NCBI RefSeq assembly: GCF_026000575.1
Contig: NZ_AP026910.1
Coordinates: forward strand, 1 to 64,000
DNA from: Rhodoluna sp. KAS3
GTDB taxonomy: Bacteria; Actinomycetota; Actinomycetes; Actinomycetales; Microbacteriaceae
DNA: 64,000 nt
Direction of reading: 5' to 3'
The number at the start of each line of letters is the position of its first letter. Positions within the stretch are counted from its first letter, which is position 1. The translations under genes and the position numbers were made by a program. Under the pieces are notes generated by a model that was given only the letters and a program-made list of their open reading frames with translations, ran no database searches and was not told where the DNA came from. Shown one piece after another: positions 1-64,000 of this stretch.

Positions 1-45
1 TTATCCACACATTATTCACATAGTGGATAACCTTGTGGAAAACTT
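1..45. promoter_or_regulatory. oriC: DnaA-box cluster upstream of dnaA (part of oriC)
   Basis: A perfect DnaA box TTATCCACA occupies 1-9. A near match TTATTCACA is at 12-20, an inverted one-mismatch box (AGTGGATAA) at 22-30, and an inverted TGTGGAAAA at 34-42. Boxes are packed about every 11 bp on both strands. The window evidently begins inside the origin, so more boxes may precede position 1. They may also serve DnaA autoregulation of the dnaA promoter. Confidence 0.75.
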
Positions 46-100
46 GGCGTAGGGTAATGATTTACTGGCAATCAGCCGGTTGCAGAAGAAGGCGTTTGAG

Positions 101-1534
101 ATGGCAGAAGCAGATCTAGTCACAGGTTTGTGGCACTCGCTGATTACTAAACTCAACAACGATGAACGCCTAACCCCTCAGCTCTTGGGCTTCTTGAGCC
201 TGGTTGAGCCAAAAGGTGTTCTTAGCGAGACTCTTTATCTAGAGGTTCCAAACGAACTAACCCGCGAAATGATCCAGCAGCGCATGCGCCCCTTTATTCA
301 AGAGGCCATGGCAATAAACGCTGAATTCGGCGGCCCAATCAACTTTGCAACCGTGGTGAATCCAGATATCGAGGCAAATTTTGTTCCGGCTCCTCCGGCA
401 GTTACGCCTGAGTCAAACTGGCCGCCACTAAACCCAGCCGGAACTCCGGTAACTTTTCCCGACTCTGTCTCTACCGGCCCGGCGACAACATCTGGCTTCG
501 AAACCCGGCTAAACCCTAAGTACACCTTCGACAACTTTGTTACCGGTGGATCAAATAGATTTGCCCACGCAGCTTCATTTGCAGTGGCCGAAGCACCGGC
601 CAAGGCCTATAACCCGCTATTTATCTACGGTGATTCGGGTCTGGGTAAAACCCACCTGCTGCATGCCATTGGCCACTACGCATTGAACCTTTACCCAAGA
701 ATCAAGGTCCGCTACGTATCCAGTGAAGAGTTCACCAACGACTTCATCAACGCCATTCAAAACAACCGCACCGGTATGTTCCAAGCTGAATACCGAGACA
801 TCGATGTTCTTCTAATCGACGACATTCAGTTTTTGCAGGGTAAAGATCAGACCCAAGAGGCGTTTTTCCACACTTTCAACACACTGCATGATCACAACAA
901 GCAGGTTGTAATTACCTCGGACCTTCCTCCAAAGCAGCTAACCGGCTTTGAAGACCGCATGGTTTCTAGGTTTGAGTGGGGTCTACTCACTGATATTCAA
1001 ACTCCGGAGCTCGAAACCCGCATCGCCATCCTTCGTAAGAAGGCTGAGAATGACAAACTTCGCGTTGACGACGACATCATCGAGTACATGGCAGCCCGCG
1101 TTTCTTCAAACATCCGCGAGCTCGAAGGTACTTTGATCCGTGTAAACGCCTTTGCGGCCCTAAACCGCCAAAAAGTTGACATGCAGCTGGTTCAGACGGT
1201 TCTAAAAGACATTGTTCCAGTGGGTTCAGACCAGGTAATTGCACCGATTGAAATCATCAATGCAGTTGCTGCGTATTACAAGATCACCCCAGATGACCTT
1301 TACGGTTCCTCACGCATCGCAGCTATTGCATTGGCACGACAAATTGCCATGTACATCTGCCGCGAGCAAACCAACCTTTCACTGCCAAAGATTGGCCAGC
1401 TATTTGGTGGACGTGATCACACCACTGTGATGTATGCCCAGCGCAAAATTACAGAATTCATGAATGAGCGCCGCTACGTCTACAACCAGGTAACCGAGAT
1501 TATTGCGCGTATTAAGACAGCGTCAAAGGGTTAG
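101..1534 (+). CDS. dnaA: Chromosomal replication initiator protein DnaA
   Basis: DnaA binds origin boxes as ATP-DnaA, melts the origin and recruits the helicase. The protein has an N-terminal interaction domain, a Pro/Thr-rich linker near residues 95-125, an AAA+ core with Walker [12 protein letters not shown] near residue 180 and Walker [10 protein letters not shown], and a C-terminal DNA-binding domain with the signature [11 protein letters not shown]. The 477-aa form starting at ATG 101 is preferred over an in-frame TTG at 80, because an AGAAGG-type ribosome site lies about 8 bases before the ATG. Flanking DnaA boxes and the following dnaN support the call. The length is normal, perhaps with a short linker for an actinobacterium. 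Confidence 0.97.
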
Positions 1535-1567
1535 TAACTTCAGAAAGTAGTTCCTAAGCCATCAATC

Positions 1568-1592
1568 ACCACTCAAAATCTTGGGTGGTTTT
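1568..1592 (+). terminator. Rho-independent terminator of dnaA
   Basis: A 9-bp stem, ACCACTCAA against TTGGGTGGT with one G-U pair, encloses the 4-base loop AATC. The stem runs into TTTTGTCATTT. It lies 33 bases after the dnaA stop and so separates dnaA transcription from the oriC spacer and dnaN. Confidence 0.75.
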
Positions 1593-2003
1593 GTCATTTA
1601 AGGATCGATTGGGTGATTAATCCACAAAAATGTGGAGAAATTAACATATGAACATGTCTGTGGATAAGTCCGGATAACTAGCAATTAACAGTGCAATACG
1701 GACGCTGAAGTTGTGATGACAAAAATTACAACTCACAGGCGGTCAAGTTATCCACAGAATAATCCACAAGTGTATAAACATCTCACACGGTTGTAGTTTC
1801 GTGAGAAACATTGAGAAGTTGCCAGTTATCCACATTTTCCACAGGTGTTAATAATGTTGTTTTAAATATTTAAAGATTTAGACAGATTCATAACTCTTGG
1901 GGTAAACAGCATTCGGTGTGCAGAGGCTTGAAACCAAAGGTTTTAGGGCATAAATGTGCCAAGATTGAGGACTAGAAACTATTGCGCTTGAACATGCGCA
2001 GAT
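1593..2003. other. oriC: Main oriC spacer between dnaA and dnaN
   Basis: This gene-free stretch holds perfect DnaA boxes at 1659-1667 (inverted), 1748-1756 and 1826-1834. Relaxed boxes lie at 1618-1626 (TAATCCACA), 1631-1639 (inverted), 1760-1768 and 1835-1843 (TTTTCCACA). An A/T-only tract near 1859-1880 (TTTTAAATATTTAAAGATTT core) is the best candidate for the unwinding element. The dnaA-dnaN gap is the usual actinobacterial origin site. The dnaN promoter should lie in the last 150 bases, but no convincing -35/-10 pair was identified. Confidence 0.85.
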
Positions 2004-2015
2004 TTGGGGTCAACC

Positions 2016-3158
2016 TTGAAGTTCCAAGTAAACAAAGACGTGCTCAGCGAAGCTGTTTCTTTTGCTGTCCGCCTTTTGCCTCAGCGCACCACTTTGCCAA
2101 TTCTTGGTGGAATCTTGATCGAAGCGGATGCCAACGCACTTCGTCTATCGGTGTTTGACTACGAAGTATCAGCTCAGGCAGAAATCGTTGCCAAAGTAGA
2201 AACCTCAGGCCGAGTTTTGGTCTCAGGCCGTTTGCTTTCTGAAATTGCCAGCAAGCTACCTAACGCTCCGGTTGAATTTGCCACCGATGGTTCAAAAGTT
2301 ACCGTTTCATGTGGATCAACCAAGTTCTCACTTTTGACCATGCCGGTTGAGGAATACCCAACTCTTCCTGAAATTCCAGCTATTTCGGGCACCATTTCTG
2401 GCGAAGCTTTTGCAGACGCCGTTCACCAGGTTGCTGTTGCCGCCTCAAAGGATGACGTAACGCCAGTATTGACCGGTGTTCAGCTAGAAACCGGTGAAAA
2501 ATCAATTTCATTCGTTGCAACTGACCGTTACCGCGTGGCACTTCGAGAAGCAGCCTGGGTAGCAAGCCCATCGGGCGCCGGATCAGTGGCACTGGTTCCA
2601 GCAAGAACTTTGCAAGAAGTTGCTAAGACATTTGGTAACCAGGGTGAAATTTCTATTGCAATTGCAAAGACTGACGATCGCGAAATGATTGCTTTCAAGG
2701 CAAACAACCGATCAGTGACTTCATTGCTACTTAAGGGCAACTTTCCGCCGGTGAAGAGCTTGTTCCCAACTGACATCGATAACTTTGCTGTGGTTTCTAC
2801 CGGTGACCTAGTCGATTCAACCCGTCGAGTAGCTCTAGTTCTTGAGCGCGAGAGCCCACTGCGATACAGCTTCAACGAAGGCGAGCTTTCACTGGAAGCC
2901 ACCGGAAATGAAACTGCTCAGGCATCTGAAAACATTAACGCCGAGCTAACCGGTAAAGAAATTGTTGTTTCACTCAAACCTCAGTTCTTGATTGATGGCC
3001 TAGCCGGTGTTCACGGGGAATTTGTGAAAATTGCTTTCACCAACAACGACAACCCAAACAAACCTGGTCCTGTTCTGATTTCTAGCCACGGATCAAAAGA
3101 AAAGACCGACTCTGACAGCTACCGTTACCTGCTTCAGCCAAACCTTCTGGTTCGCTAG
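2016..3158 (+). CDS. dnaN: DNA polymerase III beta subunit (sliding clamp)
   Basis: The beta clamp encircles DNA and tethers polymerase III, the mismatch-repair proteins and other partners. The protein opens LKFQVNKDVLSEAV, as expected for the first clamp domain, and continues through the three repeated clamp folds for about 380 aa, the family's normal size. The TTG at 2016 is chosen because it places the conserved KFxV near residue 2, and a GGGG lies about 6 bases upstream. An in-frame TTG at 2004 would add four residues. It follows oriC and precedes recF by 51 bases on the same strand, so it probably shares a transcript with recF and dciA. Confidence 0.96.
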   Translation: MKFQVNKDVLSEAVSFAVRLLPQRTTLPILGGILIEADANALRLSVFDYEVSAQAEIVAKVETSGRVLVSGRLLSEIASKLPNAPVEFATDGSKVTVSCGSTKFSLLTMPVEEYPTLPEIPAISGTISGEAFADAVHQVAVAASKDDVTPVLTGVQLETGEKSISFVATDRYRVALREAAWVASPSGAGSVALVPARTLQEVAKTFGNQGEISIAIAKTDDREMIAFKANNRSVTSLLLKGNFPPVKSLFPTDIDNFAVVSTGDLVDSTRRVALVLERESPLRYSFNEGELSLEATGNETAQASENINAELTGKEIVVSLKPQFLIDGLAGVHGEFVKIAFTNNDNPNKPGPVLISSHGSKEKTDSDSYRYLLQPNLLVR

Positions 3159-3209
3159 GCACTAAAACAAAAGGCTGAATTACAAGAATTAGAAAAGGGC
3201 GGGCGTTAG

Positions 3210-4376
3210 ATGTACATAAAGCATCTTTCGCTCGCCCAATTTCGTAATTACAAAAGCGCAGAGCTTTCGCTATCGCAAGGCGTCAACCTGCTGGTTGGAC
3301 CAAATGGCCAGGGTAAGACCAATCTGGTTGAGGCAATCCGCTATTTATCAACCCTCAGTAGCCACAGGGTCGCGGGCTACCTTCCTCTGATTCAACAAAA
3401 CCAAAGCCAGGCGGTCATTCGGGCCATGGCAAGTTTTGATGAGCGCGATGTATTGATCGAGTTAGAACTTAACCGCGATTCGGCCAATAAGGCCCGCATA
3501 AATAAATCACCCGCCCCGAAAGTGCGCGACATTCTTGGGTTTGTGAATTCGGTCACTTTTGCGCCCGAAGACCTCGACATTGTGAAGCGTGATCCAAGTA
3601 ATCGCCGGGCTTTCATCGATGAACTTGTAATTCAGGTTTGGCCAAGATTTGCCGGTGTTTATTCAGATTATGAGCGTGTTCTAAAGCAAAGAAACACTTT
3701 GCTAAAAACCGCCAGACAAACCGGAACCAAAGGTTCTGCTCTGAGCACACTGGATGCCTGGGATGCATCATTGGTTTCTTACGGCTCTGAAATTATTGCC
3801 GCAAGGCTGGACCTGATTGAAAGACTTCGCCCACATCTATTTGAGGCCTACCAATCGATTGCAATTGCAAACAACGAGCCTAGGATTTTGGTCAAATCAT
3901 CGCTATTGGGTGCAGCAATTGTGCAGTTTGATGAGGACTCTGAGGATTTGGAGTACATCAACACCTCTGATCGTGCAGAAATAACCGAGCTGTACAGCAA
4001 AAAGTTGTCATTCGTGCGGCCAAAAGAGCTTGAGCGGGGAATTACATTAGTTGGCCCGCACCGCGATGACTTGGTCTTGATGCTGGGTGACTTACCGGCC
4101 AAAGGATATGCCAGCCACGGGGAATCCTGGTCTTACGCCTTGGCGCTGCGATTGGCTTCAATTGCGCTGCTACGAGCCGAAACCAGATCTGGCGACCCAA
4201 TTTTGATTCTGGATGACGTGTTTGCTGAATTGGACTCTGGTAGGCGTGAGCGATTGGCCGGAATGGTGGCCAACAACGAACAGGTTTTGATCACCGCAGC
4301 CGTAGCCGAGGACATTCCAAAGGCCCTCCAGGCCACAGTATTTAATGTAATTTCGGGCACGGTGACCGGTGGATAA
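3210..4376 (+). CDS. recF: DNA replication and repair protein RecF
   Basis: RecF is an SMC-like ATPase that acts with RecO and RecR to load RecA at single-strand gaps. The 388-aa protein starts with the family N terminus (MYIKHLSLAQFRNY) and has Walker A GPNGQGKTN near residue 33. Toward the C terminus are an ABC-type signature region and Walker B LILDDVFAELD near residue 330. The ATG follows a purine-rich GGGCGGGCG stretch. Its stop lies inside the first codons of the next gene (8-base overlap), which implies translational coupling with dciA. Confidence 0.95.
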   Translation: MYIKHLSLAQFRNYKSAELSLSQGVNLLVGPNGQGKTNLVEAIRYLSTLSSHRVAGYLPLIQQNQSQAVIRAMASFDERDVLIELELNRDSANKARINKSPAPKVRDILGFVNSVTFAPEDLDIVKRDPSNRRAFIDELVIQVWPRFAGVYSDYERVLKQRNTLLKTARQTGTKGSALSTLDAWDASLVSYGSEIIAARLDLIERLRPHLFEAYQSIAIANNEPRILVKSSLLGAAIVQFDEDSEDLEYINTSDRAEITELYSKKLSFVRPKELERGITLVGPHRDDLVLMLGDLPAKGYASHGESWSYALALRLASIALLRAETRSGDPILILDDVFAELDSGRRERLAGMVANNEQVLITAAVAEDIPKALQATVFNVISGTVTGG

Positions 4377-4854
4377 AAGAGATTTTGCCCAGGAGTTCTA
4401 TTGGCGAATGCGTGAAGCGGTTACCGGAAGGCTTAGCCGCGAAGCAAAACGGATTGCCGAAAAAGAAAACGCCAAAAACTCTCGTCCTTTCGAGAAGGGA
4501 CGCGACATCATTGCCGCCGGAGACTCTATCGAGGGTCTTTTAAAGTCATTCCGCTGGGAAAGCCAGCTTTCAGAGGCTGATTTATTCAATAACTGGGCCA
4601 CCGTGGTTGGCGAAACCAACGCTGCCAGCTCTCAGCCCGAGGCACTAATCAACGGCGTGCTGACAATTAGGTGCAAGTCAACTGCCTGGGCAACCCAATT
4701 GAGACTCATGCAGACTCAACTTCTAGAGCAAATTAGGGCAGCTTTTCCGAAGCTTGAAATTACAAGTTTGAAGTTGTTGGGGCCGGATGCTCCGAGCTGG
4801 AAAAAGGGCCCTCGATCGGTGCCCGGAAGAGGCCCGAGAGACACCTACGGATAA
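4369..4854 (+). CDS. dciA: DciA-type DUF721 protein, putative helicase loader
   Basis: This 161-aa DUF721 protein starts at GTG 4369, overlapping the end of recF by 8 bases. DUF721 proteins (DciA) are ancestral partners that help load or operate the replicative helicase DnaB in bacteria lacking DnaC or DnaI. The visible signature is the central block around residues 55-125, including the NWATVVG segment and the CKSTAWATQLRLM segment. The N terminus is basic and charged. The position between recF and gyrB is the classical actinobacterial place. The function is assigned from the family only. Confidence 0.88.
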   Translation: MDKRDFAQEFYWRMREAVTGRLSREAKRIAEKENAKNSRPFEKGRDIIAAGDSIEGLLKSFRWESQLSEADLFNNWATVVGETNAASSQPEALINGVLTIRCKSTAWATQLRLMQTQLLEQIRAAFPKLEITSLKLLGPDAPSWKKGPRSVPGRGPRDTYG

Positions 4855-4899
4855 CCCCCTTTTTTGGGCGCTTTAACCCCAGCCTGATTGGCCCTTAAT

Positions 4900-4921
4900 C
4901 CGCGCTACGGCGCGGTTTTTT
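4900..4921 (+). terminator. Rho-independent terminator after dciA
   Basis: The stem CCGCGC (4900-4905) and GCGCGG (4910-4915) with loop TACG is followed by six T residues. It closes the dnaN-recF-dciA transcript. The remaining 140 bases before gyrB presumably carry the gyrB promoter. Confidence 0.8.
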
Positions 4922-5049
4922 GCTTCTCGACACAACGCACAAATACAGGGTTTTGTCAGGCCAAAAAGGTAGACTTCTTGGTAGTTAGTTACCCCGAATA
5001 TCAGTCGGCTACTGAAGCCGCATTTCACCGGGCCTAACCACGCGAATAA

Positions 5050-6996
<1,947 letters not shown>

Positions 6997-7034
6997 GCCG
7001 CCGACACCGACGAAAGATTTAGAGAAGAGAAATC

Positions 7035-9581
7035 ATGGCTGACGAAACCACCAATGCAAGTGGACTAATCGACAATATTGAGCAGGTCGACCTTCAGGTC
7101 GAAATGCAGCGCAGCTACCTCGACTACGCGATGAGCGTTATCGTGGGCCGCGCCCTTCCAGACGTTCGCGATGGCCTAAAGCCAGTTCACCGCCGCGTTA
7201 TCTATGCAATGTTTGATGGTGGTTACCGGCCAGACAAGCAGTTCTCAAAGTGCTCGCGCGTTGTTGGAGACGTTATGGGTCAGTACCACCCACACGGTGA
7301 CAGCGCGATTTACGACACCATGGTCCGACTTACTCAGGACTGGAACCTTCGCTACCCGCTGATTTCAGGCCAGGGAAACTTTGGTTCACCAGGTAACGAC
7401 CCTGCCGCTGCACCTCGATACACCGAGTGCCGCATGGCTCCGCTGGCCATGGAGATGGTTCGCGACATCGACGAAGAAACCGTTGATTTCCAGGACAACT
7501 ACGATGGTCGCACCCAGGAACCAACCGTTCTACCGAGCCGCATCCCTAACCTACTGGTCAACGGATCCATTGGTATTGCGGTTGGTATGGCCACCAACAT
7601 TCCACCTCACAACCTTCGTGAAGTAGCCGATGGTGCCCAGTGGTACCTAAAGAACCCAGAGGCAACCCGAGAAGAACTGCTTGAGGCTTTGATCGAGCGC
7701 ATCAAGGGCCCAGACTTCCCAACCGGCGCACACATTCTTGGCCGCAAGGGAATCGAAGAGGCGTACCGCACCGGTCGTGGCTCGGTCACCATGCGCGCAA
7801 TCATCAATGTTGAAGAGCTGCACGGCCGCACCTGTTTGGTTGTAACCGAGCTGCCTTACCAGGTAAACCCTGACAACTTGGCAGAAAAGATTGCCGGTTT
7901 GGTTAAGGAAGGCCGACTCCAAGGCATCGCCGACATCCGTGACGAAACCTCTGGCCGCACCGGTCAGCGCTTGGTAATTGTGCTCAAGAAAGATGCAGTT
8001 GCCCGCGTTGTTTTGAACAACCTTTACAAGTTGACTCCACTTCAAGAGAACTTCAGCGCAAACATGTTGGCTCTGGTCGATGGTGTTCCGCGCACTTTGA
8101 GCCTTGACGGCTTTATCAGCAACTGGGTTGAGCACCAGGTCGAGGTTATTGTTCGCCGCACCCAGTTCCGCCTGCGTAAGGCAGAAGAGCGCGCCCACAT
8201 TTTGCGCGGTTACCTAAAGGCTCTCGACGCACTCGACGCCGTAATTGCTTTGATTCGCAAGAGCGCCAACGTTGAAGAAGCACGCGATGGCTTGATGGCA
8301 TTGTTGAGCATCGATGAACTGCAGGCACGTGCAATTCTGAACATGCAGTTGCGCCAGCTTGCAGCCCTTGAGCGCCAGAAAATCATTGATGAAGCAGCCG
8401 AGCTTGAGGCTCAGATCATTGACTTCAAGGCAATCATCGCCGACCCAGTTCGCCAGCGCACCATCATCAGTGAAGAACTTGATGAAGTTGTGGCAAAGCA
8501 CGGCGATGACCGCCGAAGCGCAATCATTGCTGGTTTTGACGGCGATGTTTCAGTCGAAGACCTGATTCCTGAAGAGGAAATGGTTATCTCTCTCACCCGC
8601 GGTGGCTACATCAAGCGCACCAAGAGTGACAACTACCGCCAGCAACACCGCGGCGGTAAGGGCGTAAAGGGAGCCAACCTTCGTGCTGATGACGTTGTTG
8701 AGCACTTCTTTGTGACCACAACCCACCACTGGTTGTTGTTCTTCACAAACAAGGGCCGCGTTTACCGCACCAAGGCCTATGAGGTTCTTGAAGGTGGCCG
8801 CGACACCAAGGGCCAGCACGTAGCTAACCTGCTTGCCCTGCAGCCTGATGAACAGATTGCCCAGGTTCTTGACCTTAAGGACTACCAGCAGGCGCCATAC
8901 CTAGTGCTTGCTACCCGTGATGGTTTGGTTAAGAAGACCTCACTAGACGCCTATGACACTGCAAGAACCGGTGGAATTATCGCGATCAAACTTCGCGAAG
9001 GCGACGAACTGGTCTCAGCGATGTTGGCATCCGAGGCTGACGACCTACTGCTCGTTTCACACAAGGGTATGTCGATCCGATTCTCAGCCAGCGATGAAAT
9101 GCTGCGACCAATGGGCCGCGACACTTCAGGAAACATCGGTATGAACTTCCGCGAAGGTGACCACCTGCTTTCTGCCAGTGTGATCAATGATGCTGACGAA
9201 GCCTTTGTATTTGTGGTTACTGAAGGCGGATACGCCAAGCGCACCGAGGTTTCTCAGTACCGCCCGCAAAACCGCGGTGGTTTGGGTATCAAGGTAGCCA
9301 AGCTTGAAGAAAAGCGCGGAGACCTAGTTGGCGCAATCATCGTTGCCGAAGATGACGAAGTTCTTGTAGTTCTAGCCAGTGGCAAGGTGGTTCGTTCAGC
9401 TGTGAACGAGGTTCCAGCCAAGGGCCGTGACACCATGGGTGTTGTCTTTGCTCGATTCGAAGAGGATGACGTAATTCTCGGACTAGCGAAAAACACCGAA
9501 CGCAATCTAGAGTCGAATGAGATTGCCGGCGATGACGAAGTTGAAGCCGCCGAAGTAGCCACTGAAGGAGCAGCTGAATGA
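7035..9581 (+). CDS. gyrA: DNA gyrase subunit A
   Basis: GyrA is the DNA breakage-reunion subunit. The 848-aa protein has the catalytic-Tyr region ([15 protein letters not shown], about residue 135) and a quinolone pocket reading [11 protein letters not shown]. That keeps the Ser and Asp of the drug-sensitive type. The C-terminal beta-pinwheel carries the GyrA-box QQHRGGKG near residue 535 and repeated blades to about residue 815, then an acidic tail. The last codons overlap the start of the next gene as ATGA. Confidence 0.98.
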
Positions 9582-10015
9582 AAGAACGCCTAAAGGCCGC
9601 AGCCAAGAGCGCCGCATCGCGCGCAACCGGTCCGGCGCCAAAGCAGGTAAAGCTAAAGCTGGTTCAAATTGGCTTCTGGTCGGCTGTCAAGGCAGGCCTG
9701 CTAGTCACCATTGCCACCGGCATTGCCATGATTGTTGGTTTTTTCTTGATCTGGCTTGTGGTCAGCAGCACCGGATTGTTCGGTAGCTTGAGCACGTTAA
9801 TCAACGGAATCATCGGTGGCGGAAGCGGCACAACTGAGGCGGGCGTAAACGTTGCCGAGCAGTTGAGCTTGCCACGCGTGATGTCATTTGCCATTACCAC
9901 CGCACTGTTCAACATTGTTATCGGTACCCTGCTAACCGGTATTTCAGCCGCGATTTACAACGTGATTGCACGTTTGACCGGCGGAATCTCAGTGGGTTTC
10001 ACCAACGACCAGTAA
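9578..10015 (+). CDS. DUF3566-type membrane protein
   Basis: This is a 145-aa membrane protein of the DUF3566 type regularly encoded right after gyrA in actinobacteria. A basic N-terminal segment (residues 1-30) precedes two hydrophobic helices, about 37-60 and 108-132. A Gly-rich loop between them is probably extracytoplasmic. The ATG lies in the gyrA stop (ATGA), so translation is coupled. No enzymatic motif is visible and its role is unknown, though constant linkage to gyrase hints at chromosome or envelope housekeeping. Confidence 0.85.
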
Positions 10016-10033
10016 CTAAGTTCTTCTCTGACT

Positions 10034-10062
10034 TTGCACTCATAAATAAATTCGTGTAAAGT
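10034..10062 (+). promoter_or_regulatory. Promoter of the tRNA-Ile/tRNA-Ala pair
   Basis: A -35 TTGCAC (10034-10039) and a -10 TAAAGT (10057-10062) are separated by exactly 17 bases. They predict a start about 8 bases before tRNA-Ile. The same -10 and spacer length precede tRNA-Ser at 51349, which supports both. Confidence 0.65.
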
Positions 10063-10076
10063 CATAGAGGTTCTAC

Positions 10077-10153
10077 GGGCCTATAGCTCAGGTGGTTAGA
10101 GCGCTTCACTGATAATGAAGAGGTCGGAGGTTCAAGTCCTCCTAGGCCCACCA
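10077..10153 (+). tRNA. tRNA-Ile (anticodon GAU)
   Basis: It folds as a cloverleaf: acceptor GGGCCTA with TAGGCCC, anticodon stem CTTCA/TGAAG around loop CTGATAA, and T arm GGAGG-TTCAAGT-CCTCC. Discriminator A is at 10150 and CCA is encoded at 10151-10153. Confidence 0.97.
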
Positions 10154-10220
10154 GGAAGCTTCTTCACCAAAAGAAGGTTCTGAACCGCAGAATCAAAAAG
10201 CAACAAAAGCAACAAGACCC

Positions 10221-10296
10221 GGGGATTTAGCTCAGTTGGTAGAGCACCTGCTTTGCAAGCAGGGGGTCAGGGGTTCGACCCCCCTAATCTCCACCA
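10221..10296 (+). tRNA. tRNA-Ala (anticodon UGC)
   Basis: The acceptor GGGGATT pairs with AATCTCC (one G-U). The anticodon arm CCTGC-TTTGCAA-GCAGG reads TGC, and the T arm is GGGGG-TTCGACC-CCCC. CCA is encoded at 10294-10296. It lies 67 bases after tRNA-Ile with no rRNA nearby, and the two are probably one transcript. Confidence 0.97.
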
Positions 10297-10305
10297 AAAA
10301 TAAAA

Positions 10306-10331
10306 TGCCTCCCTTCTAGGGGGGCATTTTT
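10306..10331 (+). terminator. Terminator of the tRNA-Ile/tRNA-Ala transcript
   Basis: An 8-bp stem, TGCCTCCC against GGGGGGCA (one G-U), with a 5-base loop is followed by five T residues, starting 10 bases after the tRNA-Ala CCA. Confidence 0.85.
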
Positions 10332-10391
10332 GTATCTATGGCACCTCAAAGTCTGAATCGCCGTGGGGTTTGCTCTCACTAAACTTGAAGC

Positions 10392-11141
10392 ATGACTAAC
10401 TCATTCGCTGGTAAGCACGCTTTTGTATCTGGTTCATCACGAGGCATTGGCGCACAAGTTGCCCAGATGCTGGCTGCGCAGGGCGCAACCGTCGCCATCA
10501 ACTACCGCGACAAGGTGGTTCGCGCCGAGAAGATTGCAAACCAGATCATCGAAGCCGGCGGCAAAGCCATCGTTGTTGGTGCAGATCTAACCGATTACTC
10601 AAGCATTGACGCTTTGGCAGCAACCCTAAAGGCTGAATTTGGTGGCCTAGACCTTTTGGTTCTCAACGCTTCTGGCGGTATGGAGACCGGCAAGGGAGAG
10701 GACTACGCCATGAAGCTCAACCGCGATGCACAGGTAAACCTAGTGAAGACCGCTTTGCCACTGATGAACGCCGGCTCACGCATTGTGTTTGTCACCAGCC
10801 ACCAGGCGCACTTCATCCGCGAGACTCCAACCATGCCTGAGTACGTACCAGTGGCGCTAAGCAAGCGTGCCGGTGAGGATGCTCTTCGCGACATGATTCC
10901 AGAGTTGACCGAAAAGGGCATCGAGTTTGTTGTGGTTTCGGGAGACATGATTGAGGGAACCGTGACGGCTACCCTGCTTGACCGCCTAAACCCAGGCGCC
11001 ATCGATGCTCGTAAAGAAGCCGTGGGCAAGCTTTACAACGTTGAAGAATTTGCTGAAGAGATCGTCAAGGCTGCCTCAGCACCGGTACCAGCAGACAACA
11101 CCGTCTTGGTTGGCGACACCGGTTACTTCACCAATAAGTAA
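10392..11141 (+). CDS. Atypical short-chain dehydrogenase/reductase
   Basis: This is a 249-aa Rossmann-fold SDR. The dinucleotide motif SGSSRGIG is at residues 13-20, the central NASGG motif near 92-96, and a Ser sits at the usual catalytic place (VTSHQ, S136). The YxxxK motif is altered. The conserved Lys (K158 in ALSK) is present, but the position four residues before it is Val154, and the nearest Tyr is Y151. It may be a divergent or non-redox SDR. It stands alone and converges on the MFS gene with 6 bases between stops. The substrate is unknown. Confidence 0.85.
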   Translation: MTNSFAGKHAFVSGSSRGIGAQVAQMLAAQGATVAINYRDKVVRAEKIANQIIEAGGKAIVVGADLTDYSSIDALAATLKAEFGGLDLLVLNASGGMETGKGEDYAMKLNRDAQVNLVKTALPLMNAGSRIVFVTSHQAHFIRETPTMPEYVPVALSKRAGEDALRDMIPELTEKGIEFVVVSGDMIEGTVTATLLDRLNPGAIDARKEAVGKLYNVEEFAEEIVKAASAPVPADNTVLVGDTGYFTNK

Positions 11142-11147
11142 TTGGCG

Positions 11148-12356
11148 TTAGTGGCCTGAGCCTGCGCCCTTGGTGTTGCCGGCTCCCGCCGCAAAGATAA
11201 ACGTGACCACTAGGGCTGCGACCAGAACAAAGAACATGTTGGTTACACCCCAGGCCTGACCTAAGAAGCCCAGCAGTGGCGGGCCAACCAAGAAAGCCAA
11301 GTATCCAGAGCTGGCTACGAAAGCAACCTTGCGAGCAGGGTCTTCGCCTTCGCCAGCTGCGGACAGGTAAAGCGGGAATCCGAGGGCCACACCACAGCCC
11401 CAGAGCAAAGCACCGAGCCAGGCCAGGTATAGGTTGCCACCAAAAATAATCAGCAAAAGGCCGATGATTCCGCCGAATGCCAACACCTGCAGAGTGCGGG
11501 CCTTGCCAAATCGGTCGGCGATGTTGCCGCCAAAGAACCGGGTAACCGTCATAGCGCCAAGCAAAACCGCATAGGCAATTCCTGCATTGGCATCGCTCTC
11601 TTGGTAGTCATCTACCAACGCAATCGTTAGCCAGTCGTTTGAGGCGCCTTCGGCCAAGGTGATTCCCAAGATGCCGATTGCCAGGAATATGATTCTGCGG
11701 TCTTTCCAAATTGCAGCACGTGGTTCGCGAACCTTGGAGCCCTTAGCTTGTTTGCGTTCTTCAATGCCGTTTCCGGCCGGCAAGAATCGGGCCGTGGTCA
11801 AAGGCACGGCCATGGTGATGGCGCTCAAAATTACAATCTGCCAGAACAAATCAAAGTTGATTTGGGTTGCGAAAATACCGATACCGGCCCCGGCCAACGA
11901 ACCGATAGAAAACCCAGCATGCATTTTTGGCAGGGCGGTTTTGCCAGTGGCTGCCTCGATTGCCGCACCGTCAACGTTGATGCCAACATCGGCAACGCCC
12001 ACACCAAGACCAGCGACCAGTGCAAATACTGCGTAACCAACCGCGCTTCCGTTAGCAATAAACGAAACCTGACCAACAAAACCGGCGGTAACGATGGAAA
12101 CTCCGGTAATTACAGCAACTTTGGTACCGAATCTGGCGATAAATCGGCCGGCAAGCGTGACTGATGTGATTGAACCGATTGAGCCGAAGAACAAAATCAA
12201 TCCGAGCTCTGATGTGGTGACATCAACCAGTTCACGGACCAGCGGCAAACGCACCATCAATGATGAAAAGGTCAGCCCAAAGATCGTGAAATAGATCAGC
12301 ACGGTGATGTGCCAGGCCTTGGTGGCGCGTGGCGAAAGATCAGCAGCAAAAGTCAT
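11148..12356 (-). CDS. Major facilitator superfamily transporter
   Basis: A 402-aa polytopic protein with about 12 hydrophobic helices. It has an MFS-like conserved loop after helix 2 (GRFIARFGTKVA) and a matching one in the second half (GNIADRFGKARTL). A cytosolic loop near residues 195-215 separates the halves. It is a putative sugar or drug transporter of the FucP/YbjJ-like group, but the substrate cannot be read. It is transcribed leftward, converging with the SDR gene, and LysE-type ArgO lies upstream on the same strand. Confidence 0.85.
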   Translation of the reverse strand: MTFAADLSPRATKAWHITVLIYFTIFGLTFSSLMVRLPLVRELVDVTTSELGLILFFGSIGSITSVTLAGRFIARFGTKVAVITGVSIVTAGFVGQVSFIANGSAVGYAVFALVAGLGVGVADVGINVDGAAIEAATGKTALPKMHAGFSIGSLAGAGIGIFATQINFDLFWQIVILSAITMAVPLTTARFLPAGNGIEERKQAKGSKVREPRAAIWKDRRIIFLAIGILGITLAEGASNDWLTIALVDDYQESDANAGIAYAVLLGAMTVTRFFGGNIADRFGKARTLQVLAFGGIIGLLLIIFGGNLYLAWLGALLWGCGVALGFPLYLSAAGEGEDPARKVAFVASSGYLAFLVGPPLLGFLGQAWGVTNMFFVLVAALVVTFIFAAGAGNTKGAGSGH

Positions 12357-12394
12357 GCGTAAAGCCTATACCTCTCAATTGATTGGTTTAAGGT

Positions 12395-13000
12395 CTAACT
12401 CAGGTCGGTGAAGGCCAACGAGACTGCGATTGCCAACATGACTACACCGATAAAAACATCGAGGACCCGCCAGAACACCGGCTTGGACATGAGCTTTGAG
12501 GCAGCGCGCGCGCCGAACCCGATGGTTGAGAACCAAACTACGCTAGCCACGGCGGCACCGATACCGAACAGCCAACGAGCCTCGCCAAACTGAGCCCCGA
12601 TGCTGCCCAAGAACAAAACCGTGTCTAGATAAACGTGCGGGTTTAGAAATGTGAATCCGAGCACCGCACCGGCAACAGCGGCCGCAGATTTCGGCGCCTC
12701 TTGAGAAGGCAGAAGGACCTCAGATTTGGTGGCCTGCCGGAAGGATTTGAACGCGAACCAGGCAAGGTAGGCCACGCCAACCCACTTGATGATGACCAGC
12801 AAGACCGGCAGGCTGCGAATAACCGCGCCAAAGCCGCCGATGCCCACTGCAATCAAGGCAGCGTCAGAGATGGCGCAAATCAAAACCACCATCAATACGT
12901 GGTTGCGGGCCAAACCCTGGCGCAGAACGTAGGCGTTTTGGGCTCCAATCGCCATGATCAGCGATAGGCCAGTAAGAAATCCGGTAACCAAAACGTCCAT
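12395..13000 (-). CDS. LysE/ArgO-family amino acid exporter
   Basis: The 201-aa protein has about six hydrophobic helices and the LysE N terminus: GFLTGLSLIMAIGAQNAYVLRQG matches the ArgO/LysE signature around residues 7-29. Family members export basic amino acids (Lys, Arg). No LysG-type regulator is beside it. The start ATG lies 59 bases from the divergent DUF305 lipoprotein gene, so the two probably share a promoter region. Confidence 0.9.
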   Translation of the reverse strand: MDVLVTGFLTGLSLIMAIGAQNAYVLRQGLARNHVLMVVLICAISDAALIAVGIGGFGAVIRSLPVLLVIIKWVGVAYLAWFAFKSFRQATKSEVLLPSQEAPKSAAAVAGAVLGFTFLNPHVYLDTVLFLGSIGAQFGEARWLFGIGAAVASVVWFSTIGFGARAASKLMSKPVFWRVLDVFIGVVMLAIAVSLAFTDLS

Positions 13001-13059
13001 CAGTGCAGTCTAGCTTTGACTCCCAGTCAGCTTTCAGTAATTTGTGATGCAATTGCCAG

Positions 13060-13629
13060 ATGAGACTTTCACGCCGTTTAGTTGTTGCAATTTCAATCGC
13101 CTCGATTGCCGTTACCGCATTGGCCGGTTGCACCGTAAACATCAACGCCCCTCAGGGCTCATCGCAGTCTGAAACCGCAGACTTCAGCGGCATGGACATC
13201 ATGTTTGCCCAGATGATGATTCCTCACCACCAGCAGGCCGTTGACATGTCTACACTGGCCGAAACCAACACTGAAAACCAGTTAATTCTTGACTTGGCCG
13301 CGCAGATCAAGGGCGCACAGGCGCCTGAGATTGAACAGATGACGGCTTGGCTAAACGGTGTCGGGGCATCTATCGACATGGGTCACGATATGGGCCACGA
13401 CATGGGCGGCATGCTCACCGATGAGCAGATGGAGCAATTGGCGGCTGCTAAGGGCGCTGATTTTGATCGACTTTACCTCGAGGGCATGATCGAGCATCAC
13501 CAAGGTGCGATTCAAATGGCCAGCATGATCAAGGACTCCGCAAATGCCGAGGCTCGTGCCCTGGCTGAAGCAATCATTAGCTCGCAGACCGCAGAGATTG
13601 AATACATGCAGGAGCTTCTCGCCAACTAA
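13060..13629 (+). CDS. DUF305 lipoprotein, His/Met-rich
   Basis: A 189-aa exported lipoprotein with a basic start, a hydrophobic segment and lipobox LAGC (Cys near 23). It belongs to DUF305, a ferritin-like helical family often linked to copper or metal handling. Two related motifs are visible: MMIPHHQQAVDMS near residue 51 and EGMIEHHQGAIQMAS near 143. This looks like an internal duplication. Between them is a repeated GHDMGHDMGG loop, rich in His and Met as in metal-binding segments. Metal binding is inferred, not shown. Confidence 0.88.
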   Translation: MRLSRRLVVAISIASIAVTALAGCTVNINAPQGSSQSETADFSGMDIMFAQMMIPHHQQAVDMSTLAETNTENQLILDLAAQIKGAQAPEIEQMTAWLNGVGASIDMGHDMGHDMGGMLTDEQMEQLAAAKGADFDRLYLEGMIEHHQGAIQMASMIKDSANAEARALAEAIISSQTAEIEYMQELLAN

Positions 13630-13665
13630 TGGCTTTGGGCCAGGCAGATAGGCAATAATCAGGTT

Positions 13666-13923
13666 ATGCAGCCAGACCCATACATGTCGCTCTTCACAGT
13701 GATTAGTTTCACCATGCTCGGTTTTGGATCGGTCATTCTCAGTTTGGTCTCGAGAATGGGAACCGGAAGTCAGCTTTGGTCAATCATCATGGGAGCATCG
13801 ACCCTGGCCGCCGGCACATACATTTGGCTAGCGATTGATCAACTTGGCGTATTTCCGGCGTTACTTGGCTTTGTTGCCCTAATGATTGCGGTTACACAAC
13901 CTCGGCGCCGATCAGGCGAATAA
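13666..13923 (+). CDS. Small hypothetical membrane protein
   Basis: The 85-aa protein is predicted to have three hydrophobic helices (about residues 7-27, 36-55 and 58-78) and ends in a basic tail. It has no recognisable family. It lies 36 bases after the DUF305 gene on the same strand and may be its operon partner. Its 3' end overlaps the end of the converging oxidoreductase gene by 32 bases. The ribosome site is weak, so it could be non-coding; the clean hydrophobic pattern favours a real gene. Confidence 0.55.
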   Translation: MQPDPYMSLFTVISFTMLGFGSVILSLVSRMGTGSQLWSIIMGASTLAAGTYIWLAIDQLGVFPALLGFVALMIAVTQPRRRSGE

Positions 13924-14905
13924 CCTCTTCACAGACTTTTAGGTTGGCAATTGAGTCTTTGTGTGATTCGAACGGCGACTCTAGAAGCCCCTGATCTACA
14001 AAGCTAGCCAATGCGGTGGCTTGGTAGGCCAGCCCTTCGTGGCCAATTGGGTTCGGGTCCTTCCAAACCTCAGTTTCAGCATAAAAATCAACCCCAGCAA
14101 GAGCCACCGATGATGGAATGCAGAATTCCGGCCCCACGGTTAGCTTGGCTTTGGTTCCGGCAACCTGCCCAACCGCCGGAATTGATGCGCGAGCAGACAG
14201 CAGGATGTAAGCGCGGGCGCCATTGGCGTAACCGAGCTGAACTGAGACCTCTTCTTCGATTCGGTCAGCGTTTAGTTTGCCCTGCGCGGTGATTGAGGTT
14301 GGGTTGCCCAGAAAACTCTGTGCAAAACTGACCGGATAAATACCCATGTCAAAAAATGGGTCGCCGTGACCCTTTTTCCAGAGTCGTGGCACCTCTAGGT
14401 TTGCCTGACACATACTTACGTTTACCATTTCGATGTCGCCCAAAACCTCATCGGCCAGCAGTTGTCGAATGATGTCGTACTGAGGCAAGTATCGCGTCCA
14501 CATTGCCTCCATAGCCAAAACACCGGCAGCCTTTGCGGCGGCAAAGATTTCGGCAGCCTCGGCAGCATCGAGGGTAATTGGCTTTTCAATCAAAACGTGC
14601 TTGCCCGCGGCAATGGCCTGCAGTGCGTGGTCTCGGTGCTGGGTCGGCAGCGTCGGAATGTAAATAACATCGATGTCTTCGCGGGCCAGAAGGTCCTCGT
14701 AATTATCGTGTGACTCAATGCCGAACCGTTCGGCAAAAGCCTCGGCCTTGCCCGGTGTGCGAGAGGCCACGGCAACAATTTGCTGCTTGGTGTGCTTCTG
14801 TACGCCCGATACAAAAGCCTCGGCAATTCCGGCAGCACCCATCACGCCCCAACGCATCGGGGTAACAGAGGATGGGTCAATGATGTTTGGCTGTGGCAAA
14901 TTCAT
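13892..14905 (-). CDS. Gfo/Idh/MocA family oxidoreductase
   Basis: A 337-aa NAD(P)-dependent oxidoreductase. The N-terminal Rossmann fold starts MRWGVMGAAGIAEAF, and the family motif EKP occurs near residue 108 (HVLIEKPITLDA). The C-terminal dehydratase-like domain has GIYPVSFAQS. Members act on sugars, inositols, dihydrodiols or biliverdin, and nothing nearby specifies the substrate. The 16 residues before MRWGV may not be translated: an ATG at 14857 is an alternative, and neither start has a good ribosome site. Confidence 0.88.
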   Translation of the reverse strand: MNLPQPNIIDPSSVTPMRWGVMGAAGIAEAFVSGVQKHTKQQIVAVASRTPGKAEAFAERFGIESHDNYEDLLAREDIDVIYIPTLPTQHRDHALQAIAAGKHVLIEKPITLDAAEAAEIFAAAKAAGVLAMEAMWTRYLPQYDIIRQLLADEVLGDIEMVNVSMCQANLEVPRLWKKGHGDPFFDMGIYPVSFAQSFLGNPTSITAQGKLNADRIEEEVSVQLGYANGARAYILLSARASIPAVGQVAGTKAKLTVGPEFCIPSSVALAGVDFYAETEVWKDPNPIGHEGLAYQATALASFVDQGLLESPFESHKDSIANLKVCEEVIRLIGAEVV

Positions 14906-14927
14906 GGTTAGAGTTTATGCCCATTTG

Positions 14928-15980
14928 TTAGGACAAAGATCGCGCAATGATTTCGCGGGCCAGCTCATAATCAAGCCGGCGGCGGCGGCGCCCGTTTTTC
15001 ATGTTTCCCTTGAATGGCGCCAACACCAAATCGTGTGATTCAACTCGAATCGAGTTGAGCAGTTGATTGGCTCGAATTACAAAACCCGGCAGCTCAGCAT
15101 CAGTCAGAGTCGGCAGCTCTAGGTAGGTCATCAGGCGTGAACTGACCTTGACCCGACTGCGCGGGTAATCAAAGTCTTCGGCCAGCAGAAACTCAATCGG
15201 GGTATTTCCATCGGCGCCGTCAACCGCCCGCAGACCGATTCGCCCATCAGGAATGTTGAAGTGCGCCGGTTTTCCGCGGCGTCCACCCTTACCGCGGCAT
15301 TCCATAATTCTGGCCAGTGAGCCAATCAGTCGTTCGTTGATAAACACCGATCCTGCCCCGGAAACACTTGCCGGCCCAAAACAAGCCACCAGCGCAGGGG
15401 CATCGGTGTCATCAAACAACTGCCCCTCAATCACTGAAATCACTGCCAGCCGATCTTTAGGAAAGGTCGAGAGCAAGAAGGTTTCAGGCAAAATCGCCAC
15501 GACATAGTCTGCCGAGGCCAGGCAGCGGTCCAAAGCCAGCTTCCAGAGGTTGTCGTAACCCTGCTTGAAATAGCTGGCAACTATGGAATTGACCCCCTTG
15601 CGCTTGGCCGAATGATTGGCCAAATAAGGGGGATTGGTCACGATTACCGAACCCTGCGGATTGGGCACCTTTTTCAGCGAATCGTTTACTGGCCACTGTC
15701 CGCCGGCGATGTCGTATCCGCTGGTTTCCACCCCGTAGGTCTCAGCTAGCACTTCAAGTAGGTGGCCATCTCCGGCAAAAGGGTCCAACACCGATGCCGT
15801 CTTGCCGACTGAGGTTTGCTCCAGAAAGGCGAATGACAAGAATTCTTTGACCGGCTGATTTAGCCAGCGGTCATCGGTGGTAAAAAAGGTGCCGCGAGAG
15901 ACTTTTTCGGCATCAATTTGCACAACTCGACCAAGTTGAACGGAAACCAGCATCTCTCCAACTGGTCGCCTTTTTGCCAT
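14928..15980 (-). CDS. Orphan N6-adenine-type DNA methyltransferase
   Basis: A class I SAM-dependent methyltransferase with gamma-type motif order: SAM motif DPFAGDGHLLE followed by catalytic NPPYLANHSAKRK. The C-terminal half, with basic stretches such as NGRRRRRLDY near the end, probably gives target recognition. The open frame extends to 16052, but ATG 15980 (MAKRRPVGEML) is chosen because the extension would overlap the divergent ppiA gene. This gives 350 aa. No restriction nuclease is encoded nearby, so it is probably solitary and could be regulatory or protective. RNA methylation cannot be excluded. Confidence 0.78.
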   Translation of the reverse strand: MAKRRPVGEMLVSVQLGRVVQIDAEKVSRGTFFTTDDRWLNQPVKEFLSFAFLEQTSVGKTASVLDPFAGDGHLLEVLAETYGVETSGYDIAGGQWPVNDSLKKVPNPQGSVIVTNPPYLANHSAKRKGVNSIVASYFKQGYDNLWKLALDRCLASADYVVAILPETFLLSTFPKDRLAVISVIEGQLFDDTDAPALVACFGPASVSGAGSVFINERLIGSLARIMECRGKGGRRGKPAHFNIPDGRIGLRAVDGADGNTPIEFLLAEDFDYPRSRVKVSSRLMTYLELPTLTDAELPGFVIRANQLLNSIRVESHDLVLAPFKGNMKNGRRRRRLDYELAREIIARSLS

Positions 15981-16023
15981 CTCACTAGTCTGCCAGAGAG
16001 TGCTGCCGTGAGAGAATAAAGGA

Positions 16024-16554
16024 ATGACTGCACACACTTCTGTAGCGACCATTCACACAAACCATGGCGCAATTAAAATCAACCTTTTCGGAAACCACGC
16101 ACCTAAGACTGTCGAGAACTTCGAGGGTCTAGCAACCGGTTCTATCGAGTGGCGCGACCCTCGCACCGGCGCGGTTCAGACCAACAAGCCGCTATACAAC
16201 GGCGTGATCTTCCACCGCATCATCTCTCAGTTCATGCTTCAGGGTGGAGACCCAACCGGCACCGGTATGGGTGGCCCTGGCTACCAGTTCGGCGACGAAA
16301 TCAACGCTGAATTGAACTTCAACGAGCCTTATAAGTTGGCCATGGCTAACGCTGGACCAGGCACCAACGGTTCACAGTTCTTCATCACCACCGCTCCGAC
16401 CACCTGGTTGTTCGGCAAGCACACCGTATTCGGTGAGGTTGCAGACGAGGTTTCGAAGAAGGTTGTTGACAAGATTGAGGGCGTTGAGACCGACGGTCGC
16501 GACAAGCCACTGGTTGACGTAATCATCGAATCAATCACCATCGAGAAGATCTAA
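16024..16554 (+). CDS. ppiA: Cyclophilin-type peptidyl-prolyl cis-trans isomerase
   Basis: A 176-aa cytosolic cyclophilin that accelerates proline isomerisation. Conserved blocks include FHRIISQFMLQGGDPTGTG (residues about 60-78), MANAGPGTNGSQFFI and the W..GKHTVFGEV segment. No signal peptide is present. A strong AAAGGA lies just before the ATG. In actinobacteria ppiA, a rhomboid gene and crgA form a conserved block near the origin, as here. Confidence 0.96.
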   Translation: MTAHTSVATIHTNHGAIKINLFGNHAPKTVENFEGLATGSIEWRDPRTGAVQTNKPLYNGVIFHRIISQFMLQGGDPTGTGMGGPGYQFGDEINAELNFNEPYKLAMANAGPGTNGSQFFITTAPTTWLFGKHTVFGEVADEVSKKVVDKIEGVETDGRDKPLVDVIIESITIEKI

Positions 16555-16560
16555 TTTTTC

Positions 16561-17211
16561 TTGAAAAACATCTTTAAGCGTTCACCAGCCCGAGTAACCC
16601 TCGGGCTGGTTTCGCTTAACCTTGCCATCTGGCTGCTTCAGATTTTTCCGGGTTCAAACCTCACTAGCCAGCTGGCTTTTGTGCCACTTTCGGTTTACAC
16701 CGAGCCTTGGCGCATGATTACGGCCGGATTTGCACACAGTGAATCCAACCCGCTGCACGTGTTGCTAAACATGTACTCGCTTTACATCTTTGGTTCAATT
16801 CTTGAGCCGATGCTCGGACGACTCAGATTCCTAGCCGTCTGGCTGATTTCCGTTTTCGGCTCTTCGGTAGCAGTTATGTACCTGAACACCCCAGATACCT
16901 GGGTAATCGGTGCCTCTGGCGGAGTCTTTGGCCTGATGGCAGCCTATTTTGTGGTTCTGCGCGCGGTCGGCGAAAGATCTCAGAGCCTGCTTGGACTCAT
17001 TGCCATCAACTTAGTATTTGGCTTCATCATGCCTGGCGTCAGTTGGCAGGCTCACCTTGGCGGACTATTTGCCGGTGGCGCGATGACCGCCGTTTATGCC
17101 AATACTCGCAACCGCAACCAACGCAGCACCCAGCTCATCGGGGCTATCGGTGTGGTTTTGGTGTTTGTGGGCCTAACTTTTTACCGCATGCAAACCATGC
17201 TCATGGGCTAA
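16561..17211 (+). CDS. Rhomboid family intramembrane serine protease
   Basis: A 216-aa rhomboid with six or seven hydrophobic helices. The catalytic dyad is visible: Ser in GASGGVFGL near residue 120 and His in WQAHLGGLFAGG near 163. The supporting HxxxN motif is in HVLLNMYSLY. These proteases cleave membrane helices; the substrate is unknown. The TTG start at 16561, six bases after ppiA, uses a GAGAAG in the ppiA 3' end. The gene is probably co-transcribed with ppiA and ends at a bidirectional terminator. Confidence 0.92.
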   Translation: MKNIFKRSPARVTLGLVSLNLAIWLLQIFPGSNLTSQLAFVPLSVYTEPWRMITAGFAHSESNPLHVLLNMYSLYIFGSILEPMLGRLRFLAVWLISVFGSSVAVMYLNTPDTWVIGASGGVFGLMAAYFVVLRAVGERSQSLLGLIAINLVFGFIMPGVSWQAHLGGLFAGGAMTAVYANTRNRNQRSTQLIGAIGVVLVFVGLTFYRMQTMLMG

Positions 17212-17236
17212 ACGCCCGCACCCTCTAAGTCAAAGA

Positions 17237-17274
17237 AAAATCCCCCAACCGGCCTCAGCCAATCGGGGGATTTT
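17237..17274. terminator. Bidirectional terminator between rhomboid gene and crgA
   Basis: A perfect 10-bp inverted repeat, AAAATCCCCC (17237-17246) and GGGGGATTTT (17265-17274), has an 18-base loop. Each strand ends in T residues, so it can stop both converging transcripts. Confidence 0.88.
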
Positions 17275-17294
17275 CTAATTTTTGAATACTTGGA

Positions 17295-17546
17295 TTACTT
17301 CCAGCGGGTAGACATCATGAAGCCAACCATCGCGATTCCGAAACCAATCAGAATGTTCCAGTTCTCTAGGTTCCACGGGGTTCCTGCACCTAGCGGGAAC
17401 TGGGCGCTGGTCACGTAGTAGGTGATGATCCAGATGAGGCCAAGCAGCATGAAACCAAACATGACCGGCTTGAACCAAGCTGGGTTTGGCTGATCTTCAG
17501 TGTTGGTGGCCTGTACCTTAGGCGCCTTGATTTTCTTTTCAGACAT
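17295..17546 (-). CDS. crgA: Cell division protein CrgA
   Basis: CrgA is a small actinobacterial membrane protein that interacts with FtsZ, FtsI and other divisome components and tunes septation. The 83-aa protein has a charged N terminus followed by two hydrophobic helices (about residues 28-47 and 64-79). The conserved NPAWF and NWNILIGFGIAMVGF stretches match the family. It is transcribed divergently from trpG. The DUF881 and sortase genes found here in many relatives are absent. Confidence 0.93.
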   Translation of the reverse strand: MSEKKIKAPKVQATNTEDQPNPAWFKPVMFGFMLLGLIWIITYYVTSAQFPLGAGTPWNLENWNILIGFGIAMVGFMMSTRWK

Positions 17547-17605
17547 GAGGCAATTCTAGCGGGACACCGGCATTGGTTGCAGTTCCAAAGTAGGCTTAAG
17601 TCAAC

Positions 17606-18259
17606 ATGGTCAAGATTTTGGTACTCGACAACTACGACAGCTTTGTTTACACGCTGAACGGTTATCTGCAGCAGCTTGGTGCAGAGACTGAGGTTTTGCG
17701 CAACGACATCGTTCCGGAGTCAGAGTTGCCTGCCCTGCTTGCCAAGTATGACGCCGTTCTGCTCAGCCCAGGCCCAGGCACTCCTGCCGAGGCCGGCCTC
17801 AGCATTCCGGTAGTCAAGCTGGCTTTGCAGACCGGCCAGCCGGTTTTTGGCGTTTGCCTAGGTCACCAGTCCATCGCCGAGGCAATGGGTGCAACGGTAA
17901 CCAGCGCCGAAGAACTGATGCACGGCAAAACCTCTCAGGTTGCCCACGATAATTCTTTGATTTACCAGGATGTTCCTAACACCTTCACCGCAACCAGATA
18001 CCACTCGTTGGCGGTTGTAGATTCAACTGTTCCGGATGACTTGATTGTGACCAGCCGCACCGAAAAGGGTGAGAACTCAAAGGGTGGCGTGATTATGGGT
18101 CTGCAGCACAAGACACTGCCAATTTACGGAGTTCAATTTCACCCAGAGTCAGTCATGACCCAGGGTGGCTACCAAATGTTGGGCAACTGGCTTGAGTCAA
18201 TCGGCCTGAAGGGCGCTGCCGAGCGCGCTAAGTCGCTCAGCCCAATGGTTACGTTCTAA
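17606..18259 (+). CDS. Glutamine amidotransferase, anthranilate/aminodeoxychorismate synthase component II
   Basis: A 217-aa class I glutamine amidotransferase that supplies ammonia to a chorismate-using partner. The oxyanion region SPGPGTPAEAG, nucleophile Cys in GVCLGHQSIAEAMG near residue 83 and catalytic His-Glu in FHPESVMTQGG near 180 are all present. It could serve tryptophan (TrpG) or folate (PabA) synthesis, or both. The partner component I is not in this window. The position between crgA and pknB is the standard actinobacterial one. Confidence 0.93.
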   Translation: MVKILVLDNYDSFVYTLNGYLQQLGAETEVLRNDIVPESELPALLAKYDAVLLSPGPGTPAEAGLSIPVVKLALQTGQPVFGVCLGHQSIAEAMGATVTSAEELMHGKTSQVAHDNSLIYQDVPNTFTATRYHSLAVVDSTVPDDLIVTSRTEKGENSKGGVIMGLQHKTLPIYGVQFHPESVMTQGGYQMLGNWLESIGLKGAAERAKSLSPMVTF

Positions 18260-18271
18260 CCAAAAATCATT

Positions 18272-18289
18272 TAGCCAATTAACTGGCTA
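18272..18289. terminator. Possible convergent terminator between trpG-like gene and pknB
   Basis: A perfect 6-bp inverted repeat TAGCCA/TGGCTA with a 6-base loop lies in the 40 bases between the converging stops. T-runs are poor, so termination is only plausible. Confidence 0.4.
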
Positions 18290-18299
18290 GTTCAATTGC

Positions 18300-20267
18300 C
18301 TATTGGGCGGCCAAACACTCCACATAGAGGGTGATCGGTGTGCCCTGCGGAGCCACACCTGCCGGAATCGACTGCCCAATCACAGTGGTGCCCTTGGTGC
18401 CGGTGCACGGCTCCATGGTTCCGATGGTTGATGGCAGACCAACATCCGGGGCAGACATAGCCGAGCGGGCCTCAGCGATGCCTAGGCCGGTTACATCAGG
18501 AACCATAACCTTGCCATCAGAGACGATGAGGTTCACGATGGTGCCCTCAGGTACCTGACTGTTCAGCGCTGGGTCGGACTCAATAACAATGCCTGCCGGA
18601 ACGGTTGCGCTGTGGGCCTGGGTAATCGAACCTAATTCGAGCTTTACCGCCGCCAGTGCAGCTGCGGCCTCGGCCTCGGTCATGGTCGAAAGGGCCGGAA
18701 CCTTGACGGTGTTTTTGCCGCTTGAGACGTAAACCGTGATGACGGTGTTAGCCGGAACGTTGGTACCCGCAGGTGGATCGGTGCGGATAATCGTGTCAAC
18801 CGGAACGGTGTCGCTGGTTTCAGACATCTTGGTGACAATCAAACCCTGATCGGTGAGGGTTGAGTAGCCGACGTCGTAGGTCAAATTGCTAACATCGGCA
18901 ACCTTGGTGCCAACATCGGTAGGAATTGGAACTGGTGTTGAACTGATTGAGAACAGCCAAATCAGCAAGCCAATCAAAACCACACCGACACCAGAGCTGA
19001 TGCCCCAAAGCATTCCGTTTGAAGGGCGCTTAACTTCGGCAAATAGCGGCGCCGGAGTCGAACCGGTGTTGGCCGGAATCGTGACTCCGAGGGTGTCGAA
19101 CGGGTTGGTCGACGGGCCAGATGCTGATGCCATTGCAGACATTGGCGCAGGTGCCGGAGCAGCTGCGCGTTCAGGCTCAGGAGCGGTCGGCATGACGACT
19201 GTTTTGTCTGAGGCAAACTCGCCCAGCAACGCCTCAAAATCGTCGTCGGCGTATGAGTTTTCTAGCACCGATGCTTCGGCAACATCGGGCACCTCGGCAG
19301 CAATTGCCTCTGGCTCAGGTGCAACCTCAGGCTCGACAACCGGCTCTTCAGCAATCGGTGTTTCTGGGGCAGCGATTACCGGAGCAGCGATGGTTGCCGG
19401 CGAACCGTTGGCTGCGGCCAGCAGGTTCTCGCGGAATTCCTCGGCACTTTGAAAGCGCTCTTCGCGGTCTTTGGCCAGGGCACGCAGCACAACCTGATCT
19501 AGCTCTGGGCTAACGCTTGGCTCAAACTGCGATGGAGGAATTACTGCCTCTGAAACATGCTGATAGGCAACCGAAACAGCGGTCTCACCCTTGAATGGTG
19601 GGCGGCCACAGAGCATTTCGTAAAGCAAAACACCGGTTGAGTAAAGGTCTGTTCTGGCATCTACGGTCTCACCCTTGGCTTGCTCTGGTGAGAAGTACTG
19701 AGCAGTGCCCACGATGCCGCTGGTGTGCGCCATGGTTGCCGATGAGTCAGAGACTGCACGGGCAATGCCGAAGTCCATGACCTTAACCTGGCCGGCCTCG
19801 TTGAGCATGATGTTTGCCGACTTGATGTCACGGTGAACCACACCGGCACGGTGCGAGAACTCGAGAGCGGTAAGTACGCCAGAGGCAATGTCTAGGGTTT
19901 CTTGAAGAGTTAGACGGCGTTCGTGCAGAAGATCGCGAAGAAGCTGGCCCTTTACGTACTCCATGATGATGAACGGAAACTTGTGTGGGTTGCCGTTGAT
20001 GTCGGTGGTTTCTTCTTCGCCGGCATCGTAAACACGAACGATGGTTGGGTGCGCCATGCGAGCCGAAGCCTGAGCCTCTTGGCGGAAGCGTGCCTCGAAA
20101 GATGGGTCGTTGGCCAAATCAGACTTGAGCAACTTGATTGCAACGGTGCGGCCTAGTCGGGTATCAACACCCTCATAGACATCTGCCATGCCACCGCGAC
20201 CAATGAGGTGTCCTACCTCGTATCGGCCTGCGATAACCCGCTGGTGCTCAGTCAATTCGTGCTCCAC
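18300..20267 (-). CDS. pknB: PASTA-domain serine/threonine protein kinase PknB
   Basis: A 655-aa membrane kinase that senses peptidoglycan fragments. Its N-terminal kinase domain (about 12-280) has GRGGMADVYEG, invariant Lys in VAIKLLK, HRDIKSANIML near 145, DFG and GTAQYFSPEQA. A long Ala/Pro/Glu-rich linker (about 285-410) follows. Next come one membrane helix near 418-440 and three extracellular PASTA repeats to the end. It is the last gene of the fhaA-fhaB-pstP-rodA-pbpA-pknA-pknB run. PstP encoded upstream is the expected opposing phosphatase. Confidence 0.96.
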   Translation of the reverse strand: MEHELTEHQRVIAGRYEVGHLIGRGGMADVYEGVDTRLGRTVAIKLLKSDLANDPSFEARFRQEAQASARMAHPTIVRVYDAGEEETTDINGNPHKFPFIIMEYVKGQLLRDLLHERRLTLQETLDIASGVLTALEFSHRAGVVHRDIKSANIMLNEAGQVKVMDFGIARAVSDSSATMAHTSGIVGTAQYFSPEQAKGETVDARTDLYSTGVLLYEMLCGRPPFKGETAVSVAYQHVSEAVIPPSQFEPSVSPELDQVVLRALAKDREERFQSAEEFRENLLAAANGSPATIAAPVIAAPETPIAEEPVVEPEVAPEPEAIAAEVPDVAEASVLENSYADDDFEALLGEFASDKTVVMPTAPEPERAAAPAPAPMSAMASASGPSTNPFDTLGVTIPANTGSTPAPLFAEVKRPSNGMLWGISSGVGVVLIGLLIWLFSISSTPVPIPTDVGTKVADVSNLTYDVGYSTLTDQGLIVTKMSETSDTVPVDTIIRTDPPAGTNVPANTVITVYVSSGKNTVKVPALSTMTEAEAAAALAAVKLELGSITQAHSATVPAGIVIESDPALNSQVPEGTIVNLIVSDGKVMVPDVTGLGIAEARSAMSAPDVGLPSTIGTMEPCTGTKGTTVIGQSIPAGVAPQGTPITLYVECLAAQ

Positions 20268-20317
20268 TCGTTGATAAAAAACATTTTCAGTCTAGTGATT
20301 TGTGCTGCTATTTCGGG

Positions 20318-21697
20318 CTATTCGACCGGTGCACTTGGCGACTCAGTTGGTGCCGGCGTGCTGGTCGAAGGGCTTGGGCTCGGGCTAGGTGTGCCGGCCA
20401 CGTAATAGGTAATTTCGATAGCCGAGCCTACCTTTAGCGTTCCGAGCGGAGTGCCCGCATATACGGTCATCACGCGCGGGTCATCCTCGGCAACAACCTC
20501 ACCGGCCACGGCGTTCACAACCAGACCCATCAGGCCCAGTGATGCAGCAACATCGGTGACTTTTTTACCTTGGATGTCGGACAGCAGAACCACAACTTCT
20601 TGGTTAGCCGAAGAGGTTGGGGTTGGGGTAGCAGTGCCCGAATTGCTTGGGTTATCGGTTGGCGTTGGGCTTGGGGTGATGCCCGGCTGCAGTGACGTAA
20701 CCACAATTGCCACAACCACAGAAATCGCAGTCAGGGCCAATACCCCGATGAGCGCAAACCACGGCCAAACCACCGGCGGCTTTTGGTTAGGTGCAGTTGT
20801 AGTCGGCAGTTCAAGCACGGCAGTGCTGTCATTGATGACTGGCTGGTTGATCAGTTGCGTAGCTGCCGAATTTCTTGGGGCGTTCGACATCATCGACTCA
20901 GCGCGTTTGGCCAATGCCAAAGCAGACTCTGGCCTCTGGTTTGCCTTTTTAGCCAAGCAGGACATAACCAAATTAGCTACCCGAGGGTCAATCTCTTCAG
21001 GCAACGGTGGCGGAGTCTGGTTGATCTGCGCCATGGCAATCTGCATCTGCGAGTCACCGGTGAACGGGCGTTTTCCGGCTAGTGCTTCATAGGCCACGAT
21101 TCCCAGTGAGTAGATGTCAGTAGACGGGGTAGCCGGTTTTCCGGTTGCCTGCTCGGGCGCAAGGTACTGAACGGTTCCCATCACCTGGCCGGTGGCGGTT
21201 AGACCAACCTGGTCGGCTACGCGAGCAATACCAAAGTCGGTAATTTTTACTTCACCGTCGGGGGTAATCAGCAGGTTTCCTGGCTTTACATCGCGGTGCA
21301 CCAAACCAGCCTCATGCGCTTCAAATAGTGCACGGCCAGTCTGCGAGATGATGTCGAGCACCTGTTCGGCAGGCAGGGTCTTTTGCGTTTCAAGAATCTT
21401 GGCCAGCGAGTCACCCGGAACAAGTTCCATGACCAGGTAGGCAGAGCCGGAGTCTTCTCCGTAGTCATAAACATCCGCGATACCCGGGTGGTTAACCATG
21501 GCTGCATGGCGGGCTTCGGTGCGGAAGCGCTCCAAGAACCCTGGGTCGCCCATGAACTCTTGCTTCAAAATCTTGATTGCCACGTCACGAAGAATTACCT
21601 CATCGTGCTCCTTCCAAACCTCACCCATTCCGCCGATTGCGATTCGACTGATGAGTTTGTATCGGCCACCGTAAAGCTGACCTGCTTCTGGAATCAT
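20318..21697 (-). CDS. pknA: Serine/threonine protein kinase PknA-like, single PASTA-like domain
   Basis: A 459-aa kinase. The kinase domain (about 12-270) has [29 protein letters not shown] near 134 and DFGIARV. A membrane helix lies near 309-336, then a Ser/Thr/Pro linker. One PASTA-like repeat (about 367-430) precedes a final Pro/Ser tail. PknA homologues in mycobacteria lack a PASTA repeat, so the extra one is a lineage variation. Its start overlaps the pbpA stop as ATGA, so the two are translationally coupled. Confidence 0.93.
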
Positions 21698-23142
21698 TTC
21701 TTCAACACCGCCTGCATCACTTTTTTAGCCACCGGTGCAGCCAAAGAGTTTCCTCTTCCTGACTGACCGAGCCCCCCGCCGTCAGCGATTACAACGGCAA
21801 CAGCAACCTGTGGGTTGTTGGCCGGTGCAAACCCTGTGAACCAAAGTGTGTATGGCTGGTCCGTACCATTTTGGGCGGTACCGGTTTTACCCGCTACCTC
21901 GACTCCGCTAATTCTGGCGTTCCCCGAAACACCATTAGAAACGGCGCCAACCATCATCTCGGTCATCGATTTTGCCGTCGTGGCAGACATCGGTTGCGAG
22001 AAGACGCTTGGGCTTGGTTGGTGCAAAACCGAAAGGTTTGCGGTCAATACGTTTTCAATCAGGTTCGGCTGCATCAGCACGCCCTTATTGGCGATCGCAG
22101 CACTAACCATGGCCATCTGCAGCGGTGTTACGCGAACATCAAACTGGCCGAAAGCTGAAAGTCCGGTTTGGGCATCGTCCATACCGCTCGGATAAACGCT
22201 GGCCACCGAGGTCATCGGAAACTCGATGTTTTTACTGAAGCCAAATAGGCCAGCCTGCGAGCTGATCCGGTTTTGCTTGAGCGCAATTCCCAGCTGGGCA
22301 AAAGGCACGTTGCACGAAAGTCGCAGGGCATCGGCAATGCTTACGGTAGCCGCACCACCACATTTACCCTCGCCTGAGTTCATCACAACGGTGCTGGTAC
22401 CCGGCAGCGTGTACTTGCTTGGGTTCGGAAAAGTGCTGTCGGCGGTGTATTCGCCGCTCTCTAGAGCTGCGGCGGCAACCACCAATTTGAAGACTGACCC
22501 AGGTGCGTAGAGCTCACTGTAGGCACGGTTCAGCAGCGGCCCGTCTTCATCCTCGATCAAAGCCTTGTAGTTGGCGTTTGAGGTAGCACCATCGTGAACG
22601 GCCAACTCATTGGCATCAAATGCTGGCTTTGAGACCATAGCCAAAATGTTGCCGGTGGTTGGGTTTATGGCAACGACCGCACCCTTTTTGTTGCCCAAGG
22701 CATCCCAAGCGGCCTTTTGAACATCTGGGTCAATCGTCAACTCAACAGAAGCACCGGCAACCGGGTTGCCCGAAAGAAGCGCATTAATCTGTTCAAAGAA
22801 CTGCGATGAATTTTGCCCGGTTAGGTAACTGTTAGTTGCTGACTCTAGACCGGTGGCACCTTGGTACAGGCTGAAGAAACCGGTGACCGAAGAGTACATT
22901 TCATCGGAGTAGACGCGGTTGTAGCGGTACACATCATCAACCGGGATGGATTCGGCAATGGGCTTGCCGTCAACCAAAATCGAGCCACGTTGGGTTTTGT
23001 AGCTGTCGTAAATTGAGCGGACATTTCGCTGGTCGGTGGCCAGGTCATCGGCTGAAATTACCTGAATTCCGGTGCTCGAAATGAAGAGGCTCAGGAACAT
23101 CACAAAGATGACCAGGCTCACACGCTTAAGTTCGCGCCTCAT
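21694..23142 (-). CDS. pbpA: Penicillin-binding protein 2 (PbpA), peptidoglycan transpeptidase
   Basis: A 482-aa class B PBP that cross-links peptidoglycan outside the membrane, typically paired with RodA. It has an N-terminal anchor helix (about 9-28). The transpeptidase motifs are SVFK at 216-219, SCN at 276-278 and KTGT at 419-422. The start overlaps the rodA stop by 4 bases, and its stop overlaps pknA, giving tight coupling of synthase and kinase genes. Confidence 0.95.
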
Positions 23143-24512
23143 GCGTTCACCGACTTATTTCCGCTGTCCACGGTGTCAGAAATTCTCAGCAGCAAGCCAA
23201 TGATGATCCAGTTTGCCAGCAGCGATGAACCACCGGCGGCTAGCAGTGGAGTGGTCAATCCAGTTAGCGGCACCACTCGGGTAACGCCACCAATAACGAT
23301 GAAGCACTGGAGTGCGATTACAAACGCCAATCCGGTGGCCAGCAGTTTGGAGAAATCATCCGGGTGGTTGAAGCCGATGCGAATGCCACGTGAAACAAGC
23401 AGTAGGTAGAGCGCAAACACGGCAAACAAGCCGATAAGGCCAATCTCTTCGCCGAGTGCGGCAATGATGAAGTCGCTCTCAGCCAGTGGGACTAGCTGAG
23501 GGAGTCCGCCGCCGAGTCCGGTGCCGAGTAGTCCGCCGTGGGCTAGGCCAAAGATGCCTTGCGCAAGCTGGTAACTACCACCGGCGGCATCGTAGTTAGA
23601 AGCCAAGAACGGGTTGAGCCAAGAGTCAACGCGGCCCGAAACGTATTCCATCATTCGGCCCGCAACCAATGCACCGGTTAGGAACATGGTGATGCCGGCG
23701 ATTACGTAGATGGCCCGACCGGTTGCCGTGTAGACCAGCACGATGAAAATACCGAAGTACAGCAGTGAGGTTCCGAGGTCTCGCTGCAGGATGAGCACCA
23801 AAAGGCTGGCACCCCAAATTACAAGAATTGGACCAAGTTCGCGGGCGCGAGGAATGCGCACACCGAGGACTTTTCGACCAACGATGGCAAGCGACTCACG
23901 ACGTGTAACCAGGTATCCGGCAAAGAAAACCGTCAGGGCAATCTTGGCCAACTCACCCGGCTGAAAGGTTAGGTCGCCGATGGCAATCCACAACTGGGCT
24001 CCGTTGATGTTGCGGCCCAGGCCAGGAATCATCGGTGAAATCAGCAAACCAACGCCAACGATCATCGAGACGTAAACGTAGCGACGCAAGAACAAATGGC
24101 TCGGCACAAAAATGATTACCGCCGCCGCAAATGCCATGGCAACTACTGTCCAAACAACCTGCTTTTCGGCAAAGAGCTCGGTGCCACCCTTGGCTATGGT
24201 CGCGAGGTCCAGTCGATAAATCATCGATAGTCCGAGGCCATTGAGAACCACCGCGATTGGCAAGATCATCGGGTCTGCCTCGCTGGCGCGGCGGCGCAAA
24301 ATGATGTGAATTACCAGAGCAAAGAACGCTGGTGGCAGCAGGTACAAGAAGATCTCGGGGGTCAGCACCTTGAGCAGTGACAGTTGAATTTGCGACAACT
24401 CGAATGCGTTTAGGCCCACTGCAAAGGCAAGCAAAAATGCCTCGATGTTGCGATTACGAGGAACAACACGCACGATTTTTGGCAGCGCTTCAGCCGCGTT
24501 CAATTTACTCAC
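23139..24512 (-). CDS. rodA: RodA/FtsW-family peptidoglycan glycosyltransferase
   Basis: A SEDS protein of about 457 aa with ten or more helices, polymerising glycan strands from lipid II with PbpA. Visible family blocks are GLGRNINGAQLWIAIG, FQPGELAKIAL and GLTTPLLAAGGSSLLANW near the end. The frame is open to 24575, but GTG 24512 is preferred. It overlaps the pstP stop by 8 bases and gives the expected N terminus; an ATG at 24527 is the alternative. Confidence 0.94.
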   Translation of the reverse strand: MSKLNAAEALPKIVRVVPRNRNIEAFLLAFAVGLNAFELSQIQLSLLKVLTPEIFLYLLPPAFFALVIHIILRRRASEADPMILPIAVVLNGLGLSMIYRLDLATIAKGGTELFAEKQVVWTVVAMAFAAAVIIFVPSHLFLRRYVYVSMIVGVGLLISPMIPGLGRNINGAQLWIAIGDLTFQPGELAKIALTVFFAGYLVTRRESLAIVGRKVLGVRIPRARELGPILVIWGASLLVLILQRDLGTSLLYFGIFIVLVYTATGRAIYVIAGITMFLTGALVAGRMMEYVSGRVDSWLNPFLASNYDAAGGSYQLAQGIFGLAHGGLLGTGLGGGLPQLVPLAESDFIIAALGEEIGLIGLFAVFALYLLLVSRGIRIGFNHPDDFSKLLATGLAFVIALQCFIVIGGVTRVVPLTGLTTPLLAAGGSSLLANWIIIGLLLRISDTVDSGNKSVNA

Positions 24513-25764
24513 TCGGCACCACAGCATCTTGCAGTTGGCGCACCAAACGCATGGCCTCCTGCAGGTTGTCGGCACTGATCGACTGCTCTAGTCGCTGCTG
24601 GTAGTAGATGCTCAAGTCTGTGGCATCGATGTTGGTCTCTTGGTAAACCTCAGAGAAAGTCAGTGGCCCAAGTGCCTCTTTGATGCCTTTGAAGACTGTG
24701 ACGTGCCCGTTTGAAACACCGATGTAGAAGCGGGTCTGCGTGTATTCGTAAGCCTTAACCACCAGGAATGCCATGGCAGCCACCAGTGCCACCACGGTCA
24801 GAAGCTGGCGAATCTTGCGCCAACGAATTCGGCGGTGAGTTTCGCGCAGAATCTTCTCGAGGTATTCGTCCGATTCAGGCACATAGTCGGCTGGGTCTTC
24901 AGGTCGGCGCAACAGCTCGGTGATGTTTAGCGGCTTGAGGATTCGCAGAATTCGGCGACCCTTGCGCTCGTCAATCACAACCTCATTCGAGCTAGAGCCA
25001 ACGAAAACAGCGCTCGGAACAAAATCGGTTTTGGTCTGTGAATCAACGATGTCTACAACGACAACGGTCACGTTGTCTGGAGCACCAAACTCAAGGGCCT
25101 CGCCCACCAAAAGGTCAGCTGCTTCTTCAGAGCCAATCTTGGAGAGCAAAATTCCGTTCATGATGTCTTCGGGTACCGGACCCGAGAGGCCATCGGAGCA
25201 AAGTAACCAGCGGTCACCCGGCTTGGTCTCGAGGGTTTCAGAATCTACATCTGGGAACTCTTCAACATCGCCGAGAACACGCATCAGTACCGATCGGCGC
25301 GGGTGAACCAAAGCCTCTTCAGGTGTGATGCGGCCGGTGTCTACCAATCGCTGAACAAAAGTGTGGTCGGTAGTTACCTGGGTGACTTTGCCGTCACGCG
25401 CTAGATAGATTCTTGAGTCACCGATGTGCCCGATGGTCACCTTGTTGCCGGTAATCAGCATGCCGCTGAAGGTTGTACCCATTCCGGCAAGCTCTGGGTG
25501 GGCTTGCGCAGTCTCGCCAAGTACACCGTTGGCTTCCCAAATCACATCGATGAGCGCTTTGGTTGCTTCCTCTGGCGAGGCATAGACGGTATCGATTTTT
25601 GCGATTCGCTGTGCACACAGGGCTGAGGCAATGTCTCCGCCGGCGTGGCCGCCCATGCCGTCGGCTACGAAAAATAGGTTGTAGCCGGCATAGCCAGAGT
25701 CTTGATTGCTCGAGCGCACCCGACCAATGTCAGATGACGCAAAACTCAGTGGCTTGATCGACAT
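24505..25764 (-). CDS. pstP: PP2C-family protein phosphatase PstP
   Basis: A 419-aa metal-dependent Ser/Thr phosphatase opposing PknA and PknB. The N-terminal PP2C domain (about 1-235) has the metal-binding Asp motifs RSSNQDSG, FFVADGMGGHAGG, GDSRIYLA and SDGLSG, plus GAPDNVTVVVVD. A cytosolic linker and one helix (about 320-340) follow, then an extracellular tail of about 75 residues. The short ribosome site and tight spacing after fhaB indicate operon expression. Confidence 0.95.
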   Translation of the reverse strand: MSIKPLSFASSDIGRVRSSNQDSGYAGYNLFFVADGMGGHAGGDIASALCAQRIAKIDTVYASPEEATKALIDVIWEANGVLGETAQAHPELAGMGTTFSGMLITGNKVTIGHIGDSRIYLARDGKVTQVTTDHTFVQRLVDTGRITPEEALVHPRRSVLMRVLGDVEEFPDVDSETLETKPGDRWLLCSDGLSGPVPEDIMNGILLSKIGSEEAADLLVGEALEFGAPDNVTVVVVDIVDSQTKTDFVPSAVFVGSSSNEVVIDERKGRRILRILKPLNITELLRRPEDPADYVPESDEYLEKILRETHRRIRWRKIRQLLTVVALVAAMAFLVVKAYEYTQTRFYIGVSNGHVTVFKGIKEALGPLTFSEVYQETNIDATDLSIYYQQRLEQSISADNLQEAMRLVRQLQDAVVPSE

Positions 25765-25776
25765 TATTTATTTGAC

Positions 25777-26280
25777 CTACGCCCGCAGCTCAAAAACAGT
25801 CTTGCCAACTCGAACCGGGGTGTTCAACTTGACCACCGCAGGGGTGCCGACTCGGCCGCCGTCTAGGTAGGTTCCGTTGGTTGAATTTAGGTCCTGAATC
25901 AGCCAGTCGTTGTTGATCAGCACCAACTTTGCGTGGTTGGTGGATGCGTATTCGTCGTCGACCACAAGGTCAGAACTTTCGGCGCGACCGATGGTTAGTT
26001 CTCGGCGGTCAAGGTTAATCACCTGACCGGTGCGGTCGCCATCGATAATCACCAACTTGGTGGCATTGCTGCCGGATGACTCGGTTACCAGCGATTTGCC
26101 GGTTGGAGCAGCGGGTGCGACCGGAGAAGAAATCACCTGAGGAGCGTTTGCTTCGGCAACGCGGCTAACCACTTTTTGACCAAAGAGGTCAGCGCGAATT
26201 ACAGAAATGATGCTGAAGACAAAAATCCAGAGAACCGCTAAAAATCCGGCTCTAACAATAAAGAGAGCTAACTCACTCAC
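25777..26280 (-). CDS. fhaB: FHA-domain membrane protein FhaB (FipA)
   Basis: A 167-aa protein with an N-terminal helix (about 5-30) and a C-terminal FHA domain that binds phospho-threonine. The FHA core is visible from LTIGRAESSDLVV through STNHAKLV to DLNSTNGTYLDG. In mycobacteria FhaB/FipA links kinase signalling to division. The start overlaps the end of fhaA by 8 bases. Confidence 0.94.
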   Translation of the reverse strand: MSELALFIVRAGFLAVLWIFVFSIISVIRADLFGQKVVSRVAEANAPQVISSPVAPAAPTGKSLVTESSGSNATKLVIIDGDRTGQVINLDRRELTIGRAESSDLVVDDEYASTNHAKLVLINNDWLIQDLNSTNGTYLDGGRVGTPAVVKLNTPVRVGKTVFELRA

Positions 26281-26965
26281 TTGGCACCTGACTCTCGGTC
26301 ACAGTTTTAGCGATGATTCGAAACACGTAGTCATTGCGACCGGCTGAAATTACGGTGTCGGCGTTGATGCCGACCTCGGTAATTGGGCGGCCACCAATCC
26401 GGGTTCCGTTGGTGCTGTTGAGGTCTTTGACAGCCGCGTTTTTGCCGTTCCAAACAATGGCAAAGTGCTTACGGCTCAAACCGGTGTCATCAATTTGAAT
26501 GTCGGCCGAGGCATCGCGGCCAATCGAGGTTTCACCCTCGCGCAGCAAAAAGCGCTTGCCGGCAACATCCAAGGTTGGCATCCATTCGACCTGGTGCTTT
26601 TGAGTGTTCGAGCGGACCAGTACCTGACCCAGGTTCAAGCTGCCATCTTCGATCAGACGAATACCGAGGGTTGCTCCAAATTGAAAACCCTGTTTGTTGG
26701 CGTGCTTGGTTGCGGCCTCGGTTAGCTCTTCGATCAAAGATTCACCGAGGGTAGCCATGCGCTTGAAGTCGGGGGTTGAGAGGCTAACCGTGAAGGTGTT
26801 TGGCGCCAGAATGCGGTCGCGGCTGAGAATGCTGGCCTTGGCATCCATCTCGGCACGGATGTGCCCTGAGATCTCCACAGGCTGGAGCTCAGACTTAAAG
26901 GTCTTGGTGAACGCGCCATTGACGACCCGTTCCAAACCCTTTTCAAAGTTCTCTAAAAAGCCCAC
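26273..26965 (-). CDS. fhaA: DUF3662 and FHA domain protein FhaA
   Basis: The protein has an N-terminal DUF3662 domain (GFLENFEKGLERVVNG onward) and a C-terminal FHA domain with SIGRDASADIQI, LSRKHFAIV and DLNSTNGTRIGG. FhaA binds phosphorylated partners such as the MviN flippase domain and regulates peptidoglycan synthesis. GTG 26965 is preferred because the family starts with M-G-F/V-L and AAGGAT precedes it. The open frame reaches an ATG at 27007 (14 residues more). It is the first gene of the seven-gene operon. Confidence 0.92.
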   Translation of the reverse strand: MGFLENFEKGLERVVNGAFTKTFKSELQPVEISGHIRAEMDAKASILSRDRILAPNTFTVSLSTPDFKRMATLGESLIEELTEAATKHANKQGFQFGATLGIRLIEDGSLNLGQVLVRSNTQKHQVEWMPTLDVAGKRFLLREGETSIGRDASADIQIDDTGLSRKHFAIVWNGKNAAVKDLNSTNGTRIGGRPITEVGINADTVISAGRNDYVFRIIAKTVTESQVPSE

Positions 26966-27106
26966 GTCATCCTTATCGTCGTTGAACAAGTTTACCTTCC
27001 GGCACACCTGAGAGGTTGCTGATAAAACACCCCCAGCATCCTGAGTTTTGCCACCTCGCGTTTGAGATTTTTCTAGATTGAAAAGGTCCCCACGAAAGGA
27101 AAGAAC

Positions 27107-27664
27107 ATGAAGCTTAAAACCAAGCGTTCAGCGATTGCAGTCATCGGTGCCACCAGCATCTTGGCCTTTGCAGTAGCCACCCCATCTTTTGCACACGATC
27201 GCGTTGTCGGCACCGAGACCTCAAGCACCACCGAGTTTGAGGCAGTAAAGGCAAGCGTCACCGCAACCATCACCGCCGTTCCAACAACGGTCACCTCGGC
27301 CAAGGCTGCGGCACACGGCACCCAGTTCATCGTTTATAAATTGGCAGATGACGCCACAGCAGTTCCGGCAACGCAGCCAACTGTTGGCGGCAAGCGCATC
27401 CATGTGAAGTCTGGCACCCTGGCCGACGGCACATTGACCGGCGTTCTCGAGCTAAAGGGCGGCCTGGCTGGAACCACAACTAACTACGCGATTTACACCG
27501 CCGATGGCGCAACTGCAATTTTTGCAACCGTCACGGTAGATGCCACCGGCACAGTTGCCACGGCTACGACTTCAGCTGATGTCACTGCGGCTTACACCGC
27601 ACCAACGGCCAAGGCTGTAAAGGCACAAAAAGGCAAGCACGGCAAGAAACACGGACACCGCTAA
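27107..27664 (+). CDS. Small secreted protein with Lys/His-rich tail, function unknown
   Basis: The 185-aa protein starts with a typical signal peptide (basic start, hydrophobic core, cleavage near PSFA-HD at about 31). The mature part is rich in Thr, Ala and Val, apparently beta-rich, with no cysteines. It ends in a strongly basic Lys/Gly/His tail. A very good ribosome site (AAAGGAAAGAAC then ATG) and a strong terminator suggest high expression as a single-gene unit. No family was recognised. The tail might bind the anionic wall or metals, which is inference. Confidence 0.75.
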   Translation: MKLKTKRSAIAVIGATSILAFAVATPSFAHDRVVGTETSSTTEFEAVKASVTATITAVPTTVTSAKAAAHGTQFIVYKLADDATAVPATQPTVGGKRIHVKSGTLADGTLTGVLELKGGLAGTTTNYAIYTADGATAIFATVTVDATGTVATATTSADVTAAYTAPTAKAVKAQKGKHGKKHGHR

Positions 27665-27696
27665 ACCTCCTGTTAGCAGTAATTCCTCTCTCTAGT

Positions 27697-27736
27697 AAAT
27701 AGAAAACCCCGGGGTTGAGCCCGGGGTTTTCTATTT
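27697..27736. terminator. Strong bidirectional terminator
   Basis: A perfect 17-bp inverted repeat (AAATAGAAAACCCCGGG with its complement) around the loop GTTGAG. T-rich arms on both sides serve the secreted-protein gene on the plus strand and trhO on the minus strand. Confidence 0.92.
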
Positions 27737-27764
27737 AAGTACTAGATCAGTTTGCAGCTTGCGA

Positions 27765-28676
27765 CTAGCCAACTTCTTGGGCGTGACGCTTGCCGCGAGT
27801 GTGGCTGGCCTTGTGCTCTGAATGCTTTGGGTCTGCATAGCAAGAGTCGCAAAGCAGAATCAAGTCTTTGCAGCCAACATGAGAGCAGTTGCGGAAAGCG
27901 TTGGTTGCACCACCGCAACCCTCGCACTCTCCGATGACCTTGGCTTCGTCAGAGAAGTCTTGAACCATTCGGTCGTCGAAGATGTAGAGCGAGCCTTCCC
28001 AAAGACCCTGGTCCTTGAACTTCTCGCCGTAGCGAACGATGCCACCGTCGATTTGGTAGACCTCTTTGAAACCGCGGTTGATCATCACGGCTGAAAGAAT
28101 CTCGCAGCGAATTCCGCCGGTGCAGTAGGTGACGATTGGCTTGTCTTTTAGGTGGTCGTACTTGCCAGATTCAAGTTCTGCAACAAAGTCGTGTGAGGTC
28201 TGAACGTCTGGAACGATGGCGTTTTTGAACTTGCCGATTCGGGCTTCGAATGCGTTGCGTCCATCGAAGAAAACCACGTCATCGCCGCGCTCTTCAACCA
28301 GCTTGTTTACCTGGGCTGGCTTTAGGTGCTTGCCGCCATTGGTGATGCCAGATTTTTCTACAGTGATTTCATCCGGGGTGGTGAACGCCACTAGCTCGCT
28401 GCGGTTCTTGACCGATAGGCGAGGAAAGTCGTTTCCGGTTCCGTCTGACCACTTGAAATCGATCTTGCCGAAGCCCGGGTACTCGCGAGTCTGACGAACG
28501 TACTTCTTGAGGGCCATCATGTCGCCGCCAAGGGTTCCGTTGATGCCGTGCTTTGAAACGATGATGCGACCCTTGAGCCCAAGTGACTCGCAGAGGGTCT
28601 TTTGCCAAAGCTTTAGAGCAACAGGGTCGGCAACCGGCGCAAAGCCGTAATACAAGATGATTTTTTGTAGGTCCAC
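27765..28676 (-). CDS. trhO: tRNA uridine(34) hydroxylase TrhO (rhodanese-like, UPF0176)
   Basis: A 303-aa TrhO/YceA protein that makes 5-hydroxyuridine at tRNA wobble position 34. It has an N-terminal acylphosphatase-like part with [16 protein letters not shown] and a rhodanese domain with catalytic Cys185 in [10 protein letters not shown]. The C terminus carries several CxxC-like pairs (CEGCGG, CDSCY) that probably bind zinc. It is transcribed divergently from the M13 peptidase gene, 40 bases apart. Confidence 0.94.
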
Positions 28677-28716
28677 GCTCCTAATTCTACTCTTCGGGGC
28701 GATTTAGGATAAGGGG

Positions 28717-30687
28717 ATGAGTATCAACCCTTGCCTTGACCCAGCCGAGTTCGACAAGAACATCCGCCCTCAAGATGACCTGTTCCGATACACCAACGGA
28801 AAGTGGTTGGCCGAAACTGAGATTCCTGCAGATAAGGGCATCTACAGCAGTTTTCACATGCTCGCCGATGATGCCGAGGCTGCGGTCCGAATCATCCTTG
28901 AAGAAGCAGCGGCAAACCCGCAGCCTGGTGTGAGTCAGCAGATTGGTGACCTCTACGCTTCTTTCCTTGATGAGGCTCGAGCAAACGAGCTGGGTGCTGC
29001 GCCTATCGCAGCTGACCTAAAACTAATTGAGCAGATACGTCAGATTGACGACGCAACCGCCCTGTTGGGTGAGTACGAGCGCAGTGGTTTTAGCGGCCTG
29101 TTTGGCATCTGGGTAGACAACGATGAGGGCAACCCAGACCGATACATTGTGAACCTGGCTCAGGGTGGTCTTGGCCTGCCAGATGAGGCCTATTACAAGG
29201 ATGAAAAGCACGCTGAAATTCGTGAAGCGTATGTGCCACACATTGCTCAGATGCTGACGCTGGCTGGTTGGGCCGCCGACGAAGCAGCAGTGGCCGCACG
29301 CCACATCATGGCTTTTGAAACCGCACTGGCTGCCGTCCACTGGACCAAGGTAGACAGCCGTGATGCCGAGAAGACCTACAACCTCACCGCCCGCGCGCAC
29401 CTTGACGCGTTGACCCCGACCTTTGACTGGAACATTTGGCTTGGAGCTGCCAAGTTTGACGCCAAGATCTTGGCTGAAACCAACGTTTGCATGCCAAGTT
29501 TCTTTGAGGGGCTCGAGCAGATTTGGAACGCTGCCAACCTTGAGCAGATCAAACTGTGGCTGGCCTGGCAGGTAATTAGAAGCAACGCCGGTTTGCTCAG
29601 TGACGAATTTGTCAACGAGCGCTTTGCGTTTTACGGCACCAAGCTGGCGGGCATCCCGGTTAATCGTGAACGCTGGAAGCGCGCGGTTTCTTTGGTCGAG
29701 GGTTCGATGGGTGAGGCAATCGGCAAGATCTATGTCGAGAAGTACTTCAGCGAATCAGCCAAGGCGCGCATCGATGAGTTGGTCAAGTTTGTGACCGAGG
29801 CCTATCGCGTCAGCATCAAGAACCTTGACTGGATGACTGAAGAGACCAAGGCCAAGGCGTTGGCCAAGCTGGATAAGTTCACTCCTAAAGTTGGATACCC
29901 AAATAAGTGGAAGGACTACAGCAGCATCGAGATTAGGCGCGATGACCTAGTTGGCAACACTCGCCGAGTATCAGCCTGGGTTGCAGCAACTGAAATGGCC
30001 AAAATCGGTGCACCGATTGACCGCGATGAATGGTTCATGAGCCCTCAGACAGTCAACGCTTATTACAACCCTGGTTTCAACGAAATTGTGTTCCCGGCTG
30101 CAATTTTGCAGGCACCGTTCTTTAGCCCAGATGCCGATGACGCCACCAACTTCGGCGGCATTGGCAGCGTAATCGGTCACGAAATTGGTCACGGATTCGA
30201 TGACCAGGGTTCGAAGTATGACGGCGACGGAAAGCTGGAATCGTGGTGGAGTGAGGCTGACCGCGAGGCTTTCGAAGCTCGTGCAGCCAAGCTAATTGCT
30301 CAGTACAACGAACTCACCCCACACCAGTTGGCCGATAAATCGCACAAGGTTAATGGTGAGCTCACCATCGGTGAAAACATCGGTGACCTTGGGGGTCTCT
30401 GCATTGCGCTCAAGGCCTACGAGATGAGCCGCGAGGGCAAGGAAGGCGACGACGTGATTGACGGCATGACTGGCATTCAGCGCGTGTTCTTGTCTTTGGC
30501 TCGCATCGAGAGTTCGAAGGGTCGCGACGAAACTGTGATTCAGCGTCTGGCCACCGACCCGCACTCACCACCTGAGTTCCGCTGCAACCAAATTGTGCGA
30601 AATGTTGATGCCTTCTACGAGGCGTTTGATGTCAAGCCGGGCGACGCCCTCTGGCTAGACCCTGCCGACCGCGTCACCATCTGGTAA
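28717..30687 (+). CDS. M13-family metallopeptidase (neprilysin/PepO type)
   Basis: A 656-aa zinc endopeptidase. The zinc motif HEIGH is at residues 488-492, and the third ligand Glu sits near 553 in GENIGDLGG. The substrate-binding NAYYNP motif is near 447. The N-terminal M13 domain begins almost at once (residues about 15-380). No signal peptide or membrane helix is seen, so it is probably cytosolic like PepO, degrading oligopeptides. The thioesterase gene follows after 3 bases, suggesting one transcript. Confidence 0.94.
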   Translation: MSINPCLDPAEFDKNIRPQDDLFRYTNGKWLAETEIPADKGIYSSFHMLADDAEAAVRIILEEAAANPQPGVSQQIGDLYASFLDEARANELGAAPIAADLKLIEQIRQIDDATALLGEYERSGFSGLFGIWVDNDEGNPDRYIVNLAQGGLGLPDEAYYKDEKHAEIREAYVPHIAQMLTLAGWAADEAAVAARHIMAFETALAAVHWTKVDSRDAEKTYNLTARAHLDALTPTFDWNIWLGAAKFDAKILAETNVCMPSFFEGLEQIWNAANLEQIKLWLAWQVIRSNAGLLSDEFVNERFAFYGTKLAGIPVNRERWKRAVSLVEGSMGEAIGKIYVEKYFSESAKARIDELVKFVTEAYRVSIKNLDWMTEETKAKALAKLDKFTPKVGYPNKWKDYSSIEIRRDDLVGNTRRVSAWVAATEMAKIGAPIDRDEWFMSPQTVNAYYNPGFNEIVFPAAILQAPFFSPDADDATNFGGIGSVIGHEIGHGFDDQGSKYDGDGKLESWWSEADREAFEARAAKLIAQYNELTPHQLADKSHKVNGELTIGENIGDLGGLCIALKAYEMSREGKEGDDVIDGMTGIQRVFLSLARIESSKGRDETVIQRLATDPHSPPEFRCNQIVRNVDAFYEAFDVKPGDALWLDPADRVTIW

Positions 30688-30690
30688 AAA

Positions 30691-31242
30691 ATGAATCTCT
30701 GGATCCGCCTGGCCTATGCAATGTTGTCGTGGCGAAGCCGCTCGAAGCTAAGTTGGCAGGAGGTTGGCCGCCGCAGTTTTAGGGTTTGGCCAACTGATCT
30801 GGATGTGTTCAACCACATGAACAACGGCATCTTTTTGTCATTGCTCGACCTAAGCCGCCTTGACCTGTCTTACCGTTCTGGGCTTTGGCAGGCCTGGAAG
30901 AAGCTTGGTTGGTATCCGGTAGTGGTGGCTCAGACCATCACCTACCGTAAGTCGCTAACTCCTTGGCAAAAGTTTGACATCGAGTCCAAGGTGATCGGAT
31001 GGGATGACCAGGCGTTTTACTTTGACCAGCGATTCGTGGTCGGCGAAGAAATTTACGCTCGGGTAATTGTTCGCATTAGGTTCTTGAAAAAGGCTCGTGG
31101 AATTCTGTTGCCGGGTGAGGTTATTGAGGGCAGCGGTGGCTGGCACGGGCCAAAGCCAGAACTGCCACAGTGGGTCAAAGACTGGGCTCAGACCACGGCA
31201 CTGCCAAAAGGCAAAGAGCCGGCCCCAAGTATTTGGCCTTAG
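30691..31242 (+). CDS. 4HBT-type acyl-CoA thioesterase
   Basis: A 183-aa hot-dog-fold thioesterase. The family signature DLDVFNHMNNGIFLSLLDLSR is near residues 37-57, with the Asp of the active site in DLDVFNHMNN. It resembles the THEM6/YbgC-like group, whose members hydrolyse acyl-CoA; the substrate is unknown. It lies 3 bases after the peptidase stop and converges with apbE. Confidence 0.85.
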   Translation: MNLWIRLAYAMLSWRSRSKLSWQEVGRRSFRVWPTDLDVFNHMNNGIFLSLLDLSRLDLSYRSGLWQAWKKLGWYPVVVAQTITYRKSLTPWQKFDIESKVIGWDDQAFYFDQRFVVGEEIYARVIVRIRFLKKARGILLPGEVIEGSGGWHGPKPELPQWVKDWAQTTALPKGKEPAPSIWP

Positions 31243-31245
31243 CGG

Positions 31246-32046
31246 TTAGTTTTCACCGCTGGCCAACAGGGCCACAAATCCATCGGTGGCAGCCAATTCG
31301 CCATCAGGCAAAATAAAGATCGCTTCAATGCCGTCGACTTTGTTGAGGTCGGCAATGGCTCTAGGCCCTTCGGCAAATGCGGCGGTTGCCCAAATATCTG
31401 CGGTGACTAAATCTTTTGCCACCACGCTTACCTGCAACAACTCGCGTGCCGGTGCTTTGCCCGAAGCCTTTGGGTTCCAGATGTGCTCGCCGCGTTCGGC
31501 AGAGCCGCTAGTTGCCAGCGCACGATAATCGGTGTTGGCCAGGTCAATCACGGTTAGCACCCCAGCCTCTGGGCTGGCAATTGACACCGGTTTTGAAACA
31601 CCGATTCGCCAGTCGCGCGCCTCGGTAAGCCCATCGGCCAACCAAACGTCTCCGCCGGCGTTCATCGTAAAGTCATCGATTCCGGCGGTTACCAGCACAG
31701 CTGCTGCTTCGGCAGCGGCCCAGGTTTTTACCAACCCGGATGGGTCAAAAGTATTTTGTGGAGTCATGGCACTGAACCAGCCGTTGGTCACCTTTTCCCA
31801 GTGATCACAGGCGTCCCAAATTTCGGCAACCACCGGTGGCAGTGAGGCCAGGTTGGTCTCACCTCGTGCCAGACGACTGATTGGTGATTCTGGTTTATAG
31901 GTACTGAAAGTTGCATCGGCCCGGTGCAAGACTCGGCAGGCCTCGGCCAATAATGCTGCCACTTGGGCCTCTGGCAACTCAGTTCGTCCCGCAAATCTGA
32001 AGGCAGTGCCCATGCAGATTTCGGTGTGGTCAAAGGTGGTCATCAC
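31246..32046 (-). CDS. apbE: FAD:protein FMN transferase ApbE
   Basis: ApbE cuts FAD and attaches FMN covalently to Ser/Thr of target proteins outside the membrane. The 266-aa protein has STFSTYKPESPISRL near residue 45, DPSGLVKTWAAAEA near 105 and the metal/FAD motif NAGGDVW near 135. It is shorter than most ApbE proteins and lacks an obvious signal peptide or lipobox. Its start overlaps the preceding FMN-binding gene by 4 bases. The two neighbouring FMN-binding proteins are the likely substrates. Confidence 0.92.
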   Translation of the reverse strand: MMTTFDHTEICMGTAFRFAGRTELPEAQVAALLAEACRVLHRADATFSTYKPESPISRLARGETNLASLPPVVAEIWDACDHWEKVTNGWFSAMTPQNTFDPSGLVKTWAAAEAAAVLVTAGIDDFTMNAGGDVWLADGLTEARDWRIGVSKPVSIASPEAGVLTVIDLANTDYRALATSGSAERGEHIWNPKASGKAPARELLQVSVVAKDLVTADIWATAAFAEGPRAIADLNKVDGIEAIFILPDGELAATDGFVALLASGEN

Positions 32047-32456
32047 TGCAGCTTCGATAGCGCGCTGGCCAGCGCCTCTTGGTAGGCATTAGTGCTAAAG
32101 GTTGCGCCAGAGGCGTTTCCGAAATCAGCACTTTGGGCTTTTAGCGCCGCTGCGTTCAGCACCGGAAAAACTGCGTCATAACCATCGGTAGCGGTGGCGA
32201 CAACCTCGTTAATGCTTTCGATCTGACCATCGGTGGCCGTAATTTCTAACTGAACTTCACCGTATCGGTAGGTAATGGCATCGCCGGTAACAGTCTGCGT
32301 AGTGGTGGTGCCATCGGCTGACCCGCTGGCCAAAGGAGGGTTCAAAATGGCATTTATGCCAAACCCGCCACCGATGCTCACGGCGATAAACGCGACCAGA
32401 CCACCGGCCCAGTTGCGCTTCGGCGGCACTGCCAAAAGTGGTTGATCAGAATTTAG
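32043..32456 (-). CDS. Membrane-anchored FMN-binding domain protein (canonical SGAT site)
   Basis: A protein of about 137 aa with one N-terminal helix (VAFIAVSIGGGFGINAIL) and an extracytoplasmic FMN-binding domain like NqrC/RnfG. The flavinylation motif SGAT appears in NASGATFSTNAYQEA near the end, and the Thr is the predicted FMN attachment site. The open frame extends to 32534, but TTG 32456 is chosen. A GGAG lies 7 bases upstream, and the start overlaps the upstream gene's stop by 11 bases. Confidence 0.82.
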   Translation of the reverse strand, partial: LNSDQPLLAVPPKRNWAGGLVAFIAVSIGGGFGINAILNPPLASGSADGTTTTQTVTGDAITYRYGEVQLEITATDGQIESINEVVATATDGYDAVFPVLNAAALKAQSADFGNASGATFSTNAYQEALASALSKLQ

Positions 32457-32895
32457 CAAGCGCTGACTCCACTGCTTTTTTGAAGGCGTTTGTTGTGTAG
32501 GTGGCATTTGAGATGTTGCCAAAGTTGCTGCCATTTGCCTTGATGGCTGCGGCTACCAAACTCGGGAAAGCCTTGTCGCGACCATCTGATGACTCAGCCC
32601 GAAGCAGTTTGATCGTGGTGATCACATCACCCTTTTTAACCACCTCAACCTGAACAAATCCGTAACCCTTACCCACGTCAATGACATCGCCGGTTTTGGT
32701 CACCGATGCTGTGCTGGCCGTAGGGGTTGGCTCGGCCATGATCTGACTTGAGGCCGCGCCATCAGGGTTGGTTGATTCGGTCGCGCTAGGTTCAGCAAAG
32801 GTAAAGCCGGTCTCGGCAGTTAGGCCAATTTGATAGCTGGCTGCAAATAGGCCAAGGCTCACCAAGCCAAGCGTTGATTTCGTTGCGGTTCTCAC
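32446..32895 (-). CDS. FMN-binding domain protein (variant SNAT site)
   Basis: A 149-aa exported protein with an N-terminal helix (STLGLVSLGLFAASYQIG), a Ser/Thr/Pro linker and an FMN-binding domain. It is paralogous to the next gene: VAAAIKANGSNFGN here against LNAAALKAQSADFGN there. Its flavinylation motif reads SNAT (NISNATYTTNAF), with Gly replaced by Asn but the acceptor Thr kept. The frame is open to 32973. GTG 32895 is chosen because it overlaps the reductase stop as GTGA and follows a strong GAGGAGT. Confidence 0.84.
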   Translation of the reverse strand: MRTATKSTLGLVSLGLFAASYQIGLTAETGFTFAEPSATESTNPDGAASSQIMAEPTPTASTASVTKTGDVIDVGKGYGFVQVEVVKKGDVITTIKLLRAESSDGRDKAFPSLVAAAIKANGSNFGNISNATYTTNAFKKAVESALAKF

Positions 32896-34301
32896 CAGGA
32901 GTACTCCTCTGCGTGAATATTCTCTTCTGGGGTGCCGGAGCGAATAACGGACTTTCTTACAATCTTGGTCCAAGCCTCAGGGCCACAAACATAGACGTCA
33001 GAATCTGAGACCCAAGGTGCCATGACGGTTAGGCGGGCTTGATCCGGAAGACCATCGGTGTCGTGGTTCATCCAAGAGCCATCTTTGCCGCGTGGGCCGG
33101 TAAGCACGTGCAACTGAAAGCCGCGACGTCGTGCAATTACCCGCACCTCTTCAAGCAGCGCGGCATCTTCTTCGCTGCGCACTCGATAAATTATGGTGAT
33201 GTCACCCGGGCGGGCAGCCATCGATTCGGCAAGCGCGCGAACCGGTGGAATACCAATTCCAGAGGCAATCAAAACCACCTTTTCTTTGGTGCGGCGTTCT
33301 TCGGTAAACACTCCGTATGGGCCTTCGACCATCACGCGGGTGCCAGGCTTTAGCTTCTGCAGCGCAGCGGTGTCGTCACCTCGGTTGCCGATGGTGAAGC
33401 GCATGAACTGGTTGTTAGGTGCCGCTGAGATTGAGAATGGGTGAGGCCTCCACCACTGTTTTGGGGTCAGCAAACGCAGCATGTAAAACTGGCCGGCTTG
33501 CCCACCGAGCTGCTCGATGTTTTTGCCGGTGATGTACAAAGAGGTTGCGTCACTCGACTCGGCCACTACAGCCTGAACTCTAAGGTTCATTTTCAAGCCA
33601 CGGATAATCGGTGCGAGCACGCGGTACCAGATTAGGTTCACTGCCACGAATAGGTACAGGGTTACCCAAAAAATGGTTTGAACCGGTTTGCCGGCGATGT
33701 CGGTGCCGGAGGTAAAGATGTGTGGCACCGCCAATAGAACTGACGCGTAAGACATCACGTGAACGATGTACCAGGCTTCGTAGCTCATCTTTCGGCGTGC
33801 AAAATTGAGCGAAGTAACGACCACCAAGATCATCAGAGCCAAGGCCAAGCTTGCGGTAAGCATGTCTGGCACGTCGGTAATTAGGTAGGTCAACTCGGCA
33901 ATTAGTGTGCGCCCATCGGTGATTGCCATGCCAATCAGAGATGCCAAAAAGTGGGCCACGATGAAGTACAGAACCGGCTTGCCCAAACGCTTGTGAGCCA
34001 GGGTTGCTTTGTCGTGTCCGTAAAACTTGTCGATCCAAGGCACTCGTGCCACCAACAACATGTGAATCAAAAGCAGGTCGGTGCCGATAAGTGAAGTTAG
34101 GCGGCTAATTGCCTTGAGTGCTGAGGGAACATCGGTGATGTCTTTCAGGCCACCGGCTGCCAAAAACATAACAATGACCGCAACAACGCTGGCCCAGGCA
34201 ATACCCTCGATGATGTCTTGGGCACGCTTGAGGCGCAAGTACTTGCGCACACCCAAACGGACTTTACCGTTGGGTTTCACGAGCTGCAGGTCTTTGAACA
34301 T
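32892..34301 (-). CDS. Ferric-reductase-like transmembrane flavoprotein
   Basis: About 469 aa. The N-terminal half has six or so helices with His residues spaced as in the ferric reductase/NOX haem domain. The C-terminal half is an FNR-like module with the FAD motif HPFSISAAP near residue 290, NADPH motif IASGIGIPPVRAL near 350 and terminal CGPEAW. It should move electrons from NAD(P)H through FAD and haem across the membrane. The frame opens at TTG 34322; ATG 34301 is chosen. It heads the FMN-protein/ApbE operon. Confidence 0.88.
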   Translation of the reverse strand: MFKDLQLVKPNGKVRLGVRKYLRLKRAQDIIEGIAWASVVAVIVMFLAAGGLKDITDVPSALKAISRLTSLIGTDLLLIHMLLVARVPWIDKFYGHDKATLAHKRLGKPVLYFIVAHFLASLIGMAITDGRTLIAELTYLITDVPDMLTASLALALMILVVVTSLNFARRKMSYEAWYIVHVMSYASVLLAVPHIFTSGTDIAGKPVQTIFWVTLYLFVAVNLIWYRVLAPIIRGLKMNLRVQAVVAESSDATSLYITGKNIEQLGGQAGQFYMLRLLTPKQWWRPHPFSISAAPNNQFMRFTIGNRGDDTAALQKLKPGTRVMVEGPYGVFTEERRTKEKVVLIASGIGIPPVRALAESMAARPGDITIIYRVRSEEDAALLEEVRVIARRRGFQLHVLTGPRGKDGSWMNHDTDGLPDQARLTVMAPWVSDSDVYVCGPEAWTKIVRKSVIRSGTPEENIHAEEYSW

Positions 34302-34430
34302 GCTTCTAATCTGCTCTACCAATCTGGATGTTTCCTGAATGAAGCCTGCAAGCCACCTCTGAGATTAAGTGTTTCACGAACGACCCACTCCCGAAACACT
34401 CGCGCAACAACCGCTGGCTAATTTTTGAGC

Positions 34431-36041
34431 ATGGGAGATCTATTCGAGAAATATCCCGTTGCGGTGCAAACCGATTCGGGGGATGGACGCGCGGGCAAGT
34501 TACCGGCGTTCGATGAAATGTTTGCGTCTGCTGGGCAAGTGCGGCCGAGTTACAAAAAGATTCACGAGACCCTGGCCTCGATGACTCAGGATGAGCTGCG
34601 GGGCCGAACCAACGCCCTGGCCGATTCTTACTTGGCCCAAGGTGTGACCTTTGACTTTGCCGGCGAGGAGCGCCCGTTTCCGCTAGATGCTGTTCCGCGA
34701 GTAATCGAGAAGAACGAGTGGAACTCGCTCGAGTCCGGAATCAAGCAGCGAGTGAAAGTCCTCGAGGCATTTCTAGCTGACATTTACGGCTCGCAAAACG
34801 CCATTCGTGACGGGGTTATACCCGCTGCACTGGTTGCATCATCGGCCCACTATCACCGCGCTGCCCACGGAATTGACCCGGCAAACGGTGTGCGCATTCA
34901 GGTCAGCGGCATTGACCTGGTGCGTGACGAGTATGGAGCCTGGCGTGTGCTCGAAGACAATGTGCGAGTGCCATCTGGCGTCTCTTACGTGATCTCAAAC
35001 CGTCGAGTTATGGCGCAGACGCTGCCCGAGATTTTTCAACAGATGCGTATTCAGCCGGTTGGTGAATACCCAAATAAGCTGCTCGCGGCCCTTAGGGCCT
35101 CAGCGCCATCGGGGGTTGAAGACCCGGTGGTTGTAGTGCTCACGCCAGGTGTTTATAACAGCGCCTACTTTGAGCACACCTTGCTTGCTCGACTCATGGG
35201 TCTTGAGCTGGTCGAGGGCCGCGACTTATTCTGCTCGGGTGGCAAGGTCTACATGCGTACCACCGGGGGTGCCCGCCGAGTAGACGTTATCTATCGACGC
35301 GTGGATGACGAGTTCTTGGACCCACTGGCTTTCCGAGCGGACTCAGTGCTTGGGCCGCCAGGTTTGCTAACCGCTGCGCGACTGGGCAACGTGACCCTGG
35401 CAAACGCAGTTGGCAATGGTGTTGCCGACGACAAGTTGGTTTACACCTACATGCCAGACCTCACCAAGTACTACCTTGGCGAAGATCCAATCATCGAAAA
35501 CGTACAGACCTGGAGACTGGAAGAGAGAGACAGTCTCGAGGAAGTGCTTGATCGATTGGATGAACTGGTTGTCAAACCGGTTGACGGGTCAGGTGGCAAG
35601 GGATTGGTGGTTGGTCCTCGAGCCAGCACCAAGGAGCTTGCCGATCTTCGCAAACGATTAATTCGCGATCCGCGCGGATGGATTGCCCAGCCGGTAATTC
35701 AGCTGTCAACCATTCCAACGTTGGTCGACCAGGGTTTGCGCCCTCGTCACGCAGACCTTCGACCATTTGCTGTAAACGACGGCAACGATGTTTGGGTTTT
35801 GCCTGGTGGCCTAACCCGCGTAGCTCTCCCCGAAGGAGAGCTAGTTGTTAATTCATCTCAGGGTGGTGGTTCCAAGGACACCTGGGTCGTCGGCGTAGAC
35901 CGGCCCAACGACATCCGTGCACTCAACACCAACTCACACGTTTCATCTGTAGTTGCCGGCCAGACCTCTGGCGATTCGGGATTCTCGCGTCAACAGGAAC
36001 AGCAGCAGCAGTCCAATCAGGAGGCGCAGAACAATGCTTAG
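34431..36041 (+). CDS. Circularly permuted type 2 ATP-grasp protein
   Basis: A 536-aa protein of the DUF404/DUF407 circularly permuted ATP-grasp group, predicted to form amide bonds or activate carboxylates with ATP. It contains the conserved N-terminal domain (residues about 20-210) with VLEDNVRVPSGVSYVISNR and the ATP-binding stretch LVVKPVDGSGGKGLVVGP near residue 380. The C-terminal 35 residues are Gln/Asn/Ser-rich. The ATG is at 34431; a TTG two codons upstream is possible. The stop overlaps the alpha-E gene by 8 bases. Confidence 0.9.
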   Translation: MGDLFEKYPVAVQTDSGDGRAGKLPAFDEMFASAGQVRPSYKKIHETLASMTQDELRGRTNALADSYLAQGVTFDFAGEERPFPLDAVPRVIEKNEWNSLESGIKQRVKVLEAFLADIYGSQNAIRDGVIPAALVASSAHYHRAAHGIDPANGVRIQVSGIDLVRDEYGAWRVLEDNVRVPSGVSYVISNRRVMAQTLPEIFQQMRIQPVGEYPNKLLAALRASAPSGVEDPVVVVLTPGVYNSAYFEHTLLARLMGLELVEGRDLFCSGGKVYMRTTGGARRVDVIYRRVDDEFLDPLAFRADSVLGPPGLLTAARLGNVTLANAVGNGVADDKLVYTYMPDLTKYYLGEDPIIENVQTWRLEERDSLEEVLDRLDELVVKPVDGSGGKGLVVGPRASTKELADLRKRLIRDPRGWIAQPVIQLSTIPTLVDQGLRPRHADLRPFAVNDGNDVWVLPGGLTRVALPEGELVVNSSQGGGSKDTWVVGVDRPNDIRALNTNSHVSSVVAGQTSGDSGFSRQQEQQQQSNQEAQNNA

Positions 36042-36963
36042 TCGAATCGCAGAATCACTATTTTGGATCGGTCGCTACGTAGAGCGCGCCGATGGCACCG
36101 CACGCCTACTTGATGTGCACCTACAGCTTTTGCTCGAAGACCCTTGGGTAGATGAAGACACCGCCTGCCGTTCGCTACTCAAAGTTATCGGGGCAAATGC
36201 CGAATACCCGCATCAGCTGACGCGCCAGGATCTGCTGAATATTCTGTCGGTCGATCGGGGTGAAAGCAGCTCAATTGCGTCTTCACTAACCGCAGCCCGC
36301 GAGAATGCTCGACGGGTGCGCGAGATTGTTTCTACCGAACTCTGGGAGTGCCTCAACACCACTCGATCAAGAATGCCCCGCAAGGTTTCTATCGACCGCG
36401 CGCACGACTTTTTTGGTTGGGTTCGTGAGCGTACTGCGCTCGCCGTAGGCATCGTCGAAAGCTCGACCTCGCGCGATGAGGCCTGGACTTTCTTTACCCT
36501 TGGCCGCTCACTTGAGCGCGTTGACATGACCGCCCGCCTGCTGGCTACCTCAGAACTTACTGAGGCTAGCGGTCCATCTTGGACCACTATTCTCCGCAGC
36601 TGCGGTGCCTATGAGGCATACCTGCGAACTTATCGCGGTGTCCCGTCGGCCACCAATGCCGCTGAGTTTCTGTTGCTTGACCGCATCTTTCCGCGCTCGG
36701 TTGCGTTTGCGCTGGCCCGCGCTGAAAAGTGTTTGGGAGACTTGGCCCCTAGCGCGGACCGCGTTGGCGTGAGTGACGTTGCTTTGCGTCAGGTTGGCCA
36801 GCTCAGAAACAACCTCGAGTACCGTTCAGCGCCAGACATCCTGGCAAACCTCACTCAAGAGATGCTCGAACTACAGCGCGGGGTTGGCGAAATTTCTGAG
36901 TCAATCCGGTCACGTTACTTTCCGGTCAACGTGATGCCAACCTGGAACGGAGAGGTATCTTGA
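36034..36963 (+). CDS. Alpha-E domain protein
   Basis: A 309-aa, mostly helical protein of the alpha-E family (DUF403), starting MLSRIAESLFWIGRYVERAD, the family hallmark. Its biochemical function is not established. The family is found almost only beside the permuted ATP-grasp and a transglutaminase, and is predicted to modify or ligate peptides. The start has a strong CAGGAGG. Its stop overlaps the next start (TTGA). Confidence 0.92.
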   Translation: MLSRIAESLFWIGRYVERADGTARLLDVHLQLLLEDPWVDEDTACRSLLKVIGANAEYPHQLTRQDLLNILSVDRGESSSIASSLTAARENARRVREIVSTELWECLNTTRSRMPRKVSIDRAHDFFGWVRERTALAVGIVESSTSRDEAWTFFTLGRSLERVDMTARLLATSELTEASGPSWTTILRSCGAYEAYLRTYRGVPSATNAAEFLLLDRIFPRSVAFALARAEKCLGDLAPSADRVGVSDVALRQVGQLRNNLEYRSAPDILANLTQEMLELQRGVGEISESIRSRYFPVNVMPTWNGEVS

Positions 36964-37802
36964 GTCGCTATCGCATTGTTCACACCACCGGCTTTAAGTA
37001 CCAGGGTGAAGTCGTGGCTTCATATAATGAGGCCCGTTTGCTGCCCATCCGTGATGAAGCCCAGTTGGTTTTTAGCGCCAAGCTGCAAATTCACCCCGAT
37101 GGTGCCGCGCACGAATACCTGGACTATTTCAAAACCCGTGCGGTGATGTTTGAGGTGCTCGAGCCACACACCGAGTTGAATATCACCGCCACCTCGGTGG
37201 TCGAGCTTCGCCCAACCGTAGAACCAATTCCCGGACTCAATTGGTCAGACCTCGCCATGGAAATTGTTAGTTCGCTCGAGCTAACCGATGCTGTTGGCCA
37301 AACCAAACGCACTCAGCCGGCCAATGATCTGGTGAAGTTTGCCAAGAAACTGGCTGGTGCTCACAACCCCCACGAGACTGCCCTGGCCATTTGCCACAAG
37401 GTGTTTCAAGATATGACCTACATGCACGGTGTCACCGGGGTGCACTCAATTGCCAGTGATGCCTGGTCAGAAAAAATCGGTGTTTGCCAAGATTTTGCTC
37501 ACATCACCTTGGGGGCGATGCGAGCAGTGGGTATTCCGGCTAGATACGTAAGTGGTTATCTGCACCCGTCCACCGATCCAAAAATCGGCGAGAAGGTAGT
37601 GGGTGAGTCGCACGCCTGGGTTGAGTGGTGGGCCGGGTCATGGTTTGCCTTCGACCCAACCAATGACATCGATGTAAATACTCGGCACGTGGTGGTTGGG
37701 CGCGGTCGTGATTACGACGATGTTCCGCCTTTGCGCGGAGTTTTTGCCGGGCCGTTCAACTCAGAGTTGTTCGTTAGCGTGGAGATCACCAAAGAGGCGT
37801 AA
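36960..37802 (+). CDS. Transglutaminase-like cysteine peptidase family protein
   Basis: A 280-aa protein with the N-terminal bacterial transglutaminase-like region (YRIVHTTGFKYQGEV) and a papain-like triad. Cys lies in KIGVCQDFAHI near residue 176, His in GESHAWVEW near 217 and Asp in FAFDPTND near 234. It starts at TTG 36960, coupled to the alpha-E stop. The trio resembles predicted peptide-tagging or peptide-synthesis clusters. A hydrolase or transamidase activity is inferred. Confidence 0.91.
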   Translation: MSRYRIVHTTGFKYQGEVVASYNEARLLPIRDEAQLVFSAKLQIHPDGAAHEYLDYFKTRAVMFEVLEPHTELNITATSVVELRPTVEPIPGLNWSDLAMEIVSSLELTDAVGQTKRTQPANDLVKFAKKLAGAHNPHETALAICHKVFQDMTYMHGVTGVHSIASDAWSEKIGVCQDFAHITLGAMRAVGIPARYVSGYLHPSTDPKIGEKVVGESHAWVEWWAGSWFAFDPTNDIDVNTRHVVVGRGRDYDDVPPLRGVFAGPFNSELFVSVEITKEA

Positions 37803-37811
37803 TCTGTCGCT

Positions 37812-38696
37812 ATGACTGAATTGCCAATCGTACGCAGCTTCAAAGACGCCCAGGGTATCGAGATCACTTTTTATGAGTGGCCGGTAGCAAACCCAAAGGC
37901 ATCGGTGCAAATAGTGCACGGATTAGGTGAGCACGCCCGCCGCTATGACCACGTGGCCGCTGCTCTGAATCGTGAGGGCTACAGCGTTTATGCTGACGAC
38001 CACCGCGGTCACGGTCAGACTGGGCTGCGAATGACGGCCGAGGGAATTACAAAAAAGCAGGGCAACCTAGGCCCGGGCGGCATGGCGGCGGTCTTTGCTG
38101 GTGTTCGTCAGCTCAGCCACATCATCGTTGGTGAGAACCCAGAAGAACCTCTTGTTTTGTTTGGCCACAGTTGGGGTTCACTGATTGCCCAGCGCATTTT
38201 CAATAATTACAGCGATGAATATGACGCCCTAATTCTTAGCGGATCCACCCTTGCGGTTCCGGGAATCTTGCCAAGCTCAGGTTTCAACAAGAAGTGGGAT
38301 TCCACTCCAAATAAAACCGGCTACGAGTGGTTGAGTCGCGACCCTGAGATTGGTCGGGCATTCTTGGCCGATCCAAAGAATTTCCCAGAGAGCGCCCTTC
38401 AGGTCTTTGGGGTTCCAAACACTTTGCAGTTGCTGGGTGTACCGAGCAAAAACATCGATAGCCATGTTCCGATTCTGCTCATCGCCGGCTCAGATGATCC
38501 GCTTGGTGGCGAACGAGGCAACAAGCTTTTGCTGAATGCTTATCGCCGAGCAGGGGTCAAGGACATCGAGGCAATTATTTACCACGATGGCCGCCACGAG
38601 ATGGTGAACGAGACCAATAAGGCCGGGGTGCTAGCCGACATCGTTGCTTGGATCAACGACCGGATGTTGCCGACCGAGCACCTCGACGAGGTCTAA
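37812..38696 (+). CDS. Alpha/beta hydrolase, monoacylglycerol-lipase-like
   Basis: A 294-aa serine hydrolase. The HGLGEHARRYD motif (oxyanion side) is near residue 36, DHRGHGQTG near 64 and nucleophile Ser in FGHSWGSLIAQR near 120. The Asp in AGSDDPLGG and His in YHDGRHEMVNE complete the triad. This pattern fits Hydrolase_4/monoacylglycerol lipases. No signal peptide is seen. It lies 9 bases after the transglutaminase gene and could be in its operon. Confidence 0.9.
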   Translation: MTELPIVRSFKDAQGIEITFYEWPVANPKASVQIVHGLGEHARRYDHVAAALNREGYSVYADDHRGHGQTGLRMTAEGITKKQGNLGPGGMAAVFAGVRQLSHIIVGENPEEPLVLFGHSWGSLIAQRIFNNYSDEYDALILSGSTLAVPGILPSSGFNKKWDSTPNKTGYEWLSRDPEIGRAFLADPKNFPESALQVFGVPNTLQLLGVPSKNIDSHVPILLIAGSDDPLGGERGNKLLLNAYRRAGVKDIEAIIYHDGRHEMVNETNKAGVLADIVAWINDRMLPTEHLDEV

Positions 38697-38721
38697 ACCA
38701 AACTGCCTAAAACTAGGCAAT

Positions 38722-39102
38722 TTACTCGGGCTTCTTGAGTCCAAGCTTTTCGCTGGCCTTTGCCACATTCGGCAGGCGGCAGGCCGCGGCTGCTTCTTCG
38801 ATTGGGTTGAGCAGTAGGTCTTGGGTCTCAGGGTGGCGCTCCATGTATCGCACCACGTAAGAGCAAACCGGAACAATCTTTGCCTTGCCCGCAGCACGAA
38901 CATCGGCAATTGCCTCGCGCATCAAAATTGCTGCAAGATTCTTGCCCTGCTGTGCCGGGTCAACCTCGGTGTGCACAAAGTGAATCTCTCCCGGCATCAT
39001 GCTGTAGTCGGCATGACCCACTTTGTTGCCCTCGAGCCAAATCTCGTAGCGGTGCAACTCGGTGTTGTGAATAACCTCTGGGTTCAATGCTTCAGCGCTC
39101 AT
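38722..39102 (-). CDS. YjdJ/NATD1-type N-acetyltransferase-like protein
   Basis: A short GNAT-fold protein of about 126 aa. Conserved segments are the IHFVHTEVDPAQQGKNLAAILM region (residues 40-62), which holds the acetyl-CoA loop, and VPVCSYVVRYMERHPE near 80. ATG 39102 is chosen over a start at 39129 because AGAGG lies 8 bases upstream. The C-terminal 30 residues exceed the minimal family length. The divergent methyltransferase starts only 17 bases away. Confidence 0.85.
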   Translation of the reverse strand: MSAEALNPEVIHNTELHRYEIWLEGNKVGHADYSMMPGEIHFVHTEVDPAQQGKNLAAILMREAIADVRAAGKAKIVPVCSYVVRYMERHPETQDLLLNPIEEAAAACRLPNVAKASEKLGLKKPE

Positions 39103-39119
39103 GCTGTTAACCTCTTTCT

Positions 39120-39995
39120 GTGCCGGCAAATAAAAACAAGCTCTTCTTCGGAGATAACCTCTCTGTGCTGAAGTCTATGCCCGACGAATCGGTACAGCTT
39201 ATTTACATCGATCCGCCTTTCAACACCGGCCGCACTCAATCCCGCGGCGGCAACTCCACCCGCCGAAGTGAGACCGGCAGTCGAGTTGGTTTCAAGGGTC
39301 AGCGCTACGAAATTGTTCGGTCAACCGTGCTGTCTTATGACGATGAATTTGCCGATTACTGGGGCTTTCTTGAACCCCGATTAGAAGAGGCTTGGCGCCT
39401 GCTGAATGAGACCGGCACTCTCTATTTGCACTTGGATTACCGAGAGTCGCACTACGCCAAAGTTTTGCTCGATGCCCTGTTTGGCAGAGAGTCATTTCTG
39501 AACGAGATCATCTGGGCCTACGACTATGGCGCAAAGTCAACCAAGCGTTGGCCTGCCAAGCACGACACCATCTTGGTTTATGTCAAAGACCCAGCCCAGT
39601 ACTTTTTTAATTCAGCTGAGGTTGACCGCGAGCCATACATGGCACCCGGGCTAGTCACCCCCGAAAAGGCTGAACTTGGCAAACTGCCCACCGATGTCTG
39701 GTGGCACACCATTGTGTCGCCGACCGGTAAAGAAAAGACTGGTTACCCAACGCAAAAGCCATTGGGTATCTTGCGTCGCGTAATTCAGGCATCGTCAAAA
39801 CCGGGCGATGTTGTTCTGGACTTTTTTGCTGGCTCGGGAACCACCGGTGCCGCCGCAGCATCGCTAGACCGAAACTTTATTTTGGTTGATCAAAACCCCG
39901 AGAGTATTGAGGTCATAACTCAGCGAATGGCTAAGGCTGGCGTTGAGTTTGATTTGATCCGCGCACGCTCACCAAAAAAACCAGCAGCAAAGTAA
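39120..39995 (+). CDS. Solitary beta-type DNA methyltransferase (N6-adenine or N4-cytosine)
   Basis: A 291-aa DNA methyltransferase with beta-type order: catalytic DPPFNTG near residue 31, then SAM-binding FFAGSGTTGAAA near 237. The latter is preceded by TQKPLGILRRVI, typical of N6_N4_Mtase. No restriction nuclease is beside it. The GTG start has no ribosome site and lies 17 bases from the divergent acetyltransferase start, so leaderless translation is likely. Its last 65 bases overlap the end of the converging permease gene. Confidence 0.88.
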   Translation: MPANKNKLFFGDNLSVLKSMPDESVQLIYIDPPFNTGRTQSRGGNSTRRSETGSRVGFKGQRYEIVRSTVLSYDDEFADYWGFLEPRLEEAWRLLNETGTLYLHLDYRESHYAKVLLDALFGRESFLNEIIWAYDYGAKSTKRWPAKHDTILVYVKDPAQYFFNSAEVDREPYMAPGLVTPEKAELGKLPTDVWWHTIVSPTGKEKTGYPTQKPLGILRRVIQASSKPGDVVLDFFAGSGTTGAAAASLDRNFILVDQNPESIEVITQRMAKAGVEFDLIRARSPKKPAAK

Positions 39996-41514
39996 GCGCA
40001 ATCAAAATGGCACAGACCGCCATAGCCATTCCGTAATTCACAGCACCTGGGCGCGAAATTAGTGAGTAGAGAATTGTCGGCAGGGTTGCCTGGTTTCCAT
40101 ATGCCAGCAGTGATGCAGCGCCAAATTCACCGATAGAAACCACAGCCGCGTATCCGGTTGCCGTTGCCAAAACCCCGCGAATCATCGGTGCTTCAATTTG
40201 CCACCAGATTTGCCCGGCCGAGGCGCCCTCGGTTTCGGCCGCTTCGCGATGCTCCGATCCGATTGAAAGCAGCGCTGGGTAAACCAGGCGAATCACCAAG
40301 GGTAGAGCCATTAGTGCTTGAACCAGTGGTACAACCAGCCAGCTGGAACGAAGCGGCAGGGGTCCGCCGCCAAAGGTAACCAGATAACCAAACCCGAGCA
40401 CCACCGACGAGACTCCCATCGGAAGCAGGAACAGGGCATCGAGCGTGCGGTTTGAGAGTTTGGCAATTTTTGTGACGGCTGGTCTAGACAGCAGGTAGGT
40501 AACCAGAGTGCCCAGAGCAACCGAAATAACTGTTGCAATTGCGGCATTTCGCAGGCTGTTGACTGCTGCGTCCAGCACAGTGATGTTGAGCAGATCGCGC
40601 TCACCGCGGGTACTCAAATTCTCAAAATTTTGCATACTCAAAACGCCGTCAAAGCTGAACGATTTGGCAATCACCTGAGCAATCGGCCAGCCAATCAATC
40701 CCACGATAATTGCGCCGGTCACAACCACGGCCAACCAATCACGCTTGTCTACTCTCGGCTTGTTTCCGCCTTCGTCCACCTGCTCAATGCCGACTGTTCC
40801 CTTTGTGATTCGGTCGCTGACGATGAAGGCCATCGCAGTTAGCAGGGTTTGAAATATGGCCAGAGCGGATGCCTTTGGAAGGTCAAGGTACTGAAGTGCG
40901 GCAACGCTAATTTCAGTTTCAATCGACTGAACCAGGCCGCCGCCGAGCACCAAAACAATTCCGTAGCTTGAAGCACAGAACAAAAATGTCAGAGCACCTG
41001 CCGAGACAAGGGCCGGTTTAAGTTGTGGAAGTGAGATTGACCACAGTGTGCGCAGGCGGCCGGCACCCGCGATTGCCGCTGCCTCCTCGGTCTCGACATC
41101 CATAGTTGCCCAAACGCCACCGAGAGTTCTGACCGTGATCGAGTAGTTGATGAATATGTGGGCCAAAATGATCAGCCAAATTGCCGGTAGGTCTCTGAAG
41201 CTGGTGAATGCAATAGCAACCACAATGGTCGGCAGCACCAGGGGCACTGTCACTAGGGCACGGATTATTTTGTGACCCGGAAATGACTTTCGATACAGCA
41301 GGTAGGCGCCTGGAATTCCAAGGACCAGGCAAAGCAGTGTTGAAACTAGCGCCTGCCAAACCGTGAACCAAATGGCCCGCAGGCTGCTGGGTTCAGAAAA
41401 AGTTTCAATCCACTCGCTGGTGAATCCGGTTTGCAAAATGTTGGTCAGCGGCCAGTAGAACAGCACCCCCACAAAGAGTAGGGGCGCTGCCCACAGTGCT
41501 GACCTTTTGATCAT
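39931..41514 (-). CDS. thiP: Thiamine-type ABC transporter permease ThiP
   Basis: A 527-aa double-length inner-membrane permease with two homologous halves of about six helices. An EAA-type loop is seen in each half: EEAAAIAGAGRLRTLWSISL near residue 143, and EAAETEGASAGQIWWQIEAP near 430. ThiP and FbpB proteins share this architecture. The TPP riboswitch upstream of thiB makes thiamine or its phosphates the likely cargo. It lies 15 bases after thiB. No ATPase gene (thiQ) follows. Confidence 0.9.
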   Translation of the reverse strand: MIKRSALWAAPLLFVGVLFYWPLTNILQTGFTSEWIETFSEPSSLRAIWFTVWQALVSTLLCLVLGIPGAYLLYRKSFPGHKIIRALVTVPLVLPTIVVAIAFTSFRDLPAIWLIILAHIFINYSITVRTLGGVWATMDVETEEAAAIAGAGRLRTLWSISLPQLKPALVSAGALTFLFCASSYGIVLVLGGGLVQSIETEISVAALQYLDLPKASALAIFQTLLTAMAFIVSDRITKGTVGIEQVDEGGNKPRVDKRDWLAVVVTGAIIVGLIGWPIAQVIAKSFSFDGVLSMQNFENLSTRGERDLLNITVLDAAVNSLRNAAIATVISVALGTLVTYLLSRPAVTKIAKLSNRTLDALFLLPMGVSSVVLGFGYLVTFGGGPLPLRSSWLVVPLVQALMALPLVIRLVYPALLSIGSEHREAAETEGASAGQIWWQIEAPMIRGVLATATGYAAVVSIGEFGAASLLAYGNQATLPTILYSLISRPGAVNYGMAMAVCAILIALTLLLVFLVSVRGSNQTQRQP

Positions 41515-41529
41515 GCAATCAATCTACGG

Positions 41530-42540
41530 TTAGTTGTTACCGAAAATAGCTGACCATTTTTCGAGCCAAGTGACTCGGTTGGCTGCGATGTTTAGGTCTC
41601 CGCCAACGGTGTTGGTTGCGGCCGGAGCAAACTGTGCCCAAGCTTCTGGCAGGGCAATACCCTCAGTCACCGGATAGACATACATGCTGTCAGGCAGTGC
41701 AGTTTGGAAAGACTGACCAAGCATGAAATCGATAAATTTCTGTGCGCCGACTACGTTCTTTGAACCCTTTAGAACGGCCGCATACTCCCACTGTCTAAAG
41801 CAGCCATCCATGATTGAGGCGGTCTGGCTCTGGCCGTTGTCGCGTACTTCGAAAGCTGGTGATGATGAGTAGCTCAAGACAATTGGGTAGGCGCCCTGGC
41901 CGCTTGAGCCTGAGAAGTCAGTGAAGTAAGCGTCTTCCCAGCCCGATGCAATTTTGACTTTGTTTGACTGCAGGTCAGACCAGTATTGCTGCCAGCCTGC
42001 CTCACCAAAAGTTGCCACCGTGGCGGTTAGGAATGCCAAACCTGGTGACGAAGTACTTGGGTTGGTGAGTACGGTTAGGCCCTTATATTCAGGCTTGGTT
42101 AGGTCGGCAAGTTTGGTCGGAGGCGTTAGGCCCTGGTCAGCAAACCAAGCTTTGTCGTAGTTCAAGCAAACGTCGGCGTAGTCAATTTCACGCAACGGGT
42201 TATCGGCGTAGTCACCGGTGGTGTCAAAAATTTCAGCTTCGATAGCTGCTGGCGCAAAGGTGTTGTCAATTCCGTAGACCAGGTCGCCAATCGGGGCATC
42301 TTTGGTCAAAACCAGTTTGTTGGTCATCTCGCCGGCATCGCCCGCTTTTACTTGGGTCACGGTAATGCCGGTTTCAGCCTTGAACTCTGCCAAAAGCTCT
42401 TCGGTAAAGACCGCTGAGTCGTGGGTCACGATGGTCAGTTCATTGGTTGAGGTTGGTCCGGTTGCGGCTGAGCATCCGGTTATTGAGGTTGCTGCGATAA
42501 GCCCGGCAACGGTAATGGTGATGATGTGTTTGATTTGCAC
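41530..42540 (-). CDS. thiB: Thiamine ABC transporter substrate-binding lipoprotein ThiB
   Basis: A 336-aa extracytoplasmic binding protein with a lipobox-bearing leader (SITGCSA, Cys near 23). The mature part has ELTIVTHDSAVF, GDLVYGIDNTFAPAA and a C-terminal YPVTEGIALPEAW, typical of ThiB-type proteins. GTG 42540 is chosen. The longer frame to 42570 would run through the ribosome-site hairpin, and CAGGAGGG lies just upstream of the GTG. Confidence 0.92.
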   Translation of the reverse strand: MQIKHIITITVAGLIAATSITGCSAATGPTSTNELTIVTHDSAVFTEELLAEFKAETGITVTQVKAGDAGEMTNKLVLTKDAPIGDLVYGIDNTFAPAAIEAEIFDTTGDYADNPLREIDYADVCLNYDKAWFADQGLTPPTKLADLTKPEYKGLTVLTNPSTSSPGLAFLTATVATFGEAGWQQYWSDLQSNKVKIASGWEDAYFTDFSGSSGQGAYPIVLSYSSSPAFEVRDNGQSQTASIMDGCFRQWEYAAVLKGSKNVVGAQKFIDFMLGQSFQTALPDSMYVYPVTEGIALPEAWAQFAPAATNTVGGDLNIAANRVTWLEKWSAIFGNN

Positions 42541-42543
42541 TTT

Positions 42544-42571
42544 CGTGCCCTCCTGAAATAGATAGGGCACG
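42544..42571 (-). promoter_or_regulatory. Ribosome-site-sequestering hairpin of thiB
   Basis: Read on the minus strand, CGTGCCCT and AGGGCACG form a perfect 8-bp stem. The right arm contains the thiB Shine-Dalgarno (AGGAGGGC), 4-6 bases before the GTG. It directly follows the TPP riboswitch, so it is the likely expression platform that blocks translation when TPP is bound. Confidence 0.75.
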
Positions 42572-42580
42572 GGTTAGAGG

Positions 42581-42670
<90 letters not shown>

Positions 42671-42679
42671 AGTTCTAAG

Positions 42680-44356
42680 TTAGTGCATGCTTGAGAGTTT
42701 TGCCTCGGCCGCTTCATCATCGGCGGCGGCAGCAAAACCAGCTTTATCGCGCAGTGCAATCTCTTTTACAAACAAGGTCAAAACAAAGGCCACCGCAATA
42801 ATCGCAGCTGCAGAACTGAAGACCACGGTTGACGATTCAATGAACGCCTGCTGAATTGGGTGAGCGATCTCTGGCGAGATTGTGTTCAAGAATGATGAGT
42901 CTGTGTTCACCAATTCGCCTAGTCCGCCCGGACCGGCTTCAGTCAAAATCTGATTCTCCGGCAGGCTCAGCAGTGCTGGGTTTGCTTTTAGTGCTGCAGC
43001 AATTTGCTCGGCAATCCAGGTGGCTTTTTCGCTTAAGGCTGCAAAGAGTAGTGAGATAAACACGGCAACTCCTAGGGTTCCACCCATCTGTCTAAAGAAG
43101 GTGGCCGACGAGGTTGCTACTCCGATGTCACGAGGACCAACTGAGTTTTGTGCGGCGATGGTGAGGGTCTGCATGAGTTGACCGAGTCCTAGACCTAAGA
43201 ACACCATGCCGATTGAAATCTGCCAGATTTCCCACTCTAGGGTCATCATCGAGAAATAAACGTATGACGCAGCCATCAGGCCGGTTCCGCCAATCAAGAA
43301 TCCCTTGTACTTGCCGGTTTTTCCGGTGATGATTCCAGAGCCCATCGAGGCGGTCATCATTCCAATGGTCATTGGAATCATCAGCAGACCCGCTTCGGTC
43401 GGCGAAGCACCCTTGGCAATCTGAAGGAGAAGGGGAATGGTCATCATTCCACCGAACATTCCAACACCAACAATCACACCGATGATGGTGCTCATGCTGA
43501 AGGTTGATGACTTGAATAGGCTCAGTGGCAGTAGGGCATCGGTGCCCATTTTGCGCTCAACGAGAATGAACGCGATGATGCCGACTACACCGGTGGCATA
43601 CATGCTGATCGATAGGCTGCTGGCCCAACCCCACTCGCGGCCCTGTTCGGCAACGAGAAGAAGTGGAACCACAGCCATGATGATTGTTGCTGCACCCCAC
43701 CAGTCGATGCGCGATTTGCGAGCGGTGTGAGGAACGTGCAGAAATGACACGACCATGACCATGGCTACGACACCAATTGGCAAGTTGATCAAGAAGATCC
43801 AGCGCCAACCATCAATAAAGATGAACTGATTCATGTCGGCAAACAACCCACCGATTAGTGGGCCGAGCACCGATGAGGTGCCGAACACTGCCATGAATGC
43901 ACCTTGGTAGCGGGCGCGTTCGCGTGGCGGAACGATGTCGGCGAGGATGGTCAGCGACAGGGTGAAAAGGCCTCCGGCGCCGACACCCTGTAGTGCTCGC
44001 CAAGCTGCAAGTTCAAACATCGATGCTGAGAATGCGGCTGCAACCGAGCCGACCACAAAGATTGTGATGGCTGCGATGAATAGGCGGCGGCGACCGAAAA
44101 TGTCACCAAGTTTGCCGTAGATCGGTGTGGTGATTGTTGATGTGATGAGGTAGGCAGTGGTTGCCCAGGCCTGAAGTTCAAGGCCCTTAAGGTCGTCTGC
44201 GATGGTTCGCATTGCGCTGCCGACAACGCTCTGGTCGAGTGCCGAAAGGAACATACCTGACATCAAGCCGGCCAGGACCAACATGATCTGTCGGTGGGTC
44301 ATGACTCCGGTTTTTGCAGATTCTGCTGCGGCGGCTTTTCGCTCGGCACGTGCCAT
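42680..44356 (-). CDS. DHA2-family (14-helix) drug efflux transporter
   Basis: A 558-aa MFS exporter of the EmrB/QacA group with about 14 helices. Motif A is GKLGDIFGRRRLF and the antiporter motif region is GVGAGGLFTLSLTILADIVP. It starts LVLAGLMSGMFLSALDQSVVGSA, the usual first helix with the D-Q-S pattern. ATG 44356 is chosen; the open frame to 44698 is antisense to the M15 gene's Ser/Pro linker and is not coding. The C terminus ends in an Ala/Asp/Glu-rich tail. The substrate is unknown. Confidence 0.92.
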   Translation of the reverse strand: MARAERKAAAAESAKTGVMTHRQIMLVLAGLMSGMFLSALDQSVVGSAMRTIADDLKGLELQAWATTAYLITSTITTPIYGKLGDIFGRRRLFIAAITIFVVGSVAAAFSASMFELAAWRALQGVGAGGLFTLSLTILADIVPPRERARYQGAFMAVFGTSSVLGPLIGGLFADMNQFIFIDGWRWIFLINLPIGVVAMVMVVSFLHVPHTARKSRIDWWGAATIIMAVVPLLLVAEQGREWGWASSLSISMYATGVVGIIAFILVERKMGTDALLPLSLFKSSTFSMSTIIGVIVGVGMFGGMMTIPLLLQIAKGASPTEAGLLMIPMTIGMMTASMGSGIITGKTGKYKGFLIGGTGLMAASYVYFSMMTLEWEIWQISIGMVFLGLGLGQLMQTLTIAAQNSVGPRDIGVATSSATFFRQMGGTLGVAVFISLLFAALSEKATWIAEQIAAALKANPALLSLPENQILTEAGPGGLGELVNTDSSFLNTISPEIAHPIQQAFIESSTVVFSSAAAIIAVAFVLTLFVKEIALRDKAGFAAAADDEAAEAKLSSMH

Positions 44357-44396
44357 TAAGGGGCATCTCTTTCTAAAGAAAAGTAGGCTTGGGACT

Positions 44397-45218
44397 GTGT
44401 TTAAGCCTAAGCCTGGTTTTTGGAAACTTTTTCTAAGCCTTCCAATCATTTTCAGCACAGTGCTATTCCAATTTGCCGGAAGTGCTGCTGAAACACCTGC
44501 GCCCGAGTCATCGAGTTCGGCATCTCCAACCGATTCAGCCAGTCCTTCGGCTTCACCAACCCCATCGGTTTCGCCTAGTCCCTCGGTTTCTCCAACACCT
44601 ACGACTTCCCCGAGCCCAACGACTTCTACTAGCCCGCTTTTCAACATGCGGTTGCATCCAACAGCAAAGGCCCAGTCGCTTTGGGTTGTGGTCAACAAGA
44701 AGCGCCGATTGAATCCGGTGGCCTATGCACCTGTGCTTCACACCAAGATCAATCTTGCGCCGGCCGCAGCTACTGCATTCTGGGCACTCAAGGCAGAAAT
44801 CCAGCGGCAAGGATTGGGCACTCTTTGCCTAAATAGCGGGTACCGCAGTTATGGTTCACAAACCAGCATTCACTCGGCCAGAGTGGCAGCGCTGGGCAAA
44901 GTTGCCGGCGAAAATCTGGCCGCTCGGCCTGGGCACAGTGAACACCAGACCGGCTTGGCCGCTGATGTTTCGATTACTTCACTCGGATGCCGCATCGGTG
45001 CTTTTGGTTCAACCGATGCGTATAAGTGGATTGCTGCCAATGGGCATAAGTACGGATTTATTGTTCGATATCCGTGGAAGTTGACTGAGGTTACCGGCTA
45101 CGTCTGGGAGCCTTGGCACTTGCGATTTGTTGGCAAAGAGTTGGCCACTGAAATGAAGACTCGCAAGATCAAGACTCTTGAGCAGTTCTTTGGGTTGCCG
45201 TCGGCGCCAAGTTACTGA
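44397..45218 (+). CDS. M15-family D-alanyl-D-alanine carboxypeptidase (VanY-like)
   Basis: A 273-aa exported zinc peptidase that trims peptidoglycan stem peptides. It has an N-terminal signal or anchor helix (about 10-27), then a Ser/Pro/Thr linker to about residue 82. The VanY domain has SGYRSYGSQ, zinc ligands in RPGHSEHQTGLAADVS and EPWHLRFVG near residue 240. GTG 44397 is chosen, since upstream codons are antisense to the exporter gene. The divergent starts are 40 bases apart. Confidence 0.9.
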   Translation: MFKPKPGFWKLFLSLPIIFSTVLFQFAGSAAETPAPESSSSASPTDSASPSASPTPSVSPSPSVSPTPTTSPSPTTSTSPLFNMRLHPTAKAQSLWVVVNKKRRLNPVAYAPVLHTKINLAPAAATAFWALKAEIQRQGLGTLCLNSGYRSYGSQTSIHSARVAALGKVAGENLAARPGHSEHQTGLAADVSITSLGCRIGAFGSTDAYKWIAANGHKYGFIVRYPWKLTEVTGYVWEPWHLRFVGKELATEMKTRKIKTLEQFFGLPSAPSY

Positions 45219-45351
45219 TTCTGGGGTTTGGCTCGGGCTCGGGCTTGGTCCTGGGCTTGGGCCTGGGCCTCGGCCTGTGCCCAGAGGCGTACTGACCCCG
45301 CTGGCGTTCAGTAAACCCCACCATTTTTGACCAAATTGAGCACCTTCGCCC

Positions 45352-45541
45352 CCTTCAACCTGCTCAATTCCGACCAATTTTGCATAGTCAAAAAGCTGGG
45401 GGATGTTTCAGATTGGATGGCCGAAGGCCGGTCCAAACCTGGCGCATGGCGCACATAGGCGGGCCGAAGGCCGGCCGCAAACCTGGCGGATGTGAGATTT
45501 CTGCATAGGCAAAATTGGGCAACTTTGGGCAGGTTGAGGGC
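45352..45541. repeat. Imperfect inverted repeat enclosing a 30-bp direct repeat
   Basis: The left arm near 45352-45390 (CAACCTG, CAATT, CAATTTTGC ATAG) is complementary with mismatches to the right arm near 45502-45541. Between the arms, a 30-base unit starting GGCCGAAGGCCGG and including AAACCTGGCG occurs twice, about 43 bases apart (about 45419 and 45461). It resembles a REP/BIME or small MITE-like element without coding capacity. Confidence 0.5.
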
Positions 45542-45548
45542 ACCAAAA

Positions 45549-45575
45549 CTAGTCAGAATCTTCTAATCTGACTAG
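45549..45575. repeat. 9-bp perfect inverted repeat upstream side of pgm terminus
   Basis: CTAGTCAGA and TCTGACTAG with a 9-base loop lie 78 bases past the pgm stop. It has no T-run on either strand, so it is either a weak terminator for pgm or a protein-binding palindrome. Confidence 0.5.
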
Positions 45576-45652
45576 GTTCAGCGAATGGATTGGATAGGTA
45601 ATAGGCCGCCCAAATTCGAAAATTCGGCCGGATTTATCAGTCGACCAAACAG

Positions 45653-47275
45653 TTACCCGAGAACACCATCAACGAGTGCTTTGGCCTCAACCTGAACCTG
45701 CTTGAGGTGCTCGGCCCCCTTGAATGATTCACCATAAATCTTGTACACATTCTCGGTTCCAGATGGACGGGCCGCAAACCAAGCATTCTCAGTCTCAACC
45801 TTCAAGCCACCTAGAGCTGCACCGTTGCCGGGGGCGTGGGTCAAAATCGCAGTGATTTTTTCGCCAGCCAATTCACTTGCGGTAACGGCCTCGGCAGACA
45901 ATTTGCCCAACTTGGCCTTCTGCTCAAGAGTTGCCGGAGCATCGATGCGCTCATAGGCCGGCGCACCAAACTTGTCGGTCAATTCGGCGTATCGCTGCGA
46001 TGGCGTCTTGCCGGTTACAGCGGTAATTTCGCTGGCCAGCAGCGCCAAGATCAAACCATCTTTATCGGTTGACCAAGCTTTTCCGTCGAGGCGCAAGAAC
46101 GAAGCACCTGCTGATTCCTCTCCACCGAAACCAACTGATCCATCAATCAGACCAGGTACGAACCATTTAAAGCCCACCGGTACTTCGATCAACTTTCTAC
46201 CAAGGTCGGCAACAACGCGGTTGATGATCGACGACGAAACCATGGTCTTACCCACGGCGGCCGATGACGACCAGCCCGGACGATTGCGGTAAAGGTAATC
46301 AATGCCAACCGCCAAAAAGTGGTTTGGGTTCATCAGGCCGGCATCGCGAGTCACGATTCCGTGGCGGTCTGCATCGGCATCGTTTCCGGTTGAAATATCG
46401 AAGTTGGTGCGGCCCTCAATCAAACCGGCCATGGCGTGCGGCGAGCTGCAGTCCATACGAATCTTGCCGTCCCAGTCCAAGTTCATAAAACCAAACTGAA
46501 AATCAACGGCTGGATTTACCACCGTTAGGTTCAAACCGTAGCGCTCACCAATCGCGCCCCAGTAATCCACTGACGCACCACCCATTGGGTCGGCGCCAAT
46601 CGAAACCTGCGAGTCACGGATCGCATCCATGTTCAAAACCTGACCGAGTTGCGAGATGTAGTTCTCGCGGAAGTTAAAGCCTTCTGCAGCCGGCTTGGCG
46701 CGCTTTACCTCACGAAGCCCACCCAAGATAATTTCGTTGGCGCGAGCAGCAATCCAGTTGGTAGCGTCCGAGTCAGCCGGGCCTCCGTGAGGCGGGTTGT
46801 ATTTGAAACCACCATCTGTTGGCGGGTTGTGACTAGGGGTAATTACCAGTCCATCGGCAAGTGAAGGATCATCGAGTGCCTTGCCCAAGTTGTGATTGAT
46901 GATGGCCACCGAGACCGCTGGTGTTGGCACGTAGCGCTCTTCAGCATCAATCAAAGTCGGCACACCATTACCGGCAAGCACCTCGAGTGCGGTGACTTCA
47001 GCCGGGCCCGAAAGCGCGTGAGTGTCTTTACCCACATAGATCGGACCCTGGATGTTCTGCCCGCGACGGTACTCGACAATCGCCTGTGTGATGGCCGCAA
47101 TGTGGTCTTCGTTGAACGAACCGTTTAGCGATGTTCCGCGGTGACCGGAGGTGCCGAAAGTCACCTTTTGTTCAGCGGTAGTTACATCGGGGTGAATTTC
47201 AAAGTACGCATCAATCAACTTGCTGATGTCAACTAGATCTGATGCCTGTGCCTTCTGGCCTGCTCGTTCGCTCAT
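45653..47275 (-). CDS. pgm: Phosphoglucomutase (alpha-D-glucose phosphate-specific)
   Basis: A 540-aa mutase interconverting glucose-1-phosphate and glucose-6-phosphate for glycogen and cell-envelope sugars. The phosphoserine loop VITPSHNPP is near residue 145, the metal loop GNDADADRHGIV near 298, the sugar loop GGEESAGASF near 386 and the phosphate loop ARPSGTENVYKIYGE near 505. The length is that of the Pgm type rather than the ManB type. It is monocistronic and divergent from pheA with 29 bases between starts. Confidence 0.96.
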   Translation of the reverse strand: MSERAGQKAQASDLVDISKLIDAYFEIHPDVTTAEQKVTFGTSGHRGTSLNGSFNEDHIAAITQAIVEYRRGQNIQGPIYVGKDTHALSGPAEVTALEVLAGNGVPTLIDAEERYVPTPAVSVAIINHNLGKALDDPSLADGLVITPSHNPPTDGGFKYNPPHGGPADSDATNWIAARANEIILGGLREVKRAKPAAEGFNFRENYISQLGQVLNMDAIRDSQVSIGADPMGGASVDYWGAIGERYGLNLTVVNPAVDFQFGFMNLDWDGKIRMDCSSPHAMAGLIEGRTNFDISTGNDADADRHGIVTRDAGLMNPNHFLAVGIDYLYRNRPGWSSSAAVGKTMVSSSIINRVVADLGRKLIEVPVGFKWFVPGLIDGSVGFGGEESAGASFLRLDGKAWSTDKDGLILALLASEITAVTGKTPSQRYAELTDKFGAPAYERIDAPATLEQKAKLGKLSAEAVTASELAGEKITAILTHAPGNGAALGGLKVETENAWFAARPSGTENVYKIYGESFKGAEHLKQVQVEAKALVDGVLG

Positions 47276-47304
47276 GAAACTATTTTGGTGGCTAACCTAG
47301 TCTC

Positions 47305-48186
47305 ATGGCATCACAGGCAAATAACTCTTTTGATTCGCACACCTACGCGTACCTAGGTCCAATCGGCACATTTACCGAAATGGCCCTCGCACAGGTGCCT
47401 GAAGCTAAGGGTGAAGAGTGGTTGCCAGTCGCCCACGTGCAAGAGGCAATTGACCACGTAATCTCAGGGCGGGCGTTTCGCGCAATCATTCCAGTTGAAA
47501 ATTCCACCGATGGTGGCGTAACCGCAACCCTCGATGCCTTGGCCGCCACCGACAACATCCACATTTACGGTGAGTATTTAGTGCCGGTCACATTCAACTT
47601 GGTAGCCAAGCCAGGTGTCGAGCTAGCCGACATCAAGACCGTCTCGACGCACCCGGTTGCCTACGCTCAGGCGCGCAAATGGCTGTTCGAAAAACTTCCG
47701 CACCACACCTACGTGCCGGCCAGCTCTACCGCCGCCGCAGCCGCCGCGCTGCTAGATGAGAATGCCGTGGCCGATGCCGCGATTGCCGCGCCAAGCATCA
47801 CCGGTCACTACCAACTCGAGACCCTGGCCGAGGACATCGGTGTTCACAAGCACGCCGAAACCCGTTTTTTGCAGATTGGCCTAGAGGCAACCGAAGACAA
47901 CGAGCACGCAGCGCCGGCGCGCACCGGGCACGACAAAACCTCTGTGATTGTGGAATTGCCAGATGACCACCCGGGTGCACTGCTTGAGATGCTGCAGCAA
48001 TTTGCCTCGCGCGGAATCAACCTGACCCGCATTGAAAGCCGCCCGGTTGGTGACCGTCTTGGCCGCTACCGATTCAACCTTGATGCTGAAGGTCACATCG
48101 ATGACCCAGAGATGGCGGCTGCGCTCGCCGGATTGAGCCAATTGAGCGCAAACGTTGTGTTCTTGGGCTCGTACCCTAAAGCCTGA
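47305..48186 (+). CDS. pheA: Prephenate dehydratase
   Basis: A 293-aa enzyme that converts prephenate to phenylpyruvate in phenylalanine synthesis. The N-terminal domain starts AYLGPIGTFTEMAL. The catalytic TRF motif appears as ETRFLQIGLE near residue 190. The C-terminal ACT domain has GALLEMLQQF and the Phe-binding ESRPVGDRLGRY, so it is feedback-regulated. There is no chorismate mutase domain. Its end overlaps the converging kinase gene by 11 bases. Confidence 0.95.
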   Translation: MASQANNSFDSHTYAYLGPIGTFTEMALAQVPEAKGEEWLPVAHVQEAIDHVISGRAFRAIIPVENSTDGGVTATLDALAATDNIHIYGEYLVPVTFNLVAKPGVELADIKTVSTHPVAYAQARKWLFEKLPHHTYVPASSTAAAAAALLDENAVADAAIAAPSITGHYQLETLAEDIGVHKHAETRFLQIGLEATEDNEHAAPARTGHDKTSVIVELPDDHPGALLEMLQQFASRGINLTRIESRPVGDRLGRYRFNLDAEGHIDDPEMAAALAGLSQLSANVVFLGSYPKA

Positions 48187-49144
48187 TAGTCACCGCGCGC
48201 GGTTGAACTTCAAACTCTACCTCTAGGACAACCCCCATTGGGTCGCCATCCAGCTGAATGAAGACTGGGTTATCCGGCGTGACTCTTATCTTTTTGCCGT
48301 TTAGATTCTCGAGAGTTTTTACGTCGGCCGTGGCATCAATCAGGTGCCTAAGTTGACGGTTTTCGCGCAGTGAATTTATCCACGTAACACGACCCCAAAA
48401 ATCAATCCAGTTCCAGAACCGGCGCGGCCCAACTGCTGCAACATCCAGCAACCCGTCATCAAGGCTGGCATCGGGCATCAGGGTAATTCGTCCGGGCAAC
48501 CACCCAGCGTTTCCGATGATCAGCGATACAACTTTGAGGCGCCGTGGTTCACGGTTATCAACCGAGACGAGCATCCGCTCAAACAATGTTGGCAGAGCTC
48601 TCAAACCGCCTTCAACATAGGCCACCCAGCCAATTGCACGCTTAAGTTTTGGGTCGGTTTTCTGCATGATTTTTGCATCCAGACCAACGCCAGCCATGAC
48701 CGAAAATACCTTCTCGGCTCGGGCGCCATCCTCAAAAATAATTCGCGCCAAACCCAGATCAATCGGGTGCCGGTTGCCGACCAATCCGCGCCTCACGGCC
48801 GTGGTCAAATCGCTGAGGTCGATGCTCAGATTTCGGGCCAAAACATTGCCCGTGCCCGCAGGCAAAATACCCAACGTCACTCGGTCGCTCAGTCCGTTCA
48901 GCGTGATGGCCTCGACCACCTCGCGAACCGTGCCGTCACCTCCGCCAACCAAAATGTGGGTCGCGTTCTGCGCAATCGCTCGCAGAGCTTGGGGTCCACC
49001 GCGCTCGGTGGCTGAGGTTGGCAGCCAAAGCGTAGGCTCCCAGCCAAGTGGCAACAGGGTCAAATTCACGGCAGCCGAAAGTTTGTGTCGATTGATTTTC
49101 CCCGGGTAGTAGATCACCGCCGCGCGGTTTTTCTTTGCTGCCAT
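48176..49144 (-). CDS. Diacylglycerol/sphingosine kinase-family lipid kinase
   Basis: A 322-aa protein of the DAGK catalytic family. The nucleotide-binding motif VGGGDGTVREVVEA is near residue 67 and GILPAGTGNVLARNL near 95. The C-terminal domain includes GWLPGRITLMPDASLDDG. It should phosphorylate a lipid such as diacylglycerol for phospholipid recycling; the exact lipid is unknown. It is divergent from serS, 50 bases apart. Confidence 0.9.
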   Translation of the reverse strand: MAAKKNRAAVIYYPGKINRHKLSAAVNLTLLPLGWEPTLWLPTSATERGGPQALRAIAQNATHILVGGGDGTVREVVEAITLNGLSDRVTLGILPAGTGNVLARNLSIDLSDLTTAVRRGLVGNRHPIDLGLARIIFEDGARAEKVFSVMAGVGLDAKIMQKTDPKLKRAIGWVAYVEGGLRALPTLFERMLVSVDNREPRRLKVVSLIIGNAGWLPGRITLMPDASLDDGLLDVAAVGPRRFWNWIDFWGRVTWINSLRENRQLRHLIDATADVKTLENLNGKKIRVTPDNPVFIQLDGDPMGVVLEVEFEVQPRAVTIRL

Positions 49145-49194
49145 GTCATCAGCCTAACCAAGCCCAAGCAGCAAGCAAGCGGTAACCTTGAAGG

Positions 49195-50457
49195 GTGATT
49201 GACCTAAACCTGCTTAGAGAAAACCCGGATGCCGTTAAGGCCTCGCAGCGTGCCCGCGGAAACGATGAGTCGCTTGTTGATCAAGCCGTTGCCGCTGACG
49301 CAAATTGGCGCAAGCAACTGCAGGAGTTTGAAGCTCTGAGGGCCGAGCAAAATGCGGCTGCCAAACTGGTTGGTTCAGCGTCAAAAGAAGACCGCCCTGC
49401 GCTCATCGCAGCCGGTCAGGTTTTGGCCGAAAAGGTTAAGGCCGCCAACGAGATTGCCAACGCAGCCCAGGCCACACTCGATGCCATCATCTGGAAAATC
49501 GAGAACGTTGTAATTGAGGGCATTCCTTCTGGCGGCGAAGAAAACTTCACCGTAATTAAAGAGGTCGGCACCAAAGCAACTTTTGATTTTGAACCGCGTG
49601 ACCACGTTGCGCTGGGTGAGCTTCTGGACATCATCGACATTGAGCGCGGTGTCAAAGTAGCGGGCTCACGTTTTTACTTTCTGAAGGGTTGGGGCGCCCG
49701 GCTAGAGCTTGCCATGATGAACATGGCTCTGGACCTAGCTGCCAAAAATGATTTCACCGCACTGATCACCCCAACGCTGGTTCGCCCAGAGGTAATGGCC
49801 GGCACCGGTTTCTTGGGTGAGCACGCAGACGAGATTTATTACCTTCCTGCAGATGACCTTTACCTGACCGGCACCTCAGAGGTTGCCCTAGCTGGTTACC
49901 ACCGCGATGAAATCATCGACCTTTCAAATGGCCCACTGCGTTACGCCGGATGGAGCACGTGCTACCGTCGCGAAGCCGGTTCTGCTGGCCGAGATACCCG
50001 CGGAATTTTGCGCGTTCACCAGTTCAACAAGCTCGAAATGTTCAGCTACATCAAACCTGAAGATGCCGAGCAGGAGCACCTCAAGCTTCTGGCATTTGAA
50101 GAAGCAATGTTGCAGGCCTGCGAGTTGTCGTACCGAGTAATTGACACTGCAGCCGGTGACCTAGGTTCATCTGCTGCCCGCAAGTATGACTCTGAGGCTT
50201 GGGTGCCAAGCCAGCAGACCTACCGAGAGCTAACTTCAAGCTCAAACTGCACGACTTATCAGGCCCGCCGCCTCAACGTTCGTTACCGCGATGAAAACGG
50301 CAAGACCCAGACGGCTGCCACTTTGAACGGAACCTTGGCAACCACTCGTTGGTTGGTTGCAATTCTCGAAACCCACCAGCAGGCTGACGGTTCGGTTCGA
50401 ATTCCAGCAGCACTGCGCCCTTACCTTGGTGGCCAAGAATTTATCTCTCCTAAATGA
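49195..50457 (+). CDS. serS: Seryl-tRNA synthetase
   Basis: A 420-aa class II synthetase charging tRNA-Ser. The N-terminal coiled-coil arm (about residues 30-105) recognises the long variable arm. The core holds motif 2 ([20 protein letters not shown], about 254-273), the TSEVAL segment and motif 3 ([15 protein letters not shown]). It starts at GTG 49195 after AAGG. Two tRNA-Ser genes lie within 5 kb downstream. The stop overlaps the HAD gene as ATGA. Confidence 0.97.
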
Positions 50458-51299
50458 CCAAAGCAACCGGCAACGATCGCTGGCTGATCGGCATTGACAT
50501 CGATGGCACGCTTGTGCACGACGACGGCTTTTTGTCGCCGGTCGTGGTTGAGCAGGTTCAGCGGGTTCGCGAACTGGGTCACGAGGTAATTGTTGCCACT
50601 GGCCGAAGTGCGGCCAATGCCATTCCGGTGGTTCGCGATGTGGGCATTCAGCATGGAATCAGCATTTGTTCAAACGGTGCGGTGACTGTAGAAGTTGACC
50701 CTGCGCATGAACGGGGCTTCACTACCCGTGAGGTCATTACCTTTGAGCCGGCAGAGGTTTTGCGCGAGCTGATCGAGCACCTGCCCGAAGCTCATTTTGC
50801 CGTTGAGGACATCGATGGCAGTTACCGTTTTCACCGCCCATTTCCGGCCTATGCCCTTGGTGACCTAAACCACGAGACTCCGCTCGAAGACTTGATGGCT
50901 CACCCGGTAAGTCGCATCGTAGTTTTGTCACCAAACCATGAGGTCGATGAGTTCACCGCGCTAATTTCGAAGGTCGGCTTGCAGTCGGTTTCGTATGCCA
51001 TCGGATACAGCGCTTGGCTAGACATTGCCCCAGCCGGGGTCAATAAGGCCTCGGCGCTTGAGGTGCAGCGCGCTGCTCTTGGAATCAACCCAGCTCAGGT
51101 CATCACCATTGGCGATGGTCATAATGACGTTGAGATGTTTGAATGGGCCCGCCAGGGTGGCGGTTTGGCTTTTGCCATGGGCCAGGCACCAGAGGCCGTA
51201 AAGGCTCGAGCCACCGCGGTTACAGCTGCGGTTGAAGACAATGGTGTGGCTCAGGTACTCGCAGGATTCGAAGGAATCTTGTTCAGCCGCGAGGCCTAA
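50454..51299 (+). CDS. Cof-type HAD hydrolase (phosphatase)
   Basis: A 281-aa HAD phosphatase with motif [13 protein letters not shown] near residue 13, motif II in VATGRS, the Lys of motif III near 196 (GVNKASAL) and motif [12 protein letters not shown] near 219. The large cap of the Cof/IIB type fits sugar-phosphate or nucleotide cofactor substrates. It is coupled to serS by a 4-base overlap, a common actinobacterial pairing. Confidence 0.92.
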
Positions 51300-51310
51300 A
51301 AATCTTTCTT

Positions 51311-51339
51311 TAGACAACCCTGCGTTTTTCAGGTAAAGT
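51311..51339 (+). promoter_or_regulatory. Promoter of tRNA-Ser(UGA)
   Basis: A -35 TAGACA (51311-51316) and -10 TAAAGT (51334-51339) are separated by 17 bases. The -10 is the same hexamer as that of the tRNA-Ile promoter. The predicted start is about 3 bases before the tRNA. Confidence 0.65.
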
Positions 51340-51348
51340 GGATCATAC

Positions 51349-51437
51349 GGAAGCGTGCCGGAGCGGCCGAACGGAACAGTCTTGAAAACTGTCGTCGTTA
51401 ATAGCGACCGTGGGTTCAAATCCCACCGCTTCCTCCA
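51349..51437 (+). tRNA. tRNA-Ser (anticodon UGA)
   Basis: Acceptor GGAAGCG pairs with CGCTTCC. The anticodon arm ACAGT-CTTGAAA-ACTGT reads TGA. A long variable arm (CGTCGTTAATAGCGACC) marks a class II tRNA, and CCA is encoded at 51435-51437. Confidence 0.96.
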
Positions 51438-51440
51438 GTA

Positions 51441-51467
51441 AAACCCTCGAGTCTCTCGAGGGTTTTT
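51441..51467 (+). terminator. Terminator of tRNA-Ser(UGA)
   Basis: The perfect 11-bp stem AAACCCTCGAG/CTCGAGGGTTT with loop TCT is followed by TT. It begins 4 bases after the encoded CCA. Confidence 0.88.
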
Positions 51468-51531
51468 CTTTACCTGTTAATTTCCTTGGAGCCCTGTCTA
51501 TCTTGGGCCAGTCAACTTAAACTAGAAGTTC

Positions 51532-52746
51532 ATGAAAAAGCCAGAACTCTTCGCGCGCCACGGGCGCATCCGTGTGCAATCAAAAGCCAGCGCATTCTGG
51601 GGTTTGTTCTTCAAAGCCGTGGGCATGCTCACCGGCGTTGCCGTTGCTATTGTCGGCATCTCTGTATGGGAGATCAGCAACACCATCAAGAACAATGGCA
51701 TTGAAATTGCCGGCGCCACCGCCTTGACCCAAGCTGACCTCGATGGCCCAATCAACATGCTTTTGGTTGGAAGCGACACCCGCGAAGGCCAGGGTGGCGG
51801 CTACGGTAACGACACATCGGTGTTGGCAGACGTAATCATCTTGCTTCACATTTCAGCTGACCGTAAAAATGCGGTTGCCTTGAGTTTTCCGCGCGACCTG
51901 CTAGTACCTTGGCCTGCTTGCCCAAGCACCTCAAACCCGCCGGGCCCTGGTTACCTAGCTCAAAGCCTTGGCCAAATCAATGCCACGATTGCTAACGGCG
52001 GCCCAGGCTGCACGCTGTTGACCGTTGAGCAGCTAACCGGTGTCGACATTCCATACCTGGCCATGATCGACTTCAAGGGTGTAATCGAGATGTCAAACGC
52101 CATCGGTGGTGTTGATGTTTGTGTTGCCGAGGAAATCAGTGACCCGTACACCCAGACCTACCTTCAGCCGGGCGAATACACGCTTTCAGGCAAGGCAGCC
52201 CTTCAGTTCTTGCGCACCCGTCACGGTGTTGGCGATGGCTCAGACCTCAGCCGCATTAGTAACCAGCAGAGCTTCTTGACCTCTCTGGTTCGCAAGGTAA
52301 AGAGCCAGGGCGTTCTGTCTAACCCGGTATACCTTTACTCGCTGGCAAGTGCCGCGGCTAGAAACATGCAGTTGAGCGAGAGCCTGACTGACGTCAACGT
52401 AATGGTGGCTCTGGCTAGTGCACTCAAAGATGTCGAGCTCGACAAAATTACCTTCTTGCAGGTGCCTAGCCGCGGTGGCCTGCCAAAGCCATACTCAGGT
52501 CGCGTTGCTCCTATTTACGAGCAGGCCAATGTCTTGTTCAGCAAAATCGCCAACGATGAGCCACTTCTTGTAAGCGGTTCCAACACCGGTAGCGGCTCGG
52601 TCGTGGCTAGCCCGGCACCGTCATCATCGGCAAGTGCCAGCCCAAGCCCAAGTGCTTCAAGCTCAGCAAGCCCAAGCCCATCGGCTGAGGTATTGCCTGA
52701 TTGGGCCCGAGGCACCAACGCTGCGGTCACCACCTGCTCTGGTTAA
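51532..52746 (+). CDS. LytR-CpsA-Psr (LCP) family glycopolymer ligase
   Basis: A 404-aa protein with a cytosolic start, one helix (about 22-45) and an extracellular LCP domain. That domain has the conserved INMLLVGSDTREGQ near residue 82, the SFPRDLLV Arg/Asp motif near 124 and the LQFLRTRHGVGDGSDLSRISNQQ stretch near 224. LCP enzymes attach glycopolymers such as teichoic acid or arabinogalactan to peptidoglycan. The C-terminal 50 residues are a Ser/Ala/Pro low-complexity tail. Confidence 0.93.
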   Translation: MKKPELFARHGRIRVQSKASAFWGLFFKAVGMLTGVAVAIVGISVWEISNTIKNNGIEIAGATALTQADLDGPINMLLVGSDTREGQGGGYGNDTSVLADVIILLHISADRKNAVALSFPRDLLVPWPACPSTSNPPGPGYLAQSLGQINATIANGGPGCTLLTVEQLTGVDIPYLAMIDFKGVIEMSNAIGGVDVCVAEEISDPYTQTYLQPGEYTLSGKAALQFLRTRHGVGDGSDLSRISNQQSFLTSLVRKVKSQGVLSNPVYLYSLASAAARNMQLSESLTDVNVMVALASALKDVELDKITFLQVPSRGGLPKPYSGRVAPIYEQANVLFSKIANDEPLLVSGSNTGSGSVVASPAPSSSASASPSPSASSSASPSPSAEVLPDWARGTNAAVTTCSG

Positions 52747-52824
52747 CTTACATTTCTGTAAGCGCTAGGCATGGTTAGATTAAGTACTTTTATCAACGCT
52801 CTTTTTTGAACCCGAGGTAGAACT

Positions 52825-54486
52825 ATGGCTGAGCACACTTTCCTGCGTGGACCAAAAGACTGGTGGCGTCAAGCTGTCGTTTACCAGATCTATCCAAGAA
52901 GCTACGCCGACCAGAATGGTGATGGCATTGGTGACCTAAAGGGCATAACCAGCCGCGTTCCTTATCTAAAAGAACTCGGTGTCGACGCTGTTTGGTTGAG
53001 CCCGTTCTACCCTTCAGAACTTGCTGACGGTGGTTACGACGTTGCCGACTACCGCAACATCGACCCTCGCATCGGAACTCTCGAAGAGTTCGACGAGATG
53101 CTTGAGGCTCTGCACGCAGTTGGTATCCGTGTGTTTGTTGACGTAGTGCCAAACCACTCATCAGACCAGCACGAATGGTTCCAGGCTGCTCTCAAGGCGC
53201 CTAAGGGTTCACCAGAGCGTGACCGCTACATCTTCCGCGACGGCAAGGGTGCCAACGGAGAGATCCGTCCGTCAGAGTTGGCCAGCCACTTTGGCCCAAC
53301 CGGTTGGACTCGCATCACCGAGCCAGATGGCACTCCAGGCCAGTGGTACATGCACCTGTTTGCCAAGGAGCAGCCTGACCTCAACTGGGACAACCAAGAG
53401 GTCCGCGATGACTTCATCAAGACCATGCGTTTCTGGTCTGACCGCGGTGTCGACGGCTACCGCATCGATGTTGCTCACGCACTGGTCAAAAACCTCAAAG
53501 ACGGCCACCTGCCTGCCCGCACCAGCTTTGACCTGTCAGCCATGAAAAATGATGGCACCGATGACCTCTTTGACCGCGATGAAGTTCACGAGATTTACAA
53601 GTCATGGCGCCAGGTTTACAACGAGTACGACCCACCGCGCGTTGCAGTTGCTGAGGCCTGGGTTCACGCCAACCGCCGTGCACGCTATGCCAGCGAAGAA
53701 GGCCTTGGTCAGTCGTTTAGCTTTGACCTAGCGTTCGAGCCTTGGAATGCCAAGAAGTTCCACGACACTATTGCTTACAACTTGGCTGCCTCTGAAAAGA
53801 CTGGTTCTTCGAACACCTGGGTTTTCTCAAACCACGACGTTATTCGCCACGCAACGCGTTTTGGTCTAGACGCCGAGTCTCTGAGCAACCTGCCTAAGTG
53901 GTTCCGTTCAGCAGATCGCGAATCAAAGATCAACAAGCCGCTAGGTTTGGCTCGTGCTCGCGCTGCCACCATGCTGATTTTGGCGCTACCGGGCTCGACA
54001 TACCTCTACCAGGGTGAAGAGCTGGGTCTGCACGAGCCATTGAACATTCCTTCGGACCAGATGCAAGACCCGCAGTGGTTCCGCAGTGAGGGTTCAATTA
54101 GCCGCGATGGTTGCCGTGTCCCGATGCCTTGGACCTCAACCGGTTCATCGTTTGGGTTTGGCCCTGGCGGTTCTCACCTGCCGCAGCCTGAGTGGTTCAA
54201 AGATGTAAACGTTCAGAAGCAAGATGGCGTTGCCGGCTCAACCCTTGAGCTTTACCGCACCGCGCTGATGATTCGTAAGGGTCTAGTCTGTGCCGAAAAG
54301 TTGACCTGGAACAAACACTGGTTCAACTCAAACGTGCTCGACTTTACTCGTCCAAACGGCTGGCGTTCGGTCACCAACTTTGGCAACCGCTCGGTCAAGT
54401 TGCCAAAGGGCAAGGTCTTGCTGAGCAGTGGGCCGCTAGAAGGCAACCGCCTTCCTGGCAACACCACCGTTTGGTTGCAGTCCTAG
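52825..54486 (+). CDS. GH13-family alpha-glucosidase
   Basis: A 553-aa glycoside hydrolase hydrolysing alpha-glucosidic bonds in oligosaccharides. The family 13 regions are DVVPNHSSDQHEWF, the nucleophile Asp in DGYRIDVAHAL, acid/base Glu in VAVAEAWVHA and FSNHDVIRH. The start WWRQAVVYQIYPRSY is typical of oligo-1,6-glucosidase or maltase types. No signal peptide is seen, so it is cytosolic. The preceding spacer has a 6-bp palindrome (CTTACA-TTTC-TGTAAG) that could be an operator or a terminator remnant. Confidence 0.95.
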   Translation: MAEHTFLRGPKDWWRQAVVYQIYPRSYADQNGDGIGDLKGITSRVPYLKELGVDAVWLSPFYPSELADGGYDVADYRNIDPRIGTLEEFDEMLEALHAVGIRVFVDVVPNHSSDQHEWFQAALKAPKGSPERDRYIFRDGKGANGEIRPSELASHFGPTGWTRITEPDGTPGQWYMHLFAKEQPDLNWDNQEVRDDFIKTMRFWSDRGVDGYRIDVAHALVKNLKDGHLPARTSFDLSAMKNDGTDDLFDRDEVHEIYKSWRQVYNEYDPPRVAVAEAWVHANRRARYASEEGLGQSFSFDLAFEPWNAKKFHDTIAYNLAASEKTGSSNTWVFSNHDVIRHATRFGLDAESLSNLPKWFRSADRESKINKPLGLARARAATMLILALPGSTYLYQGEELGLHEPLNIPSDQMQDPQWFRSEGSISRDGCRVPMPWTSTGSSFGFGPGGSHLPQPEWFKDVNVQKQDGVAGSTLELYRTALMIRKGLVCAEKLTWNKHWFNSNVLDFTRPNGWRSVTNFGNRSVKLPKGKVLLSSGPLEGNRLPGNTTVWLQS

Positions 54487-54541
54487 TTTTAGTCTTGGGT
54501 TTCGGTCGGGTTTAGTTTTCGACTAAACTAGACCAGTCCGT

Positions 54542-54636
<95 letters not shown>

Positions 54637-54756
54637 CGGATGATCTACCAGGTCTTTAGCAAGCCTGGGGTTTACAAGCGTCGCAAGACCACGTAAACTA
54701 TCAAAGTTGCCTAGGCAACACCAACTAACAAAGCAGCAGGTTTTTGGCTTGCGAAT

Positions 54757-54829
54757 GCGTTTGTAGCTCAACGGATAGAGCATCTGACTACGGATCAGAA
54801 GGTTGGGGGTTCGAGTCCCTCCAAGCGCA
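54757..54829 (+). tRNA. tRNA-Arg (anticodon ACG)
   Basis: Acceptor GCGTTTG pairs with CAAGCGC (G-U pairs). Anticodon stem TCTGA/TCAGA surrounds loop CTACGGA, and the T arm is GGGGG-TTCGAGT-CCCTC. No CCA is encoded (CGA follows discriminator A), unlike the other tRNAs here. The 120 bases before it contain a 14-bp perfect palindrome GTTGCCTAGGCAAC at 54706-54719. Confidence 0.95.
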
Positions 54830-54831
54830 CG

Positions 54832-54864
54832 AAACCCGGTTTCTTCTCACGAGAGCCGGGTTTT
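54832..54864 (+). terminator. Terminator of tRNA-Arg(ACG)
   Basis: AAACCCGG (54832-54839) pairs with CCGGGTTT (54856-54863), with a 16-base loop and T residues after. The right half of this terminator recurs as copies at 55541 and 57354. Confidence 0.82.
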
Positions 54865-54874
54865 CTTTTACCCC
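54847..54874 (+). repeat. Terminator-tail direct repeat, copy 1
   Basis: 28 bases starting TCACGAGAGCCGGG and ending TTTTACCCC, within and just beyond the tRNA-Arg terminator. It is identical to 57354-57381. Confidence 0.85.
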
Positions 54875-54899
54875 GGGGTCTGGTTAATCTCCAGTATTT

Positions 54900-55352
54900 C
54901 TAGCGACAGCTGTGATTGCGCCAGCGCACCTTGAAAACCTCTTCGGCGGATCTTCCCTGGAGTGCGCGCCTATACATTGAGGCCTTGACGCTGCGATTTA
55001 TCACGTGCCCGTCTGTCGACAGGTCAAGGTACTGGCCACGAACCTCGTAATCGCCACCCAATTCCCGTTCCAACTTGAACTTCAAAGCGAGTGCCGACTC
55101 GTTCAACTTTTTCAGCGTCTCCAAATTATCGACATAGAAGTTATCCGTGACTTTGCAATCGTGAATTGACTCCTTGAATTGTTTGTTCAGCGCGTAGGCT
55201 TCGAGTTTCAAACCCTCTGAGATTGGCGCAAGTTCTGGCAAGTCACCGATTTCGTTTCGAAACCAAAGCGGCCAAGTTATCCAAGGCTCAATGCAAATGT
55301 CAACGGCAATCCGTTTGCGGTCCATCATCGGTTTGAAGAGGTTGCGTTTCAT
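54900..55352 (-). CDS. Hypothetical protein of the tRNA-Arg islet
   Basis: The 150-aa protein belongs to no recognised family. It has an excellent ribosome site (AAGGAGGT before the ATG) and a normal amino-acid mix with charged, probably helical stretches (about residues 50-95, LKLEAYALNKQFKESI and ETLKKLNESALALKFKLE). It has no signal peptide or membrane helix, contains two Cys (one near the C terminus) and ends in basic residues. It stands alone between repeat copies 1 and 2. Recent acquisition is inferred from context. Confidence 0.65.
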   Translation of the reverse strand: MKRNLFKPMMDRKRIAVDICIEPWITWPLWFRNEIGDLPELAPISEGLKLEAYALNKQFKESIHDCKVTDNFYVDNLETLKKLNESALALKFKLERELGGDYEVRGQYLDLSTDGHVINRSVKASMYRRALQGRSAEEVFKVRWRNHSCR

Positions 55353-55590
55353 AGTTACCTCCTTGAATTATCCTTCCGCTCAGACGCACTTAGACGCATG
55401 ACTGGATCCGATGACCACTAATCGCTTGTTTGTGACATGGCCGAGCATAATTTACCTCGTGCTCGCCACCTTCGATGAACGCGATGGCTTTTCAAGTTCC
55501 CGAGTCAAAGCGCGACCCAACCACGGATCGACTCCCCAACCACGAGAGCCGGGTTTTTTCTATTAACATCTAATTTCAACGGGGGTTGAA
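55353..55590. other. Gap between the two islet genes
   Basis: No gene is seen. The gap holds the second terminator-tail copy near 55534-55557. It should also carry the divergent promoters for both islet genes, but no convincing promoter was identified. Confidence 0.5.
55541..55557 (+). repeat. Terminator-tail direct repeat, copy 2 (partial)
   Basis: CACGAGAGCCGGGTTTT matches copies 1 and 3 over 17 bases. It is preceded by CCCCAAC, close to the CCCCAAT before copy 3. The left arm of the original hairpin is missing, so it cannot fold as the tRNA-Arg terminator does. Confidence 0.75.
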
Positions 55591-57330
55591 ATGAGATCAG
55601 AACATATCGATCAGTTGGTCAAGCTGTATCGCCTTGCTGTCAAAATGGCGTGGATCACTGTCGGCTTGAGCCTCTTAGCCATCCTGTTTCAAACTTGCTC
55701 ATTCTGGCTGCCCGATTCCACTTGTTCCGCTCTAGGCGGTGGCCCTTCTTTTGTCTCGTACCTAACGTTGCCAACTGCCCTAATCGCCGTGTGGAAGCTG
55801 CGCTGGGCACTTAAAACGGCTACTAGCTTGACTGAATTGAGTGCCGACAGCGAAGAACAGGTGCGGGCTTCGTACCAACGGCTCTGGAATTTTCAGACTA
55901 ATGCTGGCGCACTTGTGACAACCGGTGCTGTAATTATGATTCCGCTTGCCATCCCAGCATTAATGTTGGGGCTTGCAGGTGGCACAGCCGTTTTTGCTCT
56001 ATTTGGCGGTGCTTGGTTGCACATGCGCGCGCGCAAACTAAACCGCGAGATTGCTTCGCCTCAACCTGCCTCAAGGGGCACCGGCGAAGCACCCGATTTA
56101 GAACACACTTCCAATGCATCACAAATCGAACCCCAGGCCGGATTAGTGCCACTGGTTGTTGGATCTTCGCTCCTCGCCCTCAATGTGATTATCGAGATTA
56201 GTTTTACCAACGACCTGCGGGGAATTCCAACTTTCTACGGCACACCATCAAATACCAACGCCGGCATCAGTATGACCATGGGCTTATCCACTTTTCTCGA
56301 CATCCTAGCTTTTAGCACCATCGGTTTAGCCATGTTGATCTATGCGATTGTGATAAAAAAGCGCATAAGTAAAAGACGCCTTTGGGTAATCGTCGGCATC
56401 ACCGTGGTTCAACTGCTTTTTGTTCAAGCTCAACTTGCGCCAGTTATAGCCCGTGGGCTTGGGCCCAACGCTGCTGGTGCAAAGCTGGTCAGTCAGATGG
56501 ATGCCTCTGCTCGAACAATGGAATGGATTCAAACCCAAGACTTGCCCAAAGGCTTTGAAGGTGCTGAGCCAAACTACTACCAAGAAGAGGTAAACGCACG
56601 CTGGAGCGCGCAGTCTATGCCATTAAACGAAGACTCTTTGGAGCGCATCTGTGAAAGCGTGATTTCATACGCAATCGATCTGGGTGCAACCGATTGGGCC
56701 GACAAGCATTCGAAAACTACTGGCGCGGTAACCGATCCAATAGGAACAAAGGCTGGTTGTTTGTCGGCGCTAAACGGTTATCCGAAGTTGAAAGTTCAGC
56801 GGCACGCGGTTGCTTCACCTGAGTTCATACTGGCTGGAACCTCGAAAGATGGGGATGGTAGCCCTTTCGCGGTCCAGCTGACCTTACTCAAACAGGGTTC
56901 GTTAGGCGATAGCCCAAACGCATGGATTTATGAACTTAGGATTCACACCACATACAACGAAGACCCTTTGACGTTTTCTGGTGGGTTAGCTCAAGGCGAT
57001 ATAGAAATTAATGACCTCTTAACCCTGATTGGGCAAGAGCGCTTAGCGAACCCAGATAGGAACCCCACGGATCCCGTTTTTGTGAGGGAAATCCTGAAGT
57101 CCTATAGCCACCCGCTAGACATCCAAGTCGTTGAATCCACTCCAGGAGTGGCCAATCGTCTTGACCTGACTAACTCGGAGGGGTTGCACATCTGCTTGGC
57201 GATTGACCCCTGGGACGAAGCCGAGCACGGCATAGAAGATCCGGGATATGGCTACGGGTTTGGCTTCATGGAAGACCTAAATGTGCTCAAAGGGTATGGC
57301 AACGCTATTGAGGGTGGCTGCAAGAAGTAG
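55591..57330 (+). CDS. Unrecognised multi-helix membrane protein of the islet
   Basis: The 579-aa protein has hydrophobic helices near residues 18-38, 48-68, 105-122, 126-145, 190-205, 232-255 and 263-282. A soluble, probably extracytoplasmic C-terminal half (about 300-579) follows. The ribosome site GGGGGTTG precedes the ATG. The C-terminal half has no catalytic motif that I recognise; Cys residues occur near 348, 374 and the C terminus. It ends 23 bases before repeat copy 3. No family assignment is made. Confidence 0.7.
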   Translation: MRSEHIDQLVKLYRLAVKMAWITVGLSLLAILFQTCSFWLPDSTCSALGGGPSFVSYLTLPTALIAVWKLRWALKTATSLTELSADSEEQVRASYQRLWNFQTNAGALVTTGAVIMIPLAIPALMLGLAGGTAVFALFGGAWLHMRARKLNREIASPQPASRGTGEAPDLEHTSNASQIEPQAGLVPLVVGSSLLALNVIIEISFTNDLRGIPTFYGTPSNTNAGISMTMGLSTFLDILAFSTIGLAMLIYAIVIKKRISKRRLWVIVGITVVQLLFVQAQLAPVIARGLGPNAAGAKLVSQMDASARTMEWIQTQDLPKGFEGAEPNYYQEEVNARWSAQSMPLNEDSLERICESVISYAIDLGATDWADKHSKTTGAVTDPIGTKAGCLSALNGYPKLKVQRHAVASPEFILAGTSKDGDGSPFAVQLTLLKQGSLGDSPNAWIYELRIHTTYNEDPLTFSGGLAQGDIEINDLLTLIGQERLANPDRNPTDPVFVREILKSYSHPLDIQVVESTPGVANRLDLTNSEGLHICLAIDPWDEAEHGIEDPGYGYGFGFMEDLNVLKGYGNAIEGGCKK

Positions 57331-57353
57331 TCCAGCACTAAATCGCACCCCAA

Positions 57354-57381
57354 TCACGAGAGCCGGGTTTTCTTTTACCCC
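57354..57381 (+). repeat. Terminator-tail direct repeat, copy 3
   Basis: The exact 28-base duplicate of 54847-54874, 2507 bases downstream, again without the left arm of the hairpin. It marks the right boundary of the islet. Confidence 0.85.
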
Positions 57382-57460
57382 TGAGCAGACCTATTCTTTA
57401 CTCGTTGATTGTGTCAAAAACCCGATGAAGTTTCCGTCGGTCCTCAGATAGGAACCCACA

Positions 57461-58624
57461 GTGCTCGTCGCTCTTCTAGAGCCCTCGCTCGGGCAGTCGA
57501 TCGATGCGGCAATGAGGGTTAGAAGAAACGGAAATGTTCCACTCATCGGAGATTATCGGTGGGAGCCAGAGTTCTGGGCTTCTCTAATTGAAAAATATGA
57601 TTCGGCTCCGACTCCTCCAGGGGTAGCCTGGGCGGCATTTAGCGGTGGCAGCACGGGTAGCCCTCGGGTCATTATCCGAACTCATGAATCCTGGCAAAAC
57701 TCTTTTGCGCCACTTAACCAGCTCCTGCAACTAACTGCTGATGACACTTTTTATGCGCCGGGCTCCACAGCTTCTTCAATGACGCTTTTCTCGATTGCCC
57801 ATGCCCAAGATCTTGGGGCAGACCTTGTTCTCGGCGCCTCTGTCGGAGTTCATGCCGCCGACCTATCGGCCGCTACTTTCTTCCACGGCACGAGCACCTC
57901 GTTCGAGCAGGTGCTCGCTCTTTTAGAGCGCGGAAACCCAAGTCAATTACGCGTCGCGTTAGTTGGAGGAGAAAATACCACTCCGCAGTTGCGGGCTCGC
58001 GCACAGGCTCTCGGTATAACAGTGGTTGCTTACTATGGCGCGGCCGAGCTGTCTTTCGTGGCCATAGACCCAGATGGCTGCGGGCTCCAAGCTTTTCCCG
58101 GTGTTGACCTTGAGTTGCGCGATGGCATTCTTTGGTCGCGTTCCCGCTATCAAAGTTTGGGCTATTTGGATGGTGTTGCTGGTGCGCTGCAGAAAGATGA
58201 CGATGGCTGGGCCACTGTCGGCGACATCGCAGTTTGTGAGTCAGTTCACGTTTTAGGAAGCCAGGAAGACCGATACCGAATTTTGGGTCGATCCGACGGT
58301 GCAATACTCACAGCAGGCGCCACCGTGATTCCCGAAGAGGTTGAGGCGGTTCTGAATCAAATCGATGGCGTGCAAGCAAGCGTGGTTTTTGGGCTAGCCA
58401 CGGCCGGCGGCATTTTGGTAGCGGCTCTAATTGAACGGTCACCTCAGAACCCCGCACACAATCTCGAATTCTTCAGGCAACAAACGGTTGCGTCACTTTC
58501 ACCTACCCACCGCCCTAGAATTTGGTTTGAAACCACCGAAATTCCTAGGACTGCCGGCGGAAAAATTGCCCGCAATTTGGTGGCAAAGCTTGCCATGCAA
58601 AAGGCTCTGTCAAAACTCCAGTAG
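57461..58624 (+). CDS. Adenylate-forming acyl-CoA ligase-like protein (MenE/AMP-binding)
   Basis: A 387-aa protein of the ANL superfamily that activates a carboxylic acid as acyl-AMP. Visible motifs are the phosphate loop FSGGSTGSPRVI near residue 60, YYGAAELSF near 191, DGWATVGDIA near 247, GRSDGAILTAGATVIPEEVE near 276 and the C-terminal Lys motif RTAGGKIARN near 367. It is short, lacking much of the usual N-terminal part, as in actinobacterial MenE-like ligases. The GTG start follows AGGAAC. The thiolase gene follows at 31 bases. Confidence 0.82.
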   Translation: MLVALLEPSLGQSIDAAMRVRRNGNVPLIGDYRWEPEFWASLIEKYDSAPTPPGVAWAAFSGGSTGSPRVIIRTHESWQNSFAPLNQLLQLTADDTFYAPGSTASSMTLFSIAHAQDLGADLVLGASVGVHAADLSAATFFHGTSTSFEQVLALLERGNPSQLRVALVGGENTTPQLRARAQALGITVVAYYGAAELSFVAIDPDGCGLQAFPGVDLELRDGILWSRSRYQSLGYLDGVAGALQKDDDGWATVGDIAVCESVHVLGSQEDRYRILGRSDGAILTAGATVIPEEVEAVLNQIDGVQASVVFGLATAGGILVAALIERSPQNPAHNLEFFRQQTVASLSPTHRPRIWFETTEIPRTAGGKIARNLVAKLAMQKALSKLQ

Positions 58625-58655
58625 TTCACTAAATCGGCCAAGAAAGGCTCTGCAC

Positions 58656-59870
58656 TTGCACAAGACTTTGGTTAGCGCCAACACGGCGGTCATTATCGGT
58701 GCCAAACGCACACCGATTTCTACCCGTGGTGGTCGATTAGCTAAGGTGCCGGTCGAGAACTTGGCCGCTGCCGTGATTAGTGCAGTTAGCGCCGAAGCGC
58801 AGAAATCACTCGAAGTGCAAGGGGCTGGGGTGGCTATCGGCGGCGTGTATTTGGGTAACTGTATGGGGCCGGGTGGCAACCTAGGCCGAGTAAGTGCGTT
58901 AGCAGCCGGCCTACCGTTGTCGGTCCCGGCTATGACCATTGATACCCAATGCGGCAGCAGTTTGTCAGCAATCATGACAGCGGCATCAGCCATCGAAAGT
59001 GGTCTGATTCCAAGTGGGCAGCTGGCGATCGCTGGCGGTGCTGAAAGCGCTTCAACGGCTCCAACAAGATCTATCGACGGCGTCGCCTACTCTCGAGCCC
59101 CCTTTGCCCCTGCCGGTTTTCCCGACCCAGACATGGGGCCCGCAGCCCAGGCGCTCGCCGTGAAACACAACATCGCTAGACCAATTCAGGATGCCTACGC
59201 CGTGCGAAGCCATGACCTCGCAAGTGCGTTTGGGGCAAAGGGTGGCTTTGAGCCAGAAATAGCGATGTTGCCAGAGCTTGAAGCTGACGATGCTCCTCGC
59301 GAGGGCATGAGTGCCATGGTCGAGCGTTTCACCGGGCTTTATCCAGACCTGGCCCCGGCCGAGGTTGCCGTGACTGGCGGCAATTCCAGCAGAAACTCAG
59401 ATGGCGCCGCAGCTGTTGCCTTGATTTCAAATGCCGCAAGATCTGCGGGCCAGCCTGGACTGGCCATCGTTGGAATGGTTTCAATCGGGGTAAATCCTGA
59501 ATTGCCAGGAATTGGCCCAGTGGCAGCTGTGACCGAATTGCTGAACCAGTCGGGATTGACCATGGCCGACATCACCGCGTTTGAGATGGTCGAAGCCTTT
59601 GCAGCTCAGACTCTATCGGTGTTGCTGGGCCTTGGTTTGGCTCAGATTGACACCGACCAGCCCAATCAACTCACCGTTGACCCGCGAGTGTGCGCCAACG
59701 GCGGAGCACTGGCGTTGGGTCACCCGTGGGGGGCCAGCGCAGCCGTCAGCGTAGTCAGACTTTTTAGTCGCCTGGTTCGTGGCGGCGCACCAGCTGGGTC
59801 ACTTGGTATCGCAACCGTTGCCGTCGGAGGCGGAATGGGTATGGCCGTATTGGTCGAGGTTGTGCGCTAG
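58656..59870 (+). CDS. Thiolase-family protein with altered active site
   Basis: A 404-aa thiolase-fold protein. The acylation Cys is present (DTQCGSSLSAI, Cys99), as is the GHPWGAS His motif near 350. Two usual catalytic elements differ. The NEAF motif reads MVEAFAAQ (Asn to Val), and the final CIGGG loop reads AVGGGMG (Cys to Ala near 389). It may be a degenerate acyltransferase or condense differently. TTG 58656 is chosen with AAAGG upstream; the open frame reaches back to 58431 inside the ligase gene. It is probably an operon with the ligase. Confidence 0.82.
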   Translation: MHKTLVSANTAVIIGAKRTPISTRGGRLAKVPVENLAAAVISAVSAEAQKSLEVQGAGVAIGGVYLGNCMGPGGNLGRVSALAAGLPLSVPAMTIDTQCGSSLSAIMTAASAIESGLIPSGQLAIAGGAESASTAPTRSIDGVAYSRAPFAPAGFPDPDMGPAAQALAVKHNIARPIQDAYAVRSHDLASAFGAKGGFEPEIAMLPELEADDAPREGMSAMVERFTGLYPDLAPAEVAVTGGNSSRNSDGAAAVALISNAARSAGQPGLAIVGMVSIGVNPELPGIGPVAAVTELLNQSGLTMADITAFEMVEAFAAQTLSVLLGLGLAQIDTDQPNQLTVDPRVCANGGALALGHPWGASAAVSVVRLFSRLVRGGAPAGSLGIATVAVGGGMGMAVLVEVVR

Positions 59871-62218
59871 TAGGTCAGCGTGATCGTGGTCCTTCGATAC
59901 TTGGTTTTCTCGCTCACAGTCGTTTTGCCCAAGGTGGTTCGGCTCGTGATTGATCCAGCCTTCGACATCATGTAGTCACAAACGGCCTGAGCACGGCGCT
60001 TAGCCAAACTCATGTCAATGCTCAGCACCGTTGGCCCCATTGTGTAGCCGGTGCATCGAATCTTCGTTGGGTCAGTCACCGAGTTCAAGAACGCATTCAT
60101 AGAACTCTTCATGGCAGCTGTGAGTTCCCACGAACCGCCAGCAAACCCGCCAACTTCGATGGTGCGGCGCATAGGTGCAACTGTTGGAGTTGGTGTCGGG
60201 GTTGGGCTTGGTGTTGGGTCAACCGTCGGGGTTGGTGTTGGTGTCGGGGTTGGCTCAGCCGCTACGACAAGTTCGTTGGCAGCCGTGATAACTGGGTCCT
60301 CGGTAAAACGCAGAGTCAGTTCGCCAGCACGTTCGGCATTGCCCACAATTCTGGCTGTGTCACCGATGATCTGCCAAGCCGTTGCGCCCTCAACAATCGC
60401 AGAGTTCATCAGGGTAAGCACAATTGGGCTGGCAGCATCCACAACAACTTTCGGAGTAGAAATGTCGTCACCCTTTGACCACGTCACGGCCAGGTTCACA
60501 AAGTACTCGCGTTCATCACTGATGCGCGCCTTGGCAAGTTGGTCGTCCAGAAGTCGCCAGAAGATCACCTCAGTGCCGGCCGCCAGGGCATTGGCCGGAA
60601 TCTGGATGCGCACCGAGTTGTCGGTTCCTGCAGCAACGGTTAGGTCGATGCTTTCATTTGCAACGATGTTCCAGGTCAGCACCTTTGACCGACTGCCCGG
60701 GGTTACACCAAGCAGCGAGTTCTGCACCCATTGGGCGGTCAGAGTTGGGTTCGTTGCCCCAACCGTGTATGTGTCGCCCGCAGCGTAGGGAGTGGCGCCT
60801 TCTTTCCAACCAGTAAACGTAAAGTTAGTGCGGGTTGGTCCGGCCGGCACAGTGAATGTGGCGCCAGCGGTTAACTCAGAGCCAGTTGGTAGTCCTGTTA
60901 CTGGTGCCAACGTTCCTGATTCGTAGGTAAGAGTTCGTGTGGCAACGATTCCGGCCTTTACCGAGATCGGCAAAGAAGCCGCACCAGCACCGAAGGGGTT
61001 AATTGCCCGCAACTTAACTGATGTAACCACGCCGTTGGTTAGGCCCGATACCGTGATTGGTGAGCTGGTTGAAGCTGGGCTTCGAGTAGTCCAGGTCACA
61101 CCATCATCGATGGAGTACGCATAGTTTGTAACTGCAAGGCCACCATCGTTTTCTGGCGGACTGAAGTTGATTGAAACCGAGCCGTCTCCAGCCGCGTAAC
61201 TCTGGTTTGATGGCCTATCCGGGGTGCCGGTAGGCACAACCGAGCGGCCATAGGATGACGCCGAACCGGCAGCATTATTTGCCGTGACTCGAAGCGTATA
61301 GGCGGTTCCGTTGGTCAAACCGGTAACAGTTGAGGTTCTAGAGGTGCCAGGCACGGTGCCAAAAACCTTGAAGGTTGAGTCTGGCTGGCTTGATTCTTTG
61401 TATTCAACTAGATAGTTGTCTACGGCGCCGCCAGCACCTGGGTCCTTCCAGGTCACGGTTACTTGGCGGTCGCCAGGTGATACCGGCAGGTTGGCGTTGC
61501 TCAACGGGTAGCGGAACAGCGCAGCTGCAGCATCCGGTACGTTCCAGGCGCCGTCTGCGATAGCCGGGTTGAATCGGCTGCCGCTGCAAGATACCGAGCA
61601 AGAGTTCTTGATGATGATTCGGCTTGGGTGGTTGTTGCGTAGCGCGGGTGCCCAGGTCAGATTTTGACTCGCAACTTTCATGTCGTCCAGCCTTGCATCG
61701 AACCAGCCACCCGAAATGGCGCCCGATGAACTTTCAAAGCCAGTGAGGTATTTGTGAATAAGCAGGTAGTCGTATTGCAAAACGTCACGCGGGTCTGACA
61801 CCCGGCGGCCGACTGCGACTTCAGCGCCCGGATAATCCAACAGCGCAATGCCGTTTAGAACACCATTCCAGTCTTCTTCGCCGCCACCTTCGGTGCCTCC
61901 GCTGTCCGCGCGATACGGCGAGTTTCCACCCATCGGCACGATGTAGATGTAAGTTTCACCGCTCTCTGGGTAGACGTCCAGAGTCTGGATGTTGTTTACC
62001 TGATCTGGCCAACTCACCATGTTTTGATAGAAGAGCCTTGTGATTTCAGTGTCGTTGCCCATGAAGACGGCAAAGTCGTTGTCGGCCAAAACCTTGAGCT
62101 GAACTTGGTTAAATACCGGTCCGGCAGGCGGCTGCGGCAAGTCGGCAGATGCAGCCGTTGGCACGAGGGCCTGCAGTAGACCCAAAATCAAAGTGAGTAA
62201 GACGGCCTTGAATTTCAT
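59867..62218 (-). CDS. Secreted fibronectin-III and OmpA-like multidomain protein
   Basis: The 783-aa protein has a signal peptide (about 1-25) and an N-terminal domain of unknown type (about 30-230) containing a Cys pair in SCSVSCSGS. Two fibronectin type III domains follow (about 235-330 and 333-425), then a Listeria-Bacteroides-type repeat (TGWKEGATPYAAGDTY to TAQW). A further beta domain and a Pro/Thr repeat linker precede a C-terminal OmpA/MotB-like domain with SLAKRRAQAVCDYM near 745. It probably binds the cell wall and an extracellular ligand. The ligand is unknown. It converges with the thiolase by 4 bases. Confidence 0.82.
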   Translation of the reverse strand: MKFKAVLLTLILGLLQALVPTAASADLPQPPAGPVFNQVQLKVLADNDFAVFMGNDTEITRLFYQNMVSWPDQVNNIQTLDVYPESGETYIYIVPMGGNSPYRADSGGTEGGGEEDWNGVLNGIALLDYPGAEVAVGRRVSDPRDVLQYDYLLIHKYLTGFESSSGAISGGWFDARLDDMKVASQNLTWAPALRNNHPSRIIIKNSCSVSCSGSRFNPAIADGAWNVPDAAAALFRYPLSNANLPVSPGDRQVTVTWKDPGAGGAVDNYLVEYKESSQPDSTFKVFGTVPGTSRTSTVTGLTNGTAYTLRVTANNAAGSASSYGRSVVPTGTPDRPSNQSYAAGDGSVSINFSPPENDGGLAVTNYAYSIDDGVTWTTRSPASTSSPITVSGLTNGVVTSVKLRAINPFGAGAASLPISVKAGIVATRTLTYESGTLAPVTGLPTGSELTAGATFTVPAGPTRTNFTFTGWKEGATPYAAGDTYTVGATNPTLTAQWVQNSLLGVTPGSRSKVLTWNIVANESIDLTVAAGTDNSVRIQIPANALAAGTEVIFWRLLDDQLAKARISDEREYFVNLAVTWSKGDDISTPKVVVDAASPIVLTLMNSAIVEGATAWQIIGDTARIVGNAERAGELTLRFTEDPVITAANELVVAAEPTPTPTPTPTVDPTPSPTPTPTPTVAPMRRTIEVGGFAGGSWELTAAMKSSMNAFLNSVTDPTKIRCTGYTMGPTVLSIDMSLAKRRAQAVCDYMMSKAGSITSRTTLGKTTVSEKTKYRRTTITLTY

Positions 62219-62321
62219 GGCTAACTCCTATCAAAGTCAGAATCCGAATTACATACGGACTCGACTGAATGCTAGGTAGAAATTAGCGGGGCACTGATTT
62301 TTACATACATCTGTTCGTGCT

Positions 62322-62663
62322 CTACGAACGCAGGATTTTCTCCATGGCTCGGCCTTTGGCAAGTTCGTCAACCAACTTGTCCATGTAGCGAATCTTCTGC
62401 ATCAGCGGGTCTTCAATCTCTTCAACTCTCATGCCGCAAATTACCCCGGTGATCAGGCCCGCGTTTGGGTTCAGGCGGGCGCGTTCAAAAAACTCGGTAA
62501 ACGTGGCATCGGTGTTGATTTGTTCTTGAAGTTCTTCAGCGCTAAAACCGGTCAGCCAGCAGATAACTGCATCGAGCTCGGCTTTGGTACGGCCCTTTTT
62601 CTCAACCTTGGTTATGTAAAGCGGGTACACCCTTGAGAACGCCATCGAAAAAACCTTGTGCAT
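62322..62663 (-). CDS. DUF2200 protein
   Basis: The 113-aa cytosolic protein matches DUF2200 by sequence character: [19 protein letters not shown] near residue 13, ICWLTGF near 34 and [32 protein letters not shown] near 75-105. The family function is unknown. It stands alone with its own promoter region, divergent from pdxH. Confidence 0.82.
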
Positions 62664-62754
62664 GGGGCCAGTCTATTTTCAGTTTGGGTAAAGGGGTTAG
62701 GTTTATAAAATCAAAGCAAGGATGAGCCCGGGGCTCAACGCGAGAGGTGGGCAC

Positions 62755-63408
62755 GTGGATTCTCTGAATCGCCACGAAGACTATGGCCAAGCAGCGCTTG
62801 ACGAAGCCCACCTGGTAGCTGACCCAATTGAGCAGTTCAAAACTTGGCTGATTGAGGCTGAGGCAGCACAAATTTACGAGCCCAACGCATTTGTGTTGGC
62901 CACCATCGATGCAGAAAACCAATCGCGAGCCCGCACTGTTTTGCTAAAGGGCGTTGACCACCGCGGTTTCTTTTTTGCTACCAATTACCTTTCGCGAAAA
63001 GGTGAAGCGGTCGCCGCAAACCCAAGCGTCAGCGCTGTGTTCGGTTGGTACTCGATGTACCGGCAGGTTTTGATTCAGGGTGTTGCCGAGAAGGTCCAGT
63101 CAACTGAGTCAGATGAATACTTTGCCTCCCGCCCGCACGAATCGCAGGTGGCGGCCTGGTCAAGTCACCAATCGCAGCCAATTGAAAACCGCGCCGCCCT
63201 TGATGCCCAATTCACCGAAGCGCTGGCCAAATTTTCAAACACCGATGTCCCTAGGCCCGATTATTGGGGCGGTTATCGCATCATTCCAACTCGGATTGAG
63301 TTTTGGAAGGGCCGCTCGAATCGCATGCACGACCGAATTGAATATGTTCGAGAGGTGAATGCCGACGGCCAACCTGGCGAGTGGAAAGTTCAGCGACTTC
63401 AACCATGA
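62755..63408 (+). CDS. pdxH: Pyridoxamine 5'-phosphate oxidase
   Basis: An FMN enzyme oxidising pyridoxamine/pyridoxine phosphate to PLP. About 217 aa with FMN- and substrate-contact motifs: RTVLLKGVDHRGFFFATNYLSRKG near residues 62-85, QVLIQGVAEKV near 103 and the C-terminal WGGYRIIPTRIEFWKGRSNRMHDR. GTG 62755 follows GAGAGGTGG. ATG 62722 is an alternative, with a TATAAA box near 62704. It is coupled to the next gene by ATGA. Confidence 0.93.
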   Translation: MDSLNRHEDYGQAALDEAHLVADPIEQFKTWLIEAEAAQIYEPNAFVLATIDAENQSRARTVLLKGVDHRGFFFATNYLSRKGEAVAANPSVSAVFGWYSMYRQVLIQGVAEKVQSTESDEYFASRPHESQVAAWSSHQSQPIENRAALDAQFTEALAKFSNTDVPRPDYWGGYRIIPTRIEFWKGRSNRMHDRIEYVREVNADGQPGEWKVQRLQP

Positions 63409-64000
63409 TGATCGCAGGGGTGGACTTAGCAGCTGAGCCAAAAGGCACAGCCTTGGCCCTGATTGATTGGATTCCTGGTCGCGCAGTGTTGACTGATTTA
63501 CAACTTGGCGTCGCCGACGAGGCCATTGTTGCTGCAGCGACCGGTGTTACCAAGATGGGTATTGACTGTGCCCTTGGTTGGCCCGTCGAGTTCATAAATT
63601 TCGTAAATCTTCAAGCTGAAATCAGCACGGGTTCTCCGCAATTTGATGGCGGAATCGATTGGCGCCGCAAGCTTGCATACCGAGAGACTGACCGGCGCGT
63701 TCGGCAGGTAACTGGCCGTTGGCCATTGAGTGTTTCCACTGATCGCCTTGGCATGACCGCAATGCGCGCAACCGGTTTACTTTCAAAAATGGCTCACCGT
63801 GGAATCCCGATAGATCGCTCGGGGGTGGGCAAGGTCGTCGAAATTTACCCGGCGGCATCGATGCGAATCTGGGGTTTTCAAACCTCGGGTTATCGAGCCT
63901 CACGCGACATTCGAGCCCAGCTTCTCAAATCAGTTTTGGCCGAAGCCCCCTGGCTTGACCTTCAATCCAACACAGAACTGATGATTGAGTCTTGCGATGC
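63405..64000 (+). CDS. DUF429 domain protein, partial at the window end
   Basis: The open reading frame runs uninterrupted from ATG 63405 (in the pdxH stop, ATGA) to the window edge, covering 198 codons. It starts GVDLAAEPKG and includes GIDCALGWPVEF, TDRRVRQVTGRWPLSVSTDR and VEIYPAASMRIWG, matching DUF429. This family has an RNase H-like fold and probable nuclease or hydrolase role that is not established. The C terminus lies beyond 64000. Confidence 0.75.
   Translation, partial: MMIAGVDLAAEPKGTALALIDWIPGRAVLTDLQLGVADEAIVAAATGVTKMGIDCALGWPVEFINFVNLQAEISTGSPQFDGGIDWRRKLAYRETDRRVRQVTGRWPLSVSTDRLGMTAMRATGLLSKMAHRGIPIDRSGVGKVVEIYPAASMRIWGFQTSGYRASRDIRAQLLKSVLAEAPWLDLQSNTELMIESCD

Follow-up and report, generated by a model that had tools for sequence, protein, structure and literature searches.

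An operon in Rhodoluna, a tiny freshwater bacterium, encodes a ferric-reductase-like membrane protein, two FMN-binding carriers with N-terminal export segments, and a compact ApbE that has no signal peptide. The operon is a member of the MsrQ-like flavinylation systems of Actinobacteria, and the module itself is not new. The lack of an export signal on the ApbE suggests that the carriers receive their flavin inside the cell, before they leave it. With moderate confidence we prefer a reading in which the carriers of this MsrQ-like module would be flavinylated in the cytosol by the leaderless, compact ApbE, then exported, and would pass electrons outward.

Operon layout, class and conservation

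Within the window (the whole stretch of 64,000 nucleotides that was analyzed), four genes occupy positions 31246-34301 on the reverse strand, each overlapping the next in the order FRD, FMN1, FMN2, ApbE. An earlier note on this DNA had described four overlapping reverse-strand genes, and their positions, strand and overlaps were all confirmed, with start codons assigned by reading the sequence. The features are as follows:

32892..34301, reverse strand: FRD, membrane protein resembling ferric reductases, with FAD- and NAD(P)H-binding domains at its C-terminal end (Pfam, invariant His, PDB matches)
32446..32895, reverse strand: FMN1, with an N-terminal export/anchor segment, a P/S/T-rich linker and one FMN_bind domain, SNAT (Pfam, leader, AF2/Foldseek)
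32043..32459, reverse strand: FMN2, with an N-terminal export/anchor segment, a linker and one FMN_bind domain, SGAT (Pfam, leader)
31246..32043, reverse strand: compact ApbE (FAD:protein FMN transferase), no signal peptide (Pfam, AF2, Foldseek, invariant residues)
32500..32502, reverse strand: codon for the Thr of FMN1 predicted to bear FMN (SNAT; read from sequence)
32100..32102, reverse strand: codon for the Thr of FMN2 predicted to bear FMN (SGAT; read from sequence)

FRD starts with ATG at 34301 and has an alternative in-frame TTG at 34322. FMN1 starts with GTG at 32895 and overlaps FRD by 4 bases; FMN2 starts with TTG at 32459, 14 bases of it overlapping the end of FMN1, an arrangement that most relatives with two carriers share, and the ATG of ApbE at 32043 forms a TGATG junction with FMN2.

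The gene identities proposed earlier also hold, since all four genes have Pfam matches above curated cut-offs. For FRD these are Ferric_reduct (5e-15), NAD_binding_1 (2e-8) and FAD_binding_8 (2e-6), and among PDB sequences it is closest to FAD-binding FR-type proteins (8qq7, 8qta, 8qt6; E ~1e-15). FRD may have the two haem sites of MsrQ-like systems; four membrane-domain histidines (110, 124, 188 and 201, numbered from the TTG at 34322) are invariant in 15 aligned sequences. FMN_bind is matched at 1.7e-6 in FMN1 and 1.5e-5 in FMN2, the only matches to this family in the whole genome. The AF2 model of the FMN1 domain (pLDDT 83) has domain 2 of SaFMN3 (8p2a) as its top Foldseek match, with a TMq of 0.79.

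MsrQ-like systems are described as having a PF01794 membrane protein, often with a C-terminal NAD-binding domain, and as broadly conserved in Actinobacteria (PMC8238504). FRD matches PF01794 with 56 bits against a cut-off of 28, the two FMN_bind genes and ApbE are adjacent and above the Pfam cut-offs, and both FMN proteins have a hydrophobic N-terminus as a putative signal peptide on the target (by hydrophobicity, not SignalP), where at least one is expected. The flavinylation link and the role in extracytosolic electron transfer put forward in the earlier note are supported, for a class that was already published (PMC8238504). Its description of the module as extracytosolic fits the FMN proteins, which carry export/anchor segments, and fails for the ApbE, which has no export signal; because this enzyme is leaderless and compact, the complete module cannot be called extracytosolic without qualification. 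These two properties of the ApbE are points absent from that note.

The nearest named relatives are Rhodoluna MAGs. A match to FRD was found in 29 of 36 genomes of the genus, indicating that the module is not there by chance; six of the seven genomes without a match are less than 80% complete, and the seventh (G003) is 93% complete. The order FRD-FMN(-FMN)-ApbE lies on one strand in 19 of 20 genus stretches. A 4HBT gene is likewise present in 19, and an M13 gene also in 18, with L165 the exception both in gene order and in these neighbors. A functional link with the 4HBT, M13 peptidase and ATP-grasp neighbors was rejected: they lie on the opposite strand in the window, and in L147 and L148 the 4HBT and M13 genes sit on the FRD side instead. 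In all 64 counted clusters ApbE follows FMN_bind on the same strand, nearby in 63 and about 450 bases further on in L050. No ApbE stands beside the FRD match at L061, L063, L066, L068-L082, L093, L105, L106, L108, L109 and L111-L125, some of which are contig ends; L083 has no FRD match.

Leaders and the site of flavin attachment

The window ApbE, the only one in this genome (its match is split into two pieces), is a predicted flavin transferase by family match (Pfam 6e-31, above the curated cut-off). Its AF2 model (pLDDT 94.7) matches 4xdt in Foldseek with a TMq of 0.82, and Ser179, His187, Asp216 and Thr220 are invariant in 34 sequences; judging from motif and PDB alignment, the Ser, His and Asp probably correspond to the Vibrio triad. 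The protein falls short of the NCBIfam equivalog NF007774 (it scores 40.5 bits, where the cut-off is 498), which models one close subgroup and is thus not evidence against membership in the ApbE family. A segment of about 47 residues is absent from it.

No N-terminal signal or lipobox was found on this enzyme, and an export signal was found on the ApbE of none of 64 assessable clusters (61 of 61 anchored by script, and L056, L064 and L067 by eye), leaders being assessed throughout by hydrophobicity, regular expression and eye, not SignalP. The count takes in L144, where FMN_bind is weak (score 28), and L053, labelled a Proteobacteria MAG, and some of its loci are close relatives of each other; it leaves aside L098 (only an ApbE piece found), L165 (other strand, cut by a contig end), L136 (weak FRD and FMN matches) and ApbE loci lacking an FRD cluster. 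Judged by the same kind of yardstick, 8 of 12 control ApbEs have a clear leader, though the yardstick separates clear cases only, as the unclear control L171 (1.43) equals the highest, alanine-rich N-terminal extensions in the clusters. Three leaderless controls, from Vibrio/Photobacterium, keep the segment that is missing in the window ApbE. A leader concealed by a wrong start site was rejected for the window, where the first start after the in-frame stop is a GTG at 32046, one codon before the ATG. In relatives too the ApbE start lies close to the FMN_bind stop.

All 85 FMN_bind proteins at FRD loci (35 from the genus and 50 from outside) carry an N-terminal hydrophobic segment, a result partly aided by the script, which favored start codons yielding such a segment. 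The 50 from outside include L063, L066, L093, L098 and L105 and exclude the weakly matching L144. In FMN2 of the window a basic stretch precedes the segment, and net charge is higher before the segment than after it in 27 of 28 FMN1 or single carriers and in 22 of 22 FMN2, the pattern of an N-in, C-out protein. This bias is weaker outside the genus (higher before in 35 of 50, equal in 7, reversed in 8). No lipobox occurs in the 85 proteins, and lipoprotein carriers were rejected on that count.

Tat substrates are marked by a motif in the n-region, RR.[FGAVML][LITMVF] as a regular expression. It matches none of the 35 genus proteins, including the window FMN1 and FMN2 downstream of their start codons (a match in L003 was discarded because it lies upstream of the start), and 17 of 50 from outside. 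Because their leaders have no twin-arginine motif, the Rhodoluna carriers are probably exported by Sec; TatC is encoded in this genome, and non-canonical Tat export may occur. In large-genome relatives some leaders could use Tat.

We infer a path in which electrons from NAD(P)H would pass to FAD in the cytosolic part of FRD, cross the membrane through its b haems and reach the FMN on FMN1 and FMN2. These would be held outside by their N-terminal segments and flexible linkers and would pass electrons to a further acceptor. The leaderless ApbE would remain in the cytosol, use cytosolic FAD and modify the carriers either before their export or while it proceeds. The EetB family of FAD exporters (PF07456) has no match in any of 36 genomes (23 belong to the genus) and has one in 2 of 14 control genomes; other FAD exporter families could exist. 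Sec requires unfolded chains. A tag of seven residues is reported to suffice as an ApbE substrate (PMC12052999), so that a folded target domain is not required, and Sec is reported to export preproteins that already bear phosphopantetheine or biotin (PMC3418276). Some points count against attachment before export: a flavin adduct could slow Sec, and leaderless ApbEs with cytosolic targets are described elsewhere (PMC12052999).

Four other explanations, not mutually exclusive, were weighed; two compete with flavinylation before export, and two concern other parts of the module. The ApbE might act outside, leaving by a non-classical route or with a partner and flavinylating the exported carriers there. 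This would agree with the description of ApbE as a protein typically anchored to the membrane and periplasmic (PMC12052999) and with the export segments on the targets, but we consider it unlikely given that none of the 64 clusters shows a leader, that the AF2 model begins with an ordered strand at residue 2 (residues 2-10), and that no EetB-type exporter is matched that would supply FAD there. It is quite improbable that the ApbE serves a cytosolic protein, as for the fumarate reductase of Klebsiella, and leaves the exported FMN proteins unmodified: its place beside FMN_bind across the clusters and the presence of just two FMN_bind proteins in the genome, both retaining the acceptor Thr, speak against this, even though such enzymes are known (PMC12052999) and the three Vibrio/Photobacterium controls are also leaderless.

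Acceptor motifs and the electron acceptor

The acceptor motifs are GNISNAT in FMN1 and GNASGAT in FMN2. Against the consensus D-x-x-[ST]-G-A-[ST], the acceptor Thr and the Ala are present in both and the Gly in FMN2 only. Across the genus the acceptor is Thr in 49 of 50 motifs and Ser in one (L006, where the contig ends before the FMN genes, L032, which is not of the genus, and the second cluster of G009 are not counted). Judged by loss of the Thr in close relatives, the refuting condition named in the earlier note, its reading is not refuted. The consensus Asp occurs in none of these 50 motifs and in 35 of 50 outside the genus; its change to Ala is reported to have a minor effect (PMC12052999). 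The SNAT variant that the earlier note had singled out for comparison across relatives belongs to a wider pattern: the motif Gly is replaced in 8 of 22 FMN1 (6 Arg, 1 Asn, 1 Ser), 1 of 22 FMN2 (Gln) and 1 of 50 motifs from outside the genus, while all 6 loci with a single carrier keep it.

A tandem pair of FMN_bind genes is found at 22 of 28 genus loci. In a tree of 85 columns with 14 open forks, one group (97/90) unites FMN1 with the six single copies, except that the L019 FMN2 (motif ANLSGAT), on a long branch, falls inside this group and the L016 FMN1 outside it; the FMN2 sequences are spread. This weakly resolved tree does not show the cleanly separated FMN1 and FMN2 clades that one duplication would give.

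Because Gly is lost so unevenly between the two carriers, unequal flavinylation of FMN1 and FMN2 is plausible, which lends indirect support to the two carriers of different efficiency suggested in the earlier note. One may go further and suppose that FMN1 is a partner receiving little or no flavin, that FMN2 is the carrier at work, and that SNAT or SRAT marks loss or specialization. We regard this as possible, on the strength of those counts and of a report that Gly-to-Ala leaves about 50% flavinylation in another protein, Klebsiella fumarate reductase (PMC12052999), but the acceptor Thr is intact in all 28 first or single genes, including those without Gly, and the single copies group with FMN1 rather than FMN2. 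The module might also be an assimilatory ferric reductase that feeds Fe(II) uptake. VIT1 is reported in 153 of 1797 MsrQ-like clusters (PMC8238504), and the relative G042 has a VIT1 gene (C12:37485-38111) on the same strand, about 3 kb beyond the ApbE of its cluster. This explanation seems doubtful to us: searches of this genome for FTR1, FeoB and VIT1 yielded no linked uptake partner, with FTR1 unmatched, FeoB_N at no more than 45 bits (in five relatives the top matches, which are FeoB-like, score 131-156) and the sole VIT1 match far away at 1,136,809, and no iron genes were recognizable among the window neighbors from their translations. The earlier note had assigned no definite terminal electron acceptor, a position we share.

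Comparison with known systems

We know of no settled answer, beyond Listeria, to how FAD is supplied to an ApbE outside the cytosol. In the Listeria work it is stated that FAD must be available outside because ApbEs are located there (PMC9973259). A leaderless ApbE in a class broadly conserved in Actinobacteria would be a different answer, and we judge the chances about even that in Actinobacteria generally a compact cytosolic ApbE modifies the carriers before export, with Sec, or Tat in some lineages, carrying the covalent flavin. If flavinylation precedes export, flavin export would be unnecessary, and covalent flavin would join phosphopantetheine and biotin as Sec-compatible modifications (PMC3418276). 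Scans that discard genes without a signal peptide, as is reported of the first count in PMC8238504, would then overlook such ApbEs. Tandem pairs in which one carrier has lost the motif Gly, as happened repeatedly, offer natural variants that bear on what ApbE requires.

The MsrQ-like systems of Meheust et al. 2021 (PMC8238504) have the same set of PF01794, FMN_bind and apbE genes as found here. Rhodoluna differs in usually having two tandem FMN_bind genes and in its leaderless, compact ApbE. The text on the class in that paper is silent on these ApbE features, though the authors may have noted that the signal is missing, as the legend of Figure 4 marks "secreted" proteins. In Listeria, FmnB and PplA likewise pair an ApbE-type enzyme with an exported carrier bearing FMN, but FmnB is described as extracytosolic and as requiring FAD export by EetB-FmnA (PMC9973259), whereas the Rhodoluna ApbE has no leader and the genome no PF07456 match. 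SaFMN3 of Streptomyces azureus (8p2a) shares the FMN_bind fold (35% identity to FMN1, TMq 0.79) and, like the carriers here, is described with a predicted N-terminal secretion signal and anchor; it has three FMN domains per chain rather than two one-domain proteins (PMC10339131). The cytosolic ApbE of Klebsiella pneumoniae is also without a signal peptide, but its reported target is a soluble fumarate reductase (PMC12052999), whereas the linked targets in Rhodoluna carry export segments.

Layout and conservation of the cluster

Reading of the DNA bears out the four overlapping reverse-strand genes described in the earlier note, all of which lie above the Pfam cut-offs:

34301..32892, reverse strand: FRD, ferric-reductase-like membrane protein (DNA reading, Pfam)
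32895..32446, reverse strand, start GTG: FMN1, FMN_bind carrier with motif SNAT (DNA reading, Pfam)
32459..32043, reverse strand, start TTG: FMN2, FMN_bind carrier with motif SGAT (DNA reading, Pfam)
32043..31246, reverse strand, start ATG: ApbE, FAD:protein FMN transferase (DNA reading, Pfam)

The KAS3 genome, a single contig of 1,338,021 bases, holds two FMN_bind matches in all and one ApbE gene, matched as two pieces. The contig begins with dnaA followed by dnaN-, recF-, gyrB- and gyrA-like genes (window 80-9581, from translations), and the window therefore sits at the replication origin. The window also carries an ABC permease with a lipoprotein-like binding protein (39931-42570), a candidate thiamine- or iron-type importer, and a small exported-looking protein whose C-terminus is rich in Lys, Gly and His (27107-27664; GKHGKKHGHR).

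Four histidines of the FRD membrane domain (110, 124, 188 and 201, numbered from the TTG at 34322) are common to 15 FRDs and are likely ligands of two haems. The nearest PDB sequences, 8qq7, 8qta and 8qt6, are FAD-binding FR-type proteins (E about 1e-15), and from its domains FRD would pass electrons from NAD(P)H through FAD to haem.

FRD matches occur in 29 of the 36 Rhodoluna genomes, KAS3 included; six of the seven others are less than 80% complete and the seventh (G003) is 93% complete. The 12 closest named loci (FRD identity 63-80%) are labelled Rhodoluna (6), Microbacteriaceae (5) and Actinomycetales (1). Of 20 genus stretches retrieved, 19 have ApbE downstream of the FMN genes and co-directional with them, 19 include 4HBT and 18 include M13. 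Where the FMN genes could be read, at 28 genus loci, 22 carry two and 6 a single one. That a small genome has kept the module suggests that it is of use. The genus member of lowest FRD identity (L165 in G023, 42%) has ApbE on the opposite strand directly past FMN_bind, cut by the contig end. In G009 a further FRD-FMN-FMN-ApbE cluster sits on a small contig (L044; G009:C9:1621-3021), G030 likewise has two ApbE genes, and at L102, in a same-class genome of 9.9 Mb, two tandem FRD-FMN_bind pairs apparently have one ApbE in common.

Leaderless ApbE and its carriers

The FMN1 domain model (pLDDT 83) matches SaFMN3 domain 2 best (8p2a; Foldseek TMq 0.79, E 3e-7), followed by 8p2b and 3o6u, both at E >0.001. 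The earlier note's check on the predicted FMN-linked acceptor gave Thr in 49 of 50 genus motifs (one of the 50 rows read by eye) and Ser in one, the SGAS motif of FMN2 at L153; outside the genus the figures are 46 Thr and 4 Ser (n = 50). The Asp of the published motif, whose loss reportedly has a minor effect (PMC12052999), is found in 0/50 genus motifs versus 35/50 elsewhere. As raw counts over related sequences, uncorrected for kinship, the motif Gly is lost from FMN1 at 8 of 22 genus loci (6 Arg, 1 Asn, 1 Ser), from FMN2 at 1 of 22 (Gln), from single copies at 0 of 6 and outside the genus in 1 of 50. The FMN1 losses (L003/L004, L009/L010, L015, L022-L024) look repeated, since they map to three or more distinct regions of a tree that is only weakly resolved.

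An N-terminal hydrophobic segment is present in 85/85 FMN_bind proteins at FRD loci, a count obtained with a script that favours start codons yielding such segments. The positive side faces inwards in 49 of 50 genus sequences but only 35 of 50 others. A motif scan found Tat-type motifs in none of 35 genus FMN_bind sequences and in 17 of 50 from outside, several with a P-x-RR pattern in genomes of 7.8-9.9 Mb; TatC is present in KAS3. The earlier note had placed the module outside the cytosol. The carriers' segments agree with this, but the note missed that ApbE has no leader. Its N-terminus is MTTFDHTEICMGT, and a confident model (pLDDT 94.7) puts the opening strand of the fold at residues 2-10. 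ApbE showed no hydrophobic leader at any of the 61 script-anchored loci with co-directional FRD, FMN_bind and ApbE or, by eye, at L056, L064 and L067, making 64 loci (19 genus, 45 other); L098 could not be judged. The 12 control ApbEs, from Vibrio, Photobacterium, Winogradskyella, Azohydromonas and Achromobacter genomes, comprise eight with a clear leader, one unclear and three leaderless, the last being second copies in their genomes. Judged from its predicted N-terminus, the window ApbE is probably not exported. ApbEs outside FRD clusters in related actinobacteria (L128, L131, L133, L137) likewise lack a clear leader.

The cluster ApbEs are also compact. Their Pfam matches break near profile positions 74 and 125, and an alignment shows most of the Vibrio stretch TVGPLVNLWGFG to be missing from the window ApbE and all five other cluster ApbEs compared. 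This region spans 23-29 residues in cluster ApbEs, 69-72 in the 12 controls and 59-81 in six non-cluster ApbEs. Active-site-type residues are invariant across 34 sequences, and the modelled fold of the window ApbE fits solved ApbEs (TMq 0.82 to 4xdt).

Circumstantial evidence favours flavinylation of the carriers in the cytosol followed by export: the leaderless ApbE would attach FMN inside the cell, and carriers already bearing it would then be exported. FAD synthesis is cytosolic, and none of the 36 genomes searched gave a match to the EetB family of FAD exporters (PF07456). Listeria, in contrast, is reported to require an EetB-type exporter (PMC9973259). A seven-residue tag reportedly suffices as an ApbE substrate (PMC12052999), and therefore an unfolded or nascent chain could serve. 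Sec is reported to export preproteins with phosphopantetheine or biotin already attached (PMC3418276).

Terminal acceptor

The gene content of KAS3 does not favour iron, since its genome has no FTR1 match, no match of FeoB strength and a lone VIT1 match far from the cluster. On the side of iron, a relative has VIT1 some 3 kb past its cluster's ApbE (G042:C12:37485-38111), and 153 of 1797 MsrQ-like clusters reportedly include VIT1 (PMC8238504). In a study of the Luna-1 group, EfeU was reported for 68% of Rhodoluna, with the canonical EfeOB partners absent (PMC12422013). In a Bifidobacterium screen an apbE mutant was reportedly impaired with ferrous chelators only (PMC5449479), a phenotype that is no more than suggestive. 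Oxygen reportedly serves SaFMN3 as electron acceptor (PMC12052999), so an oxidase role for the module is conceivable.

Relation to known systems

The module belongs to the published MsrQ-like class (PF01794 membrane protein, FMN_bind and apbE), in which 1437 of the 1797 reported clusters include a NAD-binding domain (PMC8238504). In some MsrQ-like clusters (L097, L099, L104) the FMN_bind proteins seemingly have more than one FMN_bind domain, resembling SaFMN3 with its several domains per chain. Searches of open papers, and text passages of PMC8238504, PMC11334425 and PMC12052999, gave no discussion of a compact leaderless ApbE with exported targets. What sets the window cluster apart as a variant within this class is its tandem carriers, the drift of the motif Gly and, most of all, the combination of exported targets with an ApbE that is both compact and leaderless.
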